Source of the DNA: a virus
Length of the DNA stretch: 27,306 bases
Virus record (IMG/VR): IMGVR_UViG_3300025072_000035
Coordinates: 1-27,306 of that record
Reading direction: 5' to 3' (one strand)
In this document: positions 1-27,306 of the stretch, in pieces
Position numbering within the stretch: the stretch's first letter is position 1
Layout: each line of letters opens with the position of its first letter
Made by a program: the position numbers and the translations under genes
Notes under the pieces: generated by a model
What the model saw: the letters and a program-made list of their open reading frames with translations, nothing else
What the model was told of the DNA's origin: nothing
Databases searched by the model: none

Positions 1-2
1 GA

Positions 3-464
3 GAAAAGTTAGCACCTCAATTAAGTTTCTTAAATGACATTGAACAACTACAAAGCTATCCACTAAAAGATACTTTCGAGATAAACGGGCAAAGGTATAA
101 ACTTACTTTAAATGTCGTTAATCAAACTGCAGGGCAGTATATGAGTGTAACACAGATATTAGCCGATGACGACAGGGATGTGTATTGGAGAAAGTTACAT
201 AGTGTACTAGCAGCAATAAGCCACCCGATAGACGACAAAGGAAACAAGCAAGAGCAACCAAACGACTACTACATAACTACAGCGAATGTCTTTAAAGACA
301 ATTTAACAATGGATATAGTTTACCCTTTATCTGTTTTTTTTTGCAGTCTTTATCCGATACTAACAAAAGGTATTCAGGACTATTCGGAAAAGCAGTTGAG
401 CAAAGCGGAAACGATAACAACGGAAGTACAAAGAAGTTTGCGGAAAGATGGGGTTGGTACGTGA
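3..464 (+). CDS. Putative tail assembly chaperone, zero-frame short product (5' partial)
   Basis: The frame is open from the first codons of the window (EKLAPQLSFLNDIEQL...), so the in-frame ATG at 141 is internal and the real start is upstream. Without slippage the protein continues 41 residues past the T tract, through a lysine- and glutamate-rich helix-like tail, and stops at TGA 462-464. The shared N-terminal part has TFEINGQRYKLTLNVV, a beta-rich start typical of tail proteins, and ANVFKDNLTMDIVYPLSVFF just before the slip site. Function is inferred only from this two-product arrangement and from the tail genes that follow. Confidence 0.6.
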   Translation, partial: EKLAPQLSFLNDIEQLQSYPLKDTFEINGQRYKLTLNVVNQTAGQYMSVTQILADDDRDVYWRKLHSVLAAISHPIDDKGNKQEQPNDYYITTANVFKDNLTMDIVYPLSVFFCSLYPILTKGIQDYSEKQLSKAETITTEVQRSLRKDGVGT

Positions 465-598
465 CATTGGATAGTTTAAGCAATTCACGACCCGATAAAT
501 GGAAGTATTACTATGACATGGGGGTAATTGAGTTTTTAAACTTAGTGGCATTTTACAAAGATAAAGATAGAATGGAACGAATGAAAAATAAGAAATAA
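3..598 (+). CDS. Putative tail assembly chaperone, -1 frameshift product (5' partial)
   Basis: Joined reading: frame from base 3 to the TTT codon 339-341, then a -1 slip so the next codon is TTG 341-343, ending at TAA 596-598; 198 residues lie in the window and the true start is upstream. The -1 part contains an aromatic, well-formed stretch (AERWGWYVTLDSLSNS, then KWKYYYDMGVIEFLNLVAFY) that looks like real protein and resembles a C-terminal domain I associate with Bacteroidetes phage tail proteins next to the tape measure. The layout of a short product and a frameshifted long product is that of lambda gpG/gpGT, which load onto the tape measure during tail assembly. The tape measure here is about 5.5 kb downstream rather than adjacent, which weakens the assignment. 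Alternatively, the T run may be miscounted and this is one plain gene. Confidence 0.6.
334..342 (+). other. T9 slippery tract, candidate -1 frameshift site
   Basis: Nine consecutive T (334-342). In the zero frame of the upstream gene, positions 335-341 read exactly T TTT TTT, an X XXY YYZ heptamer, and a -1 slip enters the second open frame without a stop. A T9 run could also cause RNA polymerase slippage or a sequencing length error. I did not establish any downstream stimulatory stem. Confidence 0.55.
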
Positions 599-1182
599 TG
601 GCAGATGTAATTTTAACCCCTGATTCATTTGATGAAAGCAGAATCATAGACGAAAGCAAAAGCATTGGAGGTATATTAACTAAGTTCGGAAATGAGTTAA
701 TAGAAGACTTAAAGTCATCAATAGAAAAGCACCAGTTAAGAGATACGGGCAGCCTTAGACAATCGCTAGATTTTAAAGTAGATTTGTTTGGCTCTACGTT
801 TACTTTTCAGTTTATGCTTGCTGACTACTACGATTATATAGATAAAGGCGTACAAGGTGCAGGAGGTAAAAAGGCAGACGGTACACTATGGAAGAATAAA
901 GGCGGCAACAGTGAATATAAATATTTCAGACTTAAACCCCCCGTGAACTTTTCTAATGTAGACGGTCAATCACTAAGACAATGGGCGAAAAGAAAAGGGA
1001 TAAACGAATATGCTGTAAGAGAATCTATTTTTAGACAAGGTAAAAAAGCACGACCATTCTATTCAGAAGTTGTAACAGATGCAAGACTAGACCAATTAAA
1101 AAAAGATTTATCAAAAGCAATAGCATACGATGTAGGATTAGTAACTAAGGTACTAATGAAGAAAGGTTTGACTGTTAAATAA
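598..1182 (+). CDS. Tail completion / HK97 gp10-like protein
   Basis: 194 residues, starting with an ATG that overlaps the previous stop (TAATG), so it is probably translationally coupled. The order of features fits the HK97-gp10/neck family that finishes the tail and joins it to the head: a helical N-terminus ending in a conserved-type segment (LRDTGSLRQSLDFKV), then a beta strand running into ADYYDYIDKGVQGAGG, then a charged C-terminus with KKARPFYSEVV. The Y-x-x-Y-I-D-x-G-V-x-G signature is the best evidence. It lies directly after the chaperone-like gene in the tail module. Confidence 0.6.
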   Translation: MADVILTPDSFDESRIIDESKSIGGILTKFGNELIEDLKSSIEKHQLRDTGSLRQSLDFKVDLFGSTFTFQFMLADYYDYIDKGVQGAGGKKADGTLWKNKGGNSEYKYFRLKPPVNFSNVDGQSLRQWAKRKGINEYAVRESIFRQGKKARPFYSEVVTDARLDQLKKDLSKAIAYDVGLVTKVLMKKGLTVK

Positions 1183-1186
1183 AAAC

Positions 1187-1210
1187 ACTTTTTTTTATAT
1201 TATAGTGTAT
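1187..1210 (+). promoter_or_regulatory. Candidate late promoter element, copy 1
   Basis: AC, a run of eight T, then ATATTATAGTGTAT, ending two bases before the ATG at 1212. The same sequence with seven T occurs at 10944-10966, directly before another virion gene. These are the only two near-exact copies I found. It does not match the Bacteroidetes TTG/TAnnTTTG consensus, so a phage-specific promoter or a translation leader is possible. Confidence 0.4.
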
Positions 1211-1211
1211 T

Positions 1212-2441
1212 ATGGCAATAACAATAGAAAAAGATTTACCATCCTATAGTCCCGTTTATAATGAAATGGTAACTACATTATCTAGCACAAATGTAGCACA
1301 GCCAAATTTTAGCTACTTAATTGACGTATACATAAACGGATCAGTAACTAAAGAAGCACGTATAAGGGTTTCCCCTGAAAATGATTATAATTATGGAATC
1401 TTTGATGCTCATAGAATACTAGAATCTTTTGTTAATTCAGATGTAGGAGATACAACAGCAACCAATGGTATAGTAGGTAATGAAAATTCAATAATAAGTT
1501 ATCAATTAAAGTTTGGTGAAGAGTACGGAACACCTTTAGTTCAATATCCTGATTTAACAGTGAACAGTGTTGTATATGCTTATAACGCTGCGCTTACTTA
1601 TAATGAATTTGTAGACTATAACGAATCGGAAAGAATACTAAGAAGTAGCGTAAGAAAATACTTAACAGATCAGCCAACAGTAAACACAAGCATAACAGAT
1701 AGTGGTTGGTTATATTTCATTCCTAGAACAACAACTTCGAAAGTAGACGTAATAGAGATCGAAACTTTTGATAGTGCAGGAGCAAGTATAGGAGTTTGGG
1801 AAATACAAAACAATACAACATTTGCAACAATAGGCGAATACTTATTACGAGTACCCTCGAATCCAGTTAGTATAAATCTAATAGACAATGCAGAATTTGC
1901 AAGCGGTGTACAACCCGTTATAGATTCATCTACAGCAAGCTACACGATCAAAGCCTTAGATTCAGGAAGCGGTGTAATAAGTGAAACAAAAACTTATAAT
2001 ATTCAAGAGCCTTGCAAATACGAAAAGCAAAGGTTAATTTTTCTTAACAAGTGGGGCGGCTTTGATGGTTTTAATTTTAATCTAGTGCATAGAGAAACAG
2101 CACAGATAGAAAAACGAAACTATAAAAAGAATCCTAAAAGGATAGATAGTTCAGGGGGTTATACCTACACTAAGCAACAAAGAAGCAAAGTACAGTATTA
2201 TACTAAGTCAGTATCTACAGTTCAATTAACATCTAACTTTGTAAACGAAGAAACTTATAGGTGGTTAAAAGAATTGGTTGAAAGTCCTGAAATATATTTA
2301 GAGAATGAAGATAATGAGTTAATAGCATTGCAAGGAATTACTAATACTGAATGGACTGAAAAGACAGACGTAAATGATAGTCTATACAATTTAGAAGTTA
2401 CGATAGAATTCACTAACGATAATTATAGACAACGTGGTTAA
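1212..2441 (+). CDS. Tail structural protein (Bacteroidetes phage type)
   Basis: 409 residues. The N-terminal part (SYSPVYNEMVTTLSSTNVAQ, NFSYLIDVYING, then YGIFDAHRILESFV) and the middle part (CKYEKQRLIFLNKWGGFDGF, then NFNLVHRE) match a recurrent virion protein I recognise from Bacteroidetes siphophages and prophages, found near the tail tip. It is mostly beta-sheet by inspection. It overlaps the next gene by 8 bases, and the pair probably works together at the distal tail. The exact role (distal tail, baseplate hub or tail spike base) cannot be read from sequence. A short AT-rich element repeated elsewhere sits immediately upstream. Confidence 0.6.
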   Translation: MAITIEKDLPSYSPVYNEMVTTLSSTNVAQPNFSYLIDVYINGSVTKEARIRVSPENDYNYGIFDAHRILESFVNSDVGDTTATNGIVGNENSIISYQLKFGEEYGTPLVQYPDLTVNSVVYAYNAALTYNEFVDYNESERILRSSVRKYLTDQPTVNTSITDSGWLYFIPRTTTSKVDVIEIETFDSAGASIGVWEIQNNTTFATIGEYLLRVPSNPVSINLIDNAEFASGVQPVIDSSTASYTIKALDSGSGVISETKTYNIQEPCKYEKQRLIFLNKWGGFDGFNFNLVHRETAQIEKRNYKKNPKRIDSSGGYTYTKQQRSKVQYYTKSVSTVQLTSNFVNEETYRWLKELVESPEIYLENEDNELIALQGITNTEWTEKTDVNDSLYNLEVTIEFTNDNYRQRG

Positions 2442-5346
2442 AGAACAGTTATTAATAAATAATATAGAAGTAGAACTATTAGAAAGTATTGAAGCAAATT
2501 TTACTTATTCTATTAGCGATATTAAAAACCCTGACCAAAGAAAAGCCGACTATTCTAAGACGGTTGTATTGCCAGGCTCTAAAACTATAAATAAGTTATT
2601 CGGGCATATCTTTGAAATTAATATAGACGGCACTTTTAATCCTAATCTTAAAGCCAATGTTAAATACTTAATAGATAGTGAGGTTATCTTTGATGGTATA
2701 TTGAAACTAAACAAGGTTATCAAAAATGATAATGATTTAATTACCTATGAGGTAGTAATGTTTGGGAGGTTAGCAAATCTATTTAATGAGATAGGCGATT
2801 TAGAATTAACAGACATTCAAGACTTAGACGATTTCGACCATACATATACTAACGGTCACCAGTCAGACAGTTGGGCTACACAAATAGAGTATAACGGTGG
2901 CTCTATACCTTTTCAACTTGGTAACGGTTATGTTTACCCTTTAATAGATTATGGGTTTAATAATGATTTAACTACGTATGATGTCACACATTTATTTCCT
3001 GCGTTCTATGCTAAAGAATACTTCGAGAGAATTATAAGTGATGCAGGATTTACATATTCAAGTCCTAGCAACTTTTTTAATAACCAAAGATTTACAAGGT
3101 TAATCATACCGTATAACGGTGGTAATTTGGCTTTGTCAGATGCTCAAATAGAAGATAGGCTAATAGATGTAGATACACCCGAAAGCACAGCAGGACTATC
3201 GACTATGTTAGTTACAACGGGAGGTGCTACAACACCTTTAAGATACACAAACGAAATAACAGACCCAACCAACCAACACAACACAACAACGGGTATTTGG
3301 ACGGTAGGAGAAAAAGGATATTATAATATTAATGCTAGTTTAGATGCTAACTTTGATTTAGTACCAAGTGGCGCACCTAGTAACGTAGTAGCGAATTTCT
3401 ACATTAGAACATTAGTGCAGATTAAGGTTAACGGTACAGTAGTAGATGGTGGAGCGTATTATGTTTATCATGATGCTAGTATTCCGAATACTGGTTATAC
3501 TACATCAGCAAGTCCAACATATCCCGACTATGACTATTGGCAAAGTGAAAGTGTTGTATTAGCTTATATATTTTCAGGAGGTTCACAGATAGCACGAAAC
3601 TATGATCCCGAGAATAGGTTAGCCCCTCAAAGTTATAACCAATTCTTAGATGCAGGCGACACAGTAGAAATAGTTTGCTACAATCAAATTAAATTAATAG
3701 ATATAACAGAGGACTTGTTCGAGGATGCAGCGACAAGCGGCACGTTTTACGGTGGTACGGTTACGGGTAATATACTAAGTGGAGTATTTAAAAATCAAGT
3801 TGTAAACAATAACATCTTAGAGGGTAATACTATTGATATGTATCAGACAGTCCCTAGAGATATAAAGCAAAAGGATTTTTTAATGTCATTGGTTAAGATG
3901 TTTAATTTGTTCATTGAGCCTGACAAAGACAACGAAAGAAACTTAATTATAGATACAAGGGATGAATTTTACAATAGTGATATAGTAGATTGGAGCGAGA
4001 AACTTGATGTAAGTCAGGATTTGGAAATGTTGCCAATGGGCGAACTAGATGCAGGCGAATACTTGTACACCTACAAAGAAGATAAAGACTATTATAATAC
4101 AGTTTATACAGATACTTGGAGTAGAGTATATGGAGAAAAAATACTAGATATAGATAATGATTTTTTAACCAATACTAAAAAGACAGAGTTAATATTTAGT
4201 CCAACACCAATAGTAGGTCAACAAACACAGGACAGGGTAGTACCTACGATTGTAAAGATAGACGACAACAACCAATCTAAAAGAATAGAATCTAATATAA
4301 GAATTTTGTTATATGGGGGGTTAATATCAACGGTTCAAGGTTGGGTACATGGTCAGACTACAAGATTTGACTATCCGTTTGCAGGAATGGTTGACGATCC
4401 TTTTGCAATGGCATTTGGTATAAACTATTCTTTACCTAGAGAGATATACTACGACAATACATTTAACACTATTTCTTTAAATGACGATAACCTATATAAT
4501 AGATACTGGTCAAAATTTATAACAGAAATTACAGACAAGGATAGTAAGATAGTAAAGGGTTGGTTTTTATTAACCCCCTCGGATATTAGAAAGTTATCTT
4601 TTCAAAAGTTGTATAGATTTGATAACGCTTATTTCAGATTGAACAAAGTTGAGAATTACAACCCTAAAGACTACAACCTAACTAAATGTGAATTTCTTAA
4701 ACTAAAGACAGTAGATATATTTTCGTCTACAATAGGCGAGGTAATAGGCGGCAAAGGTGAGAGCATTGGAAACGATGACAAGCCCGTAAACGGTGGCGAG
4801 TTTTCGACAAAACCAAGTGGCAACAATTACAACGCTAAAAGCCAAGAGGTACAAGGAGAGGACAACTACATTAATCAAACAGCCGACAATATAAAAGTCA
4901 AAGGAGATAACAACAGAATTGCAGGCGATACCAAAAACATAGTTATACAAGGCGACAACAATAGGATAAATGCAGGGATAGAGAATGTTACCTTAATCAA
5001 CTCTAATGATTTAACGATAGATAGTAGTAATGTCACATACATTGACGGTGTAGCAATGAGTGGGAGTGATGTAGTGAAAGAGAAAAGCGCAGACTTTACA
5101 CCCGACTTAAAAGTAACTACTTACGAGGTAGATACAAGCGGTGGCGATGTTACAATTAACCTACCAACTTACAAAGCACCTCCCGTACCTTTCGAGGGTA
5201 AGATATGGAACTTTAAAAAGATGGAGAAGAAAAAGAAAATGATAATACTTGCAAATGATATAGACGGCAAGACAAAGCAAACTATTAAAGGGCAATATAG
5301 TAGTGTTCAAATTCAATTTGATGGTGAAAAATATATAATAATATAA
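2434..5346 (+). CDS. Large tail tip / fibre protein with beta-helix-like C-terminus
   Basis: 970 residues, GTG start inside the end of the previous gene. Residues 1-110 include SDIKNPDQRKADYSKTVVLP followed by GSKTINKLFGHIF, an N-terminal domain I recognise from Bacteroidetes phage tail proteins. The middle is long and beta-rich. Near residues 810-870 there are rung-like repeats (VKGDNNRIAGDTKNIV, then IQGDNNRINAG), suggesting a parallel beta-helix. The last 100 residues (INLPTYKAPPVPFEGKIWNF ... IKGQYSSVQIQFDGEKYIII) resemble the terminal domain of phage fibres and surface beta-proteins. This makes it the best candidate for the receptor-contacting protein of the tail, but receptor binding is inference. 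Confidence 0.6.
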   Translation: MVKEQLLINNIEVELLESIEANFTYSISDIKNPDQRKADYSKTVVLPGSKTINKLFGHIFEINIDGTFNPNLKANVKYLIDSEVIFDGILKLNKVIKNDNDLITYEVVMFGRLANLFNEIGDLELTDIQDLDDFDHTYTNGHQSDSWATQIEYNGGSIPFQLGNGYVYPLIDYGFNNDLTTYDVTHLFPAFYAKEYFERIISDAGFTYSSPSNFFNNQRFTRLIIPYNGGNLALSDAQIEDRLIDVDTPESTAGLSTMLVTTGGATTPLRYTNEITDPTNQHNTTTGIWTVGEKGYYNINASLDANFDLVPSGAPSNVVANFYIRTLVQIKVNGTVVDGGAYYVYHDASIPNTGYTTSASPTYPDYDYWQSESVVLAYIFSGGSQIARNYDPENRLAPQSYNQFLDAGDTVEIVCYNQIKLIDITEDLFEDAATSGTFYGGTVTGNILSGVFKNQVVNNNILEGNTIDMYQTVPRDIKQKDFLMSLVKMFNLFIEPDKDNERNLIIDTRDEFYNSDIVDWSEKLDVSQDLEMLPMGELDAGEYLYTYKEDKDYYNTVYTDTWSRVYGEKILDIDNDFLTNTKKTELIFSPTPIVGQQTQDRVVPTIVKIDDNNQSKRIESNIRILLYGGLISTVQGWVHGQTTRFDYPFAGMVDDPFAMAFGINYSLPREIYYDNTFNTISLNDDNLYNRYWSKFITEITDKDSKIVKGWFLLTPSDIRKLSFQKLYRFDNAYFRLNKVENYNPKDYNLTKCEFLKLKTVDIFSSTIGEVIGGKGESIGNDDKPVNGGEFSTKPSGNNYNAKSQEVQGEDNYINQTADNIKVKGDNNRIAGDTKNIVIQGDNNRINAGIENVTLINSNDLTIDSSNVTYIDGVAMSGSDVVKEKSADFTPDLKVTTYEVDTSGGDVTINLPTYKAPPVPFEGKIWNFKKMEKKKKMIILANDIDGKTKQTIKGQYSSVQIQFDGEKYIII

Positions 5347-5347
5347 T

Positions 5348-5830
5348 ATGAGTTATTTAAAAGAAGTCCTAATAATAAAAGACACCGACAGAATGTTTAG
5401 CGAAAATATGGGGCGAACTCATGTAAACGCAAACAATAGAGATAGATGGTATTTACTATTCGCCTTTAAGTTAGACGGTGTAACAGAAAAGTATTTAGAT
5501 ATATTGTTAGGCTCAGTATTAGCACGAACAAATGACGATTTTGTTTATGAGTTTAGAATTAACCAAACTTTAAGAGGTGGCTCTTCTACACCTACATTTA
5601 ATTCTGTAACAGATTCAGACTTTCAAATAGCAATTGGAACGGGTGAGGATTATGTAGATGACGGTGATAAACTCTACGCAAAGTATGTAGAGGGTAATAG
5701 ATACGATAGTAATGGTTTACCAAGCAGTGTGCTATTAAGCGGTTCAGATGAATTAATTATAACGTGTCGCCCCGTATCAACAAATTTAGATATATTAAGT
5801 AGTGTTAACTGGAAAGAAATAGAAATATAA
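5348..5830 (+). CDS. Hypothetical tail protein (160 aa)
   Basis: Starts one base after the stop of the large tail protein. Soluble, mixed alpha/beta, with no signal peptide or membrane segment. Notable segments are NANNRDRWYLLFAFKLDG and the acidic YVDDGDKLYAKYVEG. I do not recognise the family. Its place between the tip/fibre protein and the tape measure, with almost no spacers, suggests a minor tail or tail-tip component. Confidence 0.5.
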   Translation: MSYLKEVLIIKDTDRMFSENMGRTHVNANNRDRWYLLFAFKLDGVTEKYLDILLGSVLARTNDDFVYEFRINQTLRGGSSTPTFNSVTDSDFQIAIGTGEDYVDDGDKLYAKYVEGNRYDSNGLPSSVLLSGSDELIITCRPVSTNLDILSSVNWKEIEI

Positions 5831-5831
5831 T

Positions 5832-6146
5832 ATGACTACATACATCACAATTACAACCACAAGCGATACGATAAGAGTAGATTTTAACGATATGGTTACA
5901 CGCCCTGACGTTAATTCTTATGATGCTAGTTTTAAGCGTTCAGGATTAATGCAAATATTTCATAACTATAGCCCTGAAATGATTATAGTAAAAATGTGGG
6001 ACGGTACAAAATGGCTTTTATCATTAGACGGGAATAATGATACTTTCCCAGTTACAAGCATAGATACGGGCGACGGTTCAGGGGCGCAAGTTCCTTCAAC
6101 TATGATTGAATTACACAACTTACTAGAAGAACTATTATTGGTATAA
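5832..6146 (+). CDS. Hypothetical tail-module protein (104 aa)
   Basis: Small protein with a beta-rich N-terminus (TTYITITTTSDTIRVDF), a central KMWDGTKWLLSLDG hairpin-like stretch, and a C-terminal leucine-rich helix (IELHNLLEELLLV). Starts one base after the previous stop and ends one base before the tape measure. No family recognised. Co-translation with tail genes suggests a virion or assembly role. Confidence 0.45.
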   Translation: MTTYITITTTSDTIRVDFNDMVTRPDVNSYDASFKRSGLMQIFHNYSPEMIIVKMWDGTKWLLSLDGNNDTFPVTSIDTGDGSGAQVPSTMIELHNLLEELLLV

Positions 6147-6147
6147 C

Positions 6148-8031
6148 ATGGCAGCAACGGAAACTATAAGCATAGACATACAGATAGAAGCGGCAAAAGG
6201 TGCAAAGACTTTAGGCGAGTTAGAGAACTCCTTAGACGAAATGAACAAAGCTATTAGGGAAGTACCTAGAGGTTCTAAAGAATTTGACAAACTATCTAAA
6301 CAAATTGCATCTACTAGTGCAGAGGTAAAGAATCTTGAACTAGGTTTTGAGGGATTAGATAAAGAGGGTGTAGCAAGTGAATTAGGTTCTGTTACGGGGG
6401 CTATTGGAGATATGACAGCCGCTTTCATTTTGTTTGGTGACGAATCAGAAACTTTGCAAGAGGTAACTAAAAACATTGAACAAGCTATTGCTGTATCAAT
6501 GGGGTTAAAAGGTGCAATAGAGGGTGTAAGTTCAGCGCAAAAACTTTATAATAATCTAGTCAAGACTGGTAAACTACAGACGATGTTGCAAACAGCAGCA
6601 CAAAAAGTAGCAACAGCCGCAACGTGGTTATGGAATGCAGCACTAACCGCTAACCCTATTATGTTAATTGTGGCAGGTGTAGCAGCATTAACAGCCGCAT
6701 TAGTAATATTTACAAGTTCAACAGACGAAAACACAAGGGCGCAAGAATTAAACAATGAAGCAAGGACAAAAGCAGCCGAAGCAGTAGCCGAAGAAAGAAA
6801 CAAAATAGACGAATTAGTAGGAACATTAACAAGAGAAACAAGCAGTCGAAGAGATAAAGCGGAAGCAATTGCAGAACTTCAAGACGCTTATCCTGAATTT
6901 TTGGGTAATATAGATTTAGAAACAGCAAGCCAAGAAGAACTAAACGAAGCGATACAACAACAAATAGAATTAATTGAACTACAAGCAAGAGCAAAAGCAT
7001 TAAGTGAACTTAGAGCAGAGCAATTAAAAGAACAGATAAAAGCTGAAACAGAAGTACTAACTGAATCTAACGAAACTTGGGCGAGTTGGGGGTTATCATT
7101 TACGGATGCAGAATTGGCACGTAAAGTAGCAAATGCAGAAAGTCAAAAATCTATTAATCTAGCACAAGAAGAGATAGACGTACTAGATGATTTAATAAGT
7201 ACAGTAAATAGCGAGATAGATTCTAAGACGGCTTTATTCGATGCCAACAAAGACGCAGAAGAACAAGCGCAAAGAATAGCAGCAGGAGAAAAAACAAGGA
7301 ACGAAGCAAGAGCGAAAAGAGAAGAAGAAAATAAAAAGAGGTGGGAAGCAAACAAAGGATTAAGAGAGGCACAAGCTTTTCATAGACGAGCAGAAACAGA
7401 AAGTATAGAACTAGAATCTAAAGAGGTTGTAAGAATTAAAACAGCCGAAACAGAAGCGTTAATAGATTTAAACTTTCAGGTAGGCGATAGTGAAGAACAC
7501 TTAGCCCACATGAGGGAATTAGAACATCAAAAACTATTAGATAGATTAGCCGAAGAAGATGCAGCACGACAAGCCAATATAGATAAAATTCAAGGCGGTT
7601 TAGACTTCTTAAATGCATCAGCAGATTTATTTTTAAAAGACGAAATCAAAAGAGATAAGATAAAGAAAAAACTAGCGGTTGCACAATTAGCAGTTGACAC
7701 AGCAAGGGCGATAAGTTCAGGAATTGCAGCAGCAGCAGGAATTATGTTTCCCGGTAACATCATTGCTTTTATTCCAACAATGGCGGCTATACTTGGAAAT
7801 ATTGCACAAGCAAAAGCATTACTAGGAAGTGCTGGAAGTGTTGGAGGTAGCGCAAGTATTAGCGGTTCAAGTGGTTCGATTGGTGGAGGTAACGGAATTT
7901 CATTAAGTCCAGTTAGTAACACAAATACAATTTTAGGCGAACAAGCAACACAAGTATATGTAACAGAAAGCGATATAACAACCACACAAAATAAAGTTAA
8001 TGTAATAGAGCAGCAGGCAACATTTAAGTAA
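6148..8031 (+). CDS. Tape measure protein
   Basis: 627 residues. Residues about 155-190 form a hydrophobic segment (TWLWNAALTANPIMLIVAGV, then AALTAALVIF) of the kind found in tape-measure proteins. A very long charged coiled-coil region follows, to about residue 470. Near 510-560 comes a second hydrophobic helix pair (AVDTARAISSGIAAAAGIMF), followed by a Gly/Ser-rich C-terminus. In siphoviruses this protein sets tail length and is thought to enter the envelope during DNA delivery. At roughly 1.5 Å per residue, 627 residues would give a tail near 90-95 nm (inference). It is the last gene of the tail block, with capsid genes directly downstream instead of tail-tip genes. Confidence 0.85.
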   Translation: MAATETISIDIQIEAAKGAKTLGELENSLDEMNKAIREVPRGSKEFDKLSKQIASTSAEVKNLELGFEGLDKEGVASELGSVTGAIGDMTAAFILFGDESETLQEVTKNIEQAIAVSMGLKGAIEGVSSAQKLYNNLVKTGKLQTMLQTAAQKVATAATWLWNAALTANPIMLIVAGVAALTAALVIFTSSTDENTRAQELNNEARTKAAEAVAEERNKIDELVGTLTRETSSRRDKAEAIAELQDAYPEFLGNIDLETASQEELNEAIQQQIELIELQARAKALSELRAEQLKEQIKAETEVLTESNETWASWGLSFTDAELARKVANAESQKSINLAQEEIDVLDDLISTVNSEIDSKTALFDANKDAEEQAQRIAAGEKTRNEARAKREEENKKRWEANKGLREAQAFHRRAETESIELESKEVVRIKTAETEALIDLNFQVGDSEEHLAHMRELEHQKLLDRLAEEDAARQANIDKIQGGLDFLNASADLFLKDEIKRDKIKKKLAVAQLAVDTARAISSGIAAAAGIMFPGNIIAFIPTMAAILGNIAQAKALLGSAGSVGGSASISGSSGSIGGGNGISLSPVSNTNTILGEQATQVYVTESDITTTQNKVNVIEQQATFK

Positions 8032-8060
8032 TTAAACACATTTAAAATATATTATTTAGC

Positions 8061-8645
8061 ATGGAAAATTTAATAGAATTAGTCATAGACCAGGACGATG
8101 AAAGCGGTGTAGATTATATTGCACTAGTAGACCATCCTGCAATAGAAAGTAATTGGAGAGCATTTAACAAGCAAGAGAAAGCAAAGTCTAATTTTGCTGT
8201 AGAGGACGAAGAAAAAAGAATTATAAGCGGTGCTTTAATGGTTGCAGATTTACCTATTTACAGAAATGACGAACGTAATGGTGAACACTATGTAGTCTTT
8301 AGAAAAAATACTATTAAGGATATAGTATTTAAATTCTTTAGAAACGAGTTTACAAGCAATACTAATCTTATGCACAATTCTAACCAACTTGCAGACGGTG
8401 TATTCTTATTTGAATCATTTTTAATCGACAAAGAAAGGGGAATAGAAACACCTAAAGGCTTTGATAAATTAACAGATGGTAGTTGGTTCGGTTCTATGAG
8501 GGTAGAGAATGACGAGATTTGGCAGCAAGTAAAGGACGGTACTTTTAAAGGATTTTCAGTTGAGGGAATATTTGCTCAAACCAAAGAAAAATCAATAGAA
8601 GAAAAGCAAATAGAAAAGATAATAGACATAATAAAAAACGCTTAG
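8061..8645 (+). CDS. Prohead maturation protease (XkdF-like)
   Basis: 194 residues. N-terminal ESGVDYIALVDHPAIESNW, a His in TNLMHNSN (H105), Ser in GSWFGSMRVEN (S145), and the closing motif VKDGTFKGFSVEGIF (S166). This order matches the XkdF-type putative serine protease family of phage heads, where a His and a downstream Ser are the likely catalytic pair. It would cleave the scaffold during capsid maturation. The scaffold and major capsid genes follow directly, as expected. I cannot tell from sequence which Ser is the nucleophile. Confidence 0.75.
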   Translation: MENLIELVIDQDDESGVDYIALVDHPAIESNWRAFNKQEKAKSNFAVEDEEKRIISGALMVADLPIYRNDERNGEHYVVFRKNTIKDIVFKFFRNEFTSNTNLMHNSNQLADGVFLFESFLIDKERGIETPKGFDKLTDGSWFGSMRVENDEIWQQVKDGTFKGFSVEGIFAQTKEKSIEEKQIEKIIDIIKNA

Positions 8646-8694
8646 AAGTAATAAAAAAGCAAACAATTATATTATTAATCAAACACTTATAAAA

Positions 8695-9303
8695 ATGAGT
8701 AAAGCAAAAGAAATCTTAGATAAGATTAAAATTGAATTAGGGATTGAAAAAGAACTAATAGAAGAGCCAAAGGAAGTAAAAGAAACTTTCTTAGATGCTG
8801 CATTAGCAGATGGAACTTTAGTGCAGATCGAACCTGAATTAGTAGAGGGTGCGGCTGTAATGGTTCAAAACCCTGAATCGGAAACTGGATTTAGTCCAAT
8901 GCCTGACGGTGAGGTTGAACTTGCAAGCGGTGAAATAATCACTACCGTAGACGGTGTTATAACTGTTATTGTTGCGGTTGCAGAAGAAGAGGTAGTAGAA
9001 GAAGCATCCGAAGAAGTTGTGGAAGAAGAAATGGAAACGGAAGAGCAAAGAGTAAGAAAGATAGTAGAATCAACTATTAAAGAATCACACTTTGCAAGCG
9101 TTGAAGAGGTAGCAACTTTAAAAGAAGAAAACGAATCTTTAAAAGGTTTAATTTCTGAAATGAAAGAAGCACAAACAAAATCTACAGAAGCATTTTTAAA
9201 AGCAGTAGAAGAGTTGGCAAATGAGCCTGCAAAAGAACCAATTAAAAAGACAAAGAAATCTTTTAGCGGTTTAGAGAAAAAGAAAAACATATTCGAGAGA
9301 TAA
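8695..9303 (+). CDS. Capsid scaffolding protein
   Basis: 202 residues, strongly acidic in the middle (a glutamate/valine-rich stretch near residues 98-118) with a coiled-coil C-terminal half (VATLKEENESLKGLISEMKE) and a basic last 25 residues. The segment LADGTLVQIEPELVEGAAV, with PDGEVELASGEIITTVDGVI, is a beta domain I recognise in scaffolds of Bacteroidetes phages. It would form the inner core of the procapsid and be removed by the protease upstream. The position between protease and major capsid gene supports this. Confidence 0.7.
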   Translation: MSKAKEILDKIKIELGIEKELIEEPKEVKETFLDAALADGTLVQIEPELVEGAAVMVQNPESETGFSPMPDGEVELASGEIITTVDGVITVIVAVAEEEVVEEASEEVVEEEMETEEQRVRKIVESTIKESHFASVEEVATLKEENESLKGLISEMKEAQTKSTEAFLKAVEELANEPAKEPIKKTKKSFSGLEKKKNIFER

Positions 9304-9336
9304 TAATATAATAATATAAACTAAAAAACAAAAATT

Positions 9337-10284
9337 ATGGCATTTGACGTAACGGCATTATCAGCCTACATAGAAGACCAGGACTTTCCATTAATTGCAC
9401 AGATGCAAGCAACGGGAGGACTAGCAAGCAAAGTAAATATCCAGACGGGTATTAAAGGAAGTTCTAATTTACAATTCTTAGACACAGACGTAATCTTTCA
9501 AGATGGTTCTGCTTGTACAAGAACGGGAAGCGCAACAACAGCGTTTACACAAAGAACACTTACAGTAGGTTCTGTAACAATCGCAGAAGATTTATGTATC
9601 AAAGACCTTAACGGATATTGGTTACAAACTAAATTAAAGCAAGGTTTTGCAGGTGAACAAGAAGTACCTATGGACATTGAAACAGTTTGGTTAGAGCAAA
9701 AAATGAACAAGATTCAAAATGCTTTAACAATTTCAGATTTTCAAGGTGATACTTTAAGTGGAACAAATAACTTATCTTACTATGACGGTCTTTTAAAGAT
9801 TGTTGATGCAGCAGCAGGTGTTGTTCCTGGTAATACTGGAGGGGTAACAGTAGCAACTACTATTTCAACTACTAATATCTTAGCAATTTTAGATGCAATG
9901 TGGACAGCTATTCCTGAAAACATTACTAACGCAGAAGATTTGACTTTATGGTTACCAGTTAGACTATATAAGATGTATGTAATTGCATTGAAAAACGCTA
10001 ACTTATTCCATTATAACGGTGACGATGGACAAGAAACTTTATACGGGACTAGCCTTAAATTAGGTGTGACAGTTGGTTTACCAAGTGCAGCAGGTTCAGA
10101 AAGAATGATTATCGCTAGAGATTCTAACATTACTATCGGAATGGATGGTAACGAAGAAGAAGATGACATGAAAGTAAGACTTGACCCAGTTACAGACAAA
10201 AAAGTTTTATTCGATGTTGACTTTAAAAGAGGTGTACAAATTGCATTTCCTGACGAAGTAGTAGAATTTACTTTAGTACCGTAA
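9337..10284 (+). CDS. Major capsid protein
   Basis: 315 residues, directly after protease and scaffold, about the usual size for an HK97-fold coat protein. N-terminal LSAYIEDQDFPLIAQMQATG is a helix of the type found in such coat proteins, and the C-terminal part (DVDFKRGVQIAFPDEVVEFT) is beta-rich. The upstream scaffold makes an N-terminal delta domain unnecessary. Followed by an intrinsic terminator. I assign it mainly on position, length and general character, and the HK97 fold is an inference. Confidence 0.7.
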   Translation: MAFDVTALSAYIEDQDFPLIAQMQATGGLASKVNIQTGIKGSSNLQFLDTDVIFQDGSACTRTGSATTAFTQRTLTVGSVTIAEDLCIKDLNGYWLQTKLKQGFAGEQEVPMDIETVWLEQKMNKIQNALTISDFQGDTLSGTNNLSYYDGLLKIVDAAAGVVPGNTGGVTVATTISTTNILAILDAMWTAIPENITNAEDLTLWLPVRLYKMYVIALKNANLFHYNGDDGQETLYGTSLKLGVTVGLPSAAGSERMIIARDSNITIGMDGNEEEDDMKVRLDPVTDKKVLFDVDFKRGVQIAFPDEVVEFTLVP

Positions 10285-10315
10285 GATTAAAAATTAAGAT
10301 TAATAAACATTAAAG

Positions 10316-10344
10316 AGGGTGGGTAAAATAGCCTACCCTTTTTT
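10316..10344 (+). terminator. Intrinsic terminator after the major capsid gene
   Basis: AGGGT at 10316-10320 can pair with ACCCT at 10335-10339; alternatively GGGTA 10321-10325 pairs with TACCC 10334-10338. A T6 run follows at 10339-10344. It lies 32 bases after the capsid stop and 21 bases before the next start, so it may set a high ratio of capsid to downstream products. Confidence 0.65.
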
Positions 10345-10364
10345 ATTATAAAAAAACTATAATT

Positions 10365-10877
10365 ATGGCATGTGCATTAACACAAGGATTCGCTTTAGAT
10401 TGTATGGATTCAATGGGAGGTTTAAAAGACTTTCTAGTAACTCCGTACGTAGCAGCCCAAGCAACAGTAGCAGCAGGAGAGATAACGGCTATAGCCAACT
10501 CTGGAAGTGTTACATATTACAGATATGAAATAGATAATGAAGAGGCAGGATTTGAAACTTCAACGGCTACCGATAGAAATACTGGTACAACTATTTCAGA
10601 AACTACTTTAACTTTATTACTTAAAAAATTATCATCTACTAAAAATGTAGAACTAGGTTTGTTATCAATGAACAGACTATCTATTATCGTACAAGATAAT
10701 AACGGTGTTTATCATTCGTTTGGTTATGACAACGGTTCTAATGTATCAACTAACACTAGTGGAAGTGGTACAGCATTTGGAGACTTAAACGGTTATACAG
10801 TTGAGGTAATGACTAAAGAAAATCATAAACCCTATACAGTTGACGCTACAGTAGTGGCAGGATTAACAATAGTATAA
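10365..10877 (+). CDS. Virion protein next to capsid gene, candidate major tail tube protein
   Basis: 170 residues. The segments ALTQGFALDCMDSMGG, then SETTLTLLLKKLSSTKNVEL, then LSIIVQDNNGVYHSFGYDNG and FGDLNGYTVEVMTKE match a family common next to capsid genes in Bacteroidetes phages. The beta-strand pattern and the segment before EVMTKE resemble tail tube proteins, which polymerise around the tape measure, and no other tube candidate is visible in the window. A decoration protein is the main alternative. It is isolated between two terminators, so it may be expressed as its own highly abundant transcript, as expected for a major virion protein. Confidence 0.5.
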   Translation: MACALTQGFALDCMDSMGGLKDFLVTPYVAAQATVAAGEITAIANSGSVTYYRYEIDNEEAGFETSTATDRNTGTTISETTLTLLLKKLSSTKNVELGLLSMNRLSIIVQDNNGVYHSFGYDNGSNVSTNTSGSGTAFGDLNGYTVEVMTKENHKPYTVDATVVAGLTIV

Positions 10878-10900
10878 ACAACTTTTATTTTTGTCTATTA

Positions 10901-10926
10901 AAGCATCTCTAAGGGGGTGCTTTTTT
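10901..10926 (+). terminator. Intrinsic terminator
   Basis: AAGCATCTC (10901-10909) pairs with GGGGTGCTT (10914-10922), including two G-T pairs, around a TAAG tetraloop; T6 at 10921-10926. It follows the 170-aa virion gene by 23 bases and precedes the repeated promoter-like element. Confidence 0.75.
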
Positions 10927-10943
10927 AGTTTGTAATAAATCGT

Positions 10944-10966
10944 ACTTTTTTTATATTATAGTGTAT
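10944..10966 (+). promoter_or_regulatory. Candidate late promoter element, copy 2
   Basis: AC, seven T, then ATATTATAGTGTAT; identical to 1187-1210 except for one T. It follows a strong terminator by 17 bases, and its last two bases are the first two of the ATG at 10965. A transcript starting inside it would have almost no leader. The position right after a terminator is where a new promoter would be needed. Confidence 0.45.
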
Positions 10967-11117
10967 GGAATTAAAGAAAGAATGTATAGGGGTGAAATAC
11001 CCTACTAAAATTGGTTATGTTATCATTGAAGATAATATAGGTAAATTTGAATTATACAAGTTGTTGAAATTAGACGTTTTTAAACCTAAGAAGAAATCTA
11101 GTGATAAGTCTAAATAA
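10965..11117 (+). CDS. Small conserved-type virion-module protein (50 aa)
   Basis: MELKKECIGVKYPTKIGYVI..., ending at TAA 11115-11117. A short protein with a beta-rich first half and a basic tail (FKPKKKSSDKSK). Proteins of this size and pattern occur between the capsid and connector genes of Bacteroidetes phages, but I cannot name a function. It overlaps the following GTG start by 17 bases. The repeated promoter-like element immediately upstream supports it being the first gene of a transcription unit. Confidence 0.55.
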   Translation: MELKKECIGVKYPTKIGYVIIEDNIGKFELYKLLKLDVFKPKKKSSDKSK

Positions 11118-12204
11118 AGATAGCGTAAACCAGTTTGATTTAACTTTAACAGAAAAGACTACAGTTTCTAATGTGGTTTATTTGTTTGAGTTTAAAAGCG
11201 ACCAAACCAAAGAAAGGTTCTTTTGTATCATTGAAGATACTTCTTTGCATCCTGCAAGGTATAACGCCTTTACTTTTACCGAGGGCAACGATGTCCCTTT
11301 AGATGGTGAATTGGTTTTAGGTGAAACGGGGTTTTATCATTATACGGTTTATGAACAAACAAGCACTACGAATTTAGACCCTGACAATACAGACGGGATA
11401 GTAGAACTTGGTAAGATGAAACTTATCGGTGATGACCAACCCGTTTATGTTGGTTATGATCCTGACGAGGGGGTAGTAATTGTAAATGGAAATGCTTGTC
11501 TACCTGCAACTGTTAAAAACTCAAACAATAGTTATAACACAACAGCAGCAAGCGGCTATACTTTTAGTTTACCAGATATTAATTTTACAGATTCGGATGG
11601 CTCAACGGCTAGTGTTCCAAGCATGGAAGATTTAGTTTGTACACCATCGGGAAGTTGTGCAGATGCAGATATAGAAATAAACGGAACACCTTTTACATCG
11701 GTGGCAAGTGGAGCAACAGAAGATATAATAGTTAAAGATACTGACGGGGTACAAGTAGGCTCTAAAGTTGGTAGTGAATGGATAGTACCATTAGGCAACC
11801 CAAACTATACAATTGATAATAGTGATGATAGTTTTAGTCAGGTTATTAATTCAGACACAACCCTAACAGACATTAATGTAACAGATTCAGACGGCTCAAC
11901 AAGTGCATACCCTAGCAATAAAGACTATGTATGTACTCCATCAGCAAAGGATATTACTTTTAGGTGTAACTTTGCAAAAGGTGTTTATCCTAGTTCAATT
12001 GTAACTATAACAAGCAACAACGCAGGAACTTACACAAGTATCGCAGACGATGGAGCAAGTGGAACAATTACATTAAGTATAAACGGTGGTTCTTTTGTTG
12101 CTTTTTCAAGTCCTTTGGTATTGGTTGCAACTGACACTATACAATTTAAAAGAACATTAATTACAGCAAGCGGATATACAGAAATAACAGGAACTTATGT
12201 CTAA
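11101..12204 (+). CDS. Virion surface protein with duplicated beta module
   Basis: 367 residues, GTG start within the end of the 50-aa gene; no better in-frame start follows closely. Residues 1-120 (FDLTLTEKTTVSNVVYLFEF ... ARYNAFTFTEG ... TGFYHYTVYEQ) form a beta domain I recognise from Bacteroidetes phage structural proteins. Two copies of a module then occur near residues 140-185 and 240-285, each with TDSDGST and ending in CTPS; the coding DNA of the two copies is nearly identical over TDSDGST. The C-terminus is another threonine/serine-rich beta domain. Probably displayed on the virion, as fibre or decoration. Location between capsid and portal genes favours a head-associated or neck-associated role. 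Confidence 0.5.
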   Translation: MISLNKDSVNQFDLTLTEKTTVSNVVYLFEFKSDQTKERFFCIIEDTSLHPARYNAFTFTEGNDVPLDGELVLGETGFYHYTVYEQTSTTNLDPDNTDGIVELGKMKLIGDDQPVYVGYDPDEGVVIVNGNACLPATVKNSNNSYNTTAASGYTFSLPDINFTDSDGSTASVPSMEDLVCTPSGSCADADIEINGTPFTSVASGATEDIIVKDTDGVQVGSKVGSEWIVPLGNPNYTIDNSDDSFSQVINSDTTLTDINVTDSDGSTSAYPSNKDYVCTPSAKDITFRCNFAKGVYPSSIVTITSNNAGTYTSIADDGASGTITLSINGGSFVAFSSPLVLVATDTIQFKRTLITASGYTEITGTYV

Positions 12205-12904
12205 GAAATTCGAGGTAAATACACATGATTTTAATCCTTTAAACATAACGGGGTTAAAATTATATTTGAATAGGTACAACGCAACTCCTAGTAGTTGGTT
12301 AGATGTATCTAGTAATGGCTATAATTTTGTGCAAGCAACAGCGACTAAACAACCTGTTATCGGGATTAATAATGTTGCTTATGATGGTGTTAATGATTGG
12401 CAAGGCTTTAATATTTCTAATGTTTGGAGTGGTGATAGTTCAGGAATATTCTTTTTTAGTGGCTATAGACCAACTGCAGGAGGTAGTATTTATTTATGTT
12501 CTGCCGATAATTCTACCACAAATAGCCATATATTTTTTAATTTAAGCGGTGCAGGGCAGTTGTATTTACAGGTAAAAGACTTACCAACATTTGACAATAT
12601 AATGACCTCGACAAATTCTATTTCAGTAGGAGACTATTTTTATGGATATATAAAAAGTGATGGCTCTACCTATACAATGAATTTAAACGGTGTTAATGAA
12701 ACTTTAGTAGTAGTTAGTGGTGTAAATGACGGTAAATGGTTTTCTAATGTTCCTAGTAGAGATAATTTAACTATTGCATCTATTATAAGGACTACAATAG
12801 TTGTAAATAAACCAAGAATTAATAAAACGATTTATAGTAACGCTGCTTTAAGTAGTGGAGAGATTGACGATATTATGAATTTCATGAGTGACGAAAATAA
12901 TTAA
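12197..12904 (+). CDS. LamG/concanavalin-like lectin-fold protein
   Basis: 235 residues, start overlapping the previous stop region by 8 bases. The pattern matches the LamG/concanavalin A-like jelly-roll fold: TGLKLYLNRYNATPSSWLDV, a YDGVNDWQGF segment, a SGIFFFSGYRP strand, FYGYIKSDGSTYTMNLNGV, and the ending YSNAALSSGEIDDIMNFM. The last segment is typical of the closing helix of such domains. These domains usually bind glycans or act as virion surface modules. Together with the preceding gene it forms a likely adhesin or decoration pair. The ligand is unknown. Confidence 0.6.
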   Translation: MSKKFEVNTHDFNPLNITGLKLYLNRYNATPSSWLDVSSNGYNFVQATATKQPVIGINNVAYDGVNDWQGFNISNVWSGDSSGIFFFSGYRPTAGGSIYLCSADNSTTNSHIFFNLSGAGQLYLQVKDLPTFDNIMTSTNSISVGDYFYGYIKSDGSTYTMNLNGVNETLVVVSGVNDGKWFSNVPSRDNLTIASIIRTTIVVNKPRINKTIYSNAALSSGEIDDIMNFMSDENN

Positions 12905-13186
12905 ATGAATGCAATTTTAAAAGATACAGAAAAGGAGTGTATAGATTTAATTGAATTTATAGATTCAAGGGTTAACACTATTTTTACGGGTGAAACTAAA
13001 ACATACACCTATTGGATGAAGCACCCTGAATTAGAAAAATATGCAGTTGTTGTTGATTTAAAAGATATAGAAATGTTAAATGATAAATACCCGCAAATCT
13101 TAGCAGGATTCGGACAAATATTAATTGATAGCGTGGAAGAAATAGACAGTACTTGGATAGTAACACCTGACGATTTAGACATATAA
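12905..13186 (+). CDS. Hypothetical protein (93 aa)
   Basis: ATG directly follows the stop of the LamG gene. Acidic soluble protein with a helical start (LKDTEKECIDLIEFIDSRV), a central YTYWMKHPELEKYAVVVDL, and an acidic C-terminus (TWIVTPDDLDI). No recognised family. Three bases separate it from the portal gene, so it may be a virion or assembly factor. Confidence 0.5.
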   Translation: MNAILKDTEKECIDLIEFIDSRVNTIFTGETKTYTYWMKHPELEKYAVVVDLKDIEMLNDKYPQILAGFGQILIDSVEEIDSTWIVTPDDLDI

Positions 13187-13189
13187 AAG

Positions 13190-15088
13190 ATGGAAATAAA
13201 AGAAAAATATAAATTCATATACAGCAATTTCGCTACACATGAAGCGCCTATATTCAAAGAGGTTAAAAAATACAATTGGGTAGTATTCGGAATTGATAAA
13301 CCTTATTACAATCGTTATCCTGACTATTTAATTAATCTTTATAACACCTCAACTAAACACAATGCCGTTATTAATGGTTATGTAAAGTATATTTGCGGTA
13401 GAGGTTTTGAGGTAGTTAATACAGCTTTAACAGTACAAGAGAAAGTACAGATAAACGCTTTTATAGGTAATGCCAACCAAGACGAAAATCTAAACGAGGT
13501 TAACGAAAAGTTAGTTAAAGATTTTAAACTATTTGGTGGGTTTTATTTGCAACCTATCATTAACAAGAAAGGCGATAAAATAGCCGAATACTACCACATA
13601 GATTTTAGTAAGGTCAGAGCAGATAAAGACGATGAAGAATTGTTTTATTTTACTTCGGATTGGGGAACAAGAAACCCAACTAAAAATGAAGACTTTAAAG
13701 AATTACATTTATTTCCAAATGACTTTTCAGAAGTAGACAAGAATAAAGACTATGTAATAGTTTATAAATCTTATAGACCAGATTTAGGTGTATATCCTTT
13801 GCCACAGTATCAACCTGCAACGGCAGCAATAGAAACAGATGCAGAGATAAGCAACTATCATTTAAACAACATTAAAAATGGGTTTTCAGGCGGTTACTTA
13901 ATCAACTTCAATAATGGGATGCCAACAGAAGAAGAAGCGCAAACCATAGAGAAACAAGTAACAGAAAAGCATACGGGTAGTTCTAATGCAGGTAGATTTG
14001 TATTAAACTTTTCAGACGGCAAAGACAAAGAAGCAACGGTAACGCCATTAACCCCGAACAACTTAGACGAGCAATTTACAACACTAAGCGAGCAGATAAA
14101 AGAATCTATCTATATAGCACACAATGTCGTTAATCCTAGTTTATTAGGTGTAAAAGATTCACAAGGGGGTTTAAATAATAATGCTGACGAATTACGAACT
14201 AGCCAAAGTTATTTTCAAAACACTTTTGTAACACCTGAACAAATGGTTTTCGAGAGGTTATGGAATACGCTTTTAAGAATTAACGGAATAAAAGGAACAA
14301 TAAAGATAAAAGAAGTAGAGCCTATAACGGTACAGTTTTCAGAATCTACAATAACAAGCGTATTAACTCAAAATGAAATTAGAGAACTGTTAGGATATGA
14401 ACCTTTAGGAGTTAAAGAAATTGCAAAGACTAACATGTCTAAGGAACAAGCAGAAGACGACTTTATAATATCAGAATTTGAGAAGTACGGAATAGACGAC
14501 AGCGAGTTTGAAATATTAGAAACTAACGAGGTAAACTTTGAAAGCCATCAAGATTGTTTAGATTCAGAGGAATTAATAAAACAAAGGTTTTCAAAAAATG
14601 AATTTGCAATAAGTTTAGAATTAACTAATATAGATAGACAAGTTTTAGACATGATAGCTGAAAACCCTACTATAAGACTATCAGAAGTAGCCACAGCAAT
14701 AGACAAAAGCTTAACAGAAACAAACGAGATAGTAAGCAGGTTATCACAGTCAGGAGCATTAAGGGTAAACGATGGTGTATTTGAAGTAACTTCTGACGGT
14801 TTAGAACACTTAGAAGATAACAAACCAACAGAGAAAATATTTGTAGTTTATAAATATGCTGTTCGTAGTGACGTACCAAAAGCAGAAAGCGGTAGTAGAG
14901 CATTTTGCAGCCGTCTAATGGCTTTAAATCAAAGTTACACTAAAGATAATATAGAATCTATTTCAAGAACAGTTGGTAGAGATGTATGGACTAAAAGAGG
15001 TGGATGGTATCATAACCCAAACACACACGTTAATACACCATATTGTAGACACATTTGGAATCAAAGAGTAGTAAGAGTTAAAAATTAA
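13190..15088 (+). CDS. Portal protein with C-terminal winged-helix and MuF-like domains
   Basis: 632 residues. Residues about 1-450 have portal character: IYSNFATHEAPIFKEVKKYN, NTSTKHNAVINGYVKYICGR, long helices, and the SLLGVKDSQGGLNNNADELR loop typical of siphophage portals. About 480-545 reads as a small winged helix-turn-helix (RQVLDMIAENPTIRLSEVAT, then ETNEIVSRLSQSGALRVNDG). About 547-632 resembles the end of minor head (Mu gpF-like) proteins: FVVYKYAVRSD, RAFCSRLMALNQSYT, GGWYHNP and NTPYCRHIWNQRVV. The dodecameric portal forms the DNA entry channel. The fusion may replace a separate minor head protein. The portal being downstream of the capsid gene is unusual. Confidence 0.75.
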   Translation: MEIKEKYKFIYSNFATHEAPIFKEVKKYNWVVFGIDKPYYNRYPDYLINLYNTSTKHNAVINGYVKYICGRGFEVVNTALTVQEKVQINAFIGNANQDENLNEVNEKLVKDFKLFGGFYLQPIINKKGDKIAEYYHIDFSKVRADKDDEELFYFTSDWGTRNPTKNEDFKELHLFPNDFSEVDKNKDYVIVYKSYRPDLGVYPLPQYQPATAAIETDAEISNYHLNNIKNGFSGGYLINFNNGMPTEEEAQTIEKQVTEKHTGSSNAGRFVLNFSDGKDKEATVTPLTPNNLDEQFTTLSEQIKESIYIAHNVVNPSLLGVKDSQGGLNNNADELRTSQSYFQNTFVTPEQMVFERLWNTLLRINGIKGTIKIKEVEPITVQFSESTITSVLTQNEIRELLGYEPLGVKEIAKTNMSKEQAEDDFIISEFEKYGIDDSEFEILETNEVNFESHQDCLDSEELIKQRFSKNEFAISLELTNIDRQVLDMIAENPTIRLSEVATAIDKSLTETNEIVSRLSQSGALRVNDGVFEVTSDGLEHLEDNKPTEKIFVVYKYAVRSDVPKAESGSRAFCSRLMALNQSYTKDNIESISRTVGRDVWTKRGGWYHNPNTHVNTPYCRHIWNQRVVRVKN

Positions 15089-15093
15089 GAAAC

Positions 15094-15645
15094 ATGGCAA
15101 CAGTATTATTTATAAATGAGACATATTTGAAGAACAATTCTGTAGTAGATGAGAATACAGATATGAAAGTCATTCAACCTACTATAGAAGATGCACAAAA
15201 CATACATTTGCATCCAGTTTTAGGGAGTGACTTATTCAATGATTTAAAAGATAAGATAATCAACGATACATTAAGTGTAGACGAAGAAACACTAATACAA
15301 AACTATATCGCCCCTATGCTTTTAAAGTGGGTTTTAATGGAACTTACTACTACTATGCATTTTAAATACCGTAACAAGAACGTAAGCACTAAGAACAGCG
15401 ACAATGCTGTAAGCGTAGATTATACGGAATATAGACATTTGTTAGATACGTGGAGAGATAAAGCCGAATGGTACACACAAAGGTTAATAGATTACTTGTG
15501 CGCAAATAGTTCTACATTTCCAAAGTACACAAGCAACAGCGCAACGGATGATTTAATTCCTACAGATACTTCTTATCGTACTTCTATGTGGTTAGGCGGT
15601 GGGAGTTCTTGCAATGCTAAATACAAAAGAATTTATGACAAGTAA
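15094..15645 (+). CDS. Head-tail connector/adaptor (DUF6712-like)
   Basis: 183 residues, five bases after the portal. FINETYLKNNSVVDENTDMK, then IEDAQNIHLHPVLGSDLFND, then an all-helical middle (IAPMLLKWVLMELTTTMHFK) and a Gly/Ser-rich end match the head completion/adaptor proteins of Bacteroidetes phages (gp6/gp15-like role). It would sit beneath the portal and create the platform for the tail. Position directly after the portal is the classic one. Confidence 0.65.
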   Translation: MATVLFINETYLKNNSVVDENTDMKVIQPTIEDAQNIHLHPVLGSDLFNDLKDKIINDTLSVDEETLIQNYIAPMLLKWVLMELTTTMHFKYRNKNVSTKNSDNAVSVDYTEYRHLLDTWRDKAEWYTQRLIDYLCANSSTFPKYTSNSATDDLIPTDTSYRTSMWLGGGSSCNAKYKRIYDK

Positions 15646-15745
15646 GAAAAGACGTAGAAAAGACGTAGATAAGGAGTTAAAAAAATACTTTGCTAAAAAA
15701 TTGAAAAACAATGTACAGTTACAATCAGATAATAAAAAGGATTAA
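15635..15745 (+). CDS. Small basic protein (36 aa), possible
   Basis: ATG overlaps the end of the adaptor gene by 11 bases; MTSKKRRRKDVDKELKKYFA and a lysine-rich tail, stop 15743-15745. It overlaps the next gene by 35 bases in another frame. A perfect 11-bp tandem repeat lies inside it. Short lysine-rich reading frames between adaptor and neck genes occur in related phages, but this one could be a chance frame across a spacer. Confidence 0.35.
   Translation: MTSKKRRRKDVDKELKKYFAKKLKNNVQLQSDNKKD
15647..15668 (+). repeat. 11-bp tandem duplication
   Basis: AAAAGACGTAG occurs twice in a row (15647-15657 and 15658-15668), two bases after the adaptor stop. Eleven bases is not a multiple of three, so gain or loss of a unit would shift the frame of the 36-aa reading frame. 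Confidence 0.8.
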
Positions 15746-16163
15746 ATGGTTTGCCGATAATCACAGACAAGTTAATTCTTTTGGTAATGGTGATTTGTGG
15801 GAAGTTATAGAGCATGACCAGTTAGCAGATTTTGAATACCCTTTGATCTTTTTGGTAGATGTTCCGAATACTATTAATGCTTCTGTAGATAGTACAGCGT
15901 TTGATGTTTATTTTATGGATTTAGTTCACAAAGACGAAAGCAACGAGAACGAAGTAAAAAGCGATCAAAAAAGAACAGCACTAGATTTAATTGCCTTTCT
16001 TAAACAAGATGCAACTTTAAAAACGAATAGTATAGTAGTAGGAAAAAATAATACATTAACATCTTTTACCGAGAAATTCAATGATGAGTTAACAGGGTGG
16101 AAAATGAACATACAACTAAATCAACCATTTAATTACAACAGTTGCCAAATTCCTTTTGTATAA
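15711..16163 (+). CDS. Probable tail terminator / neck protein
   Basis: 150 residues. IIKRIKWFADNHRQVNSFGN, then GDLWEVIEHDQLADFEYPLI, then AFDVYFMDLVHKDE followed by NEVKSDQKRTALDLIAFLKQ and a strand-rich C-terminus ending CQIPFV. This order (helix, GDLWE, YPLIF, strand, SD helix) matches a neck or tail-terminator-like protein of Bacteroidetes phages that caps the tail tube before head joining. It lies in the connector block after portal and adaptor, consistent with that role. Confidence 0.5.
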   Translation: MYSYNQIIKRIKWFADNHRQVNSFGNGDLWEVIEHDQLADFEYPLIFLVDVPNTINASVDSTAFDVYFMDLVHKDESNENEVKSDQKRTALDLIAFLKQDATLKTNSIVVGKNNTLTSFTEKFNDELTGWKMNIQLNQPFNYNSCQIPFV

Positions 16164-16504
16164 TGGGCTTTATTTTGTTTTTCATATCTTATATAGCGAG
16201 TGTAATATTTGCGCCTTTAGGTTTAATTTATGCTTTATTTTGTAAAGGTAGAAACGAATACTTCGGTAAGGTTGCTTTATCTATTGACCAGTTAGACAAT
16301 GTTATTATGTCGAAATTATTTAATAAAATTCTAATAAAAAAAGGCGGCTATCTATTTGGTAATGAAGACCAAACAATATCTTATTGCATAGGAAAGAATA
16401 AAGAATTAAAAAAATTAACAAAATTTGGTTATTTTTGGAGTAGATTTTTAAATAAACTAGATGCTAATCATGTTGAGGACGCAGTAATAAACGAAGAAAA
16501 ATGA
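16163..16504 (+). CDS. Membrane-anchored conserved-type phage protein (113 aa)
   Basis: I chose ATG 16163, overlapping the previous stop (TAATG), over a TTG 21 bases upstream. Residues 2-28 form a long hydrophobic segment (GFILFFISYIASVIFAPLGL). The rest is a basic cytoplasmic-type domain with KGGYLFGNEDQTISYCIGKN, a pattern I have seen in Bacteroidetes phage proteins of unknown role. First gene of the membrane/lysis cassette. A role in lysis or exclusion is only suggested by context. Confidence 0.55.
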   Translation: MGFILFFISYIASVIFAPLGLIYALFCKGRNEYFGKVALSIDQLDNVIMSKLFNKILIKKGGYLFGNEDQTISYCIGKNKELKKLTKFGYFWSRFLNKLDANHVEDAVINEEK

Positions 16505-16686
16505 GTTACAATGTAAAAATAATCAGAGAAGACGAGAACGGAAACGTAGTAGAATCTGTAAATTGGGCTATGCCAACGAAAGAAGAATCTATTGATGTAT
16601 TTGAAGAATTTGAAACATTCGGAGAAACAAGTACCTTAATTAAAGTCTATCCACACATAGGAAACAGACCAAACGACAGAGGGTGA
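16501..16686 (+). CDS. Hypothetical protein (61 aa)
   Basis: ATGA overlap with the previous stop. Small acidic protein: SYNVKIIREDENGNVVESVN, then an acidic helix (KEESIDVFEEFETFGE) and a strand (TSTLIKVYPH). Looks like a compact alpha/beta domain. No family recognised. Its stop overlaps the next GTG start, so it is probably translated as part of the lysis cassette. Confidence 0.5.
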   Translation: MSYNVKIIREDENGNVVESVNWAMPTKEESIDVFEEFETFGETSTLIKVYPHIGNRPNDRG

Positions 16687-17024
16687 GAAAAAACCTTTTA
16701 TATATCTTAATACTAACTTTTGTTTTAAATTGCTTAAACGGTTTATTATGGGGGTATATTAAAGACTTAACGAGCTTTAGTCCTTACTATGCAATACAAT
16801 CACTTTCTTTTGTTGGTTATACGTATGTAATTTATAGTTTAGTTAATGGTTATAGTCGTATAATATCAAAGTCTATTTTACTAGTTACTATCAGTAATTT
16901 GGTTGATGAGCTATTTTTTAATCCTACCCTTTTTGAATATAACGAATTTATGGCTTTCGGGCTTATATTAGTCTTTTTAATAGAGGACTTATTAAATATT
17001 AAAAGAAACACAAACATAATATAA
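16683..17024 (+). CDS. Multi-pass membrane protein
   Basis: 113 residues, GTG start overlapping the previous stop (GTGA). Three or four hydrophobic segments: residues 4-24, 38-56, 63-78 and 88-105. No soluble domain to speak of. Lies among holin-like genes. It could be an accessory holin or an exclusion protein, and the sequence alone does not decide. Confidence 0.5.
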   Translation: MRKNLLYILILTFVLNCLNGLLWGYIKDLTSFSPYYAIQSLSFVGYTYVIYSLVNGYSRIISKSILLVTISNLVDELFFNPTLFEYNEFMAFGLILVFLIEDLLNIKRNTNII

Positions 17025-17284
17025 TGGAGGATTTACTTGGCACTTTAACAGAATTAGGTATAGGCGGTGCAATCGTTGGAATGTTTTATCTTTTCACTTT
17101 AAGATTTGAAAGGCAACTAGAAAAGCAAAGAATCTTACACGAGGAAGAAAGGGAGAAACAAGAACTTAGACACGCAGCCGAGCGCAAAGAATGGAGAAAG
17201 ACAGTTGAGAATTTTGAACATACAATGGCAGAATTTAACAAAACTCTTATGGAAATGAGAATAGAATTTGCAAAAGGAAAATAA
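17024..17284 (+). CDS. Single-TM coiled-coil protein, holin- or spanin-like
   Basis: 86 residues; ATG overlaps the previous stop. One membrane segment at residues 12-27 (IGGAIVGMFYLFTLRF) followed by a charged coiled coil to the end. This is the topology of BhlA/UviB-type holin-like proteins, and also of inner-membrane spanins. Neighbours are a three-TM protein and the endolysin, which fits a lysis role. Confidence 0.5.
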   Translation: MEDLLGTLTELGIGGAIVGMFYLFTLRFERQLEKQRILHEEEREKQELRHAAERKEWRKTVENFEHTMAEFNKTLMEMRIEFAKGK

Positions 17285-17290
17285 CTAACT

Positions 17291-17566
17291 ATGGAGTGGA
17301 TTAGAGGGGTTAGAATTGCATTCATAATATTAACTATAATTTATGTAGTTATTTATTTAAACATTGATAAGCTTAGAAGAGAAGAGGTTAAACAACCATT
17401 AAGATATACTTTTTTAGGTTTAGCTTGGTGTACTGGATCTTGGGGGGTAATTGGAGCGAATAAGCTACCTGTTATGCACGAATCTATTATAGCTTTAGCA
17501 CCTTTTTTAATCGCCAGCTTATGGCTATTTGTAAAAGTAATTAGATTACAATATGAAAGTAAATGA
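17291..17566 (+). CDS. Small three-TM membrane protein, holin candidate
   Basis: 91 residues with hydrophobic segments at about 6-23, 39-56 and 64-83. Its stop overlaps the endolysin start (ATGA), the classic holin-endolysin arrangement. No motif ties it to a named holin family, and a clearer holin-family member lies just downstream of the endolysin, so it may be a second holin or antiholin. Confidence 0.5.
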   Translation: MEWIRGVRIAFIILTIIYVVIYLNIDKLRREEVKQPLRYTFLGLAWCTGSWGVIGANKLPVMHESIIALAPFLIASLWLFVKVIRLQYESK

Positions 17567-17952
17567 CTATGTATAAATTAAGCAAAAGAAGTTACGAAAG
17601 ACTAAACGGTATAGATGCTATATTAATAGCGATAGTTACCGAAGCAATCAAAGAAAGTCCTTATGATTTTGGTATTCCTAAACTTGGAGGAATGAGAACA
17701 GCCGAAGAACAAAATATATTGTTTGCTAAAAAGAGATCAAAGTGTGACGGCTATACTAAGAAATCATACCACCAAAGCGGTAAAGCGTTTGATATATTCG
17801 CTTATGTGGACGGTGGGGCTAGTTGGGATAAGGAATATTTAGAGCCTATTGCTAAACACATTGTAAAGGTTGCTCATGAAAATTTCGATATTAATTTAGA
17901 ATGGGGAGGAAACTGGATCAACTTTAAAGACATGCCACACTTTCAAATATAA
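17563..17952 (+). CDS. Endolysin, M15 peptidase (L-Ala-D-Glu type)
   Basis: 129 residues, no signal peptide. Zinc-site motifs are complete: SYHQSGKAFDI gives H70 and D77, and DMPHF gives catalytic D123 and zinc ligand H126, with WGGNW upstream. The pattern matches M15C endolysins such as the T5 lysin, which cut the peptide cross-bridge of peptidoglycan. Residues LGGMRTAEEQNILFAKKRSK are the usual substrate-side helix. It needs holins to reach the periplasm, and these surround it. A second ATG two codons downstream could also be used. Confidence 0.85.
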   Translation: MTMYKLSKRSYERLNGIDAILIAIVTEAIKESPYDFGIPKLGGMRTAEEQNILFAKKRSKCDGYTKKSYHQSGKAFDIFAYVDGGASWDKEYLEPIAKHIVKVAHENFDINLEWGGNWINFKDMPHFQI

Positions 17953-17956
17953 GACT

Positions 17957-18409
17957 ATGAAAAAGGATAGAAAGAAGCTAAAAGATACTAAACTTGGAAT
18001 TTTCTTAAAAGACAAAGCCCCTGACATACTAGATAAAGTTGGCGATATATTACCTAGCAATGGTGCATTAGGCATTTTAAAGGAGGTTATAAGTAAAGAC
18101 GATACATTAAGCGCAGAAGATAAAGAAAGAGCCTTACAACTCATTAATAAAGAAATAGAAGAACAAAGAGAAGTTACAAAGAGATGGCAAAGCGATAACG
18201 AAAGCGGAAACAAATTAGCAGCAACAGCAAGACCAATTACATTGCACTTTGTTAGCTTGTTAATTCTTAGCTATTTTGTAATGGGATATTGCGAAATATA
18301 TGTTCCTGCAGAGTACACCAGTTTATTAGTTGTTATCGTTCCAACAGTTTACGGTGGGTATTTTGCTCTTAGAGAATTTGGTAAACATAGTAAAAGGAAA
18401 AATAAATAA
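17957..18409 (+). CDS. Holin, 3TM (GTA-holin-like) family
   Basis: 150 residues. A charged N-terminal helical region leads to EVTKRWQSDNESGNKLAATA and RP at 92-93, then two clear membrane segments (about 95-112 and 120-138) and a basic tail. The R-W-x-x-D then R-P order before the membrane segments is the signature I associate with the 3TM holins first described for gene-transfer agents. It would permeabilise the inner membrane for the endolysin four bases upstream. Last gene of the late unit; a terminator follows. Confidence 0.65.
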   Translation: MKKDRKKLKDTKLGIFLKDKAPDILDKVGDILPSNGALGILKEVISKDDTLSAEDKERALQLINKEIEEQREVTKRWQSDNESGNKLAATARPITLHFVSLLILSYFVMGYCEIYVPAEYTSLLVVIVPTVYGGYFALREFGKHSKRKNK

Positions 18410-18431
18410 ATTTACATAACTACTTGATTTT

Positions 18432-18461
18432 AAACCCTTAGCATTAATTTGTTAGGGGTTT
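18432..18461 (+). terminator. Hairpin terminator closing the late/lysis unit
   Basis: AAACCCTTAGCA (18432-18443) pairs with TGTTAGGGGTTT (18450-18461) over 12 positions with two G-T pairs; loop TTAATT. The T tract after it is broken (TTTCCTTATTTA), so efficiency is uncertain. It separates the lysis genes from the early promoter. Confidence 0.65.
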
Positions 18462-18506
18462 CCTTATTTAGAATCATTATAAATAACATATATTATATAA
18501 TATTAC

Positions 18507-18536
18507 TTGTGTATTAAATTAATATTAGTACATTTG
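18507..18536 (+). promoter_or_regulatory. Bacteroidetes-type promoter for the early region
   Basis: TTG at 18507-18509 and TACATTTG at 18529-18536, 19 bases apart: a full match to the Bacteroidetes -33/-7 consensus (TTG, 17-23 nt, TAnnTTTG). It lies in a very AT-rich spacer after the late terminator and 19 bases before the first early start codon, so the host sigma factor probably starts early transcription here. Confidence 0.8.
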
Positions 18537-18555
18537 TATAACAAAACAAAGAGAT

Positions 18556-18759
18556 ATGATTTATTTAAGAGAAAAAAGAAGTGGAAATTTTGAGATTTCA
18601 AACAAGAAAGAGGCAACGGTAAAGATATTTAAAAAGAATTTTTCAAGTTTTTGGAATGACAACATAAAAAGAAGAAGAAAAAAAATAATTAAAGGAACTT
18701 ATAGTAAATCTCAAACATATTTTAGCACATCGGCAGAATTTTTAAACTATATAAAATAA
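18556..18759 (+). CDS. Small basic early protein (67 aa)
   Basis: First gene after the early promoter. Very basic (a KRRRKKIIKG stretch near residues 38-47, many lysines), no membrane segment, no recognised family. A small, highly charged first early product could bind nucleic acid or target host machinery, but nothing in the sequence shows which. The next gene starts six bases after its stop. Confidence 0.6.
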   Translation: MIYLREKRSGNFEISNKKEATVKIFKKNFSSFWNDNIKRRRKKIIKGTYSKSQTYFSTSAEFLNYIK

Positions 18760-18765
18760 AATAAA

Positions 18766-18900
18766 ATGAGTAAACCAAAATTTAAACAAGTGCAATTTCC
18801 TAAAAGTCTTTATGACACCATAGAGAAACAAGCAAAGGAAAGCGAAAGAAGTATTAACAAGCAAATTATATTTTTGCTAAAAAAAGCTTTGAAGAAATGA
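18766..18900 (+). CDS. Ribbon-helix-helix (Arc-like) DNA-binding protein
   Basis: 44 residues, MSKPKFKQVQFPKSLYDTIE then a second helix containing ESERSINKQIIFLLKKAL. This is the whole Arc/MetJ/CopG fold: a short strand (KQVQFP), helix A, a turn with SINKQ, and helix B. Such dimers bind operators through the strand. Its stop overlaps the next start (ATGA). As second gene behind the early promoter it may repress that promoter (inference). Confidence 0.7.
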   Translation: MSKPKFKQVQFPKSLYDTIEKQAKESERSINKQIIFLLKKALKK

Positions 18901-19205
18901 AAGAATTAAATTTTACAACAATTTGTGCAGCCATTATAAACGAGCATACTTTTATAGAAGAAGATAAAGACAATGTAATACTGTTAACTTTAGAGAAAGG
19001 CGATTATTTACAGATCACTTATGAGGGCAACGATATTATAGAGTTTGAGACTATGATAAACGATGAAGTAGAAACTTGTAGTTTTAAGCAGTTTCAAAAT
19101 GAACAGATAGAAGCACTTTTACATGATTACTTTTTTAGTCAAGATGAAGCAGAAGATAACAGAAGTCAAGAAGAGATAGACGGCTTTGTACATGGTACTT
19201 TGTAA
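18897..19205 (+). CDS. Hypothetical acidic early protein (102 aa)
   Basis: Translationally coupled to the ribbon-helix-helix gene. Acidic throughout (EEDKDNVILLTLEKGDYLQI, then ...FFSQDEAEDNRSQEEIDGF). No motif recognised. It ends five bases before the exact 22-nt repeat that begins the methyltransferase segment. Confidence 0.55.
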   Translation: MKELNFTTICAAIINEHTFIEEDKDNVILLTLEKGDYLQITYEGNDIIEFETMINDEVETCSFKQFQNEQIEALLHDYFFSQDEAEDNRSQEEIDGFVHGTL

Positions 19206-19209
19206 ATGT

Positions 19210-19231
19210 AACACAGTAAAAGATTATGAAA
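19210..19231 (+). repeat. 22-nt direct repeat, copy 1 (spans a start codon)
   Basis: Begins AACACAGTAAAAGATT and continues through the ATG at 19226 to three A. Identical to 21394-21415, which spans the start of an unrelated gene. The two copies bound a 2.2-kb segment with both DNA methyltransferases. Confidence 0.9.
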
Positions 19232-19453
19232 AAAAAATTTTTATTATTTGCAGGAGATGATTACTACCCCGAAGGAGGTGCATACGATTTTAAAGGCTCT
19301 TTTGAAACAACCGAATTAGCAGTAAAGGCACACGACCCAAACGAACATAGATACGATGGTGGTTGGGCTAACATATTTGATTTAAAAGAAGAAAAAATTG
19401 TTAAGCAATTTAGTAGAGGTAATTGGTATGAAGGTGACGCTGAAATATATTAA
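19226..19453 (+). CDS. Small phage protein with GG-YYP motif (75 aa)
   Basis: MKKKFLLFAGDDYYPEGGAY then DFKGSFETTELAVKAHD and a WANIFDLKEEKIV strand. I recognise this as a common small phage/prophage family (LLFAG..YYP.GG..D..GSF), function unknown. The start lies inside the 22-nt repeat. A well-preserved sequence pattern suggests it is a real gene. Confidence 0.65.
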   Translation: MKKKFLLFAGDDYYPEGGAYDFKGSFETTELAVKAHDPNEHRYDGGWANIFDLKEEKIVKQFSRGNWYEGDAEIY

Positions 19454-19485
19454 ACCTAATGGATGATAATAAAAACTTTTAAATT

Positions 19486-19638
19486 ATGAATGAGATACAG
19501 ATTGAAGAAAACAAAAAGCTAATAAAAGAATTGGAAGCGTTTAAATCAAAATATTATTTAGACCCAACCGAGTACAATGATGTAAATAATGTCATTGATA
19601 TTGTAAGGTTGAAAAATATAGCACTAAGCAAACAATAA
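19486..19638 (+). CDS. Hypothetical small protein (50 aa)
   Basis: MNEIQIEENKKLIKELEAFK then SKYYLDPTEYNDVNNVIDIV, stop 19636-19638. Mainly helical, mildly acidic, no recognised family. Preceded by an A/T-rich stretch (AAACTTTTAAATT) as in its neighbours. Confidence 0.45.
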   Translation: MNEIQIEENKKLIKELEAFKSKYYLDPTEYNDVNNVIDIVRLKNIALSKQ

Positions 19639-19656
19639 TTTAATTGATTTTATTAT

Positions 19657-19689
19657 GTGTTAGGCTCATTTTCAATTGATGCCTAACGC
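19657..19689 (+). terminator. Long hairpin in spacer before adenine-type methyltransferase
   Basis: GTGTTAGGC (19657-19665) pairs with GCCTAACGC (19681-19689), one G-T pair; the loop has a smaller TCA/TGA stem. No T tract follows, so it may be a transcript-end or processing hairpin, or a recombination remnant, rather than a classical terminator. Confidence 0.4.
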
Positions 19690-19726
19690 TAAGTGTATGG
19701 GGAGTTTTAATGCCCTATAAACAATG

Positions 19727-20431
19727 TTGTGTGTAGTTTTAAAAAAGATTAGATAGATGAAACAAGAAATAATAAACGAAGATTGGCAAATAGCAATAAA
19801 GCAAATTGCAAATAATAGCGTAGACTTAGTAGTAACTGACCCACCTTATGGTATGGAATTTCAAAGCAATTTTAGAAAGACCAAACACAAAAGTATCCAA
19901 AACGATGACAACCTTGATTGGTTGGGTGATTGGGTAAAAGAACTAAAGCGTGTATGTAAAGATGAAGCACACCTTTATATTTTTTGTTCTTGGCATCACA
20001 TAGACCAATTTAAGCAACAAGTAGGGGCGTTGTTTAATGTTAAGAATATATTGATATGGGAAAAGAACAATACAGGAATGGGTGACTTAGAGGGTGACTA
20101 CGCCCCGAAATATGAAATGATACTATTCTGCAGTAACGGAAAGAAAAAATTAAATGGTGGGCGTGATGCTAACATACTAAAAACTAAAAGGACACAGAAC
20201 GAAAACCACCCAACCGAAAAACCAATAAACTTGATTAAATACTTTATAGAAAAAAGTAGCAACAAAGGTGATTTAGTTTTGGATACTTTTGGGGGAAGTT
20301 GTGGAACTGCAATAGCAAGTAGGCAAATAGAAAGGAATTGTATTTGCTTTGAAATTGAAGAAGATTATTGCAAGGTAGCACGTGAGCGATTATTTTCTAC
20401 AACGATGAGCCTTTTTTAATATTACACACAA
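19727..20431 (+). repeat. Inverted repeat pair bracketing the first methyltransferase
   Basis: TTGTGTGTA at 19727-19735 and its exact complement TACACACAA at 20423-20431, 9 bp each. The gene 19757-20419 fits exactly between them. Nine bases can match by chance in AT-rich DNA, but the same arrangement recurs around the next methyltransferase. Confidence 0.5.
19757..20419 (+). CDS. DNA methyltransferase (DPPY class, N6-adenine or N4-cytosine)
   Basis: 220 residues. Catalytic TDPPYGM (D28-Y31) precedes the SAM-binding motif DTFGGSCGTAIA (about 176-187), with HPTEKP at 151-156 in between: the beta-class order of amino methyltransferases. It modifies an exocyclic amine of adenine (most often) or cytosine in DNA with SAM as donor. 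The usual SAM motif is FxGSGT, and here it reads FGGSCGT, a mild change. No restriction endonuclease is nearby, so it is an orphan enzyme, probably protecting phage DNA from host restriction or modifying it for regulation. Possible acquisition as part of a repeat-bounded segment. Confidence 0.85.
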   Translation: MKQEIINEDWQIAIKQIANNSVDLVVTDPPYGMEFQSNFRKTKHKSIQNDDNLDWLGDWVKELKRVCKDEAHLYIFCSWHHIDQFKQQVGALFNVKNILIWEKNNTGMGDLEGDYAPKYEMILFCSNGKKKLNGGRDANILKTKRTQNENHPTEKPINLIKYFIEKSSNKGDLVLDTFGGSCGTAIASRQIERNCICFEIEEDYCKVARERLFSTTMSLF

Positions 20432-20441
20432 TGAATGGTAA

Positions 20442-20669
20442 TATGGCATTTCAGCCTACGGATTAATAACTAAAAATTTAATAACGAGAGAAAATATATT
20501 TAATAAAGACGGAAAGTTGATTGGACAAAATTGGCAAAGAGAAAACGGAAATTGGATGCACAAATGGACTGATTTTAGAAGTGATGAAGTTTTTGAAAAG
20601 CATAGTTGGAAAAACAAAGCAAAAGGTAAAGATGATGATAGTTGGACTTACGAAAACGTAGTAGGCTAA
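20442..20669 (+). pseudogene. Open frame without ATG; gene remnant or TTG-started small gene
   Basis: An uninterrupted frame follows the stop at 20439-20441 for 75 codons and ends at TAA 20667-20669. It has no ATG near its start; TTG 20517 would give 50 residues (LIGQNWQRENGNWMHKW, then KHSWKNKAKGKDDDSWTYEN). The tryptophan-rich composition looks like protein rather than random AT-rich DNA. No family recognised. Most of the 299-base gap between the two methyltransferase genes is this frame; the rest holds inverted-repeat arms. Confidence 0.4.
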
Positions 20670-20684
20670 TTTGCTATATTACGT

Positions 20685-21383
20685 GTTAGCTACTGCACGG
20701 TATTATTAAAACGAAATTATGAAATTATTAGAATTATTTGCAGGATCAAGAAGTGTAGGCAATGAAGCCGAAAAACAAGGATTTGAAGTTTTTTCAGTTG
20801 ATTGGACTGCATACGATAAAATAGATTTAACTATTGATATTGGAGAACTAAAAAAAGAAGATGTTCCTTTTGTTCCTGATGTCGTTTGGGCTTCTCCAGA
20901 TTGCACTACTTACAGTATAGCGGCTTGTAGTACTCATAGAACAAAAACAAAAGAGCCGAAAAGCGAATACGCTATTAAATGTGATACAGTTAATAAGCAT
21001 TGGATAGGCTTAATTAAAGAATGGCTTTTGATTAACCCTAACTTGATATTTTTCATTGAAAATCCAAGAGGTATGATGAGGCACATGGATTGGATGCAAG
21101 AGTTTAAAAGGCATACTGTATGGTATTGTAAATATGGTGATGATAGAGCAAAACCAACAGACATTTGGACTAACTCTAAGACATGGATACCAAGACCACA
21201 ATGCAGAAATTACAAGTATGATAAGGACGGAAATATAATAGATAGACATTGCCACCATGAAAGCGCAAGACGTGGAGCAAAAACAGGGACACAAGGTAAA
21301 AAAGGGAGTTACAACCGATCTAAAATACCACAGCAATTGTGTGAAGAGATACTTAAAAGCACTAAAGTAGTGTTGTAGCTAAC
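20685..21383 (+). repeat. Inverted repeat pair bracketing the second methyltransferase
   Basis: GTTAGCTAC at 20685-20693 and its exact complement GTAGCTAAC at 21375-21383; the right arm overlaps the stop codon (TAG 21376-21378). The gene 20719-21378 lies between. Same design as around the preceding methyltransferase but different sequence. Confidence 0.5.
20719..21378 (+). CDS. Phage DNA cytosine methyltransferase-like protein
   Basis: 219 residues, short for a C5 methyltransferase. SAM site ELFAGSRSVG (5-14), acidic VDW (27-29), motif IV-like WASPDCTTYS with Cys62, ENPRGMM in place of the usual ENV motif, then RAKPTDIWTN and a late R-P-Q-C-R-N-Y. It matches the compact phage family usually annotated as DNA cytosine methyltransferase, which lacks a separate target-recognition domain. 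Expected product is 5-methylcytosine, but the catalytic motif (PDC rather than PPC) and ENP leave some doubt about target and activity. Downstream GAKTGTQGKKGSYNRSKIP is the family's usual C-terminal end. Confidence 0.75.
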   Translation: MKLLELFAGSRSVGNEAEKQGFEVFSVDWTAYDKIDLTIDIGELKKEDVPFVPDVVWASPDCTTYSIAACSTHRTKTKEPKSEYAIKCDTVNKHWIGLIKEWLLINPNLIFFIENPRGMMRHMDWMQEFKRHTVWYCKYGDDRAKPTDIWTNSKTWIPRPQCRNYKYDKDGNIIDRHCHHESARRGAKTGTQGKKGSYNRSKIPQQLCEEILKSTKVVL

Positions 21384-21393
21384 GTTTAGAATA

Positions 21394-21415
21394 AACACAG
21401 TAAAAGATTATGAAA
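21394..21415 (+). repeat. 22-nt direct repeat, copy 2 (spans a start codon)
   Basis: Exact copy of 19210-19231, with the ATG at 21410. The bases after it (GAAGA) differ from copy 1. It follows the right inverted-repeat arm by ten bases. Confidence 0.9.
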
Positions 21416-21754
21416 GAAGACATATTAGAAATAGCAAGAGAGTTAGAAAACAACGAAATAAATTCATTAGAAGCACGAAACCTTTTATTGGGTTTATTTA
21501 GTGTTACCAAACGTTTTTCTTATACTGAATTAGAGAACGTTTTAAGAAAGCCTAAATTTGCAATGATAAGTAAAGACCTTAAAAACATTTTAATTAATGA
21601 TGTAGATAAACACTACAATATGGAAGATGATGGAGATTTCATAAGAAAGTATGCTGGTAAAAAGGTGCTCGTTTATGAGTGGTGTGGCGATTGGTGGATA
21701 TGTGAAGATGATAACTATCGACTATTTGAAAATTTTTTTAAGTTATTGGACTAA
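21410..21754 (+). CDS. Hypothetical protein (114 aa)
   Basis: Helical, acidic N-terminal half (EIARELENNEINSLEARNLL) and a C-terminal half with many aromatic residues (GKKVLVYEWCGDWWICEDDN). The start lies in the second copy of the 22-nt repeat. No family recognised. Before insertion of the repeat-bounded segment it would have followed the 102-aa gene directly (inference). Confidence 0.55.
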   Translation: MKEDILEIARELENNEINSLEARNLLLGLFSVTKRFSYTELENVLRKPKFAMISKDLKNILINDVDKHYNMEDDGDFIRKYAGKKVLVYEWCGDWWICEDDNYRLFENFFKLLD

Positions 21755-21779
21755 ATGTTTGGTAACAACCTTATATATG
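21746..21779 (+). promoter_or_regulatory. Weak promoter candidate
   Basis: TTG 21746-21748 and TATATATG 21772-21779, spacing 23, one mismatch to TAnnTTTG. At the edge of the allowed spacing and overlapping the previous gene's end, so low confidence. Confidence 0.3.
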
Positions 21780-21798
21780 TACTTCAAAAATTTGAACC

Positions 21799-22032
21799 AT
21801 GAAAAACATTGAAAATCAAATACTTATAGACATTGACAATCTCAAAGATATAAATAAATTAGTTCAAATAATTGAACTTGCAGCACATAAGCTAGATATT
21901 AAAACAATTTCAAATTATGCAAATGATAATAATTTAAGTTATAACGGTGTAAAAAAGTGTAGAAATTCAATAGATTTAGGAGGTGTTAAATTTATAGTTG
22001 ATGGAATAAGTAAAAATAATTTACCTTTTTAA
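21799..22032 (+). CDS. Small HTH-like protein (77 aa)
   Basis: The segment IKTISNYANDNNLSYNGVKK reads as a helix-turn-helix, followed by a short strand (GGVKFIVDG) like a minimal wing. I have seen similar small proteins (K-S-Y-N-G-V-K-K) in Bacteroidetes phages and prophages. Probably DNA-binding. Target unknown. It has a possible weak promoter of its own. Confidence 0.5.
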   Translation: MKNIENQILIDIDNLKDINKLVQIIELAAHKLDIKTISNYANDNNLSYNGVKKCRNSIDLGGVKFIVDGISKNNLPF

Positions 22033-22042
22033 ATTGTATTAG

Positions 22043-22072
22043 TTGTATATTAAAATAATATTACTATATTTA
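22043..22072 (+). promoter_or_regulatory. Bacteroidetes-type promoter, second early unit
   Basis: TTG 22043-22045, 19 bases, TATATTTA 22065-22072; only the last base of TAnnTTTG differs. It lies in an AT-rich spacer 17 bases before the start at 22089 and would drive the recombination genes. Confidence 0.65.
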
Positions 22073-22088
22073 CATAAAATTAATAGAT

Positions 22089-22298
22089 ATGAAAAAAACA
22101 GATGAATTAGTAAAGTCAATTTTAGACTATGAAAAAAGAACAAGTTATCTAGTTACCTGCGAGATGCAAACAACTAAAGAAGATTTGTTAATTACTGGAA
22201 TTTACATTAGCGACACTTTAACGGCTGAATGTATAGACACCTTTGATACATTAAAAGAAAGCGAGCAGACACGTTTAAAAACCTTTCTATCATGTTAA
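22089..22298 (+). CDS. Hypothetical protein (69 aa)
   Basis: First gene after the 22043 promoter. MKKTDELVKSILDYEKRTSY then a strand-rich middle (LLITGIYISDTLTAECI) and a short C-terminal helix. No recognised family. It ends overlapping the next small gene by seven bases. Confidence 0.5.
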   Translation: MKKTDELVKSILDYEKRTSYLVTCEMQTTKEDLLITGIYISDTLTAECIDTFDTLKESEQTRLKTFLSC

Positions 22299-22405
22299 AA
22301 ATCAAAAACACAGTATATCCAAAAGGAAAAATTAAAACTTTTGCAGAATGGAGAAACTACATTAAGCTAGAGTTAATGTACACACGAATTAAAAACAAAA
22401 AATAG
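22292..22405 (+). CDS. Small basic protein (37 aa)
   Basis: MLKIKNTVYPKGKIKTFAEW then a basic helix, TAG stop at 22403-22405. Overlaps the previous stop and is followed two bases later by the next ATG, so it fits the operon. Lysine-rich, no family recognised. Confidence 0.45.
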   Translation: MLKIKNTVYPKGKIKTFAEWRNYIKLELMYTRIKNKK

Positions 22406-22407
22406 AT

Positions 22408-22569
22408 ATGTCAAAGCAAATCATAATTGAAGCACAGGAAAGTATTATAGAATCTTTAGAAGAATTAGTAAAAGTGAAAGATAAAACTATTTACACTTTA
22501 GAAAAAAAAATAGAATTAAAAGAAATATTTATTAAGGAATTAGAAAAAAGAACTTTAAAAAGAAAATAG
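22408..22569 (+). CDS. Short coiled-coil protein (53 aa)
   Basis: Almost entirely helical with heptad-like leucine/isoleucine spacing (IESLEELVKVKDKTIYTLEK). Start context is AGATATG, shared with the genes on either side. Two bases before the ERF gene, so it may be an accessory to recombination, but nothing proves it. Confidence 0.5.
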   Translation: MSKQIIIEAQESIIESLEELVKVKDKTIYTLEKKIELKEIFIKELEKRTLKRK

Positions 22570-22571
22570 AT

Positions 22572-23123
22572 ATGAATATTTACAAAAAAATACACGAGAT
22601 ACAAAAAGCAGTTAGTGGACTAAAAAAAGACACAAAAGCATTTGGATATGATTATGTATCAGGAACAAAGATTTTATCTTTTATAAAGCCTTTAATGGAT
22701 AAACAAGGGCTTTTATTAAAGCAAGAAATATTATCTATTGACAATCAAAGGCAAGATTATAAAGCAAAGAATGGAGAAAAAAGCGAAATTCTAACAAAGG
22801 TAATGATGCAGTTTACTTGGGTAGATATTGAAACTGGAGAAAAAGATATTAATTTATTTGGGGCTAACGGTCAGAACGGATGGGATAAAGGAGTAGGAAG
22901 CGCACTAACTTATGCAGAAAGATATTTTCTTTTAAAGTACTTCCACATAGCAACAGACGAAGACGACATAGACCAACCTAAAGCAACACCAAAGGCAAAG
23001 CCAAAAGCAACACAAGACACTTTAGATAAGGCACACAAAAAGGGAGCATCTTTAATGGAATTAGAAAAGTATTATAGTTTAACACCTCAACAGAAAAAAG
23101 ACTACCAAGATGGGCAAAAATAA
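22572..23123 (+). CDS. erf: ERF-family single-strand annealing recombinase
   Basis: 183 residues. The core (about 1-135) has the ERF pattern: a start helix (IYKKIHEIQKAVSGLKKDTK), DYVSGTKILSFIKPLMDKQG, and the hallmark GWDKGVGSALTYAERYFLLK (103-122) followed by FHIATDEDD. The C-terminus is a lysine/proline-rich linker (KATPKAKPKATQ) and a helical tail, as usual. ERF proteins form rings that anneal complementary single strands in phage recombination and genome circularisation. No exonuclease partner is visible in the window. It overlaps the next gene by 14 bases. Confidence 0.85.
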   Translation: MNIYKKIHEIQKAVSGLKKDTKAFGYDYVSGTKILSFIKPLMDKQGLLLKQEILSIDNQRQDYKAKNGEKSEILTKVMMQFTWVDIETGEKDINLFGANGQNGWDKGVGSALTYAERYFLLKYFHIATDEDDIDQPKATPKAKPKATQDTLDKAHKKGASLMELEKYYSLTPQQKKDYQDGQK

Positions 23124-23391
23124 ACAAGAGTTTACAGAACAAAGAGAGAACTTTTTTACTAGGTTAGAAGAGGGCGAACAATACGCAATTATTAGTTGTG
23201 ATATGGGTTTATTAGGACAGATTCAAAATGAACAGATAGAAGATTTTAACTATTGTTTACATAGCATTAAGCAGCGTAATAGCAAACATAGAGAAGATGA
23301 TTTGTTGTGTAGCCTTTACAAAGAAAGTAAGAAGATTAAAAAGAAGATTTTAGAAAGAGAGCAAAATATTAATCATAATAATAAGACATGA
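23110..23391 (+). CDS. Hypothetical early protein (93 aa)
   Basis: Starts inside the end of the ERF gene. Charged and mostly helical; a distinctive ISCDMGLLGQIQNEQIEDFN and a basic C-terminal half (KESKKIKKKILEREQN). No family recognised. Tight coupling to ERF suggests a recombination or replication accessory. Confidence 0.5.
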   Translation: MGKNKQEFTEQRENFFTRLEEGEQYAIISCDMGLLGQIQNEQIEDFNYCLHSIKQRNSKHREDDLLCSLYKESKKIKKKILEREQNINHNNKT

Positions 23392-23810
23392 AAAAAATAG
23401 ATAAATACGGTTACTGGCTTTTATTTGTAATATTCTTCATTCTTGCAGGTATTTACGAATGTTCAGGTCAAACCAAAGAAGAGGTTAAAGCTTATGTAAA
23501 CAACTCTACTATAATTAATAAAGAAATAGTAGTGAGACAAATTTGGAAAGAGACAGAGCATTTAAAATGTACTGAATGTTCATTAAGGTATAATAATTTA
23601 TTCGGGTTTAGATTATCAAAAAAATCAACAATTGAGAATCCTAAAGGATATTTAAAATTTGATACATGGCAAGACTCAATTGATTATTTAGAAAAATGGC
23701 AGAAGCGACACCCTTTAAAAGAAAATGAAACTTACTATGATTTTTTAGTTAGAATTCATTGGGCAAGTGATAAGAACTACATTATAGATTTAAAAGGAGT
23801 TAGGTATTAA
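23388..23810 (+). CDS. Secreted glucosaminidase-like (muralytic) protein
   Basis: 140 residues with an N-terminal membrane/signal segment (about 10-23, possible signal-peptidase cut after CSG at 25-27). The mature part has VVRQIWKETEHLKCTECSLR, with Glu55 as a possible catalytic residue and C61/C64, then NNLFGFR, and FDTWQDSIDYLEKWQKRH. This order is typical of glucosaminidase-like (GH73-related) proteins of Bacteroidetes. It would act on peptidoglycan in the periplasm. Its place among replication genes, far from the lysis cassette, is odd: an early role at the wall, such as exclusion, is possible but unproven. Short for the family, so it could be a minimal or inactive form. Confidence 0.6.
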   Translation: MKKIDKYGYWLLFVIFFILAGIYECSGQTKEEVKAYVNNSTIINKEIVVRQIWKETEHLKCTECSLRYNNLFGFRLSKKSTIENPKGYLKFDTWQDSIDYLEKWQKRHPLKENETYYDFLVRIHWASDKNYIIDLKGVRY

Positions 23811-23828
23811 TAAATTAAAAATTAAGAT

Positions 23829-24242
23829 ATGAAAACAGCAAGCAAAAAAAGTTTTTTTAATTCTCTCAATTTTAAAGGATCACACCAAAAGCAAATTCTA
23901 CAAGCTTTTAAATATTTTAGAGATGAATTAGAAGTTTTAAAAGTTGATGTAATAGAGTTAAGCAAATTAACTGGATTAACACAATTACAAGTTAGTAGGA
24001 GATTAAGCGAAATTGAAAGGGCTTACAGGATAAAATATGTAGGTGATAGAAAAAGATTCATTGATAATAGAGAAAGTACATTTGGAATGTATAGTTTAGT
24101 AACTAAAAAAACATATCCACAAGCACAAGAGGACTTGAATTTAAAGACTTTAAAAAGAGGTGTTAGAATGTTATTAAGAAAGAAACATCTATTAAGCAAT
24201 ACACTTATATTTGAATTAGAAAAACTAAACAAAATAGTATAA
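23829..24242 (+). CDS. Winged-helix DNA-binding protein (137 aa)
   Basis: Basic, with a clear winged helix-turn-helix: SHQKQILQAFKYFRDELEVL, then VIELSKLTGLTQLQVSRRLS as helix 2-turn-helix 3, and RIKYVGDRKRFIDNRESTFG as the wing. Located between ERF and the primase-helicase. It could be an origin-binding or regulatory protein of replication. The start context AGATATG matches other genes of this unit. Confidence 0.6.
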   Translation: MKTASKKSFFNSLNFKGSHQKQILQAFKYFRDELEVLKVDVIELSKLTGLTQLQVSRRLSEIERAYRIKYVGDRKRFIDNRESTFGMYSLVTKKTYPQAQEDLNLKTLKRGVRMLLRKKHLLSNTLIFELEKLNKIV

Positions 24243-24259
24243 ACAAAAAATAAATAATT

Positions 24260-24610
24260 ATGAAAAACACAATTAATTTAACATTATGTCCTAAAGTATT
24301 AGATGGTGATATTCCAACCTTTAGACACGACACAAAAGAAGAAGCACAAGCACACGCAGTAGTGTGGATGGCTGACATTGATTTAAACGATACAGTACTG
24401 GTATGTTTTGAAAATTACAGAGAGTTACCAATAGAAGAGTTAAGAAATGAGCAAATGAGTTTTATGGTTTCTCATGATAGCGATGATTTATGTTATTTTA
24501 TCGAGGAGTTTTTAGACAACACTATCAAGCCAATTGATTTTGCAATATTTGCTTTTGATAATTATCAAGAAGCTTTTAATTATTGTGCAGACTTAAAAGA
24601 GGGTTTTTAA
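24260..24610 (+). CDS. Hypothetical acidic protein (116 aa)
   Basis: Acidic alpha/beta protein: TINLTLCPKVLDGDIPTFRH, then KEEAQAHAVVWMADIDLNDT and FAIFAFDNYQEAFNYCADL. No family recognised. Last gene before a strong terminator. Confidence 0.5.
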   Translation: MKNTINLTLCPKVLDGDIPTFRHDTKEEAQAHAVVWMADIDLNDTVLVCFENYRELPIEELRNEQMSFMVSHDSDDLCYFIEEFLDNTIKPIDFAIFAFDNYQEAFNYCADLKEGF

Positions 24611-24621
24611 TAAAAAATTAC

Positions 24622-24629
24622 TATATTTG
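24622..24629 (+). promoter_or_regulatory. Isolated TATATTTG box
   Basis: Exact TAnnTTTG match 12 bases after the previous stop, but no TTG at 17-23 bases upstream and a terminator starts 25 bases downstream. If active it would give only a very short RNA. Confidence 0.25.
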
Positions 24630-24653
24630 ATACTTACTTTTGTCATCTAAATT

Positions 24654-24688
24654 AAGGGGTAATCACTCTAATGGTTGCCCTTTTTTTT
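24654..24688 (+). terminator. Strong intrinsic terminator
   Basis: AAGGG (24654-24658) with CCCTT (24678-24682), one bulged G, then TAATCA (24660-24665) with TGGTTG (24672-24677) using two G-T pairs; loop CTCTAA; T8 at 24681-24688. Ends the ERF/winged-helix unit. Confidence 0.75.
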
Positions 24689-24695
24689 ACTCCTT

Positions 24696-24728
24696 TTGTA
24701 TTACGTATTGAATTAATTAGTATATTTG
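24696..24728 (+). promoter_or_regulatory. Bacteroidetes-type promoter for the replication genes
   Basis: TTG 24696-24698 and TATATTTG 24721-24728, spacing 22, within the 17-23 range. It sits just after the terminator and would start an RNA near 24735, directly before the structured leader. Confidence 0.6.
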
Positions 24729-24745
24729 AACTCAATAATAAAGTA

Positions 24746-24845
24746 ACGACCAACTTACAAGAAATTTTATTTTAAAACCTTATGTTGGAATGCCTCTTGG
24801 TCGTGGCTACCTTCATAAGGTTTTTTTATACAAAAAATTACGACC
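24746..24845 (+). promoter_or_regulatory. Structured leader: pseudoknot, terminator and start-codon-pairing motif
   Basis: Stem 1: ACGACCAA (24746-24753) with TTGGTCGT (24797-24804), 8 bp perfect. Stem 2: AAAACCTTATG (24774-24784) with CATAAGGTTTT (24814-24824), 11 bp perfect, followed by a T7 run (24821-24827). The arms alternate (1-2-1'-2'), so both can form only as an H-type pseudoknot. Stem 2 with the T run is a possible terminator. A second ACGACC at 24840-24845 lies one base before the ATG at 24847 and can pair with GGTCGT (24799-24804), competing with stem 1. This looks like a cis-acting attenuator or riboswitch-like element controlling the replication gene. Regulation is inference. 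Confidence 0.6.
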
Positions 24846-24846
24846 T

Positions 24847-25527
24847 ATGGCAGAAGATAAAAAAGGATTTATTTTATATGCAGACCAAAAGGAACTGTTT
24901 GAACAGTTACCAAATGACAAGGCAGGAGAATTGATTAAACATATATATAAGTATGTTAATGATGAAGACCCAAAAACAGATGACATTTTAATAAACTTAG
25001 CTTTCACTTCTATAAAACAGCAGCTAAAAAGAGATTTAAAGAAGTTTAAAGAAAAGATAGATAAAAAATCTATATCAGGTAGAGAGGGTAATTTAAAGCG
25101 TTGGAATTTAGACATTTACAAGCTATATAAAGATGGAACTTACACTTTAAAGGATGCTGAAAATATCGCAAATGGTCGCAAAGTATCGCACAGCGATAAA
25201 GTGCCATCGCAAAGTATCGCAAACATCGCTGTTAAAGATACAGTTAATGTTACAGTAATAGATACAGTTAAAGAGAAAGATATATTATATATAAAAAACG
25301 ATTTATTTAAATCTAACCAATGGAAAGAAAGTATAACAAGAATTTATAATTGCAAATTAATAGAGGTCGAAAAGTATTTAACTATATTTTTGGATGAACA
25401 AGAAATAGACGGAAATCTAAACAGAGAATTGAAAGAAATTAAAACACATTTTAGATCATGGTTTAAATTACAACCTTTCAAAAAGAATATTTCTAAAGAA
25501 CCTCATATACCTCGAATTGCTTTATGA
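24847..25527 (+). CDS. DUF6291-type replication protein
   Basis: 226 residues from ATG 24847. The frame stays open back to ATG 24790, which lies inside the leader structure, so I prefer 24847; the domain begins right after it. Residues 7-37 (GFILYADQKELFEQLPNDKA, then GELIKHIYKYV) and IKQQLKRDLKKFKEKI with GREGNLKRWN match the DUF6291 N-terminal domain of phage replication proteins. The C-terminal half (VEKYLTIFLDEQEIDGNLNR, then ELKEIKTHFRSWFK) is typical of Bacteroidetes phage proteins that act like DnaD or a helicase loader. The middle is a Thr/Ser/Val-rich linker. Its stop overlaps the primase-helicase start (ATGA). Confidence 0.65.
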   Translation: MAEDKKGFILYADQKELFEQLPNDKAGELIKHIYKYVNDEDPKTDDILINLAFTSIKQQLKRDLKKFKEKIDKKSISGREGNLKRWNLDIYKLYKDGTYTLKDAENIANGRKVSHSDKVPSQSIANIAVKDTVNVTVIDTVKEKDILYIKNDLFKSNQWKESITRIYNCKLIEVEKYLTIFLDEQEIDGNLNRELKEIKTHFRSWFKLQPFKKNISKEPHIPRIAL

Positions 25528-27306
25528 TAGATTGGAATAAAATAGAATTAAAAGGTCGAACATCTGGAAACTTTACTACATTATGTCCTGAATGTTCACA
25601 CACAAGAAAGAAAAAGAAAGACCCTTGTTTAAGTATTAACCTAGATAAAGGAGTAGGAAAGTGCCACCATTGCCAAGAAGTAACGATAAGAGAAACTAAA
25701 GAAATAAAAGAATACAAGTTACCCCCTCAAAAATGGCAGAACTATACAAAGCTATCGGATAATCTAGTTAAGTGGTTTAAAAACGAAAGAAACATTTCAC
25801 AGCAAACTTTAATTGATTGTAAGATAACGGAAGAAGAATATTTTCAACCAGCAGCAGGAAAGAAAACAAACAACATAGTATTTAATTATTTTGAAGGTGA
25901 TAAACTAATAAACAAAAAATACAGAAGCGGTAGCAAGCAGTTTACACAAACAGCACAAACAAAGAAACTCTTTTACGGTGTTAACGATATTGTAGGAGAA
26001 AAAGAAATATATTTAGTTGAGGGCGAAATGGATAAACTAGCATTTTGGGAAGTAGGAGTTAAAAATTGTATTTCAGTTCCAAACGGTGCAAACGATTTAA
26101 ACGATATTTTTGATACTTGCGAAAAATATATATCAGATTTAGAAAAGATTTACATTGCAGTTGATACAGACGAAGCAGGAAAGAAACTAGAAAGGGAATT
26201 ATTAAAAAGATTTGGAAAGTGGAAATGTGAAAGAATAGAATTTACTGGTAAGGATGCAAACGATTCTTTGAAAATATCTAAAGTTGAATTATTAGATAAC
26301 ATTAAAAACTCAATAGCCTATCCAGTTGACGGAACTTTTACAGCAAAAGACATCGAGGAAGATATATTTGATTATTTCGATAACGGAATTGAAGCTACAA
26401 TAGCACCCAACAATCCAAACTTTAAAGAATTGAATAGTAAATTTTCTGTAATGATGGGGCAACTAACAACAGTTACGGGTATTCCATCACATGGTAAATC
26501 TAATTTTATCGAGTGGTACGTGTTAAATTTAATAAATGATTTAGATTTAAAAGCGTCTTTCTATTCGCCTGAGCATTTCCCTTTAAAACTTCATCAGGGC
26601 GCAATGTCTGAAAAGGTAATAGGGAAATCATTCAATGAATCAAAGTATAGCGAACGAATGAGTAAGAATGAACTAAAAGACTATATCGAATGGAGCAAAG
26701 ATAAAGTTTATTTAACCTATCCTGAAAAAGGAGAGGTAGCAACTTGGGAATGGTTACTAGGAAAATTTAAAGAGCAAATGTTTAGATTTGGAATAGACAT
26801 ATTTGTTATTGATGCTTTTAATAAAGTTAAAAGAAACTCACCAGATTCATTAGGAGAAATAAATGATGTACTTTCAACCCTTACTTTATTTGCGCAAGCC
26901 TATGACGTACATATATTTTTAATTGCACACCCAACAAAAATGCGAAAAAATGATAGTGGAGTTTATGAAATGCCTACTTTGTACGATGTAAAAGGTTCGG
27001 GAGATTTTCGTGACCAAACACATAATGGACTTTGCGTATATCGAAACTTTGAAATAAAAGACGAAAGCGGAATGATTTTACAAGAGGGTAGCACAGTAGT
27101 AACGAATTTAAAAACAAAGTTTAAACATCAGGGTACAATAGGAGAAAACGCAAAATTTAGATTTAATATGCAAAACAATAGATACTATCCATATCATGAT
27201 AAACTAAGTAACAGCAGCTTAATACACGACAACAAAGAGCAGCAAACAGAAATACAAGACAGTTCTTTTAGTAAACCAATACAAGCAGACTGGCTAACAG
27301 AAGAAG
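25524..27306 (+). CDS. Primase-helicase (T7 gp4/Twinkle-like), 3' partial
   Basis: Starts at an ATGA overlap and is open to the window end (594 residues seen). N-terminal zinc ribbon with C21/C24 and C47/C50 (LCPECSH, KCHHCQ). TOPRIM domain: VEGEMDK with E166, and AVDTDEAGKKLE with D214/D216. Then a RecA-like helicase: Walker A GIPSHGKS (319-326), Walker B IFVIDAF with D430, LIAHPTKMRK, and DVKGSGDFRDQTHNGLCVYR. Zinc ribbon, TOPRIM and helicase in this order are the T7 gp4 architecture: it unwinds DNA and makes primers at the phage fork. It is the clearest sign that the phage carries its own replisome parts. Confidence 0.9.
   Translation, partial: MIDWNKIELKGRTSGNFTTLCPECSHTRKKKKDPCLSINLDKGVGKCHHCQEVTIRETKEIKEYKLPPQKWQNYTKLSDNLVKWFKNERNISQQTLIDCKITEEEYFQPAAGKKTNNIVFNYFEGDKLINKKYRSGSKQFTQTAQTKKLFYGVNDIVGEKEIYLVEGEMDKLAFWEVGVKNCISVPNGANDLNDIFDTCEKYISDLEKIYIAVDTDEAGKKLERELLKRFGKWKCERIEFTGKDANDSLKISKVELLDNIKNSIAYPVDGTFTAKDIEEDIFDYFDNGIEATIAPNNPNFKELNSKFSVMMGQLTTVTGIPSHGKSNFIEWYVLNLINDLDLKASFYSPEHFPLKLHQGAMSEKVIGKSFNESKYSERMSKNELKDYIEWSKDKVYLTYPEKGEVATWEWLLGKFKEQMFRFGIDIFVIDAFNKVKRNSPDSLGEINDVLSTLTLFAQAYDVHIFLIAHPTKMRKNDSGVYEMPTLYDVKGSGDFRDQTHNGLCVYRNFEIKDESGMILQEGSTVVTNLKTKFKHQGTIGENAKFRFNMQNNRYYPYHDKLSNSSLIHDNKEQQTEIQDSSFSKPIQADWLTEE

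Follow-up and report, generated by a model that had tools for sequence, protein, structure and literature searches.

In many Bacteroidota viruses, an RNA of about 95 nt lies directly after the promoter of the DNA-replication genes, and what these leaders keep is a shape and not a sequence: two hairpins, loops that pair together and a transcription-stop signal at the end. This family of Bacteroidota phage leaders is large and apparently undescribed. Comparison between leaders lends good support to the predicted fold, the U-run and the placement before replication genes, and we lean towards reading the element as a cis-acting, promoter-proximal attenuator which controls read-through into the early/replication operons of these phages. 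The initial annotation of this DNA knew of no named RNA family with such a layout, in agreement with our search of Rfam 15, which gave no family at the gathering threshold and nothing credible at relaxed thresholds. Likewise, open-licence papers on kissing loops, phage leaders, DUF6291 and attenuators contained no description of the element.

The element in the window

The window, i.e. the whole stretch of 27,306 nt of viral DNA that was analysed, carries the element in front of a replication operon. The parts are a 5' hairpin (P0), a terminator hairpin with the stems S2 and P3, and a loop-loop helix (S1):

24654-24683, + strand: upstream intrinsic terminator-like hairpin (sequence)
24721-24728, + strand: -7 promoter element TATATTTG, Bacteroidota-type (seen directly in the sequence)
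24743-24746, + strand: P0 left arm GTAA of the 5' hairpin (sequence and homologs, e.g. AGTAA/TTACT in L314)
24746-24753, + strand: S1 left arm (S1L) ACGACCAA, within the P0 loop (paired and covarying in the subtype C alignment)
24755-24758, + strand: P0 right arm TTAC (folding and homologs)
24774-24784, + strand: S2 left arm AAAACCTTATG, terminator stem (sequence and subtype C alignment)
24787-24791, + strand: 5' side of the subtype-C internal loop, GG then AAU (search motif GAAUGCC/GGCUAC; GG-CC pairs in 14 of 14 leaders)
24792-24794, + strand: P3 left arm GCC (folding and alignment; invariant and thus without covariation)
24797-24804, + strand: S1 right arm (S1R) TTGGTCGT, in the apical loop of the terminator hairpin (subtype C leaders and alignment)
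24805-24807, + strand: P3 right arm GGC (folding and alignment)
24808-24811, + strand: 3' side of the subtype-C internal loop, UA then CC (subtype C leaders and alignment)
24814-24824, + strand: S2 right arm CATAAGGTTTT (sequence and subtype C alignment)
24821-24827, + strand: U-run (T7) of the putative intrinsic terminator (sequence; 5-7 T in 7 in most leaders)
24840-24845, + strand: S1L', a second S1L copy (ACGACC) near the translation start and candidate competitor for S1R (recurs in relatives)
24847-25527, + strand: DUF6291 (and DUF7833) gene, the first of the replication operon (Pfam, E 8.8e-20)
25524-27305, + strand: TOPRIM/DnaB-like primase-helicase, running off the window (protein comparison)

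Every feature of the initial annotation was confirmed, coordinates included, on checking against the window sequence, and so was the placement before a replication gene; DUF6291 is followed by the primase-helicase. Since the P0 loop contains S1L and the apical loop of the other hairpin contains S1R, the predicted S1 contact is a kissing loop; the first base of S1L (24746) may belong to P0. Minimum free energy folding of the strand, for which a loop-loop helix is beyond reach, returned the terminator hairpin with P3 and, 5' of it, a 4-bp hairpin whose register (AAGU/ACUU) neighbours that of P0. Scored by simple stacking energy without loop penalties, S1 plus S2 (about -31 kcal/mol) outscores every other place in the 27.3 kb window where interleaved stems precede a T-run, the runner-up reaching -26.7. 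Adding the two flanking helices brings the score to -45, and no score of -38 or lower occurred in 930 kb of shuffles.

Two further proposals of the initial annotation did not hold. A helix between CCAAC (24750-24754) and GTTGG (24784-24788) is probably a coincidence: every one of the 14 relatives pairs GG 24787-24788 to CC 24810-24811, and one of these two pairs shows double-sided changes. The inner ATG (24790), suggested as the start of a leader peptide or an extended protein, is part of the conserved GAAUGCC motif and not a conserved start codon, and it is open into the gene in only 3 of 14 relatives. A leader-peptide attenuator, which would call for a conserved short ORF in the leader, was rejected on the same count.

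The hairpin at 24654-24683 may insulate the operon from upstream transcription, and a similar terminator-like hairpin was seen by eye upstream in the corresponding gap of phage lillamy9-1. We also observed a second TATATTTG within 24624-24690, upstream of the main promoter, with the same hairpin (24654-24683) within about 30 nt; no kissing partner was seen for this promoter/hairpin unit.

Conservation of the fold across phage leaders

IMG/VR relatives of the adjacent gene carry wholly different S1 and S2 sequences in the same interleaving, with a T-run at the end. The initial annotation had proposed covariation as a check, and the outcome favours the fold: relatives with entirely different stem sequences keep both stems by compensatory changes, with scores above shuffled and slid controls. 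In MAFFT alignments made from sequence alone, S1 is paired in 95.7% of cells in subtype A (23 leaders) and in 92.7% in subtype C (14 leaders); in both subtypes, 7 of 8 pairs have changed on both sides. The covariation score of subtype A, inflated as this set was picked by the structural scan, is 0.565 against 0.210 ± 0.016 in shuffled and up to 0.196 in slid controls (0/500 shuffles), and that of subtype C is 0.553 against 0.201 ± 0.021 and up to 0.156 (0/500 shuffles). Of the initial claim that the interleaved stems form either a pseudoknot or mutually exclusive folds, the first half stands in the form of a kissing interaction, and mutual exclusivity is not needed; S1 and S2 are conserved together, which suggests that they are co-formed.

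At a threshold of -38 for S1, S2 and the two flanking helices, 0.93 Mb of real loci yielded 55 plus-strand sequences, a count which still includes near relatives, and an equal amount of shuffled sequence yielded none. Four tests, several of which share loci, are less biased: i) among 27 DUF6291 leaders picked by gene homology and gap length only, 22 have the architecture (0.8% of shuffles), ii) a loop complement (S1) of at least 7 nt is present in 51 of 55 contigs picked by promoter and P0 arms only (1.7% in shuffles), iii) S1 of at least 6 nt is found in 14 of 16 contigs, window included, picked by promoter and subtype-C internal loop (7.9% in shuffles) and iv) with a covariance model lacking S1, all four non-seed matches that keep the apical loop have S1 (L141, L170, L180, L184).

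The order of parts is a -7 box (TAtaTTTG), P0 about 5-6 nt further on and near +1, an A-rich linker, the terminator hairpin and the U-run. The P0 loop holds S1L, with ANAUA-like bases in the commonest type, and the terminator hairpin is built from S2 and P3 around a recurrent internal-loop motif, its apical loop carrying S1R; the kissing helix usually has 7-8 bp. Of 94 nonredundant leaders, 90 carry TAnnTT[TC]G at most 45 nt ahead of S1L, a figure that is partly selection, as several subsets were picked with the promoter. Recurring sequence is limited to short loop and linker motifs, and stems and internal loops vary among leaders. Sorting by regular expression, which is rough and leaves further internal loops unclassified, gave three named types: A (UGAA/GGAU), B (AGUA/GAA), which presumably resembles the bulged-G motif, and C (GAAUGCC/GGCUAC), to which the window belongs. 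These several interchangeable internal loops and the lack of a conserved aptamer-like core speak against a riboswitch in the ligand sense, another suggestion of the initial annotation. Its proposal that the second stem can act as an intrinsic terminator is in line with the finding of at least 5 T in 7 after S2 in most leaders, in a scan that did not require a U-run.

Some leaders depart from this layout. The GC-richer leader at L034 2870-3000 has a long interrupted S1, and no U-run follows S2 although S1 and S2 are present. In the DUF6291 leader near L081 3890-3980, the stems interleave and the T-run follows the right arm of S1, not S2, as though the two stems had exchanged the terminator role. 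On the minus strand of L268 (~9104), promoter and P0 are retained and the apical half of the terminator hairpin is gone, perhaps in a decayed copy, and at L054 3464-3548 the linker contains an additional inserted hairpin (GAGC-GAAA-GCUC).

Genomic setting and known systems

A phage contig usually carries one element, sometimes two or three, and copies in one genome differ in their kissing sequences. One element each was reported in the replication-gene region of four annotated Flavobacterium and Cellulophaga phages (lillamy9-1 and 11b scanned as whole genomes, and 50 kb of elemoA and 9 kb of phi19:3), where it precedes DUF6291 or the small genes ahead of that gene; elsewhere the element lies upstream of DUF1376, Prim-Pol/DUF3987, a helicase, HNH or short ORFs. 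Replication-type genes come first or second after the element, and the start codon follows the end of S2 on the same strand at a median of 21 nt (mostly 12-48 nt). Of 60 DUF6291 genes, 31 have an element at most 2.5 kb ahead of them (0/300 shuffles), and about half of the sampled DUF6291 loci have none within this distance. In the elemo phage MT497065 (9900-9973), the element is closely preceded by an annotated tRNA-Met gene. In sampled Bacteroidota genomes, a limited first look by pattern and by a covariance model of subtype A only turned up few matches, most without the apical loop, and therefore the element looks phage-borne.

Parts of the layout are familiar from other systems, among them the repZ pseudoknot of the IncI plasmid ColIb-P9 (work cited in PMC10724649). 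In repZ, the partner of a hairpin loop lies close to where the replication initiator gene begins. This resembles S1R with S1L', but repZ is antisense-controlled, resides on a plasmid and is not known to have a promoter-proximal terminator kiss, and S1L' is a minority feature here. In pT181-type attenuators, the leader upstream of a plasmid gene likewise has a 5' hairpin, an intrinsic terminator and a loop-loop kiss; there, however, an antisense RNA is the kissing partner, and the terminator is blocked by an anti-terminator sequence of its own (PMC4878617), whereas here the kiss lies within one RNA. Antisense control was considered and rejected, as antisense promoters (CAAANNTA) are not enriched across leaders (25 vs 19.6 ± 4.7). 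As in lambda-type control, where a terminator between phage promoter and early genes makes read-through the control point (PMC9378689, introduction), a stem followed by a U-run stands between promoter and gene; the structures are unrelated as far as known.

Proposed mechanism and alternatives

In the attenuator that we favour, a host-type promoter would start transcription at about the base of P0, which would fold first and display S1L in its loop. Transcription of the apical part of the second hairpin would then expose S1R, the loops would kiss, and closure of P3 and S2 beside the U-run would give an intrinsic terminator, its large hairpin pre-organised by the kiss. By default, the short RNA of about 95 nt would be made, and the replication operon would be expressed only on read-through, which would be set by timely formation of the kiss or by a factor, host Nus-like or phage-encoded, that breaks or holds it. 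From this layout we infer termination itself, its efficiency, a regulator and the direction in which the kiss acts. No classical antiterminator fold was identified, since both helices can coexist.

A third copy of the left stem arm before the start codon, pointed out in the initial annotation, recurs in relatives. A copy of S1L of at least 6 nt between S2 and gene start is found in 8 of 93 leaders (about 1.7 expected by chance, a hand estimate) and is missing from most. In L320, L326, L332, L078 and L066 it is found between -5 and -11 relative to the start codon, and it was also seen by eye in L314 and L334; counting these two, 6 of the 14 S1-bearing subtype-C leaders have it. This recurrence suggests that one loop, S1R, could pair with two alternative partners, and the switch envisaged by the initial annotation is plausible. 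In subtype C, read-through transcripts would carry the second S1L at the start codon, and S1R could leave the 5' loop for the ribosome-binding region, so that translation would be controlled as well.

The main rival to the attenuator is an antitermination RNA like HK022 put, in which the double-hairpin rod would stay on the elongating RNA polymerase and make it resist downstream terminators, the U-run being the first to pass. We regard this as rather unlikely. HK022 putL and putR comprise two stem-loops in about 70 nt, located directly or soon after an early promoter, and antiterminate early-gene transcription (PMC9378689); the position of our element right after an early-type promoter, its usual one to three copies per phage and its two stems resemble putL, and free sequence with conserved shape is expected of a fold that binds polymerase or protein. 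In our element, the two hairpins after the promoter are joined by a long linker and a loop-loop helix. However, neither a kiss nor a terminal U-run is described for put (PMC9378689), whereas a T-run follows S2 in most leaders; several internal-loop types also argue against a single fixed polymerase contact.

We consider it improbable that the unit, with its own promoter, compact fold and terminator, makes a stand-alone RNA (a small RNA or decoy) that acts in trans, the adjacent gene being served by leaky read-through: the element mostly lies 12-48 nt before a start codon on the same strand, and its pairing sequences vary freely, also between copies in one genome, with no conserved trans target visible. 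Still more doubtful is a mainly translational switch, in which the 5' loop and S1L' are alternative partners of S1R, in the manner of the ColIb-P9 repZ pseudoknot, and the U-run is incidental; S1L' near the start in several leaders and its enrichment in subtype C fit, but the copy occurs in few leaders and the U-run is almost universal. Chance hairpins deserve next to no credence: short two-copy repeats are common in AT-rich intergenic DNA, but covariation and the out-of-sample tests exclude this origin.

Beyond the attenuator itself, we tentatively propose that an intramolecular kissing-loop terminator may constitute a new class of phage RNA device, defined by topology and spread across unrelated Bacteroidota phages, in which the +1 hairpin would sense the state of the terminator hairpin and gate read-through into the replication operon, and the same loop would capture the start region as a second layer. 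With its usual 7-8 bp, the kissing helix lends itself to a break-and-restore mutational test. Because the pairing sequences are free to differ from phage to phage, and from copy to copy in the same genome, the element could serve as a source of orthogonal transcription regulators. For the phages themselves, it probably decides the output level of the replication operon and offers a common structural handle on how these little-studied Bacteroidota phages may time the expression of their replication genes.
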